A stretch of 64,000 bases of DNA, taken from the NCBI RefSeq assembly GCF_006376685.1, contig NZ_VEWL01000001.1:186001-250000 (forward strand), in the 5' to 3' direction. The stretch comes from Ochrobactrum teleogrylli (lineage in GTDB: Bacteria > Pseudomonadota > Alphaproteobacteria > Rhizobiales > Rhizobiaceae). The notes beneath the pieces were generated by a model, which saw nothing but the letters and a program-made list of their open reading frames with translations, was not told the origin of the DNA and made no database searches. Below, piece by piece: positions 1-64,000 of this stretch (the first letter of the stretch is position 1; every line of letters starts with the position of its first letter). Position numbers and translations under genes: made by a program.

Positions 1-862
1 AGAACATGGCGACGAACGGGCTGGAGCTTGGATCGACCTGATCCCAAGGGATCACGGTGATGATCACAAACAGCGCACCGAGATAGAACAGCACCACGCG
101 GATCGGGATCGAGTTGATGGCTTTTGGCAAATTGCGCACCGGGTCCTTGGTTTCGGCGGCGGCGGTGCCGACGAGTTCGATGCCGACAAAGGCGAAGACC
201 GCGATCTGGAAACCGGCGACAAAGCCGAGGAAACCGTTGGGGAAGAAGCCGCCATGGTTCCACAAATGCGCGACCGAGGCCCGGCTGCCGTTCGGCAGGG
301 TAAAGCCGGTCGAGAGCATGTACACGCCGGCGATGATCAGTGCGACGATGGCGACGATCTTGATCAGCGCGAACCAGAATTCGATTTCACCGAAATTGCG
401 AACGGTGGGCAGATTGAGCGCGAGAAGCGTGAAGATCAGCCCAAGTGCCGGTATCCAGAGCGCCAGTTCAGGAAACCAGAACGAGACGTAACCCGATACG
501 GCCACCACGTCTGCCACGCCCGTCACGATCCAGCAGAGCCAGTAGGTCCAGCCGGTGAAGAACTGCGCCCATGGGCCGAGATAATCGCCCGCGAAATCTG
601 CGAATGAGCGATATTCGAGATTGGACAGCAGGATTTCACCCAATGCGCGCATCACGAAGAACAGCATGAAGCCGATCACCGCATAGACGAGCAGGATCGA
701 AGGGCCAGCCAGCGAAATGGTCTTGCCCGAGCCCATGAAAAGGCCGGTGCCAATCGCGCCGCCAATGGCGATCAGTTGCAGGTGTCTGTTGGATAGATTG
801 CGCGCAAGGTGGGTATCCTCCTCCCGATCGGAATCGACAGAAGGTTTGGATGCGATGTTCAT
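1..862 (-). CDS. cycA: Amino acid permease, CycA-like (D-serine/D-alanine/glycine), 3' truncated
   Basis: Inner-membrane proton symporter of the amino acid/polyamine/organocation superfamily, probably importing D-serine, D-alanine and glycine. About 287 N-terminal residues are present; the C-terminal third lies beyond the window edge. A charged cytoplasmic start (residues 1-25) is followed by the family signature IAIGGAIGTGLFMGSG near residue 35 and then by several hydrophobic helices. FAFVGIELVGTAAAETKDP near residue 225 matches E. coli CycA almost residue for residue as I recall it. The ATG at 862 has AGAGGCG about 6 bases upstream. Substrate is inferred from that similarity; a related permease such as AnsP cannot be fully excluded. 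Confidence 0.85.
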   Translation of the reverse strand, partial: MNIASKPSVDSDREEDTHLARNLSNRHLQLIAIGGAIGTGLFMGSGKTISLAGPSILLVYAVIGFMLFFVMRALGEILLSNLEYRSFADFAGDYLGPWAQFFTGWTYWLCWIVTGVADVVAVSGYVSFWFPELALWIPALGLIFTLLALNLPTVRNFGEIEFWFALIKIVAIVALIIAGVYMLSTGFTLPNGSRASVAHLWNHGGFFPNGFLGFVAGFQIAVFAFVGIELVGTAAAETKDPVRNLPKAINSIPIRVVLFYLGALFVIITVIPWDQVDPSSSPFVAMF

Positions 863-1065
863 TCAAACGCCTCTTTTTATCGAGCAGATGCCAGATAGAC
901 CGCATCCGCAATTGTGCGCCCAATTGGACGAACGGTGCTTTCTGATAAACGATGAGAACGATGATGGAAACAGCGCGGAATATAATAATTAGGCTAAGAT
1001 TTGACGCGGAAAGCTCTATTCAAAGCGCTAATATACTATTGATATAACGAGTAGTAGGCTATCTA

Positions 1066-2208
1066 TTAGGGATTTGCGCTTGGGCGCGGCCATGAAAAAT
1101 CATCGGCGCGACCGGGTGCGGGTTTTTTCTCGACAGGTGCCGGGCGGGTATTTTGGGGGCGTACACCAAGATTGCCGCCGAGCAAAACGCCGCTCTCGTC
1201 CTTATTGATGTCGCGCAGGCTGACGGGTGCGACCCGGTCCACGGGTTTGGACGGGTCTTGCGCACCGGCAGCCGGGAGAGGCTGGCCCTCTTCCTTGCCG
1301 CCGCCAAGATAGGCGCGCAGCGGCTTTTCCGCATAGAAGGCAAGCTTGCGCTTGCCAGCCGAAGTGATGTTGATGCCGTCATTGCCGCGCAGGCGCGCCG
1401 TCTGACCGTTGATGTCGAAACCGGTCTGGGTGAAATTGCCGTCTTCATCGATAAAGCCGTCCCAGACATCGGCAAACTTGCCGCCCGCCTTTTCCGTGGT
1501 GGTGCGGTAGATTTCATTCAGCGCCAGCATGTCCTGTGACATGCCTTTCGGACGGAAGGCGGGCTGCCCGACCCAGACCAGCGGATAATGGCGGTCATTG
1601 ATCGCCTTGACGAACTGGTCCACGCGCTTTTGATATTCCGCAGTCCATTCCGGCGAACGTGCGGCGAGGCTGGTGCCATTGGCCGTGATCGCCTGACGAT
1701 CGTTGGAGCCGATCATCACGACGACGGCGGCAGGCTTTTCCTCATCCAGTATCTTGCCGATATTTTCCGGCCAGTTGAAATAGTCCTCACGCACAAAGCC
1801 CGACGAACCGTTGATGCGGGTTGTGACCGTCAGATCCGGATCGGACGCAAAGGCCACATCGAGCCCTTCGGCAAGGCCGCTGCTGATGAAATCACCGACC
1901 ACCAGCACCTTTTTTGCATCCGGGTTTTTCTCGATGACAGGCACGGTGGGCACTGCCACCTGTGGCGCGGCTTTGCGGGTGACGGGAGACGTCGCCTTGG
2001 GTGCGCGTTTCGGCTTTGGTCGGCTCTGCTGGGGCCGGGGCTGCTCATATTGGCGTTGCGGTTGTCGCGAACCAAACAGCAAGTCGAAAAGCGTCCGTGG
2101 CCGTTCCTGCGCTGATGCACTGGCAAGACCGGAAAGCAGCAGCGCCAGCGCTGCCAGCATGACACTGGCCGCCTTCAACATTTCGCCTGCAATCCGAGAT
2201 TTGCGCAT
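1066..2208 (-). CDS. Secreted DUF459 / SGNH-hydrolase-fold protein
   Basis: A 380-residue exported protein. Residues 10-35 form a signal peptide (hydrophobic core ending in ASASA), followed by a Pro/Gln/Arg-rich linker to about residue 75, the DUF459 SGNH-like domain (about 98-300) and a Pro-rich tail. Block I reads VVGDFISSGLAEGL (about 104-117) and block III reads MIGSND (about 165-170). The expected nucleophile position in GDS is F, and the usual DGxH block reads DGIN near 277-280, so the hydrolase triad looks degenerate. The frame is open up to 2277, but that ATG lies in the loop of an intrinsic terminator, so the ATG at 2208, with GGA just upstream, is preferred. It follows the transglycosylase gene, which suggests a cell-wall context. 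The function is unknown. Confidence 0.82.
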   Translation of the reverse strand: MRKSRIAGEMLKAASVMLAALALLLSGLASASAQERPRTLFDLLFGSRQPQRQYEQPRPQQSRPKPKRAPKATSPVTRKAAPQVAVPTVPVIEKNPDAKKVLVVGDFISSGLAEGLDVAFASDPDLTVTTRINGSSGFVREDYFNWPENIGKILDEEKPAAVVVMIGSNDRQAITANGTSLAARSPEWTAEYQKRVDQFVKAINDRHYPLVWVGQPAFRPKGMSQDMLALNEIYRTTTEKAGGKFADVWDGFIDEDGNFTQTGFDINGQTARLRGNDGINITSAGKRKLAFYAEKPLRAYLGGGKEEGQPLPAAGAQDPSKPVDRVAPVSLRDINKDESGVLLGGNLGVRPQNTRPAPVEKKPAPGRADDFSWPRPSANP

Positions 2209-2252
2209 CAGTTCCGCTTTCGTTGCAAAGCCATCATAATACGGCATGGCGC

Positions 2253-2292
2253 AAAAATGAAACGGAGCGCGCTTCATGGGAAACGCGCTCCG
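2253..2292 (-). terminator. Intrinsic terminator after the lytic transglycosylase gene
   Basis: A perfect 9-bp stem, CGGAGCGCG (2263-2271) with CGCGCTCCG (2284-2292), has a 12-base loop. On the minus strand it is followed by TTTCATTTTT. It lies 19 bases past the transglycosylase stop codon and covers the upstream ATG of the next frame, which argues against that longer start. Confidence 0.85.
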
Positions 2293-2310
2293 ATAAATCT
2301 GCGGTTCGTC

Positions 2311-3549
2311 TTAACGGCGACGCAGGACTGACAACACTTCCTTGCTCGGATGTCCATCCGGCTGCAAGCCGTTGCGCTGCTGGAAGGCTTCGATGGCTTT
2401 ACGCGAGGTGGAGCCGATCTTGCCGTCGATATTACCGTCGTAATAGCCGAGCGCCTTGAGATGCGTCTGCAATTCCTGACGCTCGTTCATGGTGATCGGG
2501 GTGAACGGACGATTCCAGTCCTGACGCAGCCCCTGATAGCCACTGATGCGGTCTGCCAGAAGGCCGACAGCCAGCGCATATTTGTCAGCATTGTTGTAGC
2601 GCTTGATGACGAAGAAGTTCTTGGTCATCAGGAATGCCGGGCCCTTGCGGCCATCCGGCACCTTCAGCGTCACCTTTTCGCTCGGGTCGGGGAATGCACG
2701 CCCATTGGCGCGCACGACGCCGCGCTTTTGCCATTCGGCGACAGTCAGCGAACCGGATGGGAACTTGCCGCCCGCCGGTAGCACCACTTCGTAACCCCAT
2801 GTCCGGCCCGGCTGCCAGCCGTTGCGATGCAGCAGATTGGCGGCAGTGCCCAGCGCATCGGGAATGGAATTCCAGATGTCGCGCTTGCCATTGCCATCCA
2901 TATCGACTGCATAGGCCTGATAGCTAGTCGGGATAAACTGCGTGTGGCCAAGGGCACCCGCCCACGAACCAGACAGATGCCCGCGGTCGATATCGCCGGT
3001 CTGGAGAATTTTCATCGCGGCGATCAGCTGTGTGCGGCCATATTTGGCGCGCTTCGGATCGGCATAGGCCAGCGTTGCGAGCGAACGAACCGCATCGCGC
3101 ATCACGTCGTCGCGCTTGAGAATCTCGCCGTAATTGCTTTCCATTGACCAGATGGCGAGCAGAATATTCCGATCAACCGAAAAGCGTTGTTCGATGCGCT
3201 GCAGCCACGGGCCCCATTTGCGCGCCATGCTCTGGCCGACGCTGGTGGAATCCTCGTTCACGCGATTGTCAATGTAATTCCAGACAGGCTCGGTGAATTC
3301 CGGCTGATAACGCGCCTTCTCCAGCACGACGGGATCGGCAGCATCGACACCGCGGAAGGCGCGGTCGAAGGTGGAAGGCGAAACGCCGGCGTTGATGGCA
3401 ACCGGACGGAAATTCGCCACCCACTGGCGAAATTTCGCATCGGCAAATGCCGAACCGGTCGAAAGGGCGGATGCCAGCACCGCAACGGCAACCGTAGCGG
3501 TCGCCTTGAGCTTCAGCGTCTGTCCCAGTGTGAATGGAAATCGCAGCAT
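2311..3549 (-). CDS. Lytic murein transglycosylase, MltB-like, with peptidoglycan-binding domain
   Basis: A 412-residue periplasmic enzyme that cleaves the MurNAc-GlcNAc bond of peptidoglycan and leaves 1,6-anhydro-MurNAc ends. Residues 1-36 are a signal peptide (cleavage after GSAFA). The SLT_2 domain spans about 38-330 and contains IWSMESNYG with the likely catalytic acid Glu137. GALGHTQFIPTSY and MDGNGKRDIW follow, both usual in this family. A PG_binding_1 domain fills about 350-410. No lipobox is visible, so it is probably soluble in the periplasm. Its transcript ends at the terminator at 2253-2292. Family assignment is firm; MltB versus another SLT_2 paralogue is not resolved. Confidence 0.93.
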   Translation of the reverse strand: MLRFPFTLGQTLKLKATATVAVAVLASALSTGSAFADAKFRQWVANFRPVAINAGVSPSTFDRAFRGVDAADPVVLEKARYQPEFTEPVWNYIDNRVNEDSTSVGQSMARKWGPWLQRIEQRFSVDRNILLAIWSMESNYGEILKRDDVMRDAVRSLATLAYADPKRAKYGRTQLIAAMKILQTGDIDRGHLSGSWAGALGHTQFIPTSYQAYAVDMDGNGKRDIWNSIPDALGTAANLLHRNGWQPGRTWGYEVVLPAGGKFPSGSLTVAEWQKRGVVRANGRAFPDPSEKVTLKVPDGRKGPAFLMTKNFFVIKRYNNADKYALAVGLLADRISGYQGLRQDWNRPFTPITMNERQELQTHLKALGYYDGNIDGKIGSTSRKAIEAFQQRNGLQPDGHPSKEVLSVLRRR

Positions 3550-3937
3550 TCTGTGTTTCCCTTCTGCAATCTTCAGGCCGGAACGTCTTGTTTTCCGGCG
3601 TGTTTCTTAAGAATGTCGATGCCGCTCGGTTCAGATTGCATGCGCTAACTAATACCATCCACTGTTGCAATTTGGCAGTGTAAAATTGGCATCGACCAGT
3701 TGAATGTTCAAATTATAGTCTGTCGGTTAGCATTTGGTTTACCATGGGCGGCGCTGCGGCAAAATTTGCCGGAAAATTGGAAAAATTTTTGAATCAAGCA
3801 ACATTAAGAATGGTTCATTTAATGTGATGGTATGATCCATGTAATTTCGTCGTTCTTTAATGAAATAGCCTTATTTGAAATTCAGTTGCTTCAATGCTTT
3901 GATAGCAAGATTGCATTAGTGAAAATCGAGGAGACGA
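3550..3937. other. 388-bp divergent intergenic region (transglycosylase / galU)
   Basis: An AT-rich stretch between two divergently transcribed genes. I find no convincing ORF or RNA here. It should hold both promoters. A-rich runs near 3760-3800 and 3900-3930 lie before galU, whose ribosome binding site is the GAGGAG at 3928-3934. Confidence 0.5.
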
Positions 3938-4831
3938 ATGAGTTCGATCCGCAAAATCCGCAAAGCCGTTTTCCCCGTTGCCGGTCTCGGCACCCGGTTC
4001 CTTCCCGCCACCAAATCGATCCCCAAGGAAATGCTGACGGTCGTGGACAAGCCCGTCATTCAGTATGTGGTCGATGAAGCGCGTGAGGCTGGTATCGAAC
4101 ATCTGATTTTCGTCACCGGGCGCAACAAGGCGGTCATCGAAGATTATTTCGATGCGCAGGTCGAGTTGTATGCCACGCTTGCCGAACGCGGCAAAAAGGC
4201 CGAACTCGATCATCTTCAGGATTTGCAGCCGCAGCCGGGCACGACGAGCTTCACCCGTCAGCAGGTTCCGCTTGGCCTTGGTCACGCGGTCTGGTGTGCA
4301 CGTGAGCTGGTCGGCGATGAGCCGTTCGCGCTTCTGCTGCCGGACATGGTGATGCAGTCGAAGAAGGGCTGCCTCGCCGAAATGGTCGAGCTGTACGAAA
4401 AGACCGGGGGCAATGTCATCGCGGTGCAGGAATGCGACCCGGAAGAGGCGCATAAATACGGTATCGTCGGCAAGGGCAGTGCAATCGGCTCCGGTTTCGA
4501 GATTACCCAGATGGTTGAAAAGCCCGCCAAGGGCACTGCACCGTCCAATCTCTACATCAATGGCCGTTACATTTTGCAGCCGGAAATCTTCGAACTTCTG
4601 AGCAAGCAGGAAAAGGGCGCTGGCAACGAAATCCAGCTTACCGATGCCATGCTGAAGCTGGCCGATGCGCAGAAATTCTATGGCTTCGACTATCAGGGCC
4701 GCACCTTCGACTGCGGTTCCAAGGCAGGCTTCATCGAAGCCAATGTCGCGTTTGCGCTGTGGCGCAAGGATATCCGCCCGTCGGTGGAAGTGTCGATCAG
4801 CGAATTGCTGGAAACGATCAAGCCAGCCTGA
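3938..4831 (+). CDS. galU: UTP-glucose-1-phosphate uridylyltransferase
   Basis: A 297-residue cytoplasmic enzyme converting UTP and glucose 1-phosphate to UDP-glucose, a precursor for surface polysaccharides. The nucleotidyltransferase signature [18 protein letters not shown] sits at about residues 16-33, [11 protein letters not shown] follows near 38-48, and YGIVGKG and VEKP occur in the middle of the domain. The length equals that of the GalU/ExoN family (about 290-300). GAGGAG lies just upstream of the ATG. The gene stands alone, closed by a strong terminator at 4851. The polysaccharide locus starting at 30 kb would draw on its product. Confidence 0.96.
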
Positions 4832-4850
4832 GATGGTTGCCTGAAAATCG

Positions 4851-4882
4851 AAAACCGCCTTCAATCTTGAAGGCGGTTTTTT
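4851..4882 (+). terminator. Intrinsic terminator of galU
   Basis: A 12-bp perfect stem, AAAACCGCCTTC (4851-4862) with GAAGGCGGTTTT (4869-4880), has a 6-base loop and continues into T residues. It starts 20 bases after the galU stop codon. Confidence 0.93.
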
Positions 4883-4892
4883 GCTGCCCGCT

Positions 4893-4972
4893 TCTAGTGG
4901 ATTGAATTTGACGTTTGATTCCCGGCTGACATAGATGCTGTTTCAAACGTCAAATTCGAAAAATCCACTAGA
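4893..4972. repeat. 80-bp palindromic element with TCTAGTGG/CCACTAGA ends
   Basis: Long imperfect inverted repeat. The left arm (4893-4917) carries TCTAGTGGATT then AATTTGACGTTTG; the right arm (4944-4972) carries CAAACGTCAAATT then AATCCACTAGA. The arms are separated by 26 bases. It lies between galU and the beta-barrel gene and codes for nothing. Confidence 0.85.
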
Positions 4973-4984
4973 TACATATACTTG

Positions 4985-5059
4985 CTAGTGGTCTTTTTGA
5001 TTCCAACATTTGCTCAGCGCGTGAACCGAGGGATGCAAATGTTGGAATCAGACCACTAG
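4985..5059. repeat. 75-bp palindromic element with CTAGTGG/CCACTAG ends
   Basis: A second palindrome, 12 bases from the first, has the same CTAGTGG terminal heptamer but different inner arms: GATTCCAACATTTGC (4999-5013) pairs with GCAAATGTTGGAATC (5035-5049). The right terminus overlaps the stop codon of the beta-barrel gene at 5056-5058. In RNA it would fold into one long hairpin at the 3' end of that gene. Confidence 0.85.
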
Positions 5060-6642
5060 CGCTGCACTTTCACGCCGAGATAAATGCTGTTGGAGTTATA
5101 TTCTCGTGTCGAAACCTGGCTCGTCAGGAATTCATGACGCAAGCGCGCATCAAGCCCGACGAAGCGGTTGATCCAGTAAGTCGCGCCGATCTGTGCACCC
5201 AGCGTATAGTCCGTGCCGGTGCCATCCTTGTTCGCGCGGATGAGCGTGTCGACCCTGCCATTGAGGCTGAGGTCCGACCGGATGCGATGCGTGACGTCGA
5301 GGCTCGCAAATTGCAGCAGCGAACCGGCAATGCCCGGCGTGGTGGACATATCCACGGTGGTTTGTGAATAAAGCCGCACATCGGTGCCACGCAATGGCGA
5401 CCAGTTGAGCGCGGCATTGATCGACGGTCCGCTGACTGCTCCAAGCCGGTCATCATCGCTGTTGGCGCGCATATAGCCTGCGGCGAACTCGCCGTTCAGC
5501 TTTTCGCCCATATCGACCATCAGGCCGCCGCGCAGGGCGAATTGCGAACCGCTGCGTTCAAAGCCGTTGCTATCCACGCGCTCGTCGAAAATGCGCTTGC
5601 CGAGTTCCACTTCGGCGAATGGCTTGATGGCCTGCGACATGGAGAAACCGCCGCGCAGCGTGATGCTGGCATAGGTGTTATCGCGATCCTTCTGGCTGAC
5701 AGTGCCGCCGGAAGGCAGTTCCGCATCGCCATACATATCGTGTTCGACGCGGCCCGTGGCGCGACCGAAAATCAGCCCCGTATCGTGCTCGACGCCGAGG
5801 CTGCCATTGAAGGTGTGAACCAGCGGGCGCTGCAAGGCGCCAACCACGCCATTCGGATTGGAGGCGCTTTCACGCCGCAGCCGATAACCCGCGCCCGTAT
5901 TGACCGTGGTTTGGTCGGTCAGATCGAGGCGCAGATTGCCCTGAATGTCGAGCTGCGGTTCGCTCACATCCTGACCGGAAATGGATTTGCTCAGCGTGCC
6001 CGATGCATCGAGCGTCGCCTGATGCCGCGCCCAGTCGGATTGCGCATTGAGGCGCAGCGTGGTTTCCGATAGCACTGCACTCGAACCGGACGCACTATTG
6101 TCGCCGTTCGATGTCGCGCGAATGCCTTGCTCAAGCGAAGGGCGCAGAACGAACGATCCGGCGCGGAGGCCAACCGGCGCGAAGGGGTCTGCCTCCTGTG
6201 CCGGCCCGCGCCCCTGTTCGGGTGACTGGCGCATGTTTTCGCGCTGCACACGCCCGCTATCGCTATCCGCTTCGTTTGTGATCGCGCCAACCCGCATGGC
6301 GTCAAGCGGTTGATCCTCGAGCGGCGCCGCCGGGGCAGGCTGTGGCTGGGCGTCCGCTGCAACCGCATTATCCTGCATCGGCGCGAAAAAGGTGTCGGAA
6401 CCATCATCGCTCCCGCCACCGCTGGCGCTATCGGAACGGCCGGGGGCTGCCAGCCCGCGCGCGGCGAGCGTATCCGGCGACGAGGCGGAAAGCACGTCTT
6501 CCGGCACACTGCCGCGCAGATAGGCATCCTGAGCATGCGAGAGGGAAGGGACGATAGCCATCGCCGCGCCCGCCAGAAACAGGCTTCTCAGCCTGCGGGC
6601 AATGGGCGTCGAACCGCCGGATAGAGGCATGGCAAATGGCAT
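5056..6642 (-). CDS. Outer membrane beta-barrel protein (BBP2-like)
   Basis: A 528-residue exported protein. Residues about 1-38 form a long signal peptide (SLFLAGAAMAIVPSLSHA). A low-complexity periplasmic stretch (Ser, Asp, Ala, Gln, Pro) runs to about residue 145. It is followed by some 370 residues of alternating polar and hydrophobic beta strands with many Gly, Arg and Thr, ending in a short aromatic-containing strand (YLGVKVQR), as in barrel proteins. The family often occurs near exopolysaccharide genes in rhizobia and may help surface export; that role is inferred. The frame opens at a TTG (6654). I use the ATG at 6642, though no clear Shine-Dalgarno precedes either. The stop codon is embedded in a palindromic repeat. 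Confidence 0.8.
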   Translation of the reverse strand: MPFAMPLSGGSTPIARRLRSLFLAGAAMAIVPSLSHAQDAYLRGSVPEDVLSASSPDTLAARGLAAPGRSDSASGGGSDDGSDTFFAPMQDNAVAADAQPQPAPAAPLEDQPLDAMRVGAITNEADSDSGRVQRENMRQSPEQGRGPAQEADPFAPVGLRAGSFVLRPSLEQGIRATSNGDNSASGSSAVLSETTLRLNAQSDWARHQATLDASGTLSKSISGQDVSEPQLDIQGNLRLDLTDQTTVNTGAGYRLRRESASNPNGVVGALQRPLVHTFNGSLGVEHDTGLIFGRATGRVEHDMYGDAELPSGGTVSQKDRDNTYASITLRGGFSMSQAIKPFAEVELGKRIFDERVDSNGFERSGSQFALRGGLMVDMGEKLNGEFAAGYMRANSDDDRLGAVSGPSINAALNWSPLRGTDVRLYSQTTVDMSTTPGIAGSLLQFASLDVTHRIRSDLSLNGRVDTLIRANKDGTGTDYTLGAQIGATYWINRFVGLDARLRHEFLTSQVSTREYNSNSIYLGVKVQR

Positions 6643-6795
6643 ATGTGATTTCAAACCGTTGCAACGTGGTGGATGAACGGTAAAGGCACATGGTTAATTC
6701 TTTGTTGCCATCGGCGATGTTGCGCAACGAAAGCAATCATTTGTGGGTAATAAAAGCTTGGACAACGGGCAGCGAAGAGGCTAACGCTTTGCGCC

Positions 6796-7797
6796 ATGGA
6801 AAAGCTCGATCAAACCCAGATTTCGATGGGTGCGGAAGCGGCCATCGCTTCGGCGCTCCGGACCATTCGCACCGAAAACGAAGGACTTGCCGCGCTTGAA
6901 GAAGCGCTGCGCAATGGTTTGTCCGGTCCCTTCGCACAAGCGGTAAAACAGATCGCCACCGCCAAGGGGCGTCTGGTCGTTACCGGCGTCGGCAAGAGCG
7001 GCCATATCGGCGTCAAGCTTGCCGCCTCTTTTGCCTCGACGGGCACGGCTGCTTTCTTCGTGCATTCGGCGGAGGCCAATCACGGCGATCTCGGCATGAT
7101 TGGTCGTGACGATGTGATCCTGGCGATTTCTTGGTCCGGCGAAACGGCAGAACTGAAGGGCATCGTCAATTATTCGCAGCGTTTCCGCATTCCGCTGATT
7201 GCAATCACCTCGCGTGAGGATTCCGCACTCGGTCGCGCTGCAACTGTCGTGCTCCAGCTGCCCAAGACGGCAGAAGCCTGCCCGCACGGGCTGGCGCCAA
7301 CCACTTCAACCATTATGCAGCTCGCCATCGGCGATGCGCTGGCGATTGCGCTTCTGGAAGCACGCGGGTTTACACCGAGCGATTTCAAAACCTTCCATCC
7401 GGGTGGTTCGCTGGGTGCGAGCCTCATCCATATCCGCGATATCATGCATCGCGGAGAGCGCATTCCGCTGGTAGCCGCTGGAACGGCCATGCCAGCCGCG
7501 ATGAAAGTGCTGGCGCAAAAGAGTTTCGGTTGCGTGGTTGTGGTCGATGAGAGCGGCGAACTGGCCGGTATCGTCACGGACGGCGATATTTCGCGCAATC
7601 TGCACCGCAATCTGTCGGAACTGGCGGTCGATGACATCATGACCCGCAAGCCGAAGACGGTCGATCAGAACATGCTGGCCACTGCTGCACTCAACACGAT
7701 CAACGAAAACCACATCGGCGCACTGATCGTGGTCGAGAACAACCGCCCGGTCGGTCTCGTGCATTTCCACGATCTGCTGCGGATTGGGGCCGTTTAA
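6796..7797 (+). CDS. kdsD: D-arabinose-5-phosphate isomerase (SIS plus two CBS domains)
   Basis: A 333-residue cytoplasmic enzyme of the KdsD/KpsF family. It interconverts ribulose 5-phosphate and arabinose 5-phosphate, the first step to Kdo for lipopolysaccharide or capsule. The SIS domain (about 45-180) carries GVGKSGHIGVKLAASFAS and SWSGETAELKG. CBS repeats occupy about 210-265 and 275-333, the second starting near DIMTRKPKTV. The length is close to that of E. coli KdsD (328). It stands alone, divergent from the beta-barrel gene and convergent with the nfeD-like gene. The ribosome binding site is weak. No Kdo synthase lies nearby, so a general envelope role is likely. Confidence 0.93.
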   Translation: MEKLDQTQISMGAEAAIASALRTIRTENEGLAALEEALRNGLSGPFAQAVKQIATAKGRLVVTGVGKSGHIGVKLAASFASTGTAAFFVHSAEANHGDLGMIGRDDVILAISWSGETAELKGIVNYSQRFRIPLIAITSREDSALGRAATVVLQLPKTAEACPHGLAPTTSTIMQLAIGDALAIALLEARGFTPSDFKTFHPGGSLGASLIHIRDIMHRGERIPLVAAGTAMPAAMKVLAQKSFGCVVVVDESGELAGIVTDGDISRNLHRNLSELAVDDIMTRKPKTVDQNMLATAALNTINENHIGALIVVENNRPVGLVHFHDLLRIGAV

Positions 7798-7851
7798 GAG
7801 GGCAGTAAGGCAGTAGGGCAATAGGGATAAATTAGGGCGCAACATACTGCC

Positions 7852-8313
7852 CTAAACAGCCACCTCTATCTCCAGCGTCACTGCATCGAAGGCCACGACG
7901 CGAACTTCAGTACCTGCGGGCAGGTCCGGCCCTTTCACACGCCATGTCGTATCGTTGATGCGAATGCGTCCGCGCCCATTGTTGATGGGCTCGGTCAGTG
8001 TGGTGCGCTGACCAACCAGCTGTTCGCCGCGCCGGTTGAGCAGAGGCTCGTCCAGATTTTCGCTCTTCGAGCCAAAAAAACGGCGTCCTGCCAGCGCGAA
8101 CGCGACTGCGAGAACAAGAAACACGACCGCCTGGGCCTGCCAGCCAAAAATTGTGGTTGGTGATAGGAGGAACGCCACACCGCCGGTCACCAGAGCTGCG
8201 AGGCCGAACCATATGAAGAAAATGCCGGGCGCCAGAATTTCCAGAATGAGCAGGGCCAACCCGAAGACGAGCCAGCTCCAGATGCCAAGTTCGGACACAA
8301 GTTCGATAATCAT
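7852..8313 (-). CDS. NfeD-family membrane protein
   Basis: A 153-residue short NfeD-type protein. Three hydrophobic segments (about 9-30, 33-53 and 58-78) are followed by a soluble C-terminal OB-fold-like domain (about 90-150) with the GRIRINDTTWRV pattern of the family. It starts 18 bases after the SPFH gene and forms the usual two-gene operon with it. Such pairs are thought to organise membrane microdomains or support membrane-protein quality control. The ATG at 8313 has AGGA about 9 bases upstream. Confidence 0.88.
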   Translation of the reverse strand: MIIELVSELGIWSWLVFGLALLILEILAPGIFFIWFGLAALVTGGVAFLLSPTTIFGWQAQAVVFLVLAVAFALAGRRFFGSKSENLDEPLLNRRGEQLVGQRTTLTEPINNGRGRIRINDTTWRVKGPDLPAGTEVRVVAFDAVTLEIEVAV

Positions 8314-8331
8314 GGCGATCCGTCCTTTGAT

Positions 8332-9324
8332 CTAGCCGCGGCTGGTGGGCGGAACACTGCGCGCGCGCGAAATGCCCGGCGATGGGGGCGTCGGGTCAAC
8401 GGGCTTGTTGCCGTCGCCGAACACTTCCCGCGCAATGGCGCCAATGCCGCCGAGCGAACCGATCAGCGAGCTTGCCTCCAGCGGCATCAGCACGACCTTC
8501 TGGTTCTTGGCGCTGGCGATACTGCTGAGCGCTTCGGTGTATTTCTGCGCCACGAAGTAATTGAGCGCCTGCACATTGCCGTTGGCGACAGCGTCCGACA
8601 CCAGCGTCGTGGCCTTAGCTTCGGCTTCGGCGAGACGCTCGCGGGCTTCCGCTTCGCGCTTGGCTGCTTCCAGCTTGCCCTCGGCTTCGAGAATTTGCGA
8701 CTGCTTCTGGCCTTCGGCGCGCAGAATCTGGGCATTGCGGTCGCCTTCGGCTTCCAGAACCTGCGCGCGCTTGTCGCGCTCCGCCTTCATCTGGCGGGCC
8801 ATCGAGGTGACGATATCATCCGGTGGATTGATGTCCTTGATTTCCACGCGGGTGATTTTGATGCCCCATGGATGGGCTGCTTCGTCCACCACACGCAGCA
8901 GGCGGTCATTGATCGCATCGCGGTTGGAAAGCAATTCGTCCAGATCCATCGAGCCCATGACGGTACGGATATTGGTCATGGTGAGATTGAGGATCGCATA
9001 TTGCAGGTTCGCCACCTGATAAGCCGCCTGCGCGGCATTTAATACCTGATAAAATGCGATACCATTGACGCCGACAATGGCGTTGTCGCGAGTGATGACT
9101 TCCTGCGTCGGAACATCCAGCACCTGCTCCATCATATTAAGGCGCGCACCGATGCGGTCGAAGAACGGGACAATCAGATTGAGGCCCGGATTAAGCGTGC
9201 GCGTATAGCGGCCGAAACGTTCCACCGTATAGTTAAACCCCTGCGGCACCGTCTTGATGCCCGCGAAGAGTGTCGCCAGAACCAGCGCCGCAAGAATAAG
9301 CAGCGTAATATCAAACCCGGTCAT
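8332..9324 (-). CDS. SPFH/band 7 (stomatin/QmcA-like) membrane protein
   Basis: A 330-residue protein with one N-terminal membrane anchor (about 4-22, [17 protein letters not shown]), the SPFH domain (about 25-185, including [16 protein letters not shown] and [14 protein letters not shown]) and a long Ala/Glu-rich coiled coil (about 190-250) that drives ring assembly. A Pro-rich tail follows. This architecture matches QmcA and bacterial stomatins. It is co-transcribed with the downstream NfeD partner. GAGGA lies about 8 bases before the ATG. Confidence 0.92.
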
Positions 9325-9407
9325 TATTTAATCCTCATAATATATCAGTTAAGCAATAAGGTATCAGAAAAGACATTAGCATGTACATAATGTACTACCT
9401 TATACTG

Positions 9408-10448
9408 CTAAACCCATCCCTGCAACTCACGTCGGACCAGTGTTTCAATGACCTTCATGCCTTCTTCGCTGTCGTTGAGGCAAGGGATGTGGCTGAAGTT
9501 TTCGCCGCCGTTTTCATGGAAAAGGTGCGCGGCTTCATTGCCGATCTCGTCAACCGTCTCAAGGCAGTCCACGACGAAGCCCGGATTGAGAACCGCCACG
9601 GATTTGACGCCCTGTTTCGCGAGATTTTCCACGGTTTCATCCGTGTAGGGCTGGAGCCATTCCTCCGGTCCAAAACGGGACTGGAAGGTGGAACGAAACT
9701 GGTTTTCATCCATTCCAAGCCTGATGCGCAACAGGCGCGAGGTTTCCAGACATTGTTCGCGGTAAGGATCGCCCTTGTCGGAATAGCTTTTCGGAATGCC
9801 GTGATAGGAAGCCAGAATCACTTCCGGCTTGAAGGACAGTATCGCGAGGTGGCTTTCGATGGAGCGCGCCAGCGCTTCGATATAGACCGGTTCCGTTTCA
9901 TAAGACGGAATGGTGCGGATTGCTGGCATGAAGCGCTTTTTCATCAGCGCTTCGAAAAACTTGTCGTTCACCGTCGCGGTCGTGGTGGCCGAATATTGCG
10001 GATAGAGCGGGAACACGACGATACGCTCGCAGCCCTGTTGCAGCAGGCGATCGGTCACGCTTTCAATGGATGGCTGGCCATAACGCATCGCCCAGTCTAC
10101 GACGACGTTGGGAATGTCGGTGAGCGCGGTTGCCAGCTTTTCACCTTGCGCGCGCGTATAGGTGCGCAATGGCGACTCGTTCTTCTCGTGGTTCCAGATG
10201 CGGTCATAGAGCTTGCCGGAACGCTTGGGACGCGTATTGAGCACGATGCCGTAAAGGATCGGATACCAGAACAGGCGCGACCATTCGATCACGCGGCGGT
10301 CGGACAGAAATTCTGCAAGATAGCGCCGCATCGGGGCGTAACTCGTGCCGTCCGGCGTCCCCAGATTGACCAGCAGAACCCCAACTTTGGGTAGTTTGGC
10401 CTGCGCGGGCTGAGTTGGGTTCTGTTGCACGGTGTCCATCTTACTCAT
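9408..10448 (-). CDS. hemH: Ferrochelatase
   Basis: A 346-residue enzyme inserting Fe2+ into protoporphyrin IX, the last step of haem synthesis. The domain starts at GVLLVNLGTPDG (about 22-33). The metal-site histidine lies in ASYHGIPKSY and the conserved acid in NPGFVVDCLETVDEI. The length matches alphaproteobacterial HemH. The frame is open to 10589, but that extension crosses a minus-strand intrinsic terminator (10578-10619) and a dispersed repeat. The ATG at 10448 has AGGAG 8 bases upstream and is used here. Confidence 0.95.
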   Translation of the reverse strand: MSKMDTVQQNPTQPAQAKLPKVGVLLVNLGTPDGTSYAPMRRYLAEFLSDRRVIEWSRLFWYPILYGIVLNTRPKRSGKLYDRIWNHEKNESPLRTYTRAQGEKLATALTDIPNVVVDWAMRYGQPSIESVTDRLLQQGCERIVVFPLYPQYSATTTATVNDKFFEALMKKRFMPAIRTIPSYETEPVYIEALARSIESHLAILSFKPEVILASYHGIPKSYSDKGDPYREQCLETSRLLRIRLGMDENQFRSTFQSRFGPEEWLQPYTDETVENLAKQGVKSVAVLNPGFVVDCLETVDEIGNEAAHLFHENGGENFSHIPCLNDSEEGMKVIETLVRRELQGWV

Positions 10449-10476
10449 GAGCCGACTCCTATCCCGCTGGAAAATA

Positions 10477-10522
10477 GAGCATTTCCAGCAAAAGTTTGAA
10501 ACGGTTTTACGCGGGAAACGCG
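10477..10522. repeat. Dispersed GAGCATTTCCAGCAAAAG repeat, diverged copy
   Basis: It starts GAGCATTTCCAGCAAAAG and continues through GAAACGGTTTTACGCGGGA. This is a mutated version of the unit found three times in tandem at 48587-48754 and, inverted, near 10730 and 21270. It lies in the hemH leader. Confidence 0.75.
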
Positions 10523-10577
10523 CAGTAAGCAAAGGCCAGAAAAAGCGACAAATTACAATCCTGACAATTGCAGACAA

Positions 10578-10619
10578 CAAAAAATTCAAGCGGCGCGAGC
10601 ATAGCCCGCGCCGCTTGAA
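10578..10619 (-). terminator. Intrinsic terminator downstream of omp10
   Basis: A 13-bp perfect stem, TTCAAGCGGCGCG (10585-10597) with CGCGCCGCTTGAA (10607-10619), is followed on the minus strand by TTTTTTG. It terminates transcripts coming from omp10 and insulates hemH. Confidence 0.9.
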
Positions 10620-10647
10620 GGGGAAGAGATGTTATGTTTCGCTTTAA

Positions 10648-10745
10648 AGCGGTTCCGGTTAAAACAGAATCTCGGAACCGCTATATCTGTTTGTTTTTAC
10701 GCATTATCCTGCGCAAAACCGCTACGCACTTTTGCTGGAAATGCT
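10648..10745. repeat. Dispersed intergenic repeat between hemH and omp10
   Basis: It contains the hairpin AGCGGTTCCGGTT / GGAACCGCT and, after a T-rich spacer, ACGCATTATCCTGCGCAAAACCG and a terminal CTTTTGCTGGAAATGCT. The same arrangement occurs at 21143-21290, and the terminal part is the reverse complement of the 48.6-kb tandem unit. It abuts the omp10 stop codon. Confidence 0.85.
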
Positions 10746-11132
10746 TTAGCTGGTTGCGCGACGGGACAGTGAGAAGCGCGAGCCTGCCGACGAGGTGCAG
10801 TTGAGCTGGTTTTGCGAAACCAGAGCACAATTGACCTTGGACGAGGTGCCGCGCACGATCGAGCGCATGTCGATTTCAACGAGCTGCGGCGACTGATAGC
10901 GATAATTGCCTTCGGCGAGCCGTTCGTTGGTGTCGGTGGTGCGGGTTTCGAAGATACCGCCATTGAACGACGATACAATGCCGTTTGGATCGACCCAGCT
11001 GCCTTCGATGCCACTCGGTGCGCGGGAGACAGTTGGAACATTGCCGCCGACCGGTCCGGTCGTTTCGCAAGCCGCCAGCACAAGCGACATGACGGCAAGT
11101 GGGGCAACGATGCGGAAGCTTTTCATGTCCAT
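10746..11132 (-). CDS. omp10: Outer membrane lipoprotein Omp10
   Basis: A 128-residue (or 126 from the second ATG) outer-membrane lipoprotein. A short signal peptide ends in the lipobox LAAC (Cys at about 23), followed by TTGPVGGN and a small beta-rich domain with GSWVDPNGI, FNGGIFETRTTD and VNCALVS. The sequence closely follows Brucella Omp10, a surface lipoprotein, as I know it. TTGGAGAAAGC precedes the ATG at 11132 with better spacing than for the ATG at 11126, which would match the published Brucella start. It is monocistronic and closed by the terminator at 10578-10619. Confidence 0.92.
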   Translation of the reverse strand: MDMKSFRIVAPLAVMSLVLAACETTGPVGGNVPTVSRAPSGIEGSWVDPNGIVSSFNGGIFETRTTDTNERLAEGNYRYQSPQLVEIDMRSIVRGTSSKVNCALVSQNQLNCTSSAGSRFSLSRRATS

Positions 11133-11266
11133 GCTTTCTCCAAAATGGGGATAATGACGTGTGATGAATCGAAATTTACACGAAAACAAGTCCCCAATGT
11201 GAGGATTGGCCGCCAGATGTGTTAATTTATTGGTAATGATGCAAAATCGCCGCGCAGATGCCGGCT

Positions 11267-11584
11267 TTATGCCGTGAATATCAACCCGAAAGATATAAGC
11301 ATCAGCAAGACAAGCAGACCCGCCGACCACTTCATCATGCGACTGATAAGGGCGATGCGGGAGGAATTGTTCTTGACGGTGCGAAGTGCTGCGAGGGACT
11401 TGGCCGTCTGGTATAGGGCCAGATAAACAACCATCGAGACCAGTCCGATTGTCCATCCCGTCTGCACAAGCTGGCTCGGATGCCCCGGCACGCCCAGAAT
11501 CCACGGCAGGATCAGCAGCCCGCTGAGCAGGGCTACGAGATCGGGAAAGCGGTCTGCCACTACGCGCCTTAATTGACCGGACAT
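11267..11584 (-). CDS. Small membrane protein, unknown
   Basis: A 105-residue protein with three likely transmembrane helices (about 16-36, 42-60 and 85-104) and a basic loop between the second and third. I do not recognise a family. The ATG at 11584 opens MSGQLRRVVADRFPD. The gene sits in the same direction between homospermidine synthase upstream (80-bp gap) and omp10 downstream. It has no obvious partner. Coding is supported by the membrane-protein pattern and by the lack of a better frame. Confidence 0.6.
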   Translation of the reverse strand: MSGQLRRVVADRFPDLVALLSGLLILPWILGVPGHPSQLVQTGWTIGLVSMVVYLALYQTAKSLAALRTVKNNSSRIALISRMMKWSAGLLVLLMLISFGLIFTA

Positions 11585-11664
11585 GTCTGGAAAATCACAT
11601 CAGTTTCGTTCGGATGCGCTGAGGCGCCAAGGCCCGGTCTATGCCGGGCCTTGGCTTCATTGCA

Positions 11665-13110
11665 TCAACGCACCAGCACGTTGCGGAACTGCCATGGGTC
11701 CTTGGTGTCGAGGTCTTCCTCGAACAGATGCCCGCGACCTTCCAGTGGCGTCCAGTCGGTATAATAGCCTTTCACGGGGCCAAGATACTGCATCTGGACT
11801 TCGAGGCAGCGGCGATAGTCGATTTCGTCAGTTTCAACGATACCGCTTGTCGGGTTTTCCAGCGCCCAGACCATTCCAGCCAGCACGGCGGACGAAACCT
11901 GCAGGCCCGTCGCATTTTGATAGGGCGCAAGCTTGCGCGCTTCCTCGACGGTCAGCTGCGAACCATACCAGTAGGCGTTCTTGTCATGACCATAGAGCAG
12001 GACGCCCAGTTCGTCCGAACCGTCGAGAATTTCTGCCTCTTCCAGCACATGCTGGACGGGCTGGGCCTTGCCGCCCGCGCCAAACATTTCGTCGAGCGAG
12101 AGAATGGCGTCATTGCTCGGATGATAGGCATAATGACAGGTCGGACGGTAATCGAGTTTGCCCTTCTTATCCCGCACGGTGAAGTAATCGGAGATGGAGA
12201 TCGCCTCGTTGTGGGTGACGAGCAGGCCGAATTGCGCGCCGAGGGTCGGGCACCAGGTGCGAATGCGCGTATTGCCGCCGGGCTGTTCGAGGAAAATTGC
12301 CGCCTTCGTGCCCTTCTTCTGCTTGCGTGCATTTTTCGGCTTCCACTTTTCGTGGCTGCCCCAGCCGAGTTCGGCAGGCTGTAAGCCTTCGGAAATGAAG
12401 CCTTCGACGGACCACGTATTCCAGAACGTGTTGAACGGTTTCGGTTCCTTTGCGCGCTGCGTGTCGCGTTCGGCGATGTGAACGCCCTTCACGCCAGCCT
12501 TTTTCATGAGCTTGGCCCAGCCATTGCGGTCATTGGCCGCCGGTTCGGTGAAGTCGAGTTCGAGTTCCGTCGCCAGATCGACCAGCGCCTTCTTGACGAA
12601 CCACGACACCATGCCCGGATTGGCACCGCAGCACGACACGGCGGTCGGGCCGCCGGGGTTCTTGCGCTTTTCTGCCAGCAGGGTTTCGCGCAGCGCATAA
12701 TTGGTGCGCGCGGCATTGTCCATCTTGTCATCGAAATAGAAGCCGAGCCAAGGCTCGACCACGGTGTCGATATAAAGCGCGCCGTTCTTGCGGCTATAGT
12801 GCATCAGATCGACCGATCCGGTATCGACCGACAGATTGACGACGAAAGCCTGTCCTTCCGCACCTTTCAGGAACGGGTCCAGCACTTCTGCGTAATTATC
12901 CTTGGTGATCGCCTGCTTGACGAAACGAATGCCCTTGTCGTCAAGGATCTTGCGGTTTTTCTCGCTCGGGTCGATCACGACCATCCGCGATTTGTCGAAT
13001 TTGAAATGGCGTTCTATCAGCGGCAGGGTACCGCGCCCGATCGACCCAAAGCCGATCATGATTACGGGGCCGGTGATCTCGCTATAGACTTGCCATTTCG
13101 CTTTCGCCAT
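11665..13110 (-). CDS. hss: Homospermidine synthase
   Basis: A 481-residue cytoplasmic NAD-dependent enzyme that joins two putrescines (or spermidine and putrescine) into homospermidine, a major polyamine of Rhizobiales. A Rossmann motif, IMIGFGSIGRGTLPLIERHF, sits at about residues 16-35, with VVIDPSEKN about 45-53. ALYIDTVVEPW and SCCGANPGMVSWFVK follow in the saccharopine-dehydrogenase-like core. The length matches the family (about 477-480). The ATG at 13110 is preceded by AGAGGAAGAAA, a strong ribosome binding site, so the 31-residue upstream extension is discarded. No decarboxylase partner is adjacent. Confidence 0.95.
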   Translation of the reverse strand: MAKAKWQVYSEITGPVIMIGFGSIGRGTLPLIERHFKFDKSRMVVIDPSEKNRKILDDKGIRFVKQAITKDNYAEVLDPFLKGAEGQAFVVNLSVDTGSVDLMHYSRKNGALYIDTVVEPWLGFYFDDKMDNAARTNYALRETLLAEKRKNPGGPTAVSCCGANPGMVSWFVKKALVDLATELELDFTEPAANDRNGWAKLMKKAGVKGVHIAERDTQRAKEPKPFNTFWNTWSVEGFISEGLQPAELGWGSHEKWKPKNARKQKKGTKAAIFLEQPGGNTRIRTWCPTLGAQFGLLVTHNEAISISDYFTVRDKKGKLDYRPTCHYAYHPSNDAILSLDEMFGAGGKAQPVQHVLEEAEILDGSDELGVLLYGHDKNAYWYGSQLTVEEARKLAPYQNATGLQVSSAVLAGMVWALENPTSGIVETDEIDYRRCLEVQMQYLGPVKGYYTDWTPLEGRGHLFEEDLDTKDPWQFRNVLVR

Positions 13111-13263
13111 TTTCTTCCTCTGTGTGAGCCGCAGAAATTGCGGCGTTGCGCTCTGTAACCGTTCGACGGCAGGATTGAAACCGGAACGATAGCACAACTT
13201 CATACAAAGAAAGAAACGTCACACCCCTATGACATGCAGACGTGTTTAACGCATTTTAGGATT

Positions 13264-13944
13264 TTAGCCTTCAATCAGCTTGGCGCGGATCATGCCGCGC
13301 AGTGAATTGCCGACGAGAATATTACGCGCGTTTTTGAGATCGTCTACGGAAACTATCCCCTCAGAGACCACGCTGTTGTTCAAAAGCTCGCGGCGCAGAA
13401 CGCCATCCAGCAGCCCGCAGGATAGAGCAGGCGTCACACAGGTCGTACCGCCAATATCGAGGAAAATCGACGTGATGGTGCCTTCGCAGACCTCATCGCG
13501 GTCATTCAGCAGGATGACCTCGTCCACTTCTGCGGAAGAATATTCCTCACGCGCGGCGATATAGGCCTGACGGCACGTGGTCTTGTACCGAAGCAGCGGG
13601 TCGTCATGTTTTAGGCGGGTGCGTGCAATCGCTATGCGCCATGTCGTCTGCTGCGGCAGCGGCTCATAATTAAAGGCAGCAACATTGGCGACGCCATCCG
13701 GCGCCAGCGTGAGACGCAGTTTCAGGGCGTGGTCGCCGGAGCCTGCATTTTCAATCTGCTGGCGGATGGCGTCCATATTGCAGGAGAAACCAAGTTCGCG
13801 CGCGGACTGTTCCAGTCGCGCCAGATGCAATTGCAGCCGCAGAACCCCGGACAGAGGCTCCCATCGCATGGTTTCAATCAGCTGATATTCTGGTTCCGCA
13901 CTGACGGTTTTTGCCCCGTCGCGAACCGTGCTTTCAGAAGGCAT
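13264..13944 (-). CDS. Class IV aminotransferase, PabC-like (4-amino-4-deoxychorismate lyase)
   Basis: A 226-residue fold-type IV PLP protein, probably releasing pyruvate from aminodeoxychorismate to give p-aminobenzoate for folate. The likely PLP lysine is in RYKTTCRQAY (about 119-128), and VDEVILLNDRDEVCEGTITSIF (about 140-161) is the typical substrate-loop region. Its first 67 bases overlap the end of pabB in another frame, so the two are translationally linked. This pairing is common where PabB and PabC activities sit together. The ATG lies directly after GAGGA, an unusually tight spacing. Confidence 0.85.
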   Translation of the reverse strand: MPSESTVRDGAKTVSAEPEYQLIETMRWEPLSGVLRLQLHLARLEQSARELGFSCNMDAIRQQIENAGSGDHALKLRLTLAPDGVANVAAFNYEPLPQQTTWRIAIARTRLKHDDPLLRYKTTCRQAYIAAREEYSSAEVDEVILLNDRDEVCEGTITSIFLDIGGTTCVTPALSCGLLDGVLRRELLNNSVVSEGIVSVDDLKNARNILVGNSLRGMIRAKLIEG

Positions 13945-15047
13945 TCCTCATACTCCGCTTGCGCCGTGGAATCGAAAACCACGCCGCCCCCGACATTGAA
14001 GATTGCACGATTTTCGTCGAGAAGCGAGATCGTGCGGATGGCGACATTGAAACGCATGCGTCCGCTTGGCTCAATCCAGCCGAGCGAACCGCAATAAATG
14101 TCACGTGGGTTGGGTTCCAGCTTGCGCAGGATTTCCATGGCGCTGATTTTCGGCGCGCCGGTAATCGAACCGCAGGGGAAAAGGGCTGCAAATAGCGACC
14201 GCAGGGGAATATCGCTTTTCAGCCTTGCTCGTACCCGACTGATCATTTGGTAAACCGTAGGGTAAGTTTCAACCCGGAAAAGTTCTGGCACCTCCAGCGT
14301 GCCGACTTCGCTGATGAGCGATATGTCGTTGCGCAGCAGATCAACGATCATGCGATTTTCCGCCTGGTTTTTTGGATCGTTCATCAGAAAGGTGCGATTA
14401 GCCTCGTCTTCCTCAGGCGTCGCTCCGCGCGGCATGGTGCCTTTCATGGGATGGGTTTCGATCCACCCATCGGCATCCACCTCGAAGAAAAGCTCTGGCG
14501 AACGCGACAGGACTGTCGGGCCGCCGAGATCGCAATAGGTCGCGTAGCGAACCGGCTGACGTGCGGCGAGCGCGTTGAACAGCACCAGCGGATCACCGCC
14601 CCATTCCGCATGAACCGGAAAGGTCAGGTTGCCCTGATAGCAGTCACCTTCGCGCAAGTGTCGGTGCAGGCGGTCGAACCGCGTTTCATATTCGGCTGGC
14701 GTCCATTCAGCGACAGGAGCGCGCAGATAGGTCGCATTATCATTGCCACGATGATGCAAATCTTCGTCAGACGGCCCGTCGAATACGCCGAAGCACAGCA
14801 TAGGGGCCTTGCGCCCGGTCGGCAGGAGGGGCTTCAGCTTCGGTTCAAGAAGATAGCCGGCCTCATAGGAAAGATAGCCCGCAAGCCATTTCCCATCCGC
14901 ATGGGCGTGTTGCATCGCCTCCCATGCATCATCGAATTCATCCGGCTCGTCGGCGCGGATGATGGTCGATGGGGCCGCGAAAAGCACGTCGCGGCCCGCC
15001 TTATCGTCCCGAAACAGGATCAGCGGTTTGTTACCCGTTCGGGTCAC
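13878..15047 (-). CDS. pabB: Aminodeoxychorismate synthase component I
   Basis: A 389-residue chorismate-binding enzyme that aminates chorismate to 4-amino-4-deoxychorismate for folate synthesis. The chorismate-binding domain occupies about 130-380 and includes HPMKGTMPRG, whose Lys is the PabB-type active-site residue, and GSITGAPKISAMEIL (about 290-304), with ENRMIVDLLRND between them. The start is a GTG at 15047 with GAGGCGACA upstream, only 7 bases after the pepF stop codon. No PabA glutaminase gene is nearby. Confidence 0.93.
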   Translation of the reverse strand: MTRTGNKPLILFRDDKAGRDVLFAAPSTIIRADEPDEFDDAWEAMQHAHADGKWLAGYLSYEAGYLLEPKLKPLLPTGRKAPMLCFGVFDGPSDEDLHHRGNDNATYLRAPVAEWTPAEYETRFDRLHRHLREGDCYQGNLTFPVHAEWGGDPLVLFNALAARQPVRYATYCDLGGPTVLSRSPELFFEVDADGWIETHPMKGTMPRGATPEEDEANRTFLMNDPKNQAENRMIVDLLRNDISLISEVGTLEVPELFRVETYPTVYQMISRVRARLKSDIPLRSLFAALFPCGSITGAPKISAMEILRKLEPNPRDIYCGSLGWIEPSGRMRFNVAIRTISLLDENRAIFNVGGGVVFDSTAQAEYEECLLKARFATGQKPSVRNQNIS

Positions 15048-15054
15048 TGTCGCC

Positions 15055-16929
15055 TCAGTCTTCTATGGCTTCGAGTTCGTCGATGATGCCTTCGATCACC
15101 GACAGACCTTTGCTCCAGAAGTTCGGGTCGGTGGCATCGAGGCCGAACGGAGCCAGAAGTTCCGTGTGATGCTTGGTGCCGCCCGCTTTCAGCATGTCGA
15201 AATATTTCTGCTGAAAGCCCTTTTCGGAATTCTGGTAGACGGCATAGAGCGAGTTCACCAGACAATCCCCGAAAGCATAGGCATAGACATAGAATGGCGA
15301 GTGGATGAAATGCGGGATATAGGTCCAGAAGGTCTCGTAGCCCGGATTGAGCCGCACCGCTTCGCCGAGGCTTTCGCGCTGCACATCCATCCAGATTTCA
15401 CCGATGCGCTCCGACGTCAATTCGCCTTCGCGGCGCTCGGTGTGGATGCGGCGCTCGAACTGGTAGAAGGCGATCTGGCGCACGACCGTATTGATCATGT
15501 CTTCGGCCTTCTGGGCCAGCATGGCCTTGCGTTCGCGCTTGTCCTTCGTCCGCTCCAGCAGCGAACGGAAGGTCAGCATTTCGCCGAAGACCGAAGCGGT
15601 TTCGGCCAGCGTCAGCGGGGTGGAGGCCATCAGCGCGCCCTGACCGCCAGCCAGAACCTGATGCACGCCATGGCCCAGTTCATGGGCAAGCGTCATCACA
15701 TCGCGCGGCTTGCCCATATAGTTGAGCAGAACATAAGGATGCGCAGATGGCACGGTCGGATGGGCGAAAGCGCCCGGAGCCTTGCCAGGACGCACTGGCG
15801 CGTCGATCCAGTTCTTGTCGAAGAAATCCTTGGCAATCGCGGCCATTTCTGGCGCAAAATTGCCATAGGCCGAAAGCACGGTATCGCGCGCTTCATCCCA
15901 CGAAATCAGGGCCTGCGGGGTTTCCGGCAGTGGTGCGTTGCGGTCCCAGTTTTCCAGCTTGTCTAGGCCGAGCCACTTGGCCTTCAGCGCATAATAGCGG
16001 TGCGAAAGGCGTGGATAGGCGTCTTCGACTGCCTTGGCGAGCGCATCCACAACCTCGCGTTCCACGCGGTTTGCAAGGTGGCGACTGTCGGCAATGTCCT
16101 GAAAACCGCGCCAGCGGTCGGAAATTTCCTTGTCCTTGGCCAGCGTGTTGGTGATCAGCGTGAAGGTGCGCAGATTGGCGCCGAATGTCTTGGCGAGCGC
16201 TTCGGACGCCTTTTTGCGCACCGCGCCATCAGCGTCCTGCAACATGTTCAGCGTCGGTTCGATGGCGAGTTCCTGGCCGTCGATCTCGAAGCGCAGGCCC
16301 GACATGGTTTCATCAAACAGGCGGTTCCATGCGCCGAAACCGGTGATCGACTTTTCGTGGAAAAGCTGTTCCAGCTTGTCGTCGAGCTGATAGGGCTTGT
16401 CTTTACGCAGATCGGTCAGCCACGGGCGATAATGGCCGATTGCCGCATTGGCATCCATGGCCTTGTCGAGAATTGTATCATCGATGCGGTTCAGTTCGAG
16501 ACTGAAGAAAATGAGATGCGTGCTGGCGTCGGTCAACTTCTGCTGTACGTCGCCGAAAAGCTTCATGCGCTTTGGATCGGTCGTGTCGCCGTAATAATAG
16601 AGCCCGGCATAGGAGGCGATGCGCCCCATCAGTTCGTCCAGCGCTTCAAACTGCTTGATCGCATCGGCAAAATTGCCGCCATCGGCCTTGGCCGCTTCAG
16701 CACCCAGCTTGCCCTTCCAGCGTTCTTCGAAGGAGGCTGAATCCTTCATCGCTTTCTCGATATCGCCCTTGAGCTGCGGGCTGTCGGCTGCCGGATAAAG
16801 ATCGGCAAGGTTCCATTCCGGCAGTGTGCCGAGATCGGCCTTTGCGGTAGCGGCGCTATCGCCGGATGGGGCCAGAACCGGTACGGGAAGAAGTGCGTTG
16901 AGCGAAGCAGAGTCTGAAAAACGGGTCAT
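15055..16929 (-). CDS. pepF: Oligoendopeptidase F, M3 family metallopeptidase
   Basis: A 624-residue cytoplasmic zinc peptidase that degrades short peptides. The zinc site is HELGH at about 416-420 (TLAHELGHGVHQ), with the third ligand Glu in TLAETASVFGE about 25 residues later. The N-terminal half matches the PepF/M3 helical domain. GVHQVLAGGQG and FVYAYAFGDCL-like segments near the C terminus are family features. AGGAG sits 7 bases before the ATG at 16929; another ATG two codons upstream is too close to it. It is first in an operon with pabB and the class IV aminotransferase. Confidence 0.94.
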   Translation of the reverse strand: MTRFSDSASLNALLPVPVLAPSGDSAATAKADLGTLPEWNLADLYPAADSPQLKGDIEKAMKDSASFEERWKGKLGAEAAKADGGNFADAIKQFEALDELMGRIASYAGLYYYGDTTDPKRMKLFGDVQQKLTDASTHLIFFSLELNRIDDTILDKAMDANAAIGHYRPWLTDLRKDKPYQLDDKLEQLFHEKSITGFGAWNRLFDETMSGLRFEIDGQELAIEPTLNMLQDADGAVRKKASEALAKTFGANLRTFTLITNTLAKDKEISDRWRGFQDIADSRHLANRVEREVVDALAKAVEDAYPRLSHRYYALKAKWLGLDKLENWDRNAPLPETPQALISWDEARDTVLSAYGNFAPEMAAIAKDFFDKNWIDAPVRPGKAPGAFAHPTVPSAHPYVLLNYMGKPRDVMTLAHELGHGVHQVLAGGQGALMASTPLTLAETASVFGEMLTFRSLLERTKDKRERKAMLAQKAEDMINTVVRQIAFYQFERRIHTERREGELTSERIGEIWMDVQRESLGEAVRLNPGYETFWTYIPHFIHSPFYVYAYAFGDCLVNSLYAVYQNSEKGFQQKYFDMLKAGGTKHHTELLAPFGLDATDPNFWSKGLSVIEGIIDELEAIED

Positions 16930-17244
16930 AAGCATTCTCCTATTGGCCTTCTTCTCGCATGTCTTGCCGGGATCGCCAAGAGGGGCAACACAGCGGTACA
17001 ACCGGTGTTATGTAAGCAGCCAATAAATTGTCAGTAACTTCCGCGATTACTTTTTGGGCGCTTCAAGCATTGAGTGTTTTTTAGCCGAAAATTTTGTGAA
17101 ACTAGCGTCAGATACTGATTTAAGGTCTTGCAATTGTTGGCGGTTTGGCTCCAAATAGCGCGCCTGGAGCAGTAAACTTTTGTTGATTTTTTAACAGTTT
17201 AATGTGTCCGGGCGCGGGAACTCCACAGGTTGATTAAAGCTTTA
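16930..17244. other. 315-bp divergent intergenic region (pepF / response regulator)
   Basis: No ORF or hairpin of note. The right half is AT-rich (17040-17220) and should carry the promoters of both divergent genes. A TTAACAGTTTAA pair at about 17191-17202 resembles a CtrA box but with a 4-base spacer instead of 7, so I do not call it. Confidence 0.45.
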
Positions 17245-18759
17245 ATGGGCACGCGCATTCTCATAGCGGATGATGATCCGATTCACCGACGCAATATTGA
17301 AGCGATGGTCCAGCGCATGGGGTATCGCACGATCCTGGCTGACGGAGGCAATGGCGCGCTTGGTTTCGCGACGCAGCGCAAGGATATTGCACTGATCCTG
17401 CTCGACATGGCCATGCCGGACATGGATGGTCTCAGCGTTCTCGCCAAAATGCGCGATGTGGGCGTGACCATACCGGTGATCGTGCTGGTTCAGGGCGAAG
17501 ACCTGAACAGGGCCTTGCAGGCGGTCAAGCTCGGTGCGGTGGATTTCGTGACTACGCCGGTGGTGCCCGAGCGCGTCCAGCTTTCGATTTCCAATGCGCT
17601 GAAACTTGATGCGCTCGCCCACGAGGTGCGGCGCAACCGTTCGCTCAGAACACATTTTCCGCTTTCCGACATCATTGCCAGAAGCTCCGATATGGAGCGG
17701 GCGATGGTCGCCGCACGACGCGCTGCCGCATTAGATGCGCCGCTTCTTCTCGATGGGGAACCAGGCAGCGGCAAGGAAACGCTGGCCCGCGCCATTTGCA
17801 GCGCTGGCGCGAGATGGCGCGAAACTTTCATCACCGTCGATTGCCGCACACTGACAACGGACAATGTGGACCAGATCCTGTTCGGCGCGCCGGAAAAGCC
17901 ACGCATGGGCGGTTCCGCGATCACGGGGCCGGAGGGGGTTTTCGGCAAGCTGGCGAGTGCCGATGGCGGCACGCTTTATCTGGATGAGGTCGGGTTCCTG
18001 CCGCGTCATGCCCAGATGCGGCTCTATTCGGCCATGCAAACGGGGCAGTTCGAGGCGGCGGGCGTTCAATACCCGTTCAATGCGCGCGTCATGGCTTCCA
18101 CGACGCAGCCGTTGAGCGATCTGGTGCATACGGGGCGGTTCCATCCGGGCCTTGGCCAGTTGCTGGGGTCGTTCATGTTGCCGGTTCCCGCCTTGCGAAA
18201 CCGTTCAGAAGATATTCCGGTCCTGCTGCACCATTTCACGATGCGTTTTGCCAGCGAGGAGCGGCGCGGCCATATCACCGGCATTGCGCCGCATGTGCTG
18301 GAACGGTTGCGGGTCTATGATTGGCCGGGCAATGTGCGCGAGTTGAAGAATGCGGTTTTCCGCGCCGTTTTGCTGTGCGAGACCTCCGAGCTGACCATGG
18401 CGGATTTTGCCGAACTGATGAGCAATGTTGACGGCTGGACGGGTGCGCTCCAGACAGGCGCGAGGGTGGCGACGCATGCCAGTATCGCATCCGGCAGGGT
18501 CGCGCCCGGTGTCATCAGCGGCACCAATGCCGATGGCGAAGTGCGGACCCTTGCCGCCGCCGAAGAAGAAATGATCCGCTTCGCGCTGGCACATTACGAC
18601 GGGCAAATCAGTGAAGTCGCGCGTCGTTTGGGCATCGGAAGGACCACGCTTTACCGGAAGCTCAAGGAATATGGCATTGATGTGACCTCCATATCCGGCA
18701 GGGGATTCGATGACGGTCAGGAGGGTGACAGCACCACTTTCCGGCGCTCCGCAGGATAA
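17245..18759 (+). CDS. NtrC-like response regulator with degenerate GAFTGA loop
   Basis: A 504-residue regulator. The receiver domain (about 1-120) has the acidic pocket D9-D11 and phosphoacceptor Asp54 (ALILLDMAMPDMDG). The AAA+ domain (about 145-385) has Walker A GEPGSGKE near 172 and Walker B GGTLYLDEVG. A Fis-type helix-turn-helix lies near 450-475 (ISEVARRLGIGRTTLYRKLK). The sigma-54-contacting GAFTGA loop is replaced by GSAITGP inside a longer insert, so activation of sigma-54 polymerase is doubtful. The frame also opens at a TTG at 17230; the ATG at 17245 is chosen because MGTRILIADDDP is a normal receiver start. No sensor kinase is adjacent. Confidence 0.9.
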   Translation: MGTRILIADDDPIHRRNIEAMVQRMGYRTILADGGNGALGFATQRKDIALILLDMAMPDMDGLSVLAKMRDVGVTIPVIVLVQGEDLNRALQAVKLGAVDFVTTPVVPERVQLSISNALKLDALAHEVRRNRSLRTHFPLSDIIARSSDMERAMVAARRAAALDAPLLLDGEPGSGKETLARAICSAGARWRETFITVDCRTLTTDNVDQILFGAPEKPRMGGSAITGPEGVFGKLASADGGTLYLDEVGFLPRHAQMRLYSAMQTGQFEAAGVQYPFNARVMASTTQPLSDLVHTGRFHPGLGQLLGSFMLPVPALRNRSEDIPVLLHHFTMRFASEERRGHITGIAPHVLERLRVYDWPGNVRELKNAVFRAVLLCETSELTMADFAELMSNVDGWTGALQTGARVATHASIASGRVAPGVISGTNADGEVRTLAAAEEEMIRFALAHYDGQISEVARRLGIGRTTLYRKLKEYGIDVTSISGRGFDDGQEGDSTTFRRSAG

Positions 18760-19120
18760 TGAAATCAGTCTAAATATTTGAATTTCAATAGCTTCTAATC
18801 TTCGCCTTGGGGCGGAAAGAGTGCCTGTTGCCAATTAAAGACTGTTAATAATTTTTTTACCATAGCGAAAATAGATGCGCTCCTGTGTCTTTTTTGCCAT
18901 GGTGTTTCCGCATTTGTTGTTCACTAAGCGTCCATTAACCATTAAATCCGACAATTGGATCTATGGCGGAACGAAGCGGATTTCGTGCGGCGCTCAGAAA
19001 AGGTCACTTGGAAAGAGAGCTGCGGGCGAGACCAATTGCAACTGTCGTGACTGACAGTTGCCGCGAGTTTCAGACTTGTAGCCTCTGGGGGCGGACAAAA
19101 CGGTAAGGCGATACGATTCG
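18760..19120. other. 361-bp intergenic region before the DUF882 gene
   Basis: No ORF is apparent. The region is AT-rich at 18770-18960 and becomes G-rich from 19000. It ends in a leader with a perfect 8-bp hairpin at 19039-19060. Promoter elements are presumed but none stands out. Confidence 0.45.
19039..19060 (+). promoter_or_regulatory. Hairpin in the leader of the DUF882 gene
   Basis: CAACTGTC (19039-19046) and GACAGTTG (19053-19060) form a perfect 8-bp inverted repeat with a 6-base spacer, 61 bases before the start codon. It could be an mRNA leader hairpin or a dimeric-regulator operator. The sequence does not decide. Confidence 0.4.
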
Positions 19121-21082
19121 ATGAACAGCATATCGACCATGAAAGCGCGTTTCGCGAATGTCTGGAATAAAACCCGGATCGGTGCGACGACACGTCTGTC
19201 TCTCTCGTTTTCCCTTGTTGCGGCGGCAATCGCTTTTGTGGCTTCTCCCACGCAGGCTTCGGCTGAAACCCGCGCCCTCAAACTTTATTACGTCCATACC
19301 GGCGAGAAGGCGGAAATCGTCTTCAAGAAGAATGGCCGCTATGTGCCCGAAGGGCTGAAGCGCCTCAACGTTTTCCTGCGCGACTGGCGCCGCAATGAGC
19401 CGACCAAGATGGACCCGCGCCTGTTCGATCTGGTCTGGCAGGTCTATCAGTCCACCGGCTCGCGCGAATATATCAATGTGGTGTCGGCCTATCGCTCGCC
19501 TGCGACCAACGCTATGCTGCGTTCCAGCACGCGCGGCGTCGCCAAGAAGAGCCAGCATATGCTGGGTCGCGCGATGGATTATTACATTCCGGGCGTCAAT
19601 CTGGCCAAGTTGCGCGGCATCGGCATGCGCTACCAGATCGGCGGCGTCGGTTATTATCCGCGCTCGGGCTCGCCTTTCGTGCACATGGATGTCGGCAATG
19701 TCCGCTCCTGGCCGCGCATGAGCCGTCGCGAGCTTCTGGCACTGTTCCCGGATGGCAAGACGGCCCACCTTCCGGCTGATGGCAAGCCATTGCCGGGCTA
19801 TGAGCAGGCGCTGGCCATGATCGAGAAGCGCAAGGCCGGTGGCGGCGGCGAGGTCATGGTGGCCAGCAATTCGTCGTCCTCGCGCAAGAGCAAGACGCTG
19901 TTTGGCGCGCTCTTCGGCGGTGGTGCGGATGAAGAAGAAGATAATGGCGATGTCGCGGCGCCAGCGACTGCGCGTCCGGCGCGCGCCACGGCTCCGGCCA
20001 AGCAGGCTCCAGCCGCAGCGCCGGTGGAAGAAGCTCCGGCTCAGCCGCGGGAAACGATGATTGCCGCATTGCCAGCGCGTGAAGCGCCGGTTCCGATGCA
20101 GGCTCCGCGTCCTGAGACTGGTTTGAACGCTCAAACACTCGAATCGCAGGCGCAGACCGGCACTGTTGCCGAGCAAGGTGCCGCTGTCGTCGCCATGAAT
20201 GTGCCGATCCCGGCGCGCAAGCCTGAAATGGCGCCGCAGGATGCCGTGGCGCTTGCCGCCGCCGATCCTGATGCGGCGGCCCAGGTGGCGGATGCTTCGC
20301 CGCTCATGACCGGCTTCGTGCCGATCCCGTCGGCCCGTCCGCAGCTTGAAGGCGACGATGCGCAGGCGCAGCTTATTGCAGCGGTTGTCCCGTCGCAGCG
20401 TCCGGAACGTCCGGGTGAGCACCCTGTCGCCACCGGTCAGGATGCAATTGCAGCGCTGGTCAATAATCACGACAATGATGCCGTGGCTGTGGCCGGTGCG
20501 GGTTCTTCGCCAACGAATCCGGGTGAAGCGGGTGCTTTGCCCCTGCCGCAGCAGGCACCGCGCGCCGAGCCCAACACCCAGCTCGCAATGCTATCCAAAA
20601 AGGATGAAATCGGTGAGCTGATCGCACCGCCGAGCGACGACGATTACGACTCCGAGCCGGTCGCCAAAGTGGAGATGAAGCCAGCTCCGGTTCAGACGGC
20701 TTCTCTGGCGCCTGTCGCGGCACCGGTTCAACCGGCAGCCCGCGCCAAGCAGCCTGCCTCAGTTGGCAAGGCGGTCGATACCGGCGTTCGCACCACCGCC
20801 AAGGGCGCACGGCGTGTTGCCAAAGCGTCTTCGGCAAAGCCGCGGGCCGTGGTTCAGCCGGCAGCCGTGCATAATGCAGAAATGGCAATGTCGTCGGAAT
20901 CCATGGCGCAGAAGGCTCCGGTCACCAATCCGGTTCTGCGTAACGATGCGCTGCGCAGTGCCCCAGCAATGGTCTATACGGCTGGCTTCCAGCAGGGTGA
21001 TCTGCCCAGCGAACGCGCAAACAAGTTCAGCGGCAACGCTGTGACCTTCCTGACGGTCGCAAAATTCACCGCAACGAACTGA
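19121..21082 (+). CDS. Exported DUF882 (YcbK/M15-like) protein with long Ala/Pro-rich tail
   Basis: A 653-residue exported protein. After a long signal region (hydrophobic core about 30-48, cleavage near QASA), the DUF882 domain spans about 50-210. It includes VVSAYRSPATNAML, KKSQHMLGRAMDYYIPG and FVHMDVGNVRSW, with the His/Asp/His pattern of zinc-dependent peptidoglycan peptidases of the M15 fold. Residues 240-653 are a low-complexity Ala/Pro/Val-rich region with repeated VPIPxxRP-type motifs (VPIPARKP, VPIPSARP), probably extended in the periplasm. A role in cell-wall remodelling is inferred. A strong terminator follows. Confidence 0.85.
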   Translation: MNSISTMKARFANVWNKTRIGATTRLSLSFSLVAAAIAFVASPTQASAETRALKLYYVHTGEKAEIVFKKNGRYVPEGLKRLNVFLRDWRRNEPTKMDPRLFDLVWQVYQSTGSREYINVVSAYRSPATNAMLRSSTRGVAKKSQHMLGRAMDYYIPGVNLAKLRGIGMRYQIGGVGYYPRSGSPFVHMDVGNVRSWPRMSRRELLALFPDGKTAHLPADGKPLPGYEQALAMIEKRKAGGGGEVMVASNSSSSRKSKTLFGALFGGGADEEEDNGDVAAPATARPARATAPAKQAPAAAPVEEAPAQPRETMIAALPAREAPVPMQAPRPETGLNAQTLESQAQTGTVAEQGAAVVAMNVPIPARKPEMAPQDAVALAAADPDAAAQVADASPLMTGFVPIPSARPQLEGDDAQAQLIAAVVPSQRPERPGEHPVATGQDAIAALVNNHDNDAVAVAGAGSSPTNPGEAGALPLPQQAPRAEPNTQLAMLSKKDEIGELIAPPSDDDYDSEPVAKVEMKPAPVQTASLAPVAAPVQPAARAKQPASVGKAVDTGVRTTAKGARRVAKASSAKPRAVVQPAAVHNAEMAMSSESMAQKAPVTNPVLRNDALRSAPAMVYTAGFQQGDLPSERANKFSGNAVTFLTVAKFTATN

Positions 21083-21102
21083 TTGCCGCAAAGGCATCAA
21101 AG

Positions 21103-21130
21103 AAAAAGGGGCCACGGAGGCCCCTTTTTT
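21103..21130 (+). terminator. Intrinsic terminator after the DUF882 gene
   Basis: AAAAAGGGGCC pairs with GGCCCCTTTTT around the loop ACGGA and runs into T residues, starting 20 bases after the stop codon. The A-rich left arm lets it act on either strand. Confidence 0.92.
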
Positions 21131-21142
21131 ATGGTCGGTTTT

Positions 21143-21290
21143 AGAGCGGTTCCGGTTAAAACGGAATCGTGGAACCGCTCTATCTATTTGTTTTGACGCA
21201 TTATCCGACACATCGAAGCAGGATCAGAAATCAGTCCAGTGGACTGATTTCCCTGCGTAGGCGCTACGCACTTTTGCTGGAAATGCTCTA
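21143..21290. repeat. Dispersed intergenic repeat, long form
   Basis: Same family as 10648-10745: AGAGCGGTTCCGGTT / GGAACCGCTCT hairpin, T-rich spacer, ACGCATTATCC, and the terminal GCTACGCACTTTTGCTGGAA. Here about 55 bases are inserted after ACGCATTATCC, including a perfect palindrome (AAATCAGTCC, 3-base loop, GGACTGATTT). It lies between convergent genes and ends 6 bases from the eda stop codon. Confidence 0.85.
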
Positions 21291-21296
21291 GGAACC

Positions 21297-21935
21297 TCAG
21301 CCTTTCAGGCTGGCTGCATCACGTGCAAGCGTGGTGATGGCGTCCCAATCGCCAGCTTCCACGAGTTCCTTCGGGGCAACCCACGATCCGCCGACGCAAA
21401 TGACGTTTGGCAGCGAGAGATAGGTTTTTGCATTGGCGAGGCTGATGCCGCCGGTTGGGCAGAAGAAGATTCCGGCCAGAGGAGACGAAAGCGCCTTCAG
21501 GAAAGATGCGCCACCGGCCTGTTCCGCCGGGAAGAATTTCAGATGCGTGTAGCCTTCTTCGCGCAGCGTCAGCATTTCGCTCGGCGTGATGGCGGCGGGC
21601 AAAAGCGGCACGTCGCTGTCATTGGCCGCGTCGACAATCTGTCTCGTCGCGCCGGGGCTGACGATGAAGCGCGAACCGGCCTTTGCCGCCTGTTCATATT
21701 GCTTTGCGTTGAGGATCGTACCGGCGCCGACGATGGCTTCAGGCACTTCATCAGCCACAGCGCGAATGGCTTCCAGCGCCGCTGCCGTGCGCAAGGTGAT
21801 CTCGATGGCAGGAAGCCCACCTTTGGCCAGTGCGCGCGCCAGCGGCACGGCATGTTCTACCTTGTCGATCAGCAGCACCGGAATAACCGGCTGGCCTTTC
21901 ATGACGGGGACGAGAAGATCGGTTTTCTGGGGCAT
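21297..21935 (-). CDS. eda: 2-dehydro-3-deoxy-phosphogluconate (KDPG) aldolase
   Basis: A 212-residue cytoplasmic class I aldolase splitting KDPG to pyruvate and glyceraldehyde 3-phosphate in the Entner-Doudoroff pathway. Motifs include PVLLIDKVEHAVPLARAL, the Glu of IEITLRT (about 45-51), VGAGTILN, FIVSPGAT and the Schiff-base Lys in THLKFFPAEQAGG (about 133). FCPTGGIS is the phosphate-binding loop. The length fits the family. The frame is open to 22010, but the ATG at 21935 gives the normal N terminus. The other Entner-Doudoroff genes are not in the window. Confidence 0.95.
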   Translation of the reverse strand: MPQKTDLLVPVMKGQPVIPVLLIDKVEHAVPLARALAKGGLPAIEITLRTAAALEAIRAVADEVPEAIVGAGTILNAKQYEQAAKAGSRFIVSPGATRQIVDAANDSDVPLLPAAITPSEMLTLREEGYTHLKFFPAEQAGGASFLKALSSPLAGIFFCPTGGISLANAKTYLSLPNVICVGGSWVAPKELVEAGDWDAITTLARDAASLKG

Positions 21936-22074
21936 CGGCTCGCTCGGCTGTTGGAGTATTTCGGCATATTCTGCGGAATGTGCAACGATTCCGCAAAAAT
22001 GGACATGCACGCAATGTGATAAATCGATTTAAATATAAGAGGCTCACTTGTCCACAGCCGGGACAAGGTTGTTT

Positions 22075-22686
22075 TCAGGCCGCAGACTTGAAAGTACCAA
22101 GCTGTTTTAGCCAGCGCTGATAGGCGGCGGCCATGCGCGTGTCGTAATTGTTGCGGGCGAAAGCGGGGCCATTATAGCGTCTTGCGAAGCTGCGCCAGTC
22201 GCAGGCGCGCATGACGTCCACCAGCCCCGCCTTTTCGATGAAGCGCAGCATCAGCCGCACCTGACCGGCAACCGACCCGCGCGCTTCCGCCACCAGCGCA
22301 TCGACCGAAGCAAAATCGAGCCATTCCCAATGCGCGCCCATGACCTGACCCAAACCCCAGGAGGTGGATTCCAGCGCGGCTTTCTTGTCGAGACCCATGG
22401 CGCGTTCCAGCAAAAGCCAACGGCCGCCTTGCGATTTCGGATTGGCGATCTTGCCAGCTTCCGGCGCGGACAGGCCGTTCTTGCGGGCATAGTCGCGGAT
22501 ACGCCCGGAAAGCCTGCGGTCGAAATAATGCCCTTCGAAACGGATTGCCGGTTCCTTTTGTCCATCCACATCGTAAAGCGCGCGACCGCCGCTTTCCACT
22601 TCCGCAACCGCCAGCAAGGCCGCCGGATCGATTTGCGCCAGTCTTGCCATGGCGGTCATCGCATCGATGGTCTGTTTGTCGAACAT
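22075..22686 (-). CDS. N-acetylmuramidase-family (DUF3380-like) protein
   Basis: A 203-residue protein resembling the phage-endolysin N-acetylmuramidase family. It has VAEVESGGRALYDVDGQKEPAIRFEGHYF (Glu of EVESGG is the likely acid), SWGLGQVMGAHWEWL and FARRYNGPAFARNNY, features of lysozyme-like domains. No signal peptide or membrane segment is visible, so export, if any, would need help. AGGAG lies about 8 bases before the ATG at 22686, so the 42-residue extension is rejected. No phage genes surround it; it may be a domesticated enzyme. Confidence 0.78.
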   Translation of the reverse strand: MFDKQTIDAMTAMARLAQIDPAALLAVAEVESGGRALYDVDGQKEPAIRFEGHYFDRRLSGRIRDYARKNGLSAPEAGKIANPKSQGGRWLLLERAMGLDKKAALESTSWGLGQVMGAHWEWLDFASVDALVAEARGSVAGQVRLMLRFIEKAGLVDVMRACDWRSFARRYNGPAFARNNYDTRMAAAYQRWLKQLGTFKSAA

Positions 22687-22817
22687 GCATTTCTCCTCTT
22701 GGACGGTGGTATTCGTGGCGATTTTCGCCGCATCCGGGGTCGCGAGGATAAAGTTGTCTTGAATTATCGGTGTCCGGGGATTAGTTGCGGGGTAGATTTT
22801 CAAAGAAGACACAAACG

Positions 22818-23735
22818 ATGAGCAATTTGCCTTTCACCGTCGCCGCCCTCTATTGCTTTGCGCCGCTGCCGCAATATGAAAGCCTGCGCGAGCCGCTGGC
22901 GCAGCTTTGCTGTGGAAACGGCATCAAGGGAACGCTGCTTCTGGCTGCCGAAGGGATCAACGGAACTGTGGCTGGCACAGCCGAGGCGATTGAAAAGCTT
23001 GTCCAGCACATCACCGCCATTCCGGGACTCAGCCAGCCGGAACTGAAATATTCCCATGCAAGCGAAATGCCGTTCAATCGCATGAAGGTGCGGCTGAAGC
23101 GGGAAATCGTCACGATGGGCGTCGATGGTATCGATCCGCTGAAAAGCGTCGGCACCTATATTGCCCCGCAAGACTGGAACGCCCTGATTGCCGACGAAAA
23201 TACGGTCGTTGTCGATACGCGCAACGATTATGAATATGCGATCGGTACGTTCGAGGGCGCTCTCGATCCGCAGACCAAGACTTTTCGCGAATTTCCGAAC
23301 TGGGTAGAACAGAACCGCGATAAGCTGGAAGGCAAGAAGATCGCCATGTTCTGCACCGGCGGTATTCGCTGCGAAAAGGCGACGGCCTTTGTGAAAGGCC
23401 TCGGCTTTGACGAGGTCTTCCATCTGAAGGGCGGCATTCTCAAATATCTGGAAGAAGTCCCGCAGGAAGAGAGCATGTGGAACGGCGAGTGCTTCGTGTT
23501 CGACGAGCGCGTAGCCGTTGGCCATGGCCTGACCGAAAGCGACGTGGAGCTTTGCCGCGCCTGCCGTCGTCCGATCACGCCAGAGGACAAGCTCTCGAAG
23601 TTCTTCGAGGAAGGTATTTCCTGCGCCGGTTGCTATGATGAGCGCACGCCGGAAGATCGCGCCCGTTATGCCGAGCGTCAAAAGCAGATCGGTCTCGCCA
23701 AAGCGCGTGGACAACACAAGCATATCGGCAGTTGA
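22818..23735 (+). CDS. trhO: tRNA uridine(34) hydroxylase, rhodanese-domain protein
   Basis: A 305-residue cytoplasmic enzyme of the YceA/TrhO family, which forms 5-hydroxyuridine at tRNA position 34. An N-terminal domain (about 5-100, [16 protein letters not shown]) precedes a rhodanese domain (about 125-220) with VVDTRNDYE and the active cysteine in [13 protein letters not shown] Cys-rich C terminus ([13 protein letters not shown]) completes the family architecture. The frame opens at a TTG (22785); I use the ATG at 22818, which gives [14 protein letters not shown]. Confidence 0.93.
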
Positions 23736-23793
23736 GCCTTCTTTAGCCACTAGCCAAACAAGTTGCACCGCATTATGGTGACGCCGATTTCGG

Positions 23794-23818
23794 AACGAAC
23801 TGAATTCGTTACGGAATT
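23794..23818. promoter_or_regulatory. Possible operator upstream of modABC
   Basis: Overlapping inverted repeats, AACGAA-CTGAA-TTCGTT and AATTC-GTTACG-GAATT, lie about 160 bases before modA. A ModE-type regulator would be expected for this operon, but this is not the E. coli ModE consensus. It is only a candidate. Confidence 0.25.
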
Positions 23819-23974
23819 TTGGGCGGCTTTTGCATGGACGCCCGTGCATCAAGGGTCTGACGGCATCCGGGTCGCGTTTGCCTCCATCACACCCATCATC
23901 GCAAAAAAGCGCGCCGGTTCATTCCGGCGGATGATGGTGTTTGTCCGTTCAAACGGGCAATATGGAGGGTAGTC

Positions 23975-24730
23975 ATGAAAAAACTTATCGCCGCATTTCT
24001 TATCACAATTGCCGCTGACACCGCTTCGGTCGCGCATGCCGCCGAAAAGGTAACGGTCTTTGCCGCCGCGAGCATGAAGGATGTGATCGAAGAAGCCGCC
24101 AAGCAGATCAAGGCCAAGGACGGCACGGAAGTGGTCGCTTCCTTCGCGTCTTCGTCGGTCCTGGCCAAGCAGATCGAACAGGGCGCACCGGCGCAGATTT
24201 TCATTTCCGCCGATCTCGACTGGATGGACTATGTCGAGAAGGCCAATGCCATCGACACGGCGTCGCGCAAGGTGATCGCAGGCAATGCGCTGGTTATCGC
24301 CACACAGAAGGATACGGCGAAGGCCGATGTCAAGGAACTGTTGAGCGCTGGCCGTTTCTCCATGGGCGATCCGTCCAACGTGCCTGCCGGTAAATACGGC
24401 AAGGCCGCGCTGGAAAAGCTCGATATCTGGAAAGATGTCGAGAAGAATGGCGTCTTCGCGGAGAATGTGCGCGTTGCCCTGCAATATGTCAGCCGTGGCG
24501 AAGTGAAGGCGGCCATTGTCTATGCTTCCGACCGCGCTGCAGCGCCCGATCTGGTGGAAGCCTACCGGTTCCCGGCAACCAGCCACGCGCCGATCCTCTA
24601 TCCGGCGGCTCTCATTGAAAAGAATGAAAACGATGCCGCCAAGGCCTTCCTTGCTTTCCTTGAAAGCGATGCCGGTCAGGCGATCATCAAGGACAAGGGC
24701 TTTGTCGGCGCTGCGGAGGCGGGCAAGTGA
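23975..24730 (+). CDS. modA: Molybdate ABC transporter substrate-binding protein
   Basis: A 251-residue periplasmic molybdate/tungstate binder. The signal peptide is residues 1-22 (SVAHA cleavage). The mature protein begins EKVTVFAAASMKDVIEEAA, whose Ser contacts the oxyanion, and continues with ASFASSSVLAKQIEQGAPAQIFISAD and AAIVYASDRAAAPDLVE, all ModA motifs. TGGAGGGTAGTC precedes the ATG. It is first in a tightly coupled modABC operon. Confidence 0.96.
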   Translation: MKKLIAAFLITIAADTASVAHAAEKVTVFAAASMKDVIEEAAKQIKAKDGTEVVASFASSSVLAKQIEQGAPAQIFISADLDWMDYVEKANAIDTASRKVIAGNALVIATQKDTAKADVKELLSAGRFSMGDPSNVPAGKYGKAALEKLDIWKDVEKNGVFAENVRVALQYVSRGEVKAAIVYASDRAAAPDLVEAYRFPATSHAPILYPAALIEKNENDAAKAFLAFLESDAGQAIIKDKGFVGAAEAGK

Positions 24731-25413
24731 TGATGGAAGTTGGCGTCTGGCCGATTGTGCTGCTGTCACTCCGGGTTGCCGGAATTGCCATCCTCGTCGC
24801 TTTGCCAGTCGCGTTCCTTGTCGCATGGATTCTTGCTCGGTTCGATTTTCCGGGCAAATCTCTGGCGCAGGCGCTTGTGACCATGCCGCTGGTTCTGCCG
24901 CCGGTGGTCACAGGCTATCTGCTGTTGATCCTGTTCGGTGCAAGAGGGGCGTTCGGCGCACCCATGCAGGAATGGTTCGGCCTGTCCTTTTCCTTTCGGT
25001 GGACCGGTGCTGCTCTTGCCGCCGGTGTCATGGCGTTTCCGCTGCTCGTCCGTCCGATCCGCCTGTCGATTGAAGGGCTGGATCGTGGGCTTGAAGAAGC
25101 GGCGCGGACATTGGGCGCCAGCAGGCTTGTGGCCTTTTTCACCGTGATCCTGCCGCCGCTTTTGCCGGGCGTTCTGGCGGGTGCCGTGCTTGGTTTTGCC
25201 AAGGCGCTGGGTGAATTCGGCGCGACCATCACCTTTGTTTCCAATATTCCCGGCGAGACGCAAACCCTCTCGCTTGCGATTTATGCTTTGATGCAGACGC
25301 CATCGGGCGACGCTGAAGCCTTCCGACTGATTGCCATATCGGCTGCGATTTCCATCATAGCCGTCGTGCTGTCCGAATGGTTGCAGCGCAGGCTTGCCGG
25401 AGATGCCAAATGA
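24730..25413 (+). CDS. modB: Molybdate ABC transporter permease
   Basis: A 227-residue inner-membrane permease with about five transmembrane helices. The EAA loop reads LEEAARTLGASRLVAFFTVILP (about 117-138), and ALGEFGATITFVSN is typical of ModB. The start ATG shares a base with the modA stop codon; GTG at 24727 and ATG at 24733 are alternatives. GGAGG lies inside the end of modA. It pairs with ModA and ModC to import molybdate. Confidence 0.95.
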   Translation: MMEVGVWPIVLLSLRVAGIAILVALPVAFLVAWILARFDFPGKSLAQALVTMPLVLPPVVTGYLLLILFGARGAFGAPMQEWFGLSFSFRWTGAALAAGVMAFPLLVRPIRLSIEGLDRGLEEAARTLGASRLVAFFTVILPPLLPGVLAGAVLGFAKALGEFGATITFVSNIPGETQTLSLAIYALMQTPSGDAEAFRLIAISAAISIIAVVLSEWLQRRLAGDAK

Positions 25414-26480
25414 GTGGGCTCTTTGTTTCCATTAAGGGCCGTAATGGCAAATTCGCCGTTGAAGCCGATTTTGCAGCGGGTGGTGGCGTGACTGCGCTAT
25501 TCGGGCATTCGGGGGCGGGCAAAACCACGCTTTTGAAGATGATCGCCGGAACGTTGCGCCCGGAAAGCGGTCGCATCGCGGTTGGCGATTTTGCGCTGTT
25601 CGACGCCGATAAGGGCATTGATCTGCCACCGGAGAAGCGGCGCATCGGCTATGTCTTTCAGGAAGCCCGCCTGTTTCCGCATATGAGTGTCAAGCGCAAC
25701 CTGACCTATGCGCGCTGGGCGGGACACCGACAGGCCACGCGCAATTTCGATGAGGTGGTAACGCTTCTCGGCATCGAACAGCTTCTCGACCGTCGCCCAA
25801 CGACGTTATCGGGCGGCGAGCGCCAGCGTGTCGCTATTGGCCGGGCGCTGTTGTCAGATCCGGCACTACTGCTGCTGGACGAGCCGCTTTCCTCGCTGGA
25901 TCATGCGCGCCGACAGGAGATATTGCCCTTTATCGAGCGGTTGCGTGACGAAAGCCGTGTGCCGGTTGTCTATGTCAGTCACGAAATAGACGAAGTGGCG
26001 CGGCTTGCCGATGAGATCGTGCTTCTTTCCGGCGGCAAGGTGACGGCGAGCGGCGGGGCGGCTTCGATATTTCCGCTGATCGATGAAGGCGATGGAGCCG
26101 GCGTGCTGCTTGAAGGCACGGTCGCCTCTTATGATGAGAGCTACAAGCTGGCGGAAATCGACCTTGGTGGCGCGTCGTTCCAGTTGACGGATACGGGGCT
26201 GAAACAGGGTATGCATGTGCGACTGCGCGTGCGGGCGCGGGACGTTTCTCTGGCGCGTCAGGCGCCAGACGCAATCAGCATTCGCAATGTGCTGCCGGTC
26301 ATCATTACGGGCATCGAAGCAGGCGAGGGGCCGAACGCGCATGTCTCCCTCGACTTTCAGGGGCGGCATCTGGAGGCGCGTCTGACGCGCCGCTCGGTGG
26401 ACGATCTGGGCTTGCGGGCAGGCGAACGGGTGGTTGCCTTGGTGAAGGCTGTCTCGGTGGACCGGGCTGCCATTCGGTAA
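25410..26480 (+). CDS. modC: Molybdate ABC transporter ATP-binding protein
   Basis: A 356-residue ATPase. Walker A is GHSGAGKTT (about 31-39), the signature is LSGGERQRVAIGRALL (about 129-144) and Walker B is LLLLDEPLSSLD (about 150-161). A Mop/TOBE molybdate-binding domain fills the C-terminal third (from about residue 290, SIRNVLPVIITGIE). Its ATG overlaps the modB stop codon as ATGA, indicating coupled translation. Confidence 0.96.
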   Translation: MSGLFVSIKGRNGKFAVEADFAAGGGVTALFGHSGAGKTTLLKMIAGTLRPESGRIAVGDFALFDADKGIDLPPEKRRIGYVFQEARLFPHMSVKRNLTYARWAGHRQATRNFDEVVTLLGIEQLLDRRPTTLSGGERQRVAIGRALLSDPALLLLDEPLSSLDHARRQEILPFIERLRDESRVPVVYVSHEIDEVARLADEIVLLSGGKVTASGGAASIFPLIDEGDGAGVLLEGTVASYDESYKLAEIDLGGASFQLTDTGLKQGMHVRLRVRARDVSLARQAPDAISIRNVLPVIITGIEAGEGPNAHVSLDFQGRHLEARLTRRSVDDLGLRAGERVVALVKAVSVDRAAIR

Positions 26481-26555
26481 AAATGAAACGGCTACAATAA
26501 TCTGGTTTGCGTGGCACTGCTTTTATGCTCCTGTCTTGCTGACTGGGAGAACAAC

Positions 26556-27233
26556 ATGACTGATTTGCAGAACTGGACGCCACGCCCGAAACCTGAACGC
26601 AAAGTGCTGGAAGGGCGCTATGTGCGCCTTGAACCGCTCGACCCGCAAAAGCATGGCGACGAGCTTTTTGCAGCGTCGTCGGTGACTGACGCCGACCAGC
26701 GTTTCACCTGGTTGTTCGAATTTCCACCCGCAACCCGCGCGGAATTCGAGCCTTGGCTGGACAAGGTGTCAAAAAGCGAGGACCCGTTGTTCTTCGCCGT
26801 CATCGACAAGGCCAGTGGCAAGGTGGCCGGTCGCCAGACCCTGATGCGCATTGATCCTGTGCATGGCGTGATCGAGATCGGCAATATCTATTGGGGGCCG
26901 CTGATTTCGCGCAAGCCCGCGGCAACGGAAGCGCAGTTTCTGTTCATGCAATATATCTTCGATGAGCTTGGCTATCGTCGTTATGAATGGAAGTGCAACA
27001 ACGACAATGCGCCGTCCAAGCGCGCAGCGGAGCGTTTCGGCTTTACCTTCGAGGGGATTTTCCGCCAGCATATGGTGGCCAAGGGCAAGAACCGCGACAC
27101 GGCCTGGTATTCGATCCTCGACAGTGAATGGCCTGCGCTCAAGAAAGCCTATCAGGCATGGCTTGCACCGGAAAACTTTGATAGTGACGGCCAGCAGATA
27201 AAGAGATTTGAGGAGTTCCGAAATCTTGGCTGA
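26556..27233 (+). CDS. GNAT acetyltransferase, RimJ/RimL type
   Basis: A 225-residue cytoplasmic N-acetyltransferase of the GNAT_3 group. Typical features are LEGRYVRLEPLDPQKHGDEL at the N terminus, IEIGNIYWGPLISRKPAATEAQFLFMQY as the acetyl-CoA region (about 105-132), and YEWKCNNDNAPSKRAAERFGF, the family-wide motif. GGGAGAACAAC precedes the ATG. The substrate is unknown. The 3' end overlaps the next small gene by 8 bases. Confidence 0.88.
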   Translation: MTDLQNWTPRPKPERKVLEGRYVRLEPLDPQKHGDELFAASSVTDADQRFTWLFEFPPATRAEFEPWLDKVSKSEDPLFFAVIDKASGKVAGRQTLMRIDPVHGVIEIGNIYWGPLISRKPAATEAQFLFMQYIFDELGYRRYEWKCNNDNAPSKRAAERFGFTFEGIFRQHMVAKGKNRDTAWYSILDSEWPALKKAYQAWLAPENFDSDGQQIKRFEEFRNLG

Positions 27234-27432
27234 ACCGCAGAAAAGCCATCCGGCCATCGCCGCCGCCGTCATCCTGATCGGTTTCGGGGTACTCGCTTAT
27301 TTTGTGCCGAGCATCATGCTGGCACTGGGCGCGCGCTCGCATGTGGCCGCCGCAATCTTCGCGATTGTTTTCGTGCTGGGTTTCTTCGCCATTTTCTGGC
27401 TGCGCTCACGCCGCCAGAAAAAGCAACGATAG
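27226..27432 (+). CDS. Small two-helix membrane protein, unknown
   Basis: A 68-residue protein with two transmembrane helices (about 12-32 and 39-58) and a very basic C terminus (RSRRQKKQR), predicted inside. The frame is open from 27208, but AGGAG at 27211-27215 points to the TTG at 27226, giving MAEPQKSHP. It overlaps the acetyltransferase stop codon and is probably co-translated with it. I do not recognise a family. Confidence 0.65.
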   Translation: MAEPQKSHPAIAAAVILIGFGVLAYFVPSIMLALGARSHVAAAIFAIVFVLGFFAIFWLRSRRQKKQR

Positions 27433-27444
27433 ACCCAACTCCAG

Positions 27445-28083
27445 TCAGTGCAGGTCCTTTGTATAGACGAATTTGGGCATGCTCCAGTTGAAGCGCAGCG
27501 CCAGAAGTCGCAGAACAAGCCCGGCCGCCATCGCCACGAAGGCGGCGGGACCGTGCGGCACATTCAGATATAGGCCGCCGAGAAAAATGCCGCCGGTGAC
27601 GACTGACACGGTGGCGTAGAGCTCCGAGCGGAACAGCAGTGGCACATCGTTGCACAGCACATCCCGCAACACGCCGCCGACGCAGCCGGTGATCATGCCT
27701 GCTGCAATCACGATGATGATCGGCATATTCATGCCAAGCGCCACGCCGCAGCCAATCACCGTGAACACCACCAGGCCGATAGCGTCGAGGAAAAGGAACA
27801 TCTGCCGCAGGCGATGCATATGGCGCGCGATGAGGATGGTGGCCAAAGCAGCAAAACCGGTGATCACCAGATAGCTCGGATGCTGCACCCATGACAGCGG
27901 ATGATGATCAAGCAGAACATCGCGTACCGACCCGCCGCCAAGGGCGGTTACACAGCCAAGCAGGAACACGCCAATCCAGTCCATTTCCCGACGCCCGGCG
28001 GCCAGCGCTGCTGTCATGGCTTCGGCGACAATGGCCGTGATATAGAGCACGTGAATGAGTTCTTCGCTTGCCGCGCCGCCCAT
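27445..28083 (-). CDS. TRIC-type cation channel family protein (UPF0126/YadS)
   Basis: A 212-residue membrane protein made of two repeated three-helix units plus a last helix. Each unit carries the family glycine motif: TALGGGSVRDVLLDHHP (about 46-62) and GMITGCVGGVLRDVLCND (about 131-148). Bacterial members are homotrimeric monovalent-cation channels. AGGAAAAACGT precedes the ATG. It is monocistronic and convergent with the small membrane protein gene. Confidence 0.9.
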   Translation of the reverse strand: MGGAASEELIHVLYITAIVAEAMTAALAAGRREMDWIGVFLLGCVTALGGGSVRDVLLDHHPLSWVQHPSYLVITGFAALATILIARHMHRLRQMFLFLDAIGLVVFTVIGCGVALGMNMPIIIVIAAGMITGCVGGVLRDVLCNDVPLLFRSELYATVSVVTGGIFLGGLYLNVPHGPAAFVAMAAGLVLRLLALRFNWSMPKFVYTKDLH

Positions 28084-28200
28084 ACGTTTTTCCTCGTCTG
28101 ATTGCTCAGGCGCAGTATTGGCCTCTATACGGATAAGATTTGATAAACAAAGCCGATAATGCCGACTAACGGAGCGGATGCCGTGAGGGCTAGTAAAGCT

Positions 28201-28959
28201 TCAACGGTTGGATTTGTGGATGCTCGCAAAAATATTGGCCGCGAGATAGCTTTCATCGAAGCTGCAAATCTGCATGAGCGCCGTCCGGTTGAGGAATTTC
28301 ACCTCATTGTTCCGGAAGGTCAAGAGATTGTCCTCCCGCAGTTCGCGGAGCATCCGGTTGGTGTGGATCGGCGTCAAGCCGAGCGCATCGGCCAGTTCGC
28401 TCTGGGTGATGGGGCAATAGAAGCCGTTCTCGTCGCCGGTGCCATTGGCCCGCGCGCGATAGCCCAGTTCAAGCAGAAGATGTGCAACGCGCGAAACTGA
28501 TGCGCGTCGTCCCAGACTGATCAGATGTTCCAGCAGGATGGTGCGCTGGCGCGCCGTCATCTCCATGAAAGCCATGGCCAGACGCGCCGATTTCAGCATG
28601 TTTTCAACCAGCGTATCGAGGTTGATTTCCAGCACCGAAATGTCAGTGATTGAAAACAGCGTGTAATAGTTGAAGCCCAATCCCGTGCGGAACCCCAAAA
28701 GGTCGCCCTTCATAGGAAAGTCGAGGATCTGCCTGTCGCCATTCGGCAGGTCGCGATAGATGCAGCACCATCCGCTATTGATTATAAGCACCGAATTCGT
28801 CCAGTCACCCTGTCTGGATATGATCGTATGTGGCGCATAGTGCCTGGTCGAAACCGGCATCGATCGCAGAACATTCAGGTCATTCGCCTCGAAGGTCGCA
28901 TCGATGGGTGGGTTCTTGAGAAGATTGAGCAGCGTGTTGTCTTCGTTATTCAGCCCCAT
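28201..28959 (-). CDS. Crp/Fnr-family transcriptional regulator
   Basis: A 252-residue regulator with a cyclic-nucleotide-binding-like domain (about 20-140; IISRQGDWTNSVLIINSGW, FPMKGDLLGF) and a C-terminal winged helix (about 150-235; ITQSELADALGLTPIHTNRMLREL). No Fnr-type N-terminal cysteine cluster is present and the cAMP-contacting residues are not conserved, so the ligand is unknown. This type is abundant in Rhizobiales. It stands alone, reading away from the polysaccharide regulator gene. Confidence 0.88.
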   Translation of the reverse strand: MGLNNEDNTLLNLLKNPPIDATFEANDLNVLRSMPVSTRHYAPHTIISRQGDWTNSVLIINSGWCCIYRDLPNGDRQILDFPMKGDLLGFRTGLGFNYYTLFSITDISVLEINLDTLVENMLKSARLAMAFMEMTARQRTILLEHLISLGRRASVSRVAHLLLELGYRARANGTGDENGFYCPITQSELADALGLTPIHTNRMLRELREDNLLTFRNNEVKFLNRTALMQICSFDESYLAANIFASIHKSNR

Positions 28960-29317
28960 CGGCGTTACCAGGTGCGTGGTTTGGAATATCAGGATGATTG
29001 CCCGGCTCGTCCTGCACGAAAAGCGTCATATTCGATGACCAAGCTTCCGTGAGGGGCAATGATTTTGCAAGAGGGCATTTTCTACCACTAATTGGGTAGA
29101 ATAACGGATACACCCTAAACCATATTTCTATTCGCCCGTTAATCTAGGTTAATGACAGCCCGGGGGAGTTCGGCAATAATTTAGAAAAATAAGAAATATA
29201 CAAGATCTTAGGGCGACTGAATACAATCATAAAATAGAACACGATGTAATCCTTGTGTTTAATTGCGATTAAACATGGAAGAGGGTTGCGTTCTTAAAAG
29301 ATTCAGAGGGCGTTAAA
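28960..29317. other. 358-bp divergent intergenic region upstream of the LuxR-type gene
   Basis: AT-rich from 29060 on and without an ORF. It contains an operator-like inverted repeat at 29080-29101. It should hold the promoter of the first gene of the polysaccharide locus. AGAGGG at 29305-29310 is that gene's ribosome binding site. Confidence 0.5.
29080..29101. promoter_or_regulatory. Inverted repeat TTCTACC-N8-GGTAGAA, candidate operator
   Basis: Two perfect 7-bp half sites, TTCTACC (29080-29086) and GGTAGAA (29095-29101), lie with 15-base centre-to-centre spacing, 216 bases upstream of the LuxR-type regulator gene and between two divergent regulator genes. No T run follows, so it is not a terminator. 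The binding protein is unknown. Confidence 0.45.
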
Positions 29318-30091
29318 ATGAATATTTCTGCACAGTTCAAGGATAAGGACGAGAGCCTCAACTCTCGCAATGTGTATGGGGGCCGCGTTGCTGATCAGCG
29401 TGACTTTACCAAGGAAAGGGAACAGTCCCTGATCGTCATCATAGACAGCCGCGCCTTGGATCGCGAATGTCTGGCGCATGGACTGACCAATAATTGCGCC
29501 GATATGGCCATTGCAACCTTCAGTTCCTTCGAGCAATGGCAACATCAGCGTCGCAGCCGGACCGCTGCCGCTGTTCTCTTCAATGTGGGCGGGCAGAAAG
29601 TATCCGATCCGGCGGTCGGCAATTATCTGAAATCACTCGTTTCCGAATGCGCGCCTGCGCCGGTGATCATCCTTGCCGACAAGGAAGAAATATCGCAAGT
29701 CGTCCGCGCGCTGGAGCATGGCGTGAAGGGCTATATCCCCACCTCGGTCAATCTCAATGTCTGTATCGAAGCTTTGCGTCTCGCCATGGCGGGCGGCACT
29801 TTCGTCCCGGCGAGCAGTGTTCTGGCGCTGCGCCATGCAACCGACACGGGCGCGCAGCGTATTCAGCCGCTGGGCGGCATGTTCACACAGCGGCAGGCCG
29901 AGGTCGTCAATGCGTTGCGTCGTGGCAAGGCCAACAAGATCATCGCCTATGAGCTCAAGCTGCGCGAAAGCACGGTGAAAGTGCATATCCGGAATATCAT
30001 GAAGAAGCTCAAGGTCACCAACCGCACGGAAGTAGCCTGCATCATCAACGAGCTTTTCCCTTCGGAAACTTCATTTTCCGACCTGCAATAG
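29318..30091 (+). CDS. LuxR-type regulator with degenerate receiver domain
   Basis: A 257-residue regulator. The N-terminal half (about 38-160) has a receiver-like layout (LIVIIDSRALDRECLAHGL ... VIILADKEE ... LEHGVKGYIPTS), but the phosphoacceptor position reads VLFNVGG, with no Asp. The C-terminal domain (about 185-245) is a GerE/LuxR helix-turn-helix: FTQRQAEVVNALRRGKANK and LRESTVKVHIRNIMKKL. It sits 41 bases upstream of the copolymerase gene in the same direction, so it is the likely local regulator of polysaccharide synthesis, working without normal phosphorylation. AGAGGGCG precedes the ATG. Confidence 0.88.
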   Translation: MNISAQFKDKDESLNSRNVYGGRVADQRDFTKEREQSLIVIIDSRALDRECLAHGLTNNCADMAIATFSSFEQWQHQRRSRTAAAVLFNVGGQKVSDPAVGNYLKSLVSECAPAPVIILADKEEISQVVRALEHGVKGYIPTSVNLNVCIEALRLAMAGGTFVPASSVLALRHATDTGAQRIQPLGGMFTQRQAEVVNALRRGKANKIIAYELKLRESTVKVHIRNIMKKLKVTNRTEVACIINELFPSETSFSDLQ

Positions 30092-30132
30092 CCGTCCAAT
30101 CCAAGCTGATCCTCCCGTGAAGGAGCATTGTT

Positions 30133-32250
30133 GTGATTATCTCCGACGTTTCATCAGGAAGCGCGCGGCAGCCGGTTGCCGACCTTCTGGATACTGTCAA
30201 GCGCAGAAGACTGATGCTGACCGTGCCCATTCTCGTGGGCATAGGGGCCGGTTTCCTCGGCTATATGAATGCCCCGGTCTCTTACGTCTCGGAGGCCGTG
30301 GTTGTTCTGGACATGCGCCGTCTACAGGCGCTTCCAAGTGAAAGCGCCATCACGCCGCTGCCGCAGGATAGCCCGGTTTTGCGCTCCGAGCTTGATATCA
30401 TCAATTCGCGGATGATGGCGCGTAAGGTCATCGATATCCTGAAGGCGGACGGCTTCACGGTGCCGCCCGCGGCGGCGCAGGATAGCGATCCGGCGACACA
30501 GGAGCGGCAGCAGATCGACCTTCTGCTGTCGCGGTTGCAGGTTACCAATGACGGTCGTTCCTATACGATCTTCATTTCGTATCGTGCATCCGATCCGGTC
30601 TATGCGGCCAAGGTCGCCAATGCATTCGCGACCGCCTATCTCGACCATCAGGTGGATGTGCAGCAATCGGCGGCCAAGCGCGTCAGCGAATGGCTTGGCG
30701 AAAAGCTGGTCACATTGCGCAACGATCTTGAAACCGCCGAACGGGCGGCGGAAGATTTCCGGCAGAAATCCGGTCTGGCAGGCGATCAGGGGCAGATGAC
30801 CTTTCAGGCGCAGCGCGTTGCGGCCTTGAATACGGAGATTGTGGCGGCAACCGGGGCTGTGTCGTCCGCAGAAGCCCGGTTGCAGACCGCGCAAGCTCTG
30901 AAAGGCAGCAGCGATGCGCCGGCCCTGGCAGAAGTTTTGGCCTCGCCGGCCATCCAGCAATTGCGTAATGAAGAGGCGCGTGTTGAACGCCAGCTGGGCG
31001 AGCTGCAATCGAACGGTGCTTTGAAAAGCGCCGAGATTCCGGTTTTGACGGCAGAGCGGGATGCGCTGCGACAACAGATTGTCGGGCAGGTCGATCAGAT
31101 CGTGCAGAGCCTTGGCAATGAAATCCAGATCGCCCGGCAAAGGCGGTCAAGTCTCGAAGAGGCGCTGAAAGCCGCTGAAGCGGACCTTGCCAGCGCCAAT
31201 CAGGCGCAGGTAACGGCGGCGCAGCTCGACCGCGAAGCTAATGCCAGCCGCGTTGTCTATGAAAGTTATCTGACGCGGTACAAGCAGCTGATCGAGCAGG
31301 ACGGTATCGCCTCGGCAGAAGCGCAGCTTATTTCCAGCGCCGAACCGGCGATGGCCAAGGCAAGCCCGAAACTGATCAACTGGCTGCTGCTCGGCATCGG
31401 CTTGGGCGGGCTTTTTGCCGTTGCGGGTGCGATGCTGAAGGAGACCTTCGATCGGATCAGACCGGCGCAGACTTCATCGCTCGCTTTGCCGGGAATTCCG
31501 GCGGCAACCTTGCTGCCCAATACGCCGCGCCTGACCGTACCTTTGCTGATCAATGGCGGGCTGGACCCGGCCAGCGCTTTCGGGCGCGCAATCAAGTCCG
31601 TGCACGATCGTCTGCGGGCGTTGACGCGAGGACGCGATTCACTCGCTCTATCCGTCATTTCCCTGTCCGATACCGACGGCAAAAGTCTGGTAATCACGGC
31701 GCTGGCACAGCAATTTGCCGCGAGCGGTGTTTCGATAGCGGTGATTGATGCGACCAATGGCCAGTCCGGCCTTTGTGCGGCTTTCGGTCTGCCTGTTGGT
31801 GATTTGCAGCCACCCGCTACAGCCAAAAAGCTGAGTGGTGCGGCACTGATTCACGATCATGGCTCGGGCATCGATATCATCAGACCGCATCGACCAGCCC
31901 CGGAAGGCGACTGGCTGGGCGGGCTCATTGCGCAGCTGCGCGCCGATCACAAGATCATCCTGGTGGATTTGCCGCCCTTCAAGGAAGACAAGCGGTCGGT
32001 TCTGATGTCGCGCGCCACGGATACAGCACTTCTTGTGGTCAGCGATGACCGGCGCGATTCCGGTGCAACCAATGCGCTGGTGCAAACGCTGGCCTCTTTT
32101 GGCCGCAAGCCCGCGCTTGCCGTCGTCAGTCAGGCCCCGGCGATCTACACGGGACGGGTGGCCGACATGTTGGCGACAGCCCGTGCCCTGCTGTCGGCGC
32201 TATTCAAGCGTGGCCGGTCTGTGCCGGACCCGACCCAGAGACAGATATAG
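30133..32250 (+). CDS. Polysaccharide copolymerase, Wzc/ExoP-like, degenerate kinase domain
   Basis: A 705-residue inner-membrane protein. The Wzz domain has a first transmembrane helix at about 30-48 (LTVPILVGIGAGFLGYM), a long periplasmic coiled coil (about 190-400) and a second helix at about 417-437 (LINWLLLGIGLGGLFAV). The cytoplasmic C terminus resembles a BY-kinase: SDTDGKSLVI in place of Walker A, IAVIDATNGQ for A' and KIILVDLPPF for Walker B. The nucleotide loop is altered and there is no tyrosine cluster at the end. It probably sets chain length and joins synthesis to export. The start is a GTG with AGGAG 7 bases upstream; the next ATG is inside the first helix. Confidence 0.9.
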   Translation: MIISDVSSGSARQPVADLLDTVKRRRLMLTVPILVGIGAGFLGYMNAPVSYVSEAVVVLDMRRLQALPSESAITPLPQDSPVLRSELDIINSRMMARKVIDILKADGFTVPPAAAQDSDPATQERQQIDLLLSRLQVTNDGRSYTIFISYRASDPVYAAKVANAFATAYLDHQVDVQQSAAKRVSEWLGEKLVTLRNDLETAERAAEDFRQKSGLAGDQGQMTFQAQRVAALNTEIVAATGAVSSAEARLQTAQALKGSSDAPALAEVLASPAIQQLRNEEARVERQLGELQSNGALKSAEIPVLTAERDALRQQIVGQVDQIVQSLGNEIQIARQRRSSLEEALKAAEADLASANQAQVTAAQLDREANASRVVYESYLTRYKQLIEQDGIASAEAQLISSAEPAMAKASPKLINWLLLGIGLGGLFAVAGAMLKETFDRIRPAQTSSLALPGIPAATLLPNTPRLTVPLLINGGLDPASAFGRAIKSVHDRLRALTRGRDSLALSVISLSDTDGKSLVITALAQQFAASGVSIAVIDATNGQSGLCAAFGLPVGDLQPPATAKKLSGAALIHDHGSGIDIIRPHRPAPEGDWLGGLIAQLRADHKIILVDLPPFKEDKRSVLMSRATDTALLVVSDDRRDSGATNALVQTLASFGRKPALAVVSQAPAIYTGRVADMLATARALLSALFKRGRSVPDPTQRQI

Positions 32251-32261
32251 GAGGGGGAGCC

Positions 32262-33509
32262 ATGCCAAAGATCATAGATAGGCACCGCTTCGCCCGTCAT
32301 TTGCAGGCATCGGTGTTTTCCGCCGCGCTGTTGTTCGGCGCGGGCAATCTGGCGCTGGCCGAGGGGCAGATTTACCGCGTCGGAGCGAATGACGTGCTGC
32401 AAGTCACGGTTTATGGCCAACCTTCCCTCACCGGGCTCTATCCCGTCGATGTGGATGGCAATATCGGTTACCCGGTTGTCGGCAACGTTTCCGTGCGCGG
32501 ACTGACGACGATTGAAATCAGTCAGAGGATCGCCGCATCCCTGTCGCAGCATATTCCGGGTCTGACGGTGACGGCGACGATCAATCAATATGCGCCGGTC
32601 TTTGTTGTCGGCGATATCAAGTCGCCCGGCAAATATGAGTACAGGCCGGGTATGGTCGCGCTGGAACTGATGGCGCTCGGCGGTGGCGCGGGCAAGGGCG
32701 AAGCGCCCGCCATGACCGCAGGGATGCAGCTGATCGCTGCACAGCAGGAATATTCCGATCTGCAATTGCAGATTGCCGCCCAGACAATCCGCCGTGCGCG
32801 CCTGGCTGCCGAATTGCAGGGGGGCGAGTTCGACTACACTCCATCGCAGCAATCCAACGTATCGAAAGACGATCAGGTGATGGTCCAGCATATGCTGGAA
32901 GGCGAACGCACGCTGTTCGACGTGCGCCGCACCAATATGAAAGCCGAGCGGCAGGCGCTGGAAGCGCAGGTCGCAAGTTATGGCGACGAAATCCGCACAT
33001 TGCAGGAAAGCATCAAGCTGCATGATTCCGAAATCCAGCTGTTGCAGGAAAATGTAGATTCCAGCCGGTCGTTGGTCGATCGTGGCCTTGCCGCCAAATC
33101 GAACCTGCGTGATCAGGAACGTGACCTGTCGGCGACCCGCCGCGATGCGCTGGAGCTGGCGTCATTTCTGGCGCGGGCGCGGCAAAACCAGCTCGCCGTG
33201 CAGCAGCGTATCGCCAATCTGGAAGAGGTCCGGCGCAGCGATGCGGCAACCAGCTTGCAGGAGGTCGATCTCAATCTGGCGCGGATGGAGCGGCGCAGCG
33301 GCGCGCAAATCCAGACCATGGCGGAAATCGCCAAGTCTTCCGGCAATATCTCATCATCCGATATGCGCAAGAAGCTGATCTTCACGATCAGCCGCAGCGT
33401 CAATGGCTCGTTTCAGGACATCGTCGGCAACGAGCGGACGGAAATCAAACCGGGCGATATTCTGCGTATCGAACTCGATATGAGCAAAATCAACACGTCG
33501 CCGTCGTAG
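32262..33509 (+). CDS. Polysaccharide export protein, ExoF-like (OPX plus coiled coil)
   Basis: A 415-residue exported protein. The signal peptide is about 1-34 (ALLFGAGNLALA). The polysaccharide-export domain follows (YRVGANDVLQVTVYGQP, GNIGYPVVGNVSVRGL) and an SLBB-like segment (VFVVGDIKSPGKYEYRPGM, about 113-131). A long periplasmic coiled-coil hairpin (about 165-345) and a short beta region complete it. This ExoF-type layout mixes OPX and membrane-fusion-like parts and lacks the usual Wza lipobox. It starts 12 bases after the copolymerase gene with GGAGGGGGAGCC upstream, forming one export operon. Confidence 0.9.
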   Translation: MPKIIDRHRFARHLQASVFSAALLFGAGNLALAEGQIYRVGANDVLQVTVYGQPSLTGLYPVDVDGNIGYPVVGNVSVRGLTTIEISQRIAASLSQHIPGLTVTATINQYAPVFVVGDIKSPGKYEYRPGMVALELMALGGGAGKGEAPAMTAGMQLIAAQQEYSDLQLQIAAQTIRRARLAAELQGGEFDYTPSQQSNVSKDDQVMVQHMLEGERTLFDVRRTNMKAERQALEAQVASYGDEIRTLQESIKLHDSEIQLLQENVDSSRSLVDRGLAAKSNLRDQERDLSATRRDALELASFLARARQNQLAVQQRIANLEEVRRSDAATSLQEVDLNLARMERRSGAQIQTMAEIAKSSGNISSSDMRKKLIFTISRSVNGSFQDIVGNERTEIKPGDILRIELDMSKINTSPS

Positions 33510-33519
33510 TGAGCCGTTT

Positions 33520-33644
33520 CCCTCATCCTGAGGAGCCGCCGCAGGCGGCGTCTCGAAGGAGGCGAAACGGCTGGCAAACATATCAATTTCCATCTGGAAC
33601 CCTCGTGCTTCGAGACGGCGCTGCGCGCCTCCTCAGCATGAGGG
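33520..33644. repeat. REP-like inverted repeat (CCCTCATCCTGAGGAG type)
   Basis: Arm 1 (33520-33560) starts CCCTCATCCTGAGGAGCC and ends TCTCGAAGGA. Arm 2 (33601-33644) is nearly its reverse complement, with TTCGAGACGGCG and ending CCTCAGCATGAGGG. The spacer is 40 bases. It lies between convergent genes and may stop transcription from both sides. Elements starting CCTCATCCTGAGGAG are scattered in many alphaproteobacterial genomes. Confidence 0.8.
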
Positions 33645-33673
33645 TGTGGGCGATAATGGGTGAAACAGTTCCT

Positions 33674-34657
33674 CTATGCCGCGACGGCTTCAGCGCTTTC
33701 TTCCACCCAGGCGGAATAGACGGCGCGCAGGCCATCTTCGAGGCTGATGCGTGGCCTCCAGCTGAGTGCGGCCATGCGGGATGTATCGAGGAACTTGCGC
33801 GGCGTGCCATCCGGCTTGCTCAGATCATGCTCGAACCGGCCCTCATAGCCCACGACGCGGGCAATCAGCAGCGCCAGATCCTTGATCGATATTTCCTCGC
33901 CGGAGCCGATATTGACCGGCTCGAACCCATGGTGAAACTGCAAGAGATGCAGGCAGGCATCCGCCAGATCGTCCACATGCAGGAATTCGCGCAGCGGCGT
34001 GCCGCTGCCCCATAGGGTCACCTGTTCTGCGCCCATGACTTTCGCTTCATGGATCCGGCGCATCAACGCCGGTAACACATGCGACGTGTTCAGGTCGAAA
34101 TTATCATTCGGACCGTAGAGATTGGTTGGCATTGCCGTCATGAAGCGATCACCGAACTGGCGCGCGCAGGCCTCGGCATATTTCAGCCCGGCAATCTTGG
34201 CGATGGCATAGGCTTCATTGGTCGCTTCAAGCGGCCCGGTCATCAGGGCGTCTTCGGTCAGCGGTTGCGCCGCGTCGCGCGGGTAGATGCAACTGGACCC
34301 TAGCCAGAGAAGGCGTTCCACGCCGGTCTGGTGCGCGGCGTGGATGACATTCATGCCGATGGCGAGATTGTCATAGAGAAAATCGGCGGGGGATTGCGCA
34401 TTGGCAAGAATACCGCCGACATGGGCCGCCGCAATGATGATGACATCAGGTTTGCGCCCGGTAATGAAGTTCTCGGTTGGTCCCTGACGGGTCAGGTCCA
34501 GCGCGCTGTGCGCTGCAGTGATGATGTCGCAATCCGTGCCGTGCAGGCGGCGCAGGATGGCCGAACCGACCATGCCGGTATGCCCGGCGACGAAAATCTT
34601 CTTGCCTGCCAGCGAATAGACCGGTTCTGCGGTCCCGTTAATGTCCAAAGAAGTCAT
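33674..34657 (-). CDS. fcl: GDP-L-fucose synthase-type epimerase/reductase
   Basis: A 327-residue SDR enzyme that would convert GDP-4-keto-6-deoxymannose to GDP-L-fucose (3,5-epimerisation then 4-reduction). The Rossmann motif is [17 protein letters not shown] (about 22-38). The catalytic region has WLGSSCIYP and [14 protein letters not shown] (Tyr-x3-Lys), and [13 protein letters not shown] follows. The ATG at 34657 has GGGAGG upstream and overlaps the end of gmd by 20 bases, so the two form one operon. It could instead make another 6-deoxyhexose from the same intermediate. Confidence 0.94.
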
Positions 34658-35783
34658 TGCGCCCAGCCTCCCGCATGATATTGCGCAAATCCCAATCCAC
34701 CATTTCCGCGACAAGGCTGTCGAAGCCGGTCGTGTGCTGCCAGCCGAGGCGGCTATGGGCTTTCGATGCGTCGCCGAGCAAGAAATCCACTTCGTTCGGG
34801 CGGAAATAACGCGGGTCGATCTCGATCAGGCAGTTGCCGGTCTTCCGGTCAATGCCGATTTCCTCCACGCCATCGCCCTTCCATTCAATCTGCTTGTCGA
34901 CGGCCTTGAAGGCATGTTCGACAAATTCACGCACCGTATGGGTTTCGCCGGTGGCGAGCACATAATCATCCGGTGTCTCTTCCTGCAGGATGCGCCACAT
35001 GCCCTCCACATAATCGCGGGCATGGCCCCAGTCGCGGCGGGCATTCAGATTGCCAAGACGCAGCTTGTCCTGCAAACCGCGCTCGATGGCCGCGACGGCG
35101 CGGGTGATCTTGCGGGTAACGAAAGTCTCACCGCGCAGCGGGCTTTCATGGTTGAACAGGATGCCGTTCGAGGCGTGGAAACCATAGGCCTCGCGATAAT
35201 TCACCGTGGTCCAATAGGCATAGAGCTTGGCCGTTGCATAAGGGCTCTGCGGCATGAACGGCGTATGCTCGTTCTGCGCATTTGGCGAGGAATTGCCGAA
35301 AAGCTCGGAGGTTGAAGCCTGATAGAAGCGGCTTGTCTTGCCAAGGCCGAGAATACGGATGGATTCCAGCAGGCGCAGCGTGCCGAGCGCATCCGTATTG
35401 GCGGTGTATTCCGGCGTTTCGAAACTAACCTGCACATGGCTTTGCGCGCCGAGATTGTAGATCTCGTCGGGGCGCACTTCCTGTATGACGCGGCATAGAT
35501 TGGTGGCGTCGGTCAGGTCGCCGAAATGCAGGCGAAAGCGCACGTCTTCTTCGTGCGGGTCCTGATAGAGATGGTCGATACGCCCGGTGTTGAACGAGGA
35601 CGAACGCCGCTTCAGACCATGAACGCGATAGCCCTTCTTGAGCAGAAGCTCACTCAGATAGGCGCCATCCTGGCCGGTAACACCGATGATGAGCGCGGTT
35701 TTCTCACGCTGATTATCATGCAAGCTATCGTGCAATCTATCGGTCAAGGGACTGCCCTCCGTCCTGAATATCCATGAGACCAT
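34638..35783 (-). CDS. gmd: GDP-mannose 4,6-dehydratase
   Basis: A 381-residue SDR enzyme making GDP-4-keto-6-deoxymannose from GDP-mannose. Motifs are [65 protein letters not shown] (Tyr-x3-Lys) and FVTRKITRA, all diagnostic of Gmd. The start at 35783 gives about 27 extra residues before the core; no strong ribosome binding site is visible. The frame stays open to 36029 without support. It supplies Fcl and perhaps D-rhamnose or perosamine routes. Confidence 0.96.
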
Positions 35784-35887
35784 GTTACCGATTTCGTGTC
35801 GCGGCAGAACGGCTCCAAAACGGCAAGCACGGCTGTGCCTAACCCTCTTCGGGTGAAGCGGTGATGGTGTCCGCCATGGCCCGATGC

Positions 35888-35941
35888 ACCCAAAGAGGTA
35901 GGCACTTCGCCCGCTTGGCGTGCCGCCCATGCCTTTGGGTT
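35888..35941. promoter_or_regulatory. Nested inverted repeat between gmd and the first glycosyltransferase gene
   Basis: An outer pair, ACCCAAAG and CTTTGGGT, encloses an inner pair, GGCAC and GTGCC, in the 226-bp divergent region. Such symmetry in a two-way promoter could be an operator or a leader hairpin. No T run follows either arm. Confidence 0.35.
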
Positions 35942-36009
35942 CCTTGCGATGAACGACCCGCTGTTGCGATGCTGCTTCCATGAGGTCGAAAAGACGGGAG
36001 ACGGGGCTC

Positions 36010-37284
36010 ATGCGCGTTGTGCTTGCCAATCGTTATTTTTATCCGGACCAGTCCGCGACAAGTCGCATGGTCACCAGTCTGGCGCGGACGCTTGTGGGTG
36101 AGGGCATTGAAACGGCGATTCTGACCAGCCGAAGTTTCCATGACAACCGCAGGGAAACCTTGCCTGCGCGTGAGACGATTGATGGTGTCGATGTGCATCG
36201 CATCTGGACATCAGGCTTCGGTCGCGGAAAACTGGCCGGGCGGGCGATCGATTATGCCACCTTCCATCTTTCCGCTGCGGCCTGGTTCGCGACCCATGCC
36301 CGCAAGGACGATATCTGCGTGATCTGCACCGATCCGCCCTTGCTATCGGTTTCGGCTGCATTGCCGATCCGGCTTCGGCGGGCAAAGCTCGTCAACTGGG
36401 TGATGGACCTATTCCCGGAAACGGCAATCGAGCTTGGACTGGTCAAATCGGGCAGCGCATCGGCAAGGCTGACGCTGGCGCTGCGCAACTGGTCCATGCG
36501 CCAGTCGGCACTGACCATCTGCCCCATTGAGCGCATGTCGCGCTATCTTGCTTCAACGGGCATAGCGCGCGAGAATTTGAGCGTTGTGCATCACTGGGCG
36601 GATCGCAACGAGATCATGCCGGTAGCCCCTTCGGAAAATCCGCTGCGCCGCGCATGGGGGCTGGGACGAAAATTCGTCATCGGCTATTCTGGCAATTTCG
36701 GACGGGCGCATGAATTCCAGACCGTTCTCGATGCAGCCGAGCGGCTGAAACATATGAAAAGCGTTGTTTTCCTGATGATCGGCGAGGGGCAGCAGCGAGG
36801 TTTTGTCGAAAGCGAAGTCAAGCGACGCGGCTTGACCAATGTGGTGATGAAGCCGTTTCAGCCTGTCGAAAAACTGTCCGAAAGTCTTGGCGCCGCCAAT
36901 GTCCATCTGGTGTCACTTAAGCCAGAACTGGAACATTGCATCGTGCCGAGCAAATTTTATGGGGTGCTGGCAGCGGGGCGTCCGACAATCTTCATTGGCG
37001 ACCCCGATGGCGAGATAGGTTCCATCGTTCGTGATTTCGAATGCGGCGCAGCATTGCGCCCAGGCGAGGTGGACCGTCTGGTCGAGGCCGTTTTGCATAT
37101 GCGCCATTCGGCGGTTGGCCGCATGACCATGGGTAACAATGCACGCTATCTGATGGAAACCGCCTATTCCCGCGAATATGGCGCGGCCATGTGGCAATCG
37201 GCGGTGGGGCGTCTGGAAGAAAAAAGCGTGCCGGCAGCAATGCCGGTTCTGGATCGCAAATTCCAGTCGGGAGAGCTTCAATGA
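36010..37284 (+). CDS. Glycosyltransferase, GT4 (WbuB-like)
   Basis: A 424-residue GT-B fold enzyme. The N-terminal part ([19 protein letters not shown], about 3-21) and [14 protein letters not shown] are typical of WbuB-type transferases. The C-terminal donor domain has [21 protein letters not shown] and [19 protein letters not shown], where the usual EX7E region is altered to K-x-Y-G. GGAGACGGGGCTC precedes the ATG. It is first of three glycosyltransferase genes joined by ATGA overlaps. Donor and acceptor are unknown. Confidence 0.9.
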
Positions 37285-38519
37285 TGGATGGCTCAGTTGT
37301 CGTCAGCCAGCTTGGGGCGCGTATGCATTATGCCGTACCACGCATTTTTGCCGACCGGCAAAGGCTCGCGCATTTTTATACCGACATTTGCGCCTTGCAG
37401 GGCTGGCCGCGTCTGTTGAACGGTCTGCCGCCCACCATGCTTCCAACCGCCGTGCGGCGGTTGATCGGGCGTGCGCCGCAGGGCATCCCGCAGGAGCGGA
37501 TGACGACTTTTCCGGGCTTCGGCCTGCATTCCGCCGTGCGCAGGCTCGCCAACCAGACCGGGCCGAAATCGACCGCCAACGCCATCTGGGCCGGACAGCG
37601 ATTTGGGCAATTGGTGGCGGACAGCGGTTTTCACGGGGCAAGCGGGGTTTATGCTTTCAGCGGTGAGGCGCTGGAGCAGCTGACCGCTGCGCGACAGGCG
37701 GGATTATGGACCGCTGTGGAGCAGATGATCGCGCCGCGCACGGTGGTGGATCAATTGGCCTGCGAAGAGGAAGTGCTCAATCCCGGCTGGCATATGTCCG
37801 CTGCCGACGATGTGCATGCCGATGATTTTGCAGCACGCGAAAGGGCCGAATGGGCCATTGCTGACGCGGTGGTCTGCCCGTCGGACTTTGTGGCGCGCCA
37901 TGTGATCGAGGCCGGATGCCAGCCGGATAAGGTGGTGGTCGTGCCTTATGGCGTCGACAAACGCTTTCCGCTCAATCAATCGCCACGCGCGCCGGGGTCG
38001 TTGCGGGTGCTTACGGTCGGTGCAGTCGGGCTGCGCAAGGGCTCGCCCTATGTCGGCGCGGTTGCGAGGGCTGTGCGGGATGTCGCGCAGTTTCGCATGG
38101 TCGGGCCGATTGACGTGCAGCCGGAAGCTGTTGCGACCCTGTCGGCCAGCGTGGAGCTGACCGGCCCGATCCCGCGCAGCGAAATGCAGGCGCAGTTCGA
38201 ATGGGCGGATGTGTTCCTGTTGCCATCGCTTTGCGAAGGGTCGGCCACCGCCGTCTATGAAGCGCTGGCGGCAGGCTTGCCGGTCATTTGCACGGACAAT
38301 ACCGGCAGCGTCGTGCGGCATGGCATTGATGGCTACATTGTGCCGATACGCGACGTGGCCGAGACGGCGGAAATTCTCAAACAACTGACTGGCAATCCGG
38401 CCATGCTGGCACGGATGAGCGACAGCGCACGTGAGCGCGCCGCCGATTATACGGTGGCGCGTTATGGCGAGCGTCTTGTCGCAGCCCTTTCGCAGCACAC
38501 ACGGAGATTGGCGGCATGA
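37281..38519 (+). CDS. Glycosyltransferase family 4
   Basis: A 412-residue GT-B enzyme. The donor-binding domain (about 225-400) shows LRVLTVGAVGLRKGSPYV, FLLPSLCEGSATAVYEALAAGLPVICT (the E-x7-E motif) and GIDGYIVPIRD. Its ATG overlaps the previous stop codon as ATGA, with GGGAGAGC upstream, and its own stop overlaps the next start. The acceptor-binding half is divergent. It presumably adds one sugar of the repeat unit. Confidence 0.9.
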   Translation: MMDGSVVVSQLGARMHYAVPRIFADRQRLAHFYTDICALQGWPRLLNGLPPTMLPTAVRRLIGRAPQGIPQERMTTFPGFGLHSAVRRLANQTGPKSTANAIWAGQRFGQLVADSGFHGASGVYAFSGEALEQLTAARQAGLWTAVEQMIAPRTVVDQLACEEEVLNPGWHMSAADDVHADDFAARERAEWAIADAVVCPSDFVARHVIEAGCQPDKVVVVPYGVDKRFPLNQSPRAPGSLRVLTVGAVGLRKGSPYVGAVARAVRDVAQFRMVGPIDVQPEAVATLSASVELTGPIPRSEMQAQFEWADVFLLPSLCEGSATAVYEALAAGLPVICTDNTGSVVRHGIDGYIVPIRDVAETAEILKQLTGNPAMLARMSDSARERAADYTVARYGERLVAALSQHTRRLAA

Positions 38520-39742
38520 AGATTGTTCACGTCATCGGTTCCTACGATCCCGCCAAAGGCGGCCCGCAGGCGGTCATTGTCAGGCTGGCGGCGGCGCAGG
38601 CAGCACTTGGACATAGCGTGACGATCGTCAGCTATAGCGATGAAGACGTGAACCGCCGCGCGGCCAAGGCCGCCGAAACCATACCGGATTTCGACAAGGT
38701 GCAGACGTTATTGCTTCCGATGCCCGATCTGCGGGAAATGCTGTTCGGAAGCCGGGCGGCAAAGGCTATGGCGCCGCTAATCCGTGCGGCGGATTTTGTG
38801 CATCTGCACGGTGTCTGGGAAACCAATCTGCTGCGGGCTTCCATGCTGTGCCGTCGCTTCGGCGTGCCATACTGCATCTGTTGTTGCGGCATGCTCGATA
38901 TGTGGAGCATGCAACAGCGATCGTGGAAGAAGAAACTGGCGCTGGCGCTGGCCTTTCGCCGGATGCTCGATGGCGCGGCCTTCATTCAGGCGCTCAATCG
39001 TGATGAAATCGAGCTGATGCGACCCTTGGGGCTGAAGCCGCCAAGCCTGATCATTCCAAATGGCATTTTCCTCAATGAAGTCGAAGGTGACGCTGGCGCT
39101 GACGACAGTGCAGCACTGGCAAAACTGCCGAACCGGCGCTTTGTGCTGTTTCTGTCGCGCCTGCATTACAAGAAGGGTCTCGACATTCTGGCCGATGCCT
39201 ATCGCCGGATTGCACCGATCCTGCCAGATGTCGATCTCGTCGTTGCGGGGCCGGATGGCGGTGCTGAGCATGATTTTCGCGAGCAGATCCGCCAATATGG
39301 GCTGGAAAAGCGTGTGCATCTGGTTGGCGGGCTTTATGGCCCGGACAAGATCGCTGCGCTGAAACGGTCAGCCTGTTTTTGCCTGCCAAGCCGGCAGGAA
39401 GGTTTCAGCGTCGCCATAACCGAGGCGCTTGCCTGCGGTGTGCCGGTGGTGATCACCGATGCCTGCCATTTTCCGGAAGTCGCCGAGGCGGGAGCGGGCG
39501 TGGTCTGTGCTGTGGATGCCGAAGCCGTTGCGGCTGGGCTGATGCAGATTCTGGACGACCCGACGCGGGCGGTCTGGATGGGCGAGGCGGGCCATAAGCT
39601 GGTTCGGGACAATTACACCTGGCCGCGCATCGCGCTGCAAACCATCGATGCCTATCAGTCCTATCAAAAGCGCAAGACAGGCTCGATCATGGGCGGAAAT
39701 GGCTATAGCCTTATCCGCGAGCGCCGGATGGGGCCGGTTTAA
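38516..39742 (+). CDS. Glycosyltransferase family 4
   Basis: A 408-residue GT-B enzyme starting MKIVHVIGSYDPAKGGPQAV, the usual nucleotide-sugar transferase N terminus with a flexible glycine loop. The donor domain has FVLFLSRLHYKKGLDILADAY, VDLVVAGPDGG and FCLPSRQEGFSVAITEALACGVPVV (E-x7-E). It is the last of the three translationally coupled transferase genes, reading toward the convergent acetyltransferase gene 9 bases away. Confidence 0.92.
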   Translation: MKIVHVIGSYDPAKGGPQAVIVRLAAAQAALGHSVTIVSYSDEDVNRRAAKAAETIPDFDKVQTLLLPMPDLREMLFGSRAAKAMAPLIRAADFVHLHGVWETNLLRASMLCRRFGVPYCICCCGMLDMWSMQQRSWKKKLALALAFRRMLDGAAFIQALNRDEIELMRPLGLKPPSLIIPNGIFLNEVEGDAGADDSAALAKLPNRRFVLFLSRLHYKKGLDILADAYRRIAPILPDVDLVVAGPDGGAEHDFREQIRQYGLEKRVHLVGGLYGPDKIAALKRSACFCLPSRQEGFSVAITEALACGVPVVITDACHFPEVAEAGAGVVCAVDAEAVAAGLMQILDDPTRAVWMGEAGHKLVRDNYTWPRIALQTIDAYQSYQKRKTGSIMGGNGYSLIRERRMGPV

Positions 39743-39751
39743 CCAGCCCAA

Positions 39752-40357
39752 TCACACGGCTTTTCGTCTTTGCCGTACCGCTTTTGCCGGGTTTCCGGCA
39801 TAAACCGTCCATGGTTCCATATCGCGGAAACTGACGCCGCGTGCGCCAAGCACTGCGCCTTCACCCACATTCACACCGGGACCGACAAACGCTTCAGCGG
39901 CGATCCATCCATGCGGGCCGATATGGATCGGCGATGCCGTGAGCGGAAAATCGGCGCGGTCGATATCGTGGCCCGCCGTGCAGAGATGCGCGCCTTGCGA
40001 GATGATGGCAAAGGGCGCCAGCGTGACATTGGCGACATTGTAGCAGTGTGCGCCGGGACCAAGCGAGGAATGCGCGCCCATGATGAGATTGCCCGGCCAC
40101 CAGATGCGCGCGCTGCCGCGCACGATGGCAGTCTTGTGGATTTTTGCGCCGAACAGCCGCAGCACCATGCCGCGCCAGCGCCAGAAAAACGAGGGCGTCC
40201 AGGCCGCAAGCGCCAGCCATGTCATTTGCCAGCCAAGACGCTGCAGCCGGTGTTGCAAGGTGAATGTCGCCCCGCCTTCCAGCGGACGCGAGGCATCCTT
40301 TCGTCCCGCAATGGGCGCTGCGGATCGGGGACGGGGGTGATTGGGCATGGCGGTCAT
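39752..40357 (-). CDS. Left-handed beta-helix acetyltransferase (WcaF/WbbJ type)
   Basis: A 201-residue acyltransferase of the hexapeptide-repeat group. The imperfect hexapeptide helix runs about 75-190 (KTAIVRGSARIWWPGNLIMG, HSSLGPGAHCYNVANVTLAP, WIAAEAFVGPGVNVGEGAVLG), ending in the typical YAGNPAKAVRQR. Probable job: O-acetylation of the surface polysaccharide. It is last in the minus-strand operon that starts with the WecA-type gene, 6 bases after the Wzy-like gene. Confidence 0.9.
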   Translation of the reverse strand: MTAMPNHPRPRSAAPIAGRKDASRPLEGGATFTLQHRLQRLGWQMTWLALAAWTPSFFWRWRGMVLRLFGAKIHKTAIVRGSARIWWPGNLIMGAHSSLGPGAHCYNVANVTLAPFAIISQGAHLCTAGHDIDRADFPLTASPIHIGPHGWIAAEAFVGPGVNVGEGAVLGARGVSFRDMEPWTVYAGNPAKAVRQRRKAV

Positions 40358-40363
40358 GATGAG

Positions 40364-41647
40364 TCATCCCCGGATGAGTTGCGGTATCGACCCGGAAGGC
40401 GATACCGGTAAGTGGACGGAGCGGTTGCGGATGACGCAGACAGACAGGATTGGAATGAGAAACAGGGCCATGTGTATCCACACTGTGATCACCCAGTCTG
40501 TCTGATGCGAGATGGCATGCATGGCGGGCACGATGGAAAACATATAGACGAGCTGCCCGAGCAGCTCACCTGCCATGGCCGTTTCCCATAGACGTCGTAT
40601 GACCCAGGCCAAAGCCAAGAATTTCAGCGCGCCGAAATACCAGAATGATGAAAAGGCATCGATCAGCCCGGTTTCGGTCGTGCCGGTCAGCGGGTTGTAA
40701 TTGCGGTCGGGCTTCGGTGTGGACAGATAGAGACTGTCCTTGATCGGGCCGCCGACGAGTTGGGCGGGCACATAGGTGAAGACGATCCGGTTCCAGTGGA
40801 ACTTGCCGTAATCGAACTCCAGTCGCCGGTCGATCTCATCCATTCGCAATACGGCGTTGCGCATTTCGGGGCCGCCGCGTTCCAGCGTTTCCTCGAAATT
40901 GGCCGCATAGTCGATATCGAGAATCTGGTCGAGGACGAACCCCGAGGCAGCACGCGTCACCTGACGGTAATCGCCCATGCTGGTCATCAGGAACGTGCCT
41001 GCAATAATGCCGATGAACATTAATGTGCGCGGCACTACCCAGCGCCGGTAAAACCAGAAAGCAAGCAGGAACATCAACAGAAGCTGGATGGCCTCGGCGC
41101 GTTTGCCGGTAACGACGATGCGGTCGAGATAGAACACCAGATCAAACAGGATGATGCCCAGTGCGAGCCACGAGCTGCGCCGGGCAAAGCAAAGCAGCGC
41201 AATCGCGAGACCATAGGGCATGAGCTGCGCGAAGAAGAGCCAGATGACGGGCATGCCGGTCATCTGCACGCCGATGGATACTTCGCCGGGCAGGCGGCTC
41301 AAAAGGAAATAGAAGGATGCGCCGAAAACCGATAGCCCGGCAGCAGCCCATAAAAGCCGCCTTTCGCTGAAGCTCATGCTGAGGAATTTTATCGGGCGGT
41401 TCCCCATCTGCCAGCCGAGCGCCAGAGCAAGCAGAGCCAATATGCCCATCACCATGGTTTTCGCATAGGCGCCCGCGGGTATGAACTGGTCATACACCAG
41501 GGCTGGAACCTGCGGCAGGATGAAACCGAAGGTCATTACACCGGCCAGAAACGGAAACTGATACATGCGCTCAGGCCGCCCCAGAAAGCCGGTGGCCAGA
41601 AACGCCACAACCAGAAGAACGAACATCCATGTCAGCGAGAGGTTCAC
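40364..41647 (-). CDS. Polytopic membrane protein, Wzy-like polysaccharide polymerase candidate
   Basis: A 427-residue protein with about 10-12 transmembrane helices and one large hydrophilic loop (about 240-330, with DRRLEFDYGKFHWNRIVF and PKPDRNYNPLTG), the usual layout of Wzy polymerases, whose sequences are poorly conserved. Its context with a flippase, a WecA-type initiator and a copolymerase supports the call. The start is a GTG whose last bases overlap the ydcF-like stop codon (GTGA), so translation is coupled. The function is inferred. Confidence 0.7.
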   Translation of the reverse strand: MNLSLTWMFVLLVVAFLATGFLGRPERMYQFPFLAGVMTFGFILPQVPALVYDQFIPAGAYAKTMVMGILALLALALGWQMGNRPIKFLSMSFSERRLLWAAAGLSVFGASFYFLLSRLPGEVSIGVQMTGMPVIWLFFAQLMPYGLAIALLCFARRSSWLALGIILFDLVFYLDRIVVTGKRAEAIQLLLMFLLAFWFYRRWVVPRTLMFIGIIAGTFLMTSMGDYRQVTRAASGFVLDQILDIDYAANFEETLERGGPEMRNAVLRMDEIDRRLEFDYGKFHWNRIVFTYVPAQLVGGPIKDSLYLSTPKPDRNYNPLTGTTETGLIDAFSSFWYFGALKFLALAWVIRRLWETAMAGELLGQLVYMFSIVPAMHAISHQTDWVITVWIHMALFLIPILSVCVIRNRSVHLPVSPSGSIPQLIRG

Positions 41648-42264
41648 AGCCCGTCCTCCGTCGATTTGCAGATTGAGGACAGGTTGAGCGTTGGGCCGTG
41701 CCCAGTCAGATCCTGCGGGAAGATGCGGCCGGACAGCAGATACCAGCCAAGCTTGACATATTCCTTGGCGATCACCTCCATATCAGTGCGTGTGGTGGGA
41801 AAGCCGATATGTTCGTCGCTGTCATTGACAGGCGCGGACACGAAATGCATCTGCGGGCAAACGGCGCGAAAGCTCGCAACAGCGCGGCGCGAGTGATACC
41901 AGTTGGTGACGATAAGCGCGCTCTTCGCATTGATTTTGCGCATCATCGGGGCGGAATAGCGCGCATTCTGCCAGGTGCTGCCGGAATAGCATTCCACGAA
42001 AATAGCCGATGGCGGCACACCTTCGCGCACGATGATCTGCTTGTTGAAAAGGCAGTCGCCATCACCGGTGACGAGGATATAGGGCGAGCGCCCTTCCTTC
42101 CACAACCGTGCCGCCTGTTCCGCGCGCGGCTGACCGTCGCCGCCCGGCACGACGATCACATCGGCCCGGCTGCCGTCGTCCGGCAGTGCCAGCAAGGGTT
42201 CAGAGAAGAACATGGCGGCCAGTCCGAAGAACACGGCGCAGGGCAGAATGGCGAGCAACATCAT
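41644..42264 (-). CDS. YdcF/DUF218-family protein
   Basis: A 206-residue protein with one N-terminal membrane segment (about 3-22) and a DUF218 domain: ADVIVVPGGDGQPRAEQAARLW, YILVTGDGD, STWQNARYSAPMM and ALIVTNWYHSRRAVASF. Members bind nucleotides or act in envelope metabolism; exact reactions are mostly unknown. It overlaps both neighbours by ATGA/GTGA junctions, so it is a fixed part of the polysaccharide operon. Confidence 0.85.
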   Translation of the reverse strand: MMLLAILPCAVFFGLAAMFFSEPLLALPDDGSRADVIVVPGGDGQPRAEQAARLWKEGRSPYILVTGDGDCLFNKQIIVREGVPPSAIFVECYSGSTWQNARYSAPMMRKINAKSALIVTNWYHSRRAVASFRAVCPQMHFVSAPVNDSDEHIGFPTTRTDMEVIAKEYVKLGWYLLSGRIFPQDLTGHGPTLNLSSICKSTEDGL

Positions 42265-43148
42265 ACCATGTGTCGCTCCGGTTTTTGGGCGTCCAGCGGT
42301 CGCTGCAGGACAGAAGAGCGGGAAGGCTGCGCGCTCTGACGGCTGCGCTGCTCTTCCATCTTGACGACGATCATGAACTCATAGGCTGCAAGCAGGCGGC
42401 AATAAAGATAGCCGGGCTTGCCATCGAGAAAACCGCGCCGCAGCACATACATGTAGAAAAAGCGCAGGCTTGGACGGAAGGGCATATTGTAGGACAACGA
42501 TTTCAGCGCACGCCGCCGTCTCTCAGGCTCGGTGGAGAAAATACCACCCCAGTCGATGTGCCGTTCCAGAAGGCGCGCTGCCGAAAGGTCGGCTTCTACC
42601 GAGGAATAGCGATTGTGTTTCGCGTACCAGGCTTCCAGCCCCTTATTGAAACTGTAATGGATAAAATGCGCCTGCAATTCGCCGCCCGGTCCACCACTGG
42701 CACGGGAATGCACCGAGCGTTCGAAGCGGACACGGTCGGGTCTGACAAGGCGGGTTATCCATGTCGGGTAAAGGCTCGCATGGCGTATCCAGCGCCCCAT
42801 GAACATATTCTTGTAGCGCGCCTTGAAGAACACTTCCGGTCGATCTGGATCGGCGGCAATGGCCAGCATTTCGTCGCGCAGGTCCGGCGGCGTGATTTCA
42901 TCGGCGTCAGGCGTATAAACCCAGTCATGCTTGAACTTGATTTCCGTAAGCCCATACATGCGCTGGCGGTCCTCGGTGTCATAAGCATGGCTATAGACCC
43001 GCGCGCCCGCAGCCTTGGCGATTTCCACGGTGCGGTCGGTGCTGAATGAATCGAGCACCACGATATCGTCGCACCAGGCAAGCGATTCCAGACAGGCGGG
43101 CAGGTTCATTTCCTCGTTGAATGTCATGATGAGCGCGGAAACGGTCAT
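42261..43148 (-). CDS. Glycosyltransferase family 2
   Basis: A 295-residue GT-A enzyme. It begins MTVSALIMTFNEEMNLPACL, with DDIVVLDSFSTDRTVEIAK and DADEITPPDLRDEM, where DAD is the metal- and donor-binding D-x-D. The C terminus has a possible amphipathic or membrane-associated helix (FYMYVLRRGFLDGKPGY), as in WaaE/KdtX-like enzymes. Its ATG overlaps the WecA-type stop codon and its stop codon overlaps the next start. It probably adds an early sugar to the lipid-linked unit. Confidence 0.93.
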   Translation of the reverse strand: MTVSALIMTFNEEMNLPACLESLAWCDDIVVLDSFSTDRTVEIAKAAGARVYSHAYDTEDRQRMYGLTEIKFKHDWVYTPDADEITPPDLRDEMLAIAADPDRPEVFFKARYKNMFMGRWIRHASLYPTWITRLVRPDRVRFERSVHSRASGGPGGELQAHFIHYSFNKGLEAWYAKHNRYSSVEADLSAARLLERHIDWGGIFSTEPERRRRALKSLSYNMPFRPSLRFFYMYVLRRGFLDGKPGYLYCRLLAAYEFMIVVKMEEQRSRQSAQPSRSSVLQRPLDAQKPERHMV

Positions 43149-44290
43149 GAAGTGGTCCCCGGAAATGTGAGATTGGGTTTTGCCGTCTTGGCTGTCTCGG
43201 AGATTGTCGCGGCAACGACGACAGCGGGACGTGTGCCTCTGGTCATGCGCAGCACGAAAAGCGTGTGCAGCGTGGCTGGCAGCAGGAGCAAAGCCAGCAT
43301 GATCCATGCGGGCACACCGGCCCGGATCGCGATATAGGCGATCCCGCCAGCAAGCAGGTTGAGCGCCATCACAGCCATGGCCGTTTGCCCGCAGCTCAGG
43401 CCAGCATCCATCAACAGGTGGTGCAGGTGCTGGCGGTCGGCGGAAAACGGGCTGCGTCGCGCGCCAAGCCTGCGGATGATGAGGCTCAGCGTATCAATGA
43501 CGGGAACGGCGACGACCCACAGCAGAACAGGGAAGGCGATGGCGGGTTCTCCACTTGCGAGGATGAGGGATGTGCCCGCAAGGGCCGCACCCAGAAGGGT
43601 GCTCCCGCCATCGCCTAGGAAGAGGCTGGCCTTCATGCGCCAGCGGTGGCGCATATTGAAGACGAGAAAGCCCAGGCACGCCGCCGCGAGCGCCAGCGTC
43701 TGAAGGCCGAGCCGATGCTGTCCAAAGTCGAAGCCGATCACGGCAAGCCAGAAAAAGGCAGCGGCACTGGATGCGCCGGCCAGTCCATCCACGCCGTCAC
43801 TCATATTGACCGCGTTGATAAGGCCGACGATGAATGCCAGTGCAAGCAGCAGTGAAAGAGGCCCCATAAGATAAACGCTGCCGCCGTCTGCGGTCAGGCC
43901 GGAAGGCCAGCCGATAGTCATGCCGAGACTAAGCCGCTCAATATCGGCCATGCCGATGATCAGGGCCGCGGCCAAAAGCTGGATGGTCAGACGCGGCATG
44001 ACCGGCAGGTTGAAACGGTCGTCCAGCACGCCTGTGACAAGCACAACCGCCAGACCGGGCAGCAGCTGCAGCATATTGGCTTGCTGGGAAGCCCCATGCA
44101 CAATCGAAGCGGCGATGGCGAAGGCCAGAAAAATCGCAATGCCACCACAAAGCGGCACCGCACCCTCATGCCGTTTCCGGTCGTCCGGAATGTCGATGAG
44201 ATACCATTCGCGGGCCAGTTCACGGAAGCCGATGCAAAAGGCGACCGAGAGGACGAAGGCCAGAAGCGTGATCCAGGAAAGATTGCTCAT
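43145..44290 (-). CDS. Undecaprenyl-phosphate sugar-1-phosphate transferase (WecA/TagO type)
   Basis: A 381-residue membrane enzyme that starts repeat-unit synthesis by moving a sugar 1-phosphate, usually GlcNAc-1-P, to undecaprenyl phosphate. About 10-11 helices are present, with the cytoplasmic motifs VTGVLDDRFNLP (DD), LINAVNMSDGVDGLAG, SLFLGDGGSTLLG and the histidine-rich SADRQHLHHLLMDAG. GGAGGAGAC directly precedes the ATG at 44290, so the 17-residue extension is rejected. First gene of a five-gene, largely translationally coupled operon. Confidence 0.94.
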   Translation of the reverse strand: MSNLSWITLLAFVLSVAFCIGFRELAREWYLIDIPDDRKRHEGAVPLCGGIAIFLAFAIAASIVHGASQQANMLQLLPGLAVVLVTGVLDDRFNLPVMPRLTIQLLAAALIIGMADIERLSLGMTIGWPSGLTADGGSVYLMGPLSLLLALAFIVGLINAVNMSDGVDGLAGASSAAAFFWLAVIGFDFGQHRLGLQTLALAAACLGFLVFNMRHRWRMKASLFLGDGGSTLLGAALAGTSLILASGEPAIAFPVLLWVVAVPVIDTLSLIIRRLGARRSPFSADRQHLHHLLMDAGLSCGQTAMAVMALNLLAGGIAYIAIRAGVPAWIMLALLLLPATLHTLFVLRMTRGTRPAVVVAATISETAKTAKPNLTFPGTTS

Positions 44291-44627
44291 GTCTCCTCCG
44301 AGGCGCGAAAGAAGGTCTATTGTTCTTTTTCCTTGCTGCATTTCCCAACCGAACCGCGTCGCGATTCCATTGGGAACGTTCTGGAATTTTTACCCAGTCA
44401 GCCGGGGTCCCACGACTTGGCTTTAGAGCGAGCGGCATACCCCTTTCAGGTCAGGCGCTAATACCATCGGTGACATTCCCCGCGGCGGGCGAAAGGCTAT
44501 TCTGAAGGCGCCGGGAAGCCGGGTGGACTTTTCCGCCCGGCACGGTTGCGAGGGGGTATCGCATCTTGGAAAATTGTCTGCCGGAAATGTCGGCGCTCCC
44601 GCAGTTCTTCGTTACACGGAGCCGATC
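44291..44627. other. 337-bp divergent intergenic region (wecA-type / flippase)
   Basis: Noncoding region holding two divergent promoters. It includes GGGAACGTTCTGG (with the palindrome GAACGTTC) near 44370-44382 and GC-rich inverted segments at 44485-44550. No clear ORF or terminator. Confidence 0.45.
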
Positions 44628-46124
44628 ATGAAAAATCATCGCCGGGGCTTCGTGATTGCCACGCTGGAGCAATATGCCGGATTGCTGTGCAATTTTCTGA
44701 CTGTCGTTGCGGTTTCGCGTTTTCTGGGGCCGTCCGAGACTGGCATGGGCGTTGTCGGCCTCAGTGTCGCGGCGATTGTCTTTTCGCTGCGTGAATTCGC
44801 AAGCGCCGAATTCCTGATCCGGCTCGAGAAGGTCGAGGATCGCGATATCCAGACGGCATTCACGTTTTTGATGAGCGTGACGCTGGTGCTGGCCGCAGCG
44901 CTCTTTCTGGCGCGCGATTATTTTGCCGTCACCTATCATGATCCTCTGCTGTCGCTTTTTCTCACCGTCACCATCATCGCGGCGGTGATCGAAAGCGTTT
45001 CATTGCCGGTTGTCGCCCTGTTGCGGCGCGACATGGCTTTTGGCGCTCTGGCGCGCATTCGCACCGCCGGTTCCGTTTGCGGCGCAGCCATAACCATCGC
45101 AATGGCCTGGTGGGGCGTCGGGCATATGTGCTTCGCCTTCGGATCGCTGGCTGCGGCGGCAGTCACAACCGCTTTTGCGGCAGCGCTCTATCCATTGGGT
45201 CGACTGCTGCGCCCATCGCTCGCCAGTATCGGCACAGCATGGCAATTCAGCGTGTATCTCGGGAGCAGCGCGGGGTTGAGCAAGATTTGCGAGACTTTTC
45301 CGCAGCTTATGCTGGGGCGTTTCATGCCCGCCGCATCCGTCGGGATCTATAATCGCGCCAGCACATTGAGCGGTTTGCCCGACCGGGTGTTTCTGTCGGC
45401 GATCTTTACGGTCGCCTTTCCGATGCTCTCCGATCAGGTTCGGGCGGGTGTGGATATAGCGCAATCCTATGTGCGCGCGCTGTCCTATATTTCGGTTGTT
45501 TACTGGCCTGCGCAGGCGCTGCTGGCGTTGCTCGCCTTTCCGGCGGTCCATCTGGTGCTCGGACCAGACTGGTATGGCGCAACGTCGATTGTCGTCATCA
45601 TGTGCCTGTCCAGCATGTTCTGGTTTTCAGTTGTGCTGACCTATCCGCTGTTGATGGCGCTCGGCGCCAATCGCGATGCCTTCGTATCCAATCTGATTTC
45701 ACGCGTGGTGACGGCGATCATTCTTTGCGTCGCCGCTTACCATGGCCTGATGGCGGTAGCGCTTAGCCTGTTCATCAGTACGCCGTTCCAGATGGTTGTT
45801 TCCGTGGTCTATGTGCGCAAGCACGTGGCTTTTTCCTACCGGATGCTGGGCGTCGAATTGTTGCGTAGCGGGTTCGTAACGCTGCTGACGCTTGCCATTC
45901 CGGTTGCAATGATTGCCGCTGCTGGCACATTGGAAGTTCATTGGGGCTTGGGTTTTGCCATCGGCCTTGCTGGTGTCGCCAGCTGGATCGGAGCCGTGCT
46001 GATCACGCGCCATCCTTTTGCATCGGAAATCACCCCGGTCCTTGGATGGGCGCTCAGTAGAATTGCGGGTCGTCTTGGCCGGTTGGGACGCGGGCGTTTC
46101 TCCACCTCCACGCCAGCCGAATGA
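44628..46124 (+). CDS. Oligosaccharide flippase (Wzx/PST family)
   Basis: A 498-residue inner-membrane protein with about 14 helices, of the polysaccharide-transport family. MKNHRRGFVIATLEQYAGLL starts the first helix, and PQLMLGRFMPAASVGIYNRASTL near the middle is typical of Wzx-like transporters. It would flip the lipid-linked repeat unit to the periplasm. CGGAG precedes the ATG at 44628. The stop codon lies 11 bases before the next gene's start. Confidence 0.9.
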   Translation: MKNHRRGFVIATLEQYAGLLCNFLTVVAVSRFLGPSETGMGVVGLSVAAIVFSLREFASAEFLIRLEKVEDRDIQTAFTFLMSVTLVLAAALFLARDYFAVTYHDPLLSLFLTVTIIAAVIESVSLPVVALLRRDMAFGALARIRTAGSVCGAAITIAMAWWGVGHMCFAFGSLAAAAVTTAFAAALYPLGRLLRPSLASIGTAWQFSVYLGSSAGLSKICETFPQLMLGRFMPAASVGIYNRASTLSGLPDRVFLSAIFTVAFPMLSDQVRAGVDIAQSYVRALSYISVVYWPAQALLALLAFPAVHLVLGPDWYGATSIVVIMCLSSMFWFSVVLTYPLLMALGANRDAFVSNLISRVVTAIILCVAAYHGLMAVALSLFISTPFQMVVSVVYVRKHVAFSYRMLGVELLRSGFVTLLTLAIPVAMIAAAGTLEVHWGLGFAIGLAGVASWIGAVLITRHPFASEITPVLGWALSRIAGRLGRLGRGRFSTSTPAE

Positions 46125-46135
46125 GGAGATCGAGG

Positions 46136-47140
46136 ATGAGACAGCCAAGTGTCGATGTCGTCATTCCGAATTACAATTACGGACGCTATCTCGGCATCTG
46201 TGTTCGCAGCGTGCTGTCGCAGGATATTGAAAACCTGCGGGTGCTGATCATCGATAACGCCTCTACCGATGACAGCGCCGATGTGGCGCGTGTGCTCGCT
46301 GCCGAAGATGCGCGGGTGGAACTGCTGCTGCGGCCAGTCAATAAGGGCCAGCATGCCTCGTTCAACGATGGTATCGACTGGGCCAGCGGCGACTATTTCG
46401 TTTTGTTGTGTTCCGACGACTTCATCGTTCCCGGCGCCCTTCGACGCGCATTGGCGATCATGGAAACCGATCCAACAATCGCATTCTCCTACGGGCGCGA
46501 CGTTGCGGTGAATGGCGACGCGCCGATTCCCCCCATCCCGCCCCAGCCGGATGATGTGCCCTGCCGCGTCGAGACAGGCACGGCTTTTATCGAGCGCTTT
46601 TGCCGGCTCGGCGTGTTCCAGTTGCCGGGTTCGGCGATGGTTGTCCGTACTGCGGCGCAAAAAGCTGCTGGTCATTATGATGAGGCGCTACCGCATAGCG
46701 ACGATTACCACATGTGGCTGCGGCTTGGGTTGCAGGGCAGGATTGCCGAACTGGACTGTGTTCAGGGCGGTACGCGCTCGCATGGGCAGAACCGTTCGCA
46801 GCAACTGCGCGACACCCATCTGCTGCATATTCAGCATACGGCGGATGCGGGCGAGTATTTCTTTGCCCGTGAGGGGCGTGTCTTGCCCGATTGCGATGCT
46901 TTGCATCGCATGGCGCGCCGGGGCATCGCGGAACGGGCCTATTGGTCAGCCATATCCCACCTGCTGCGTGGTGATCCGGCTTGGCGGCAGCTTCTGAAAT
47001 TCGCAGTGTCGCAGCGGACACAGACGGCTTTTATCCCGCCGGTCAATTATCTCCTGCACCGGCCCGATACGAAGCGGCGCTTGCGCAGCTACGTCGATAC
47101 GATGCTAGCTCGCCCTCTGGCGGCGACCGGGCGACAATAG
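46136..47140 (+). CDS. Glycosyltransferase family 2
   Basis: A 334-residue GT-A enzyme: VDVVIPNYNYGRYLGICVRS at the N terminus, VLIIDNASTDDSADVARV and LLCSDDFIVPGALR (D-D metal site), then HSDDYHMWLRLGLQG as the acceptor/catalytic region. AGGAG lies 7 bases before the ATG at 46136; another ATG at 46121 overlaps the flippase stop codon as ATGA. Its last 36 bases overlap the convergent pyruvyltransferase-family gene. Confidence 0.92.
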   Translation: MRQPSVDVVIPNYNYGRYLGICVRSVLSQDIENLRVLIIDNASTDDSADVARVLAAEDARVELLLRPVNKGQHASFNDGIDWASGDYFVLLCSDDFIVPGALRRALAIMETDPTIAFSYGRDVAVNGDAPIPPIPPQPDDVPCRVETGTAFIERFCRLGVFQLPGSAMVVRTAAQKAAGHYDEALPHSDDYHMWLRLGLQGRIAELDCVQGGTRSHGQNRSQQLRDTHLLHIQHTADAGEYFFAREGRVLPDCDALHRMARRGIAERAYWSAISHLLRGDPAWRQLLKFAVSQRTQTAFIPPVNYLLHRPDTKRRLRSYVDTMLARPLAATGRQ

Positions 47141-48334
47141 ACGAACGCTTTTCCGTTTCGTCAGCAGTTGTACGCGCAAGGTCTCTTCCTGCTGCGCGAG
47201 TTTCAGCCGATATTGGGCCACCCCGGCCTCAACACTTTCGGCCAGTTGTTGACGCCGGGCGAACATATCATCGATTTGCGCCAGAATGGTTTGCGGGTCG
47301 AACCGTTCGATATGATGGCCAAAGCCGTCAAGGCCGGTATCGTGCAGCAGCGCCTCGTTTTTCGCGGCATAGCCGAGCGAGATTGCAGGGCGTCCCATGG
47401 CAAGTGCGCAAACAATGTTGTGATAACGGCTGGCCACCACGATATCGGTTTGCGCGATCTGCTGCATTAGCTCGTGCAGAGACGCGACAGGCTCGATAAT
47501 AATCTTCGCGGCGTCCGGTGAATCGATCCGCGCCATCAGATCGCCGATGGCCTGAACGTCGCCCTTGTCGCCGGTGAGCAGCCGCACCTCGCGCCCGCTG
47601 GCCAGAAGTGCTTTCGCCAGTTCTGCGATTTTGCCGAGATAGGTATCATAAATATCCGAGGCGTTGGCCGCGCGCCTTTTCCAGCCGCGATAGGTCATCA
47701 CGCCAAGGCCCACGCGCCCGCCAACGTTGTCATGGGTTGCGTTGCTGGCCGGTGGCAGCGCGAAGGCAATATCTGCGCTCACCGTATCGCTGTGCGCATG
47801 AACCCCGAGCGATTTCATGAAATCGTGGGAGATTTCGTCGCGATAAGAGCGGAACACAGCGGAGAGCGCCGCCTTGCGGAAGAAAAAGCGGCTGACCGGA
47901 TGATCGGCAGGCCCGGCGCCAACGGACACGAAGGCAAGCTTGGCGCGGCCAAGGCGTGCCGCCAGACACCAGCGCAGGATGACGAACGGCCAGCCGAACG
48001 GACCTTCGTTGAAATCGTCGAGAATGCCCGTGCCGGGCACTATGATGATGTCGAGGCCGTGTGCGACGGAAATTGCGGTGAGAAATCCGGCGAGCCGTCG
48101 TGGCAGCTGAAGCAGCGCCTTGTCGAGCAGGCGAAAGAGGTCGCTTTCTAGCGCGGGGTTTCCCACCGGCACTGTCGCGACATTGTATTTTTCCGAGATG
48201 ATATCGGGGCGCGCGCAGATGCATAGCAGATCCGCATCGGGACAGTTGCGTTTCAGTAATTGCAGCATGGCTTCCAGAGAGCCGTCATTGCCTGCATTGC
48301 CGGAACCGAACTGTCCGAAAAGGCCTATTCTCAT
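47105..48334 (-). CDS. Polysaccharide pyruvyl transferase family protein
   Basis: A 409-residue protein of the CsaB/PssM-like pyruvyl transferase family, which adds ketal-linked pyruvate to sugars. Motifs: MRIGLFGQFGSGNAGNDGSL at the N terminus, IIIVPGTGILDDF, AKLAFVSVGAGPA, and near the C terminus VVASRYHNIVCALAMGRPAISLGY with the conserved R-x-H. GGAGACACCAGT precedes the ATG. It is transcribed alone, against its neighbours, and its 3' end overlaps the GT2 gene tail to tail. Confidence 0.9.
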   Translation of the reverse strand: MRIGLFGQFGSGNAGNDGSLEAMLQLLKRNCPDADLLCICARPDIISEKYNVATVPVGNPALESDLFRLLDKALLQLPRRLAGFLTAISVAHGLDIIIVPGTGILDDFNEGPFGWPFVILRWCLAARLGRAKLAFVSVGAGPADHPVSRFFFRKAALSAVFRSYRDEISHDFMKSLGVHAHSDTVSADIAFALPPASNATHDNVGGRVGLGVMTYRGWKRRAANASDIYDTYLGKIAELAKALLASGREVRLLTGDKGDVQAIGDLMARIDSPDAAKIIIEPVASLHELMQQIAQTDIVVASRYHNIVCALAMGRPAISLGYAAKNEALLHDTGLDGFGHHIERFDPQTILAQIDDMFARRQQLAESVEAGVAQYRLKLAQQEETLRVQLLTKRKSVRLLSPGRRQRAS

Positions 48335-48586
48335 ACTGGTGTCTCCAGAAGCGCCCCCGAAGCGCCTGTTGCACGGTACTCTGGGATCACCGCGCGGGAA
48401 AACTGGCAGAAGGGGGAAGCCCATCGTCTAATGTAGGATGGAGCATACCTCTCTTACCCCTCATGGCCAGAATGCGCCCGCCTGCAAATTCGATACACTG
48501 GCAGCGGTATATCAACTTGCCCCCTCGATATACCGGAACAAGGCTTCGAGGGACATCTTCCCTCGAAGTCTGGTTTCCGGGGTCCG
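48335..48586. other. Noncoding region between pyruvyltransferase gene and tandem repeat
   Basis: No gene is supported. It contains TTCGAGGGACATCTTCCCTCGAA (48545-48567), a hairpin with arms TTCGAGGGA / TCCCTCGAA. Short frames here have no ribosome binding site and run into the repeats. Confidence 0.45.
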
Positions 48587-48754
48587 AGCATTTCCAGCAA
48601 AAGTGCGAAGCGGTTTTGCGCGGGATAATGCGACGGAAAACCAGCATTTCCAGCAAAAGGGCGAAGCGGTTTTGCGTGGGATAATGCGACGGAAAACCAG
48701 CATTTCCAGCAAAAGAGCGAAGCGGTTTTGCGTTGGAAATGCGGACGAAAAGAC
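48587..48754. repeat. Three tandem 56-bp copies of the GCATTTCCAGCAAAAG repeat
   Basis: Units begin at 48587, 48643 and 48699, exactly 56 bases apart. Each reads AGCATTTCCAGCAAAAG, one to two variable bases, CGAAGCGGTTTTGCG, then (units 1-2) GGGATAATGCGACGGAAAACC. The third unit diverges in its last part. Single inverted copies end the repeats at 10648-10745 and 21143-21290. Confidence 0.92.
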
Positions 48755-48758
48755 ATTT

Positions 48759-48796
48759 AGAGCGGCACCCCTATTCAAGTGACATGGAGCCGCTCT
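48759..48796. repeat. Hairpin AGAGCGGC / GCCGCTCT next to the tandem array
   Basis: An 8-bp perfect stem (48759-48766 with 48789-48796) matches the AGAGCGG hairpin end of the dispersed repeat at 21143. It lies 16 bases before the start codon of the next glycosyltransferase gene, so it belongs to its leader. Confidence 0.75.
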
Positions 48797-48812
48797 AAAG
48801 GGGGTGTTTACG

Positions 48813-50045
48813 ATGAAATGTGCCTACTTCGTGCGCCCGCACATAGGCGGGACCTATTCGGTTTTCACGCGGATGCGTGCGTCACTGGCGCGCTCGGACA
48901 TTGAACTGCGCTGGCTTGCAACGGGGGCTGCGGGCGATACCGTCAGCGTGCCGGAAGGGCAGGGGCTGGAGGATGCCGAGCGGCAGGGCGACGCCATTGA
49001 CCGGATGGGTGTTCTCGATGAAGAAACCCGCGCAAAGCGCATTGTGGATTTTCTGCGCGATAATCGGTTCGATGCTGTCTTCGTCAATGTGCTGTCGCAG
49101 CGTTTCGAAACCAATCTCGTCCGCTATCTGCCTGCCGATATTCTGCGCATCATGATCGTCCACAGCATCACGCCCGGCACTTACGAGGCGGCACGCGCAA
49201 TCCGCGATCATGTTCATGCGACGGTCGGCGTCTCCAACCGCTGCCGCGACGATCTTGTTCGCGGCTACGGTTTCGATGCGTCGCGAACGCTGGTGATTCC
49301 GAACGGGTTGAGCCGCGATCCGCATATCGGGCCCGCCCCATCGCGTAATGCAGATGGAAAGCCGATCCGGCTTTTGCATCTGGGTCGTATAGACGACAGT
49401 TCGAAGGGTGTGTTCTGGCTGCCGGGCATTTTGCGGCGGCTCAGCTGCGATTATCATCTGACGATTGCAGGCGATGGGCCGGACCTCGAAGCGCTGCGCC
49501 ACAAGCTGGAACCATTCGGCGACAAGGTCAGCTTTACCGGATGGGTCGCGCCTTCCGATGTGTCATGGCTGGTCAGTCAGCACGATGCGCTGGTCATGCC
49601 CTCCCGCTATGAGGGGTGCCCGATGACGCTTATGGAAGCGATGAGCCAGGGGTGTCCGGCCATCGTATCGCGCATTGCAGGTGTGACGGATATGATCGTG
49701 ACCGATGGCGAAGACGGGATGCTCTTCCCGATTGGCGATTGCGGGCGGGCGGCGGCACAGATTGACCGGCTTGCCGGTGATCCGCAATTGCGCAACCGCA
49801 TGGCGGAAGCGGCAGTGCAGAAAGTCACTTCGACTTTCGACAGCGATATTGTTGGGGGCGCTTACGTCAATCTGCTGCAAAAGCTGCACCGGGACCGTCC
49901 GGAAATCGCGCCGCCACTCGCCTTGTCGCAATGGTCTATGCCGAATGCGCTGCACAAGAATTTGCGCAGCCGCCTGCCGCAGCCGGTCAAGAACTGGCTG
50001 CGCCGGATAAGGGAACGAATGTATGCGGGATGGTCCGCAGCCTGA
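48813..50045 (+). CDS. Glycosyltransferase family 4
   Basis: A 410-residue GT-B enzyme. The N terminus is MKCAYFVRPHIGGTYSVFTRM. The donor domain has IRLLHLGRIDDSSKGVFWL, LTIAGDGPDLEALRHKLE, VMPSRYEGCPMTLMEAMSQGCPAIVS (E-x7-E) and a basic C-terminal helix (NWLRRIRERMYAG) that may bind the membrane. GGGGG lies 8 bases before the ATG at 48813. It heads the long plus-strand block ending at 55250. Confidence 0.92.
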   Translation: MKCAYFVRPHIGGTYSVFTRMRASLARSDIELRWLATGAAGDTVSVPEGQGLEDAERQGDAIDRMGVLDEETRAKRIVDFLRDNRFDAVFVNVLSQRFETNLVRYLPADILRIMIVHSITPGTYEAARAIRDHVHATVGVSNRCRDDLVRGYGFDASRTLVIPNGLSRDPHIGPAPSRNADGKPIRLLHLGRIDDSSKGVFWLPGILRRLSCDYHLTIAGDGPDLEALRHKLEPFGDKVSFTGWVAPSDVSWLVSQHDALVMPSRYEGCPMTLMEAMSQGCPAIVSRIAGVTDMIVTDGEDGMLFPIGDCGRAAAQIDRLAGDPQLRNRMAEAAVQKVTSTFDSDIVGGAYVNLLQKLHRDRPEIAPPLALSQWSMPNALHKNLRSRLPQPVKNWLRRIRERMYAGWSAA

Positions 50046-50075
50046 CCGGCTGCCGAGCAATCGAAGGTATTCGCC

Positions 50076-51434
50076 ATGAATCTGTTCACATCGCAGTTTC
50101 GCAATTCTCAATTGCTGGGTAGCAAAGCCCATGCGCTTATACCCGGCGGCTGCCACACCTATGCCAAGGGCGACGACCAGTATCCGGTCCTCGCCCCGGG
50201 TTTTATCCAACGCGGTTGCGGCTCGCATGTCTTCGATGTCGATGGCAATGAATATATCGAATATGGCATGGGCAACCGGGCCGTGGGGCTGGGTCACGCC
50301 TATCCGCCGGTCTTGAAGGCCGTGCGCGATGCGCTGGAGGATGGGTGCAATTTCACCCGCCCGAGCGCGATGGAAGTGGATTGCGCGGAGCGTTTTCTCG
50401 AACTGATCGACACTGCCGAAATGGTCAAGTTCTGCAAGGATGGTTCGGACGCCACATCCGGCGCAATGCGTCTGGCACGCGCCTATACCGGACGTGACAT
50501 GATCGCCTGCTGCGGGGATCATCCGTTCTTCTCCACTGACGACTGGTTTATCGGAACGACGAAGATGAATGCGGGCATTCCGGCGTCAGTCTCGGCCCTG
50601 ACGGCGACCTTCCGCTACAACGATCTCGCCAGCGTAAAGGCTCTGTTTGAGGATTATCCGGGGCGTATTGCGGCCATCATTCTGGAGCCTGCGCGTGCCG
50701 ATGATCCAAAGGACAATTTTCTGCATGAGGCAATGCGCATTGCCCATGAAAATGGTGCGCTGTTCGTGCTCGATGAAATGATCACCGGCTTCCGCTGGCA
50801 CCGGCAGGGCGCGCAGAAACTTTATGACATTGTTCCGGACCTTTCCTGTTTTGGTAAGGCACTCGGCAATGGTTTCGCCATTTCGGCGCTTGCGGGCAAG
50901 GCGGAATATATGCAGCTTGGCGGTCTCAGTCAGACCGAGTTTCCGCGTGTGTTCCTGCTGTCGACCACGCATGGCGCCGAAACGCACGCTATGGCCGCCG
51001 CCATGGCGACCATGGCCGTTTATCGCGATGAACCGGTTATCGAGCACCTGTATGAACAGGGTTCCAAGCTCGCGAATGGAATGAACGAGGCGATCACCCG
51101 TCATGGCTTGAGCAACTATGTCAGCACCGTTGGACGCGCCAGCTGTCTTGCCTATGCAACGCTTGACGAAAACGGCGCGCCGTCGCAGGCGTTCCGCTCG
51201 CTGTTTCTTCAGGAGACCATCCGGCGCGGCGTCCTGATGCCTTCGCTCGTGGTCAGCTATACGCATAGCGATGATGATATAGCGAAGACGGTCGACGCGA
51301 TTGACGGCGCTCTTGCTATCTATGCGCGGGCGCTGAATGACGGTGTCGAGACCTATCTGACAGGACGTCCATCGCAGGTGGTCTATCGCCGCTTCAATGA
51401 AAACGTGAATGCATGTCCGCCCGCGACGCTATGA
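50076..51434 (+). CDS. Class III PLP aminotransferase (glutamate-1-semialdehyde aminomutase-like)
   Basis: A 452-residue fold-type I PLP enzyme. GFIQRGCGSHVFDVDGNEYI, FCKDGSDATSGAMRLARAYTG, FVLDEMITGFRWH (PLP-contacting Asp) and SCFGKALGNGFAISALAGK (Schiff-base Lys) are the family motifs. A true HemL is unlikely in this setting. It more probably transaminates a keto sugar or an attached acyl group of the polysaccharide. It starts 30 bases after the glycosyltransferase gene and its end overlaps the next gene by 22 bases. Confidence 0.88.
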   Translation: MNLFTSQFRNSQLLGSKAHALIPGGCHTYAKGDDQYPVLAPGFIQRGCGSHVFDVDGNEYIEYGMGNRAVGLGHAYPPVLKAVRDALEDGCNFTRPSAMEVDCAERFLELIDTAEMVKFCKDGSDATSGAMRLARAYTGRDMIACCGDHPFFSTDDWFIGTTKMNAGIPASVSALTATFRYNDLASVKALFEDYPGRIAAIILEPARADDPKDNFLHEAMRIAHENGALFVLDEMITGFRWHRQGAQKLYDIVPDLSCFGKALGNGFAISALAGKAEYMQLGGLSQTEFPRVFLLSTTHGAETHAMAAAMATMAVYRDEPVIEHLYEQGSKLANGMNEAITRHGLSNYVSTVGRASCLAYATLDENGAPSQAFRSLFLQETIRRGVLMPSLVVSYTHSDDDIAKTVDAIDGALAIYARALNDGVETYLTGRPSQVVYRRFNENVNACPPATL

Positions 51435-52750
51435 GAGGGATGCTGGCAGGTCTGCTCGCATTTGTGATGCTGAATGGTCCGGCCCAAGCCGCACCCGAGG
51501 TCAAGCTGCCGATCCATGTCAGCGAAAACCACCGCTATTTCGAAGATGCATCCGGCAAGCCATTTCTCATGCAGGGAGACACTGCATGGTCATTGATCGT
51601 TCAACTCAAACGCGATGATGTTGATCTCTACCTGAAAGACCGTCGCAAACGCGGCTTCAATACCCTGTTGGTTAACCTTCTGGAGCATCAGTTTTCTAGC
51701 AATCCGCCTGCCAATGCCTATGGCGACAAGCCGTTTAAAGATGCAGCTTTTGGCGCGATCAATCCGCGCTACTTCGACCATGCCGCATGGGTCATCGAGC
51801 GGGCGCAGACGCTTGGTTTTGTGGTTCTGCTGGCCCCGGCCTATCTTGGCGCCAATGGCGGCGGGCAGGGCTGGTATCTGGAAATCGAAGCCGCAGGGCC
51901 GCAACGGATGCGCGCCTATGGCGAGGCGGTGGCGCGCCGCTTCGCCAAATATACCAATATTATCTGGGTGTTGGGCGGCGATTTTGATGCGCCGGATAAA
52001 AGGCTGGTGTCCAGCCTGGCCGACGGCATCGCGGCCGTTTTGCCGAATGCCCTGCAAACCGTTCATACGCGCCGCAACACCAACACCGCCGAAATCTGGT
52101 CCGACGCCAAATGGCTTTCTATCGACACCGTCTATGACTATGACGATGTTCATAGTTCCGTGCTTGCGCAGACCAAAGCCAACCGAATGCCGGTCATTCT
52201 GGTTGAGACGCTCTACGAGAATGAGCATGGAACGACTGCGCAAATGATACGCCGGAATGCTTATGGCGCGCTGCTGGCTGGAGCGGTCGGGCAGTTCTTC
52301 GGCAATAGTCCGATCTGGCATTTTGGCGGGCCGGGCGTGTTCGACTCCGATCGGGACTGGCGGCAAGAGCTGAACAGTCCGGGTGCGCGGTCGATGACGG
52401 TTCTGCGAAAGCTGTTTGCGGTGCTGCCCTGGACCGAACTCCAGCCCGACCGCAACGGCCTGATTACCGATGCGCGCAACCTTTATGCTGCATCGTTTTC
52501 CGGCGGGACTGGAGCGGTGATCTACGGCGAAGGGGGCAGCTTTTCCGTCCGTAAGGCCGCAGTGAAAACTGGCGATGATGTCGTCTGGATCGACCCATCT
52601 TCCGGGGTAGGGATACAAGCGGCCACGCCGCAGGAAGATGGCCAGACGCTGACCTTTCGCACCCCATCAGAAAAGAATGCGGGCGGGGACGGAGACTGGA
52701 TATTGCTGATCGGTAAGCCGGGCCGATTTGCGCTTAACCGAAAGGGGTAA
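51413..52750 (+). CDS. Secreted DUF4038 (apiosidase-like fold) glycoside hydrolase candidate
   Basis: A 445-residue exported protein. The signal peptide is about 8-26 (GMLAGLLAFVMLNGPAQA). The DUF4038 TIM-barrel domain (about 35-345) has GKPFLMQGDTAWSLIVQL, RGFNTLLVNLLEHQF, IIWVLGGDFDAPD and MPVILVETLYENEHG, with acidic residues at barrel strands that could be catalytic. A C-terminal beta domain (about 350-440) resembles the putative collagen-binding domain often attached to DUF4038. The first ATG overlaps the aminotransferase gene by 22 bases; the ATG at 51431 makes an ATGA junction and is an alternative. It may trim or release the polymer. Confidence 0.85.
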   Translation: MSARDAMRGMLAGLLAFVMLNGPAQAAPEVKLPIHVSENHRYFEDASGKPFLMQGDTAWSLIVQLKRDDVDLYLKDRRKRGFNTLLVNLLEHQFSSNPPANAYGDKPFKDAAFGAINPRYFDHAAWVIERAQTLGFVVLLAPAYLGANGGGQGWYLEIEAAGPQRMRAYGEAVARRFAKYTNIIWVLGGDFDAPDKRLVSSLADGIAAVLPNALQTVHTRRNTNTAEIWSDAKWLSIDTVYDYDDVHSSVLAQTKANRMPVILVETLYENEHGTTAQMIRRNAYGALLAGAVGQFFGNSPIWHFGGPGVFDSDRDWRQELNSPGARSMTVLRKLFAVLPWTELQPDRNGLITDARNLYAASFSGGTGAVIYGEGGSFSVRKAAVKTGDDVVWIDPSSGVGIQAATPQEDGQTLTFRTPSEKNAGGDGDWILLIGKPGRFALNRKG

Positions 52751-52872
52751 GCGCTACGCCCTTCCGCTGCCGTGCACCCCGCTTGTCTTTAACCGGATAT
52801 GCCTTCGGTCAAATCGCTACCCCCACTGCTGCGTGATTAACTTGGATTATTGGGGATGCAGAGGAAACGACT

Positions 52873-53934
52873 ATGAAAGTGCTGGTTACCGGAAGTCAGG
52901 GTTACATCGGATCGGTCATGGTGCCGATCCTCGTTCATGCGGGCCATGAGGTGTCGGGCTACGATATCGGTCTTTACGAACATTGCCTGTTCGAAGAAGG
53001 TGGTGCGGTTGTTCCTGTACCAACGCTGCGCAAGGACGTTCGCGATGTGTCGCCGCGTGATCTGGAAGGTTTCGATGCAGTCATTCATCTGGCCGCGCTG
53101 TCGAACGATCCGCTGGGCAACCTCAATGAAGAACTGACTTATGACATCAACCACCGCGCCAGCGTGGCAATGGCGAAAGCCGCCAAGCGTGCGGGCGTGG
53201 GGCGTTTTCTCTTTGCCTCGTCATGCAGCAATTATGGCATCAGCGATGCCGATCTGATCGACGAAACCGGCGAGTTGAAGCCGGTGACGGCCTATGGCCG
53301 CTCGAAAGTGCGCGCCGAGCAGGAAATCCGTGAGCTGGCCGATGCGAATTTCTGCCCGGTTTATCTGCGACCCGCAACGGCCTATGGCGTGTCGCCTTTC
53401 CTGCGCTTCGATATCGTGTTGAACAATCTTGTCGCCTGGGCCGTGACCAAGGGGCTGATCTATCTGAAATCAGATGGCACGCCATGGCGGCCTATCGTGC
53501 ATATTCGCGATATTTCCCGAGCCTTCATGGCGGCCATGGAAGCGCCGCGCGAAAAGGTCTTCAATGAAGCCTTCAATGTCGGCTCCACCGAACACAATTA
53601 CCGTATTCGTGACATTGCGGGCATTGTCGCCGAGACGGTGCCCGATTGCCGGATCGAATTTGCCGAAGATGCCGGCCCGGATACACGGTCCTACCGTGTC
53701 AGCTTCGAGAAGCTGGCGCGGGTTCTGCCCAACGCAAAGCCGCAATGGGATGCGGCGGCGGGTGCGGAAGAGCTTCTGGCAGCCTATAGCCGCTCGACCC
53801 TGACGCTTGAAGAATTCGAAGGGCCTCGGTTCCAGCGCATCGCCCATATTCGCAAGCTTCTGGAGGAAGGTGTTCTCGACAGCGATCTGCGGCGCGTGGA
53901 GCTTATGCAGCCGCCGCTCAGAGCGATCGCATGA
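52873..53934 (+). CDS. NAD-dependent epimerase/dehydratase (extended SDR)
   Basis: A 353-residue nucleotide-sugar SDR. The Rossmann motif is [18 protein letters not shown] (about 3-20), followed by [13 protein letters not shown]. The active site shows FASSCSNYG (Ser) and [14 protein letters not shown] (Tyr-x3-Lys). [20 protein letters not shown] is the usual downstream motif. It is not a clear 4,6-dehydratase. GAGGAAACGACT precedes the ATG. Its stop codon overlaps the next start (ATGA). Confidence 0.9.
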
Positions 53935-55250
53935 TGGATGCGCGGCCAGCAATCACGGACATGCACCGGTCTCCAGACGGGCAGGCGATCTATGATCTGG
54001 CCGCGCAGCTTTATCCTATCTGCCGCAGTCTGACGGGTGAGGGCGTGCGGGACACGCTCGCCATTATTGGCAGGCATTTGCCGCTGGAGATTCACGAGGT
54101 GCCGACCGGCACCCCGCTTTTCGACTGGAAAGCGCCGCAGGAATGGGTGATCCGCGAAGCCTATATTGCGAACAGAAACGGCCAGCGGATTGTCGATTTT
54201 GCGCGGCACAATCTGCATGTGGTGAACTTCAGTATTCCTGTACGAACAAGGCTTTCGCTCGAAGCCTTGAGAGGCCACATTCACACGCTGCCCGATCAGC
54301 CGGACCTCATTCCCTACCGTACCTGTTATCATGCGGAGGACTGGGGTTTCTGCATGGCGCATAGCGACTTTCTGGCAATGGCCGAGGGAGACTATGACGT
54401 GGTTATCGATGCCGAGCGGCGCGATGGTGCGCTCGTCTTCGGGGAGTTCACGCATCGCGGAACAACGGACGAGACGTTTCTGATCTCCGCGCATCTTTGT
54501 CACCCATCGCTTGCCAATGACAATTGCTCAGGTCTGGCATTGCTGACGCTTCTGGGGACGGCGCTTAAAGCGCGCTCCACGCGGCTGACTTATCGCTTCC
54601 TGTTCGGCCCGGCGACATTCGGCGCGCTTGCCTGGCTGCGCCAGAACGAGCCGCATCTGGACCGCGTCAGCCACGGCCTTGTTCTGTCCTGCGTTGGCGA
54701 TGATGGCGGGCCGAATTACAAGCGCAGCCGTCGCGGCAACACGGCGATCGACCGGATCATGGGGCAGGTGCTCGCACAGTCCGGTCTGGCCGGGGCGACG
54801 ATGCATGATTTCTGGCCCTATGGATATGATGAAAGGCAGTTCTGCTCGCCGGGATTCAACCTGCCGGTCGGCATGTTCCAGCGCAGCCTTTATGGCACTT
54901 TCCCGGAATATCATACCTCTGCGGATAATCTGGATTTCATCAAGCCGGAATGTCTTGAGCAATCCTTCAATCTCATCATGCAGGCCATTGATATAGCGGA
55001 GCGAAACTGGATTCCGCTCAACACCTCGCCCAAGGGCGAGCCGCAACTGGGTCGCCGTGGGCTGTACGGCAAGACCGGCGGTGACAGCCGTGCCGCGCAG
55101 GAAGCGATGGCCATGCTCTGGGTTCTTAATCTGGCCGACGGCGGCGCGTCACTTCTCGACATGGCCGAGCGGTCGAAATTGCCTTTCGCAACGCTCGCCG
55201 GGGCTGCGGAGAGATTGCGCGATGCCGGATTGCTGATCGAGTTGAAGTAA
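53931..55250 (+). CDS. DUF4910 aminopeptidase-like protein
   Basis: A 439-residue protein of the DUF4910/DUF2172 family, which has an M28-like zinc-peptidase fold and a C-terminal winged-helix-like part. Possible metal-site segments: [17 protein letters not shown] (about 185-201), [13 protein letters not shown] and [13 protein letters not shown], giving His, Asp, Glu and His ligands. Such genes recur inside sugar-nucleotide clusters, so a small-molecule hydrolase or deacylase role is likelier than protein digestion. It is translationally coupled to the SDR gene by an ATGA overlap. Confidence 0.88.
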
Positions 55251-55255
55251 TGGGC

Positions 55256-55780
55256 CTAAAGTAAAGGCCAGGAGCGGTCCTTGTCCGAAATCACGCTGGG
55301 CTGGTTCGGCCATGGTATGCCGAGCGCCGGATCATCATAGCGCAGGCCCGTTGCATGATCCGGCGTGTAGGGATGTGAGATCATGTAGCGAATGAGGACA
55401 TTATCGGTAAGCGCCTGAAATCCATGGGCGCAGCCTTCCGGTATATAAAGCTGCATGCCATTTTCCGCCGAAAGCTCCAGACCAACCCAGCGCATATAGG
55501 TGGGCGATTTGGGCCGTATATCGACCAGCACATCCCAGACCGTGCCTTGCAGGCAGGTGACGAGTTTCGTCTCCGAATGCGGGTCATGCTGGTAGTGCAA
55601 GCCGCGCAGCGTGCCTTTCTCACGCGAGAAGGAAAGGCTGTGTTGCGGATAGTGCGTTTCCATCTGCCGTTCGGCAAAAGCTGTTTCGGAATAAACCCGC
55701 GCAAACCAGCCACGCTCGTCCTCCATCCGTTCCGGCTCGATAGACCATGCGCCATCAATGTTCAGAGAAGTAAACCGCAT
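55256..55780 (-). CDS. RmlC-like nucleotide-sugar 3,5-epimerase
   Basis: A 174-residue cupin of the dTDP-4-dehydrorhamnose 3,5-epimerase family. Motifs: SIEPERMEDERGWFARVY, TLRGLHYQHDPHSETKLV (catalytic His) and LYIPEGCAHGFQAL. It acts on 4-keto-6-deoxy sugars. No rmlA, rmlB or rmlD lies in the window, so its substrate probably comes from this cassette rather than from dTDP-rhamnose synthesis. It is convergent with the DUF4910 gene (5-bp gap) and divergent from the methyltransferase gene. Confidence 0.9.
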   Translation of the reverse strand: MRFTSLNIDGAWSIEPERMEDERGWFARVYSETAFAERQMETHYPQHSLSFSREKGTLRGLHYQHDPHSETKLVTCLQGTVWDVLVDIRPKSPTYMRWVGLELSAENGMQLYIPEGCAHGFQALTDNVLIRYMISHPYTPDHATGLRYDDPALGIPWPNQPSVISDKDRSWPLL

Positions 55781-56087
55781 ATGGAACGCCCCGTTTCCGC
55801 CTGCCGACATTCTGACAGCGTGGTCAGCGCCCGGTAGAGCCTTCTTCGAGGGACGATCTTCACCTTCCGACGTAGGGCTTTCCCCCGGATGGGCGAGCGG
55901 CCTACACCCTTGCCCGCCCTATGACGCAAGCCGGGTGAGGATTGGCAGTATTCGTTCGGTGATGGCTGCGCCCAATGGTATGTGCGCCGCGCTCCAGATG
56001 GCAGTCTCGGCAATCTTTAGACCGCTTAGTAGTTTGGGGACCAGAGTAGTGGCGGCCATTGTGAGGGCCAGAGCCGAGGGGGTGTGT
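55781..56087. other. 307-bp divergent intergenic region (epimerase / methyltransferase)
   Basis: The methyltransferase frame is open across it, but the translated sequence lacks family similarity and the start at 56088 has its own GAGGGGG ribosome binding site. It therefore probably holds two divergent promoters. No terminator or repeat seen. Confidence 0.45.
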
Positions 56088-57389
56088 ATGACCATCCAGA
56101 CACCGGATATTTCGCGGAGCAAAAGCATGACGCAAGAGCGGACCGGCTGTCGCCTGTGCGGTAAGCGGCTTAAACACACATTTGTGGATCTGGGCATGTC
56201 GCCGCCCTGCGAAAGTTTCGTTGCCGCCGATCAGCTGGACCGCATGGAGCCTTATTACCCGCTCTACGCGCTGGTCTGCGATCATTGCTATCTCGTGCAA
56301 CTGAAGGAGTATTTTTCGCCCGCCGAGATTTTCACGGAATATGCCTATTTCTCGTCCTTTGCGACAAGCTGGGTGGATCACGCCAGAGCCTATTGCGACG
56401 CGATCACCGAACGGCTGGAACTGGACGAGAACAGTTTCGTGGTGGAAGTCGCCAGCAATGACGGCTATCTGCTGCAGCATTTCCTGCCAAAGGGCATTCC
56501 GGCTCTGGGCATAGAACCTGCGGCCAATGTGGCGGAAGCCGCAATCGCCAAGGGCGTGTCAACCCGGGTTGATTTCTTCGGTGCGAAACTGGCGCTGGAA
56601 ATGCTCGGTGCTAATCAAAGCGCCGATCTCATTATCGGCAACAATGTTCTGGCGCAGGTGCCCGATCTGAATGATTTCGTGCGCGGTATGCAGCTTCTGC
56701 TGAAACCCGAAGGTGTCATCACGCTGGAATTTCCGCATCTTGCCAATCTGATTGAGTTCAACCAGTTCGACACGATCTATCACGAGCATTTCTCGTATTT
56801 CTCGCTGCTGACCATTCGCTTCATGGCGCACAGGCACCACCTCAAGATCATCGATGTCGAGGAAGTGCCGACCCATGGCGGATCGCTGCGGGTCTATCTG
56901 GCGCGCACCGGCAGCAAGCGCAAGGCGTCGCCCCGGGTAGCGGCCCTTCTCAAGAAGGAAGAGAGCTTCGGCCTCACCGATATCGCGACCTATGAACAGT
57001 TTGCGGAAAAGACCCGTCACGCCAAGCGTGATCTCCTGTCCTTCCTGATTGCAGCCAAGAATTCGGGCAAGCGCATCAGCGGTTATGGCGCGCCGGGCAA
57101 GGGCAACACGCTTCTGAACTATTGCGGCATCGGCACGGATTTTCTGGATTTCACCGTGGACCGCAATCCCTACAAGCACGGGCGCTATACGCCCGGCATG
57201 CATATCCCGATTTATGACGTATCGGCGATAGACAAATACAAGCCGGACTACATCCTCATCCTGCCTTGGAACTTCAAGGATGAGATCATCCGGCAGATGC
57301 AGCACGTGGTCGAATGGGGCGCGAAATTCATTATCCCCATCCCCCATGTCCGATTGATCGATCCAGCTCTGATTGCAGAGGAGCGTTAA
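56088..57389 (+). CDS. Sugar-nucleotide C-methyltransferase (NovU/TylC3 type)
   Basis: A 433-residue SAM-dependent enzyme. The zinc-binding N terminus has CRLCGKRLKHTFVDLG and LVCDHCYLVQLKEYF. The SAM motif is VVEVASNDGYLLQHF (about 120-134). The C-terminal domain has GYGAPGKGNTLLNYCGIG and TVDRNPYKHGRYTPGMHIP, as in 3-C-methyltransferases that build branched deoxy sugars. The ATG at 56088 follows GAGGGGG; the ATG at 56127 follows GGAG and is nearly as good. It starts a three-gene run with the cytidylyltransferase and PIG-L genes. Confidence 0.92.
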   Translation: MTIQTPDISRSKSMTQERTGCRLCGKRLKHTFVDLGMSPPCESFVAADQLDRMEPYYPLYALVCDHCYLVQLKEYFSPAEIFTEYAYFSSFATSWVDHARAYCDAITERLELDENSFVVEVASNDGYLLQHFLPKGIPALGIEPAANVAEAAIAKGVSTRVDFFGAKLALEMLGANQSADLIIGNNVLAQVPDLNDFVRGMQLLLKPEGVITLEFPHLANLIEFNQFDTIYHEHFSYFSLLTIRFMAHRHHLKIIDVEEVPTHGGSLRVYLARTGSKRKASPRVAALLKKEESFGLTDIATYEQFAEKTRHAKRDLLSFLIAAKNSGKRISGYGAPGKGNTLLNYCGIGTDFLDFTVDRNPYKHGRYTPGMHIPIYDVSAIDKYKPDYILILPWNFKDEIIRQMQHVVEWGAKFIIPIPHVRLIDPALIAEER

Positions 57390-57391
57390 TC

Positions 57392-58201
57392 ATGAAAGTC
57401 GTTCTGTTTTGCGGCGGTCTTGGAACCAGAATCCGCGAATATTCGGAAAATGTGCCCAAGCCAATGATACCGCTTGGCCACCAGCCGATCCTGCATCATG
57501 TCATGGAATATTACAGCGATTACGGTCACAACGATTTTGTCCTTTGCCTGGGTTACAAGGCCAATGTCGTGAAGGATTTCTTCCTGACGATCCGCCCGCA
57601 GACTTTTGCGGATTGCGTGGTCTCCAATGGCGGGCGCAATGTCGAATTGCTGGAGGAGGTGGATCGCGACTGGAGCGTGACCCTGCTCGACACCGGCATC
57701 TGGCGCAATATCGGCGAGCGCCTGTGGAGCGCGCGCGCCCATGTCGAGAAGGAGGACATGTTCCTCGCCAATTACAGCGATGGTCTGAGCGATGTCGATC
57801 TCGACGACATGACGCGGCGTTTCGAGGCGAGCGGCAAGATTGCCTGCTTTCTCGCCGTGCGTCCGCCGCTGACCTATCATCTGGCGGATATCGCCGAAGG
57901 CGGAGACGTGCGCGCTTTCCGGACCTCAAACACCTCCGATATCTGGATCAATGGCGGCTATTTCCTCTTCCGCAAGGAAATCTTCGATTACATGCGGGAG
58001 GGCGAAGAGCTGGTGTTGGAACCGTTCAGCCGTCTTATCGCCGACAATCAGCTGATGGCCTATAAATATGAAGGCTTCTGGCGGTCGATGGACACGCTGC
58101 GCGACTGGCAGACGCTGGAAGACATGGTCGAGAAGGGCGATATGCCCTGGAAGAAACACAAGGCGGAGCAGCGCGCAGCCAACATCGCCATAGCGCTATG
58201 A
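57392..58201 (+). CDS. rfbF: Glucose-1-phosphate cytidylyltransferase
   Basis: A 269-residue nucleotidyltransferase making CDP-glucose from CTP and glucose 1-phosphate. It starts VVLFCGGLGTRIREYSENVP (about 3-22), then KPMIPLGHQPILHHVMEYY and FLCLGYKANVVKDFF-like segments, FLANYSDGLSDVDLDDM (metal-binding Asp) and the C-terminal FWRSMDTLRDWQTLEDM. These are RfbF features rather than RmlA. It starts 2 bases after the methyltransferase stop codon with GAGGAG upstream. The expected partner RfbG (4,6-dehydratase) is not recognised nearby. Confidence 0.94.
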   Translation: MKVVLFCGGLGTRIREYSENVPKPMIPLGHQPILHHVMEYYSDYGHNDFVLCLGYKANVVKDFFLTIRPQTFADCVVSNGGRNVELLEEVDRDWSVTLLDTGIWRNIGERLWSARAHVEKEDMFLANYSDGLSDVDLDDMTRRFEASGKIACFLAVRPPLTYHLADIAEGGDVRAFRTSNTSDIWINGGYFLFRKEIFDYMREGEELVLEPFSRLIADNQLMAYKYEGFWRSMDTLRDWQTLEDMVEKGDMPWKKHKAEQRAANIAIAL

Positions 58202-58854
58202 TCGACCTGCGTTCTCTCGCCAATCCGGGCAGGCCGCTTCAGCTCTTATGTCTGGGCGCGCATTCGGACGATATCGAAATCGGCTGCGGGGGAACGCTCC
58301 TCAGTCTGATCGAAGCGGGAACGCCGATGCACATAGAATGGTGTGTGTTGTCGGGCAGTGAAGATCGTCGCGCCGAGGCGGAGGCTTCAGCGCGCGATTT
58401 TCTGCGCGGTACGGAAAATCCCGGCATCAGGCTTGCGGCGTTTGAGGACAGTTATTTTCCGGCGCAGATTCGCGAGATCAAGGGGTGGCTGATCGAACAG
58501 CGCAGCCGCCAGACGCCGGATATTGTGTTCACCCACCGTCACGGCGACGCGCATCAGGATCACCGCACAGTCAACGAACTGACCTGGAACCTCTTCCGCG
58601 ACCAGCTGATCCTCGAATATGAAATCCCGAAATGGGATGGCGACCTCGGCCAGCCCAATGCCTATTCAACCCTTTCGGCGGCGATCATGGAACACAAGGT
58701 CGAGCTGTTGATGAAGCATTTCGGCACGCAGCGTTCGAAGGACTGGTTCGACCCGGAAACATTTCGCGGACTGGCGCGGCTGCGCGGCATGGAATGTCGC
58801 GCGCCGGAAACCTATGCCGAAGCGTTTCATATGCGCAAGCTGCGACTGTTTTAG
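58198..58854 (+). CDS. PIG-L/LmbE-family deacetylase
   Basis: A 218-residue zinc-dependent de-N-acetylase family protein. Zinc ligands are in LGAHSDDIEIGCGGTLL (about 19-35, the AHxDD motif) and THRHGDAHQDHRTVNEL (about 112-128). The family removes acetyl groups from GlcNAc-type sugars and related metabolites. Its ATG overlaps the rfbF stop codon (ATGA). It is the last gene of the locus, facing the convergent small-RNA gene. Confidence 0.92.
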   Translation: MIDLRSLANPGRPLQLLCLGAHSDDIEIGCGGTLLSLIEAGTPMHIEWCVLSGSEDRRAEAEASARDFLRGTENPGIRLAAFEDSYFPAQIREIKGWLIEQRSRQTPDIVFTHRHGDAHQDHRTVNELTWNLFRDQLILEYEIPKWDGDLGQPNAYSTLSAAIMEHKVELLMKHFGTQRSKDWFDPETFRGLARLRGMECRAPETYAEAFHMRKLRLF

Positions 58855-58870
58855 CTTTGTCTGGAGATAC

Positions 58871-58990
58871 AAAAAAGCCCGTCGCGCTGGGAGGAGGAGT
58901 GCGCAACGGGCTGATTGGTAAAGCGCGATTGGGAGGAGGAGTATCGCGCTTCGTGTCCGGTTTCTGGGAGGAGGAGTGAAACCGAACAAC
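58871..58990 (-). ncRNA. Small RNA with three CUCCUCCC (anti-Shine-Dalgarno) hairpin loops, 'cuckoo'/CcsR type
   Basis: Read on the minus strand, three hairpins follow one another, each showing the identical 13-base loop ACUCCUCCUCCCA (loops at 58965-58977, 58930-58942 and 58888-58900). The stems are 10 bp (58955-58964 with 58978-58987, one G-U), 9 bp perfect (58921-58929 with 58943-58951) and 12 bp with one G-U (58876-58887 with 58901-58912). Stem sequences all differ while the loop does not. The last hairpin is followed by six T residues and serves as the terminator. CUCCUCCC loops are the mark of alphaproteobacterial trans-acting small RNAs able to cover ribosome binding sites. The 5' end is not determined. 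Confidence 0.85.
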
Positions 58991-59063
58991 GTGAAAATAG
59001 GTGCGCGGTCAGAGGTTTACAAGAGGACATGCTGCAGGGCAGCTATGCATTTTTTAAAGGGCT

Positions 59064-59190
59064 AAAAAAGAAACCGCCCCGCAGCGGTCTAGCGCGCTGG
59101 GGCGGTCACTCCCTCCTCCAAGTGGAGCACACAATAATGTGGGAGTTTCTAAAAGCAAGCCCCCGACAAAACTCTATAAATTTCAGAAAA
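59064..59190 (-). ncRNA. Second structured small-RNA candidate with intrinsic terminator
   Basis: On the minus strand an outer stem, ACTCCC/GGGAGT (59141-59146 with 59108-59113), encloses two small hairpins, CACA-TTAT-TGTG and CTCCA-CT-TGGAG, giving a three-way junction. An 8-bp terminator stem, ACCGCCCC/GGGGCGGT (59099-59106 with 59073-59080), follows, then TTTCTTTTTT. The run GGAGGAGGGAG (complement of 59109-59119) sits inside. The overall shape recalls the alphaproteobacterial suhB-motif/MmgR (alpha-r8) RNAs, but that match is from memory. The 5' end is only approximate. Confidence 0.6.
59073..59106 (-). terminator. Intrinsic terminator of the second small-RNA candidate
   Basis: Stem ACCGCCCC / GGGGCGGT with an 18-base inner part, followed on the minus strand by TTTCTTTTTT (complement of 59064-59072). 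It separates the two minus-strand RNAs. Confidence 0.8.
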
Positions 59191-60150
59191 TACTGAAATC
59201 CATGAAGCTGATTGAGTAGTTACCGGGTCTCCTGCTAATGAGCGGTTTGGTCTCGACTAATCTCGGGTCGTACTCGCCCAAACTGTGTGGCAGCCAGCCG
59301 AACAAAACTTTGGCTAATATTTGATATATTTTATTGACTACCTACTTGCCGTGAGGCGGAGTGGAACCACAGCAAGCTGTCATTTGAGTGTGCTTCGCAG
59401 TTGTACCCCGCAATTCTCCGAGATTGCTATTTCCATTTTGGAACAGGTGTGATTAGGTTCGCGCCGACGGATTTAAGGAATCAGTCTTCAAATTTCACTG
59501 ATGCGATAGGCTTGTGCGGTGGAAATTTAGACAGGACTATAAAAACTCTGACTCAATAAGAGTTTCAAAAAAAGCCTTATGATCTCGGATGTTTAACCAG
59601 ATCGTCCTCCCAATTAAGTGGGATAATTATCCGTTTTGATCACGTAATCTTTCAGACTGGAACCCTTTGTTGGTTTTAGAATCGGTCTTTAGTCGCCATT
59701 TTTTCACTGCGTGCACTCCTGAGAGCTCGCCCGCCTCGCGCCCCTAAGCCCCCCGCCCAAACGCGAGGCGGTTCCTTATCCAGGAACCATCAGTTTTTCC
59801 CAAGAATCGTAACAATCGAATATGCTGGCTTCGGTCCGCGCATTTTGAGTTGCAACGCGCATTACCCTTCGGTTCGTATAAAAATCGCAGTCACGTTTTA
59901 AGACGTAACGCAGCGTCACATTTGATTGGGATTTAATCGTAAATCTGATGCGCTTTCTTCTGTGGAAGACGCCGAAAAGCCCGGCTGATGCCCTATTCTT
60001 CGGGTACGTTTAAGCCAGTTGAGTCGATTGGTGCGCGAGGTGCACCGCAGCTTGGCCACGTCTTGGAATGCATGCAGCAGTGGGTCCGGCTTCATGCTAG
60101 CGCGCCTTTGCTTTGTCGGAGGGTGTGCATGTCAGGACGCCAGCCAAAAA
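59191..60150. other. About 960 bp AT-richer noncoding region before minC
   Basis: No ORF of convincing quality on either strand. It contains a 10-bp perfect hairpin, CCGCCTCGCG / CGCGAGGCGG (59731-59740 with 59762-59771), directly followed by GGTTCC / GGAACC (59770-59775 with 59783-59788) and T residues at 59793-59797, so a plus-strand RNA may end there. AAACTCT / AGAGTTT near 59543-59566 forms a smaller hairpin. Base composition and lack of frames set it apart from the flanks. Confidence 0.5.
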
Positions 60151-60165
60151 TTAACCATCTGTTAA
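60151..60165. promoter_or_regulatory. CtrA-type box at the minC promoter
   Basis: TTAA (60151-60154), seven bases, TTAA (60162-60165), then CC: the consensus TTAA-N7-TTAA bound by the cell-cycle regulator CtrA. It is 42 bases upstream of the minC ATG used here. Brucella abortus minC has been reported as a CtrA target, which supports the call. Confidence 0.7.
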
Positions 60166-60206
60166 CCATTCCGCATATAGACCGAGTAAACCGTTTTTTA
60201 ACCAAG

Positions 60207-60941
60207 ATGAATCAAGTGCTAACACAATCCCGTCCGATCCGTTTGAAAGGGCGCTCCTTTCTTGCGCTGGTGCTCTCGCCTGAACTGCCGCTGGATGGCT
60301 GGCTCGACAGGCTGGACGATCTTGCCGCGCGTTCGGCGGGGTTCTTTCTGAACCGCCCGGTCGTGCTTGATCTTGAGAATCTGGTTATCGAACGGATGCA
60401 GCTGGTTCAGCTACTGGAAGATCTTGCAGGTCGCGGTGTCTGGATCACGGGTTTTGAAAATGCGCGTCCTTCGCTTCTCGGTCCTGGCATGCCGCCAGCG
60501 CTGCGTGGCGGGCAGGTGGCCGCGGATTTCAATCCCGAGGTGAGCGAGCCTGCGGCACCGGCAAAGCCAGTCACAGCCGCAGCACCCGCCAATGTGCAAC
60601 TGGTGAAGGCCGTCCCTTCGATGGTGGTAACGGAGCCTGTGCGCTCCGGCCAGTCCATCTATTTCCCGGATGGCGACGTTACCGTTGTCGGTTCGGTGGC
60701 TTCTGGTGCGGAAGTGGTGGCGGGCGGTTCGATCCATGTTTATGGCGCGCTGCGCGGTCGTGCGATGGCCGGGACCGCAGGCAATTCCAACGCGCGCATT
60801 TTCTGCCGCAAGATGGAAGCGGAATTGGTTGCAATCGACGGCCTCTACAAGACGGCTGAAGACATGGAAGCCCGGTTGCGCGGTCAGGCGGTGCAGCTCT
60901 GGCTCGATGGCGATTACATGATGGCCGAAACGCTCGGTTGA
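60207..60941 (+). CDS. minC: Septum site-determining protein MinC
   Basis: A 244-residue division inhibitor that blocks FtsZ polymerisation away from mid-cell. The N-terminal domain begins IRLKGRSFLALVLSPELPLDGW (about 12-33). A Pro/Ala-rich linker (about 115-140) precedes the beta-helical C-terminal domain (VRSGQSIYFPDGDVTVVGSVASGAEVVAGG, then GRAMAG), which binds MinD. The frame is open from 59988, and the ATG at 60129 has a good GGAGGG, but that start would place the CtrA box inside the gene. The ATG at 60207 fits related MinC proteins better. First gene of minCDE. Confidence 0.92.
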   Translation: MNQVLTQSRPIRLKGRSFLALVLSPELPLDGWLDRLDDLAARSAGFFLNRPVVLDLENLVIERMQLVQLLEDLAGRGVWITGFENARPSLLGPGMPPALRGGQVAADFNPEVSEPAAPAKPVTAAAPANVQLVKAVPSMVVTEPVRSGQSIYFPDGDVTVVGSVASGAEVVAGGSIHVYGALRGRAMAGTAGNSNARIFCRKMEAELVAIDGLYKTAEDMEARLRGQAVQLWLDGDYMMAETLG

Positions 60942-61021
60942 TCGAATTTATTGAAAAGAAATCATGTCCGGTTGGGCGGGCAATACTCTCATAAGGCGTG
61001 CGGGAGCTACAGGAGACCAAT

Positions 61022-61837
61022 ATGGCAAAAGTAATTGTTGTAACTTCCGGCAAGGGTGGCGTTGGCAAAACGACATCCACCGCAGCCATCGGCGCCGCTC
61101 TTGCGCAGCGCGGTGAAAAGACTGTCGTTATCGACTTCGATGTCGGCTTGCGCAATCTCGATCTGGTGATGGGTGCCGAACGCCGCGTGGTGTTCGATCT
61201 GGTAAATGTGATTCAGGGCGATGCGAAGCTGCCGCAGGCGCTTATCCGCGACAAGCGTCTCGACACGCTTTATCTGCTGCCCGCCTCCCAGACCCGCGAC
61301 AAGGACAACCTCACCACCGAGGGCGTTGATCGTGTGATCGAAGACCTCAAGAAGGAATTCGACTGGATCATCTGCGACAGCCCGGCCGGGATCGAGCGCG
61401 GCGCGACGCTTGCCATGCGCCATGCCGACATGGCCGTTGTGGTGACCAATCCGGAAGTGTCGTCGGTGCGCGATTCCGACCGTATTATCGGCCTTCTCGA
61501 CGCCAAGACTCTCAAGGCCGAGCGCGGCGAGCGGGTGGAAAAGCATCTTTTGCTGACCCGCTACGACCCGATCCGCGCCGAACGCGGCGACATGCTGAAA
61601 GTCGAAGACGTACTTGAAATCCTGTCTATCCCGCTTCTGGGCATCATCCCTGAAAGCCAGGATGTGCTGCGCGCATCCAATATCGGCTCTCCAGTGACGC
61701 TTGCCGACCAGCGCAGTGCGCCGGCTCTGGCCTATCTGGATGCAGCACGCCGTCTGGCGGGCGAAGAAGTGCCGATGACTGTTCCATCCGAAAAGCGCAG
61801 CCTTCTGGGCAAAATTTTCGGAAGGAGAGCGGCATGA
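61022..61837 (+). CDS. minD: Septum site-determining ATPase MinD
   Basis: A 271-residue membrane-associated ATPase that recruits MinC and oscillates with MinE. The deviant Walker A is [21 protein letters not shown] (about 7-27), with switch regions [16 protein letters not shown] and [14 protein letters not shown]. The C-terminal amphipathic membrane-targeting helix is [22 protein letters not shown] precedes the ATG at 61022; an upstream in-frame start at 60998 has no support. The stop codon overlaps the minE start (ATGA). Confidence 0.97.
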
Positions 61838-62097
61838 GCCTATTTCGTTTCTTCACCAAGCAGGCATCGGCGCCCTTGGCGCGCGAACGTCTGCAAGTTC
61901 TGCTGGCGCATGAGCGAGCGTCCGAGGGACATTCCGATCTTGTGGCGGTGCTGAGGGAAGAAATTCTGGCGGTGATCGCCAAACATATCCAGATCGATCG
62001 CGACAAGGTCAGCGTGAAGATGGATCGGGGAGATCAGATGTCGACACTGGAAGTCGATATCGAGCTTCCCTTGAAGAAAAAGGTGCGGGCAGCCTGA
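61834..62097 (+). CDS. minE: Cell division topological specificity factor MinE
   Basis: An 87-residue protein that releases MinD from the membrane and thereby limits MinC to the poles. The N-terminal membrane-binding helix (SLFRFFTKQ) and anti-MinCD segment ([14 protein letters not shown], about 18-31) are followed by the topological domain ([20 protein letters not shown] and [11 protein letters not shown]). GGAGAG lies upstream within minD and the ATG overlaps the minD stop codon. The length is typical. Confidence 0.96.
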
Positions 62098-62190
62098 TTT
62101 TCAAAGCATTTCCCGCAGCAACATTTGAACGTTTTGTGTCTGGGAAGGCCATAATACAACGTGCGGGGGCCATAATGGAGGGATATTTCC

Positions 62191-62361
62191 ATGAACCGCG
62201 GCACACTTCTTATCCGTCTGAAGGAGCTTCAGGAACTGCCAAAGTTTCAGAAGCGCGATATTTGTACGGTAAGCGCCTTTCTCCCTCTCGACGCTCTGGC
62301 AGAACATGTCAGGGTCTGCGAGGAGGCCGCAGGCGTAGCGCAAACGGGGCAGGATCATTGA
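62191..62361 (+). CDS. Small conserved-looking ORF after minE
   Basis: A 56-residue protein starting MNRGTLLIRLKELQELPKFQ, mostly helical with heptad-like leucines, ending AAGVAQTGQDH. GGAGGG at 62178-62183 gives proper spacing to the ATG. A 9-bp intrinsic terminator overlaps the stop codon. I do not recognise it. It may be the end of the min transcript or a separate unit. Confidence 0.6.
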   Translation: MNRGTLLIRLKELQELPKFQKRDICTVSAFLPLDALAEHVRVCEEAAGVAQTGQDH

Positions 62362-62373
62362 TCCTGCCTTTTT
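62348..62373 (+). terminator. Intrinsic terminator after the small ORF
   Basis: GGCAGGATC (62348-62356) and GATCCTGCC (62360-62368) around the loop ATT, then TTTTT. It includes the last codons and stop of the 56-residue ORF. Confidence 0.88.
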
Positions 62374-62391
62374 CGCTGGCTCATGCGTCTT

Positions 62392-62475
62392 TTACGGCAC
62401 GGCAAAATGCGTCTGCAAATAGCAGCCGAGAAACAAAAGCACGACCGCAGCCGCTATGAGAGCCAGAATTTTCAT
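62392..62475 (-). CDS. Possible 27-residue membrane peptide
   Basis: MKILALIAAAVVLLFLGCYL followed by QTHFAVP: a single hydrophobic helix with a basic start. It lies 77 bases downstream of argP on the same strand. No good ribosome binding site is within 15 bases of the ATG, so this is only a candidate. Confidence 0.3.
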   Translation of the reverse strand: MKILALIAAAVVLLFLGCYLQTHFAVP

Positions 62476-62552
62476 AAAACAGCATTCGCTCAATCTCCGC
62501 TCACGTTCAATAAAACTGATGGTGATCGAAGTGTGCGGAGGCTGGTAACGGA

Positions 62553-63461
62553 TCAGGCGGCGTTCTGCAGCAGTTCGCGCCGCGCTGTTGCGACAACCTG
62601 CTGCGTCAAATCGGAGAGTCGATCAGCCGCAAGCCGATTGACCTGCCAATAGAGCGGTACATCGAGCGGTGTGTCGGCTACAAGTTCGACCAGCTGGCCG
62701 GATGCAAGGTGGTCCTTCACCAGCACGTTTGGGTTTACACCCCAGCCCATACCGTCAAGGCTCGCTTCGACAAATCCTTGCGTGGATGGCAACCAGTGCG
62801 TCGGGCAATTGACATCCGCCTTGAGATTTTCCTTGATCCAGCGCTCCTGAAGCCGATCTTTCTGGTTGAAGGTCAAGGCTGGCGCAACAGCAAGCGCGTC
62901 AGGCGTCACGCCATTTTTGAAATACCGTTCCATGAAATCCGGCGATGCGGTTGCGTGATACCGCAGCGTGCCGAGCGGAACGATACGGCAGCCTTGCACC
63001 AGTTTCGCGTGAGAGGTCACAGCCGCCAGAACACGCCCATGCTGAAGCCATTCGGCTGTGTGATCCTGATCATCCACGGCGATGTTAAGAAGATGCTCGG
63101 AACCTTTGGTAAAAGCGGAAATTGCTTTCAAAAACCATGTTCCCAGACTGTCGGCATTGGTGGCGATGTTCAGCGTGACGCGCTGCTTCAGGTCGTCCGG
63201 CCCGGCAAGGGCGGGCAGTTCTTCCAGCAACTCGCGTTCCAGCATACCCACCTGTTCGATGTGGCGACAAAGCCAGTCGCCTTTTTCGGTCGCGGTGCAA
63301 GGCGTCCCGCGCGAAATAAGCACCGTGCCAAGCCGCTCCTCCAGATGTTTCACCCGTTGCGATATGGCAGACGGCGTCACGTTCAAGGCGCGGGCCGCTT
63401 TCTCGAAACTGCCGGTTTGCACGACCATCGCGACGGCACGAAGTGCGGAATAATCGATCAT
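62553..63461 (-). CDS. argP: LysR-family regulator ArgP (LysG/IciA)
   Basis: A 302-residue LysR regulator that controls basic amino acid export. The winged helix-turn-helix (about 1-60) reads YSALRAVAMVVQTGSFEKAA and LNVTPSAISQRVKHLEERLG, the ArgP version with SAISQRVK. The effector domain follows (about 90-300). It is divergent from the argO-type exporter gene, the standard arrangement in which ArgP with lysine or arginine regulates the exporter from the shared 122-bp region. Confidence 0.94.
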   Translation of the reverse strand: MIDYSALRAVAMVVQTGSFEKAARALNVTPSAISQRVKHLEERLGTVLISRGTPCTATEKGDWLCRHIEQVGMLERELLEELPALAGPDDLKQRVTLNIATNADSLGTWFLKAISAFTKGSEHLLNIAVDDQDHTAEWLQHGRVLAAVTSHAKLVQGCRIVPLGTLRYHATASPDFMERYFKNGVTPDALAVAPALTFNQKDRLQERWIKENLKADVNCPTHWLPSTQGFVEASLDGMGWGVNPNVLVKDHLASGQLVELVADTPLDVPLYWQVNRLAADRLSDLTQQVVATARRELLQNAA

Positions 63462-63583
63462 TAGTTTATCTTAATTATAGTTAGTATCTTTAACTATACT
63501 AATCCAGACGAGGTCTGTATCCAAGCGCTATCAACCATTCCAATTTGCGTGGCATCTGGCGCCATACTCCGTAGCGAGCCGAA

Positions 63584-64000
63584 ATGAATTTCTCCGTTTA
63601 TCTGACGGGCCTGACCATGGGCCTCAGCCTGATTGTAGCCATCGGCGCGCAGAACGCCTTTGTTCTGCGGCAGGGGCTGCGCGACGAGCATGTCTTCGCG
63701 GTCAGTCTTGTCTGCGCCGTTTCGGATGCGGTGCTGATCACGCTTGGGATCACCAGCTTCCAGAAGATCGCGGCGGCGCTGCCGTCAATCGATCCGGTCA
63801 TGCGCTATGGCGGTGCCGCTTTTCTGATTTGGTATGGAGCGCGAAGCCTTTATTCGGCAATCACATCGTCAACGGCGCTTTCGACCGGCAACGGTCAGGC
63901 AACGGGCTTGGGGAAAACCATTGCCACCTGCCTCGCTCTGACCTGGCTCAATCCGCATGTCTATCTGGACACGGTTGTCTTGCTGGGCACGATCTCTACC
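63584..64000 (+). CDS. argO: LysE/ArgO-family amino acid exporter, 3' truncated
   Basis: The first 139 residues of an inner-membrane exporter of arginine and/or lysine. The N terminus runs MNFSVYLTGLTMGLSLIVAI, followed by GAQNAFVLRQGLRDEHVF, the family hallmark (about 21-38), and FLIWYGARSLY and TWLNPHVYLDTVVLLG, which closes TM4. The length fits a protein of about 200 residues cut by the window end. The upstream GAGC is a weak ribosome binding site. It is regulated presumably by the divergent ArgP. Confidence 0.93.
   Translation, partial: MNFSVYLTGLTMGLSLIVAIGAQNAFVLRQGLRDEHVFAVSLVCAVSDAVLITLGITSFQKIAAALPSIDPVMRYGGAAFLIWYGARSLYSAITSSTALSTGNGQATGLGKTIATCLALTWLNPHVYLDTVVLLGTIST

What the first reader, a model, noticed from the sequence alone, without database searches (positions are those of the whole stretch)
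58871..58990. Minus-strand RNA with three identical anti-Shine-Dalgarno loops
Three consecutive hairpins have different stems but the very same 13-base loop, ACUCCUCCUCCCA, which can pair with Shine-Dalgarno sequences. Stem pairing is kept while stem sequence varies, and the third hairpin doubles as a terminator. This is strong evidence of selection on the RNA. It fits the CUCCUCCC-loop 'cuckoo'/CcsR class of alphaproteobacterial small RNAs; three loops in one short transcript is more than the two I recall as usual. It may be a broad translation regulator, perhaps tuned to stress, at the end of a polysaccharide locus.
Basis: partly seen in the sequence, partly recalled or inferred. Interest (0 to 1): 0.88.

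Follow-up and report, generated by a model that had tools for sequence, protein, structure and literature searches.

The report
Known anti-Shine-Dalgarno sRNA with upstream partner
The three-hairpin RNA is a member of a family already described in this bacterial group, thought to silence genes by covering their ribosome-binding sites; just upstream sits a conserved element, probably a small RNA gene, that carries the matching ribosome-site sequence and may act as its decoy.

Summary
In detail: window 58872-58994 (minus strand) holds three hairpins with different stems and the identical 13-nt loop ACUCCUCCUCCCA, the third running into a T-run. It is not CcsR but Rfam RF02344 ar14 (92.6 bits, cut-off 58.8; CcsR1 28.2, cut-off 65.3). 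Three identical loops are the published norm of alpha-r14 RNAs (NfeR1), so the stated surprise falls away. In 26 orthologues the loops hardly change and 99.1% of stem cells pair, with 9 doubly changed pairs. The genome has five copies over cut-off, one with a fourth loop. Start sites matching the loop look rich in transporter genes, the target class reported for NfeR1.

What I did not find in print is next door: a conserved ~100-nt terminated element (59065-59166, minus; 'U') carrying GGAGGAG, complement of the ar14 loop. It lies under an operator-like palindrome otherwise found before a MarR-type regulator-cydDC-cydA operon, matches strongly in 29 of 35 genus genomes, and stands without ar14 in one. 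I read U as a candidate small RNA that decoys ar14; transcription and pairing are untested, and energy tests are mixed.

The parts
58872..58994 (-). ar14 (RF02344) three-hairpin aSD small RNA
   Evidence: Rfam 92.6 bits over 1-123 of 123 model positions; fold z -9.7; covariation
58955..58987 (-). hairpin 1, loop 58965-58977 ACTCCTCCTCCCA
58921..58951 (-). hairpin 2, loop 58930-58942 ACTCCTCCTCCCA
58876..58912 (-). hairpin 3 with T-run (terminator-like), loop 58888-58900 ACTCCTCCTCCCA
   Evidence: not listed by the simple scan, whose loop limit is 8
58995..59023 (-). candidate -35 CTTGTA (59023-59018), 17-nt spacer, -10 CTATTT (59000-58995) of ar14
   Evidence: read by eye and recurring in the prints; the sigma-70 scan found no promoter, so this is inference
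59033..59049 (-). dyad TGCATAGCTGCCCTGCA, candidate LysR-type (LsrB-like) site
   Evidence: sequence, similar in the prints; analogy to the LsrB site of the NfeR1 promoter (PMC10746234, passages); binding not tested
59065..59166 (-). element U: candidate independent small RNA with its own terminator (59106-59071, then T-run)
   Evidence: model R1 105 bits; alignment A1 of 26 copies; terminator scan
59113..59124 (-). CACTTGGAGGAG of U; GGAGGAG (59113-59119) is the reverse complement of CTCCTCC in the ar14 loops
   Evidence: only exact CACTTGGAGGAG of the genome; kept in the strong model matches of relatives
59181..59198 (.). operator-like palindrome TTTCAGTATTTTCTGAAA upstream of U
   Evidence: the same palindrome, one central base apart, stands before the MarR-type regulator-cyd operon

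Best explanation
The feature is an ar14 (alpha-r14/NfeR1-type) trans-acting small RNA. Each of its three loops presents CCUCCUCCC, which would pair with strong Shine-Dalgarno sequences of the GGGAGGAG type and block translation start, chiefly of uptake and catabolic genes; the third hairpin would also terminate the RNA. Shown here: structure, conservation, family membership, copies, and the make-up of a sample of matching start sites. Inferred from the family: transcription, pairing with mRNAs, silencing, LsrB-like control. The adjacent element U is probably an independent small RNA under the regulator of the cytochrome bd genes, and its GGAGGAG may titrate ar14 loops (candidate sponge, inferred).
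For: RF02344 over cut-off, full length. Five copies over cut-off plus one weak one (31.6 bits) in the genome; in the family draw 40 of 41 genomes have a match over the cut-off. Covariation at this locus and across 104 distinct stems with a 13-nt loop, 69.5% paired against 42.7% with arms re-dealt, largest of 500 re-dealings 48.7%. In S. meliloti the three aSD motifs of NfeR1 act redundantly on mRNAs, and most target candidates encode ABC transporters (PMC10746234, passages). In this genome GGGAGGA-N3-9-ATG occurs 115 times against 6 for the reversed pattern; AAAGGAG-N4-9-ATG 60 against 31. Behind the 30 GGGAGGA sites opened stand 22 distinct ORFs of 80 aa or more; 20 of the 22 were scanned and 13 are transport proteins (9 of 10 with GGGAGGAG, 4 of 10 others). 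Behind the 30 AAAGGAG sites opened, 2 of 20 such ORFs are, 3 with a CorC/CNNM-type protein. Fisher p 0.0046 for 13/22 against 3/20.
Against: No RNA data were available, so transcription of this copy is unshown; in S. meliloti only one of six copies is reliably detected by Northern (PMC7143759, passages). The target comparison uses the first 30 sites in contig order of each kind, not all. A strong SD can be common in transporter genes for reasons unrelated to the RNA.
Confidence: 0.9

Rival explanations
1. It is a CcsR RNA, co-transcribed with a DUF1127 protein gene and released by RNase E, as in Rhodobacter.
For: Same loop motif; CcsR1 model matches at 28.2 bits. Two other arrays of this genome (C41 and C1:759270) lie 112 and 121 nt behind 48-aa DUF1127-like ORFs (recognised by motif, not by a Pfam scan).
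Against: CcsR1 score far under its cut-off of 65.3; ar14 scores 92.6. I see no such ORF before the window copy; a terminated element precedes it.
Confidence: 0.04
2. The stretch 58871-59166 is one long transcript: U is a leader or attenuator of ar14 and its GGAGGAG masks the ar14 loops in cis until processing.
For: Same strand and similar spacing: an ar14 array follows U in 28 of 29 strong copies; complementarity.
Against: U ends in a terminator-like hairpin; ar14 has its own conserved promoter-like block, read by eye; in G031 U keeps its palindrome with no ar14 array in the 3,100-base locus; in G016 and one named genome, perhaps the same, about 145 nt more lie between them.
Confidence: 0.12
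3. U is a conserved small RNA that does not act on ar14; GGAGGAG is there to bind other C-rich RNAs, the 16S rRNA tail or a protein, and its match to the loop is incidental.
For: GA-rich sequences pair with any CCUCC. Plain co-folding of U with ar14 is no better than for shuffled U (mean z -0.57, 26 pairs). In the accessibility test only 10 of 26 copies beat 49 or more of 50 shuffles; for the window copy 3 of 50 shuffles did as well. Shuffled 5' parts contain a 7-nt match to the loop in 491 of 5200 cases. 6 of 35 genus genomes have ar14 but no strong U.
Against: GGAGGAG is kept in the strong copies while neighbouring bases vary; accessibility-corrected pairing is on average stronger than in shuffles (mean z -2.2, 23 of 26 copies through GGAGGAG); the element keeps company with ar14.
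Confidence: 0.4

Closest known systems
alpha-r14 / ar14 RNAs (Rfam RF02344), S. meliloti NfeR1
   Same: Three hairpins with identical aSD loops and variable stems, terminator-like last hairpin, several copies per genome, LsrB-like promoter dyad (by eye); sampled matching start sites rich in transporters
   Different: The NtrC site of the NfeR1 promoter is reported as not evident in Brucella (PMC10746234, passages). Here a conserved terminated element with GGAGGAG precedes the gene; no SD-like stretch was found in about 400 nt upstream of 40 ar14 arrays of other genera
CcsR / cuckoo RNAs (RF02791), Rhodobacter
   Same: CCUCCUCCC in hairpin loops; two sibling arrays of this genome follow DUF1127-like ORFs as in the CIN1 layout (PMC10253847, passages)
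   Different: Window copy is below the CcsR1 cut-off and shows no DUF1127-like gene in front
CrfA sponge of Caulobacter SisA-D (alpha-r8)
   Same: For U: a G/A-rich stretch complementary to the aSD core shared by a sibling family (PMC12559287: abstract, passages and first part of the discussion)
   Different: U lies beside an ar14 gene and shares an operator-like palindrome with cyd genes; no interaction data. Homology to CrfA was not tested

Membership tests
ar14 (RF02344) | covariance-model score over the curated cut-off | tested here: met
   92.6 bits, cut-off 58.8, model positions 1-123 of 123
ar14 (RF02344) | three hairpins with identical aSD loops and variable stems | tested here: met
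ar14 (RF02344) | terminator-like last hairpin | tested here: met
   12-bp stem and a run of six T, the first of them paired; the simple scan does not list it because its loop limit is 8
ar14 (RF02344) | expression as a separate RNA of about 120 nt and silencing through the loops | not testable with these tools
   no RNA data
CcsR (RF02791) | covariance-model score over the curated cut-off | tested here: not met
   28.2 bits, cut-off 65.3
CcsR (RF02791) | co-transcription with a DUF1127 gene | tested here: not met
   no such ORF seen upstream of the window copy (by reading, one search lists only ORFs of 80 aa or more); present at two other arrays of the genome
sponge RNA (functional class), for U | complementarity to the seed of a family of small RNAs | tested here: met
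   28 of 28 strong model matches cut out without asking for the motif have a 7-nt or longer Watson-Crick match to the ar14 loop (the 29th, L084, was lost to a short contig end, but its genome's row L059 has it); 9.4% of shuffles do
sponge RNA (functional class), for U | predicted interaction better than chance | tested here: inconclusive
   accessibility-corrected mean z -2.2, 10 of 26 copies beyond 49 of 50 shuffles; plain co-folding mean z -0.57
sponge RNA (functional class), for U | binding and inactivation of the small RNAs in the cell | not testable with these tools
   no experiment

The most novel reading that the evidence does not exclude
Element U is an unreported small RNA of the Ochrobactrum branch of Brucella that mimics strong Shine-Dalgarno sites and titrates the aSD loops of the whole ar14 family. 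It would be made when the MarR-type regulator of the cytochrome bd operon lets go of (or activates at) the shared operator, so that a respiratory signal relieves ar14 silencing of nutrient uptake. Decoy and target are encoded as neighbours.
Probability: 0.33. Interest if true: 0.65.

Novelty: new member of a known kind. Interest (0 to 1): 0.42.

Why it matters
The finding itself adds one locus to a described family and corrects its name. What could matter is the pairing: aSD small RNAs can in principle hit many start sites, and how a cell limits them is open. A conserved element carrying the matching sequence, placed beside the aSD gene and sharing an operator-like palindrome with the cytochrome bd operon, gives a directly testable candidate for such a limiter.

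Tried and rejected
CcsR and other Rfam families for the window copy: all but ar14 below cut-off.

U as a known Rfam family: up to E 1 in 58700-60100 the only matches are ar14, CcsR1, anti-hemB and sX13, and none of these covers U.

U as an mRNA leader with a Shine-Dalgarno site: 23 of 26 copies have no start codon 4-12 nt behind GGAGGA; the window copy and its two nearest relatives do have a GTG at 4 nt. The copies also differ by one-base indels.

U by covariation: beyond the terminator (12 pairs, all invariant) the 5' hairpin is kept in only 63.7% of cells, so structure gives no support there; RNAalifold found no doubly changed pair among 24.

Plain co-folding of U and ar14: no better than shuffles. 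Reported as a result against the sponge reading.

Choice of U copies: the 26 rows of A1 were collected with a pattern that asks for CTTGGAGGA and for CCGCC within 40 nt, so the invariance of that block in A1, and '26 of 26', are partly by construction. Check without the pattern: 28 of 28 evaluable strong model matches and 28 of the 30 loci brought in by whole-region similarity carry ACTTGGAGGAG-type sequence; L072 and L073 do not. The model itself was trained on A1.

U outside the genus: 0 of the other 248 genomes of the order draw (strict filters, 16 candidates scored per listed genome). The pattern scan of genome contigs gave 22 stretches: 20 from records titled Brucella, Ochrobactrum or Rhizobiales bacterium, with the palindrome and an ar14 array; 1 more (L203, Brucella tritici) with the palindrome but only 109 bases left behind the motif; and 1 in Caulobacter without palindrome or loops, which by eye is coding sequence.

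Full report
What is there. The minus strand of 58872-58994 folds into three hairpins with the same 13-nt loop and different stems, the third running into six T, the first of them paired. Rfam names it ar14, RF02344, full length at 92.6 bits. The genome, of an Ochrobactrum/Brucella-type bacterium judging by the record titles of sequences with the same neighbour, has five copies over the cut-off and one weak one of 31.6 bits. One of the five (C41) has four loops in a row, and two (C41, C1:759270) lie 112 and 121 nt behind short ORFs of DUF1127 type (recognised by motif, not scanned against Pfam).

Is it selected. In 26 orthologues beside U the 31 stem pairs hold in 99.1% of 806 cells, with 9 pairs changed on both sides, while the loops hardly change. 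Over 104 distinct arrays of three or more loops in the loci then fetched, 90 have three loops, 13 four and 1 five (loci chosen by the searches, not a census). Three is therefore the usual number. This agrees with print: alpha-r14 RNAs have three hairpins, each with the identical CCUCCUCCC motif (PMC10746234, passages); three- and four-hairpin families were described in 2011 (PMC3927594, section 2.7); the family is reported in Brucellaceae (PMC7143759, passages).

How it works. In S. meliloti NfeR1 the three motifs act redundantly in silencing mRNAs, and most target candidates encode ABC transporters. The same logic fits here: GGGAGGA followed by ATG at 3-9 nt occurs 115 times against 6 reversed (for AAAGGAG at 4-9 nt, 60 against 31). 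Among 22 ORFs of 80 aa or more behind the first 30 GGGAGGA sites 13 are transport proteins by Pfam (20 of 22 scanned; the two unscanned counted as non-transport), 9 of 10 where the site is GGGAGGAG. Behind the first 30 AAAGGAG sites it is 2, or 3 with a CorC/CNNM-type protein, of 20. This is a prediction of targets from a sample, not a measurement.

The neighbour. About 70 nt upstream of the ar14 match, on the same strand, lies U (59065-59166). Twenty-six distinct copies share the blocks TTGCTTT, TTATT and ACTTGGAGGA and a terminator stem whose 12 pairs never vary, amid variable bases; GGAGGA is followed by G in 26 of 26. These copies were gathered with a pattern holding CTTGGAGGA, so I checked without it: in the 28 of 29 strong model matches that the script could cut out, ACTTGGAGGA and GGAGGAG are present in 28 and the 7-nt match to the loop in 28; the 29th (L084) was lost to a short contig end, and its genome's row in A1 (L059) has both. 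U is found strongly (89.6 bits or more) in 29 of 35 genomes of the genus, once each. Twenty-two weaker matches (34.5-50.1 bits) look like paralogues before further ar14 copies: by coordinates 19 of 22 have a listed ar14 match close behind on the same strand. Five such elements aligned carry a G-rich TTGGGGCTTT-type stretch instead of ACTTGGAGGAG. In 28 of the 29 strong cases an ar14 array follows. In the remaining genome, G031, U and its palindrome (one mismatch) stand without any such array in the 3,100-base locus, so U is not merely part of the ar14 gene. In G016 the spacing is about 145 nt longer. In about 400 nt upstream of 40 ar14 arrays from other genera no SD-like stretch was found.

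The operator. U is preceded by a palindrome of the form TTTCAGTAWTTTCTGAAA. The window genome has two matches to TTTCAGTANTTTCTGAAA without mismatch: before U, and before a 194-aa MarR-family regulator followed by CydD, CydC and cytochrome bd subunit I (the two sites differ at one central base). The nearest named family of the regulator, CudC, is far below its cut-off (52.9 bits of 218); 'GbsR-like' in my scripts is a recalled label. All 32 distinct fetched loci with a mismatch-free site fall into these two classes, 19 regulator and 13 U. A third site with one mismatch lies before a Stealth-type gene. In one search, 23 of 24 genus genomes and 0 of 16 others had a site with at most one mismatch. 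That the regulator binds there, and its direction of action, are inferred.

Does U act on ar14. For: the 7-nt or longer perfect match to the loop, present in 9.4% of shuffles; accessibility-corrected pairing energies stronger than in shuffles on average, mean z -2.2, through GGAGGAG in 23 of 26. Against: in that test only 10 of 26 copies beat 49 or more of 50 shuffles, and for the window copy 3 of 50 shuffles did as well; plain co-folding gives mean z -0.57; in several copies GGAG is partly paired in U's own fold; 6 of 35 genus genomes have ar14 without strong U; both partners are conserved, so there is no compensatory change. A published parallel is the Caulobacter sponge CrfA, whose G/A-rich stem loop binds the aSD core of four sibling RNAs (PMC12559287; abstract, passages and first part of the discussion). 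I give the sponge reading about one in three.

Print searches for U: 'anti-Shine-Dalgarno'+'NfeR1', 'sponge'+'sRNA'+'anti-Shine-Dalgarno'+'alphaproteobacteria', 'Brucella'+'small RNA'+'CCUCCUCCC', 'Brucella'+'sRNA'+'sponge', 'Ochrobactrum'+'sRNA'+'Hfq'+'intergenic'. From the listings and the passages I opened, none describes such an element; most listed papers were not opened. A Brucella sRNA review holds none of 'NfeR1', 'cyd' or 'Shine-Dalgarno' in its main text (PMC9751625, term search). Most subscription papers and all supplements were out of reach, so this is weak evidence of absence.

Noticed in passing
window 59065-59166, minus strand: Conserved element U, candidate small RNA with GGAGGAG complementary to the ar14 loops and its own terminator.
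   Followed up: yes
window 59181-59198; G000:C1:493045-493062 (L112, L185): Operator-like palindrome (one central base apart) before U and before a MarR-type regulator-cydDC-cydA operon.
   Followed up: yes
G000:C12:202292-202309 (L116, L189): One-mismatch copy of the palindrome (TTTCAATAATTTCTGAAA) before a Stealth-type (capsule phosphotransferase-like) gene; the same sequence is listed in other genomes of the genus, where its neighbours were not looked at.
   Followed up: partly
G000:C41:104188-104323 (L010, L187): ar14 array with four loops, 112 nt behind a 48-aa DUF1127-type ORF.
   Followed up: partly
G000:C34:248938-249066 (L014): Weak ar14 match (31.6 bits): a single CUCCUCCC hairpin that appears to stand just behind a solute-binding-type ORF (by eye); possibly a 3'-UTR-derived aSD hairpin.
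   Followed up: no
L049, L050, L055, L057, L058 and others: In several relatives a U-ar14 pair and a second ar14 with a G-rich U-like element stand back to back; in the window genome the two ar14 copies are 23 kb apart on the same strand.
   Followed up: partly
L013 748-832, minus strand: Glycine riboswitch (RF00504, 60.1 bits) near the C1:759270 ar14 array.
   Followed up: no
G000:C1:268361-268444: Weak U paralogue (35.1 bits) in front of the second ar14 copy, with TTGGGGGCTTT in place of ACTTGGAGGAG.
   Followed up: partly
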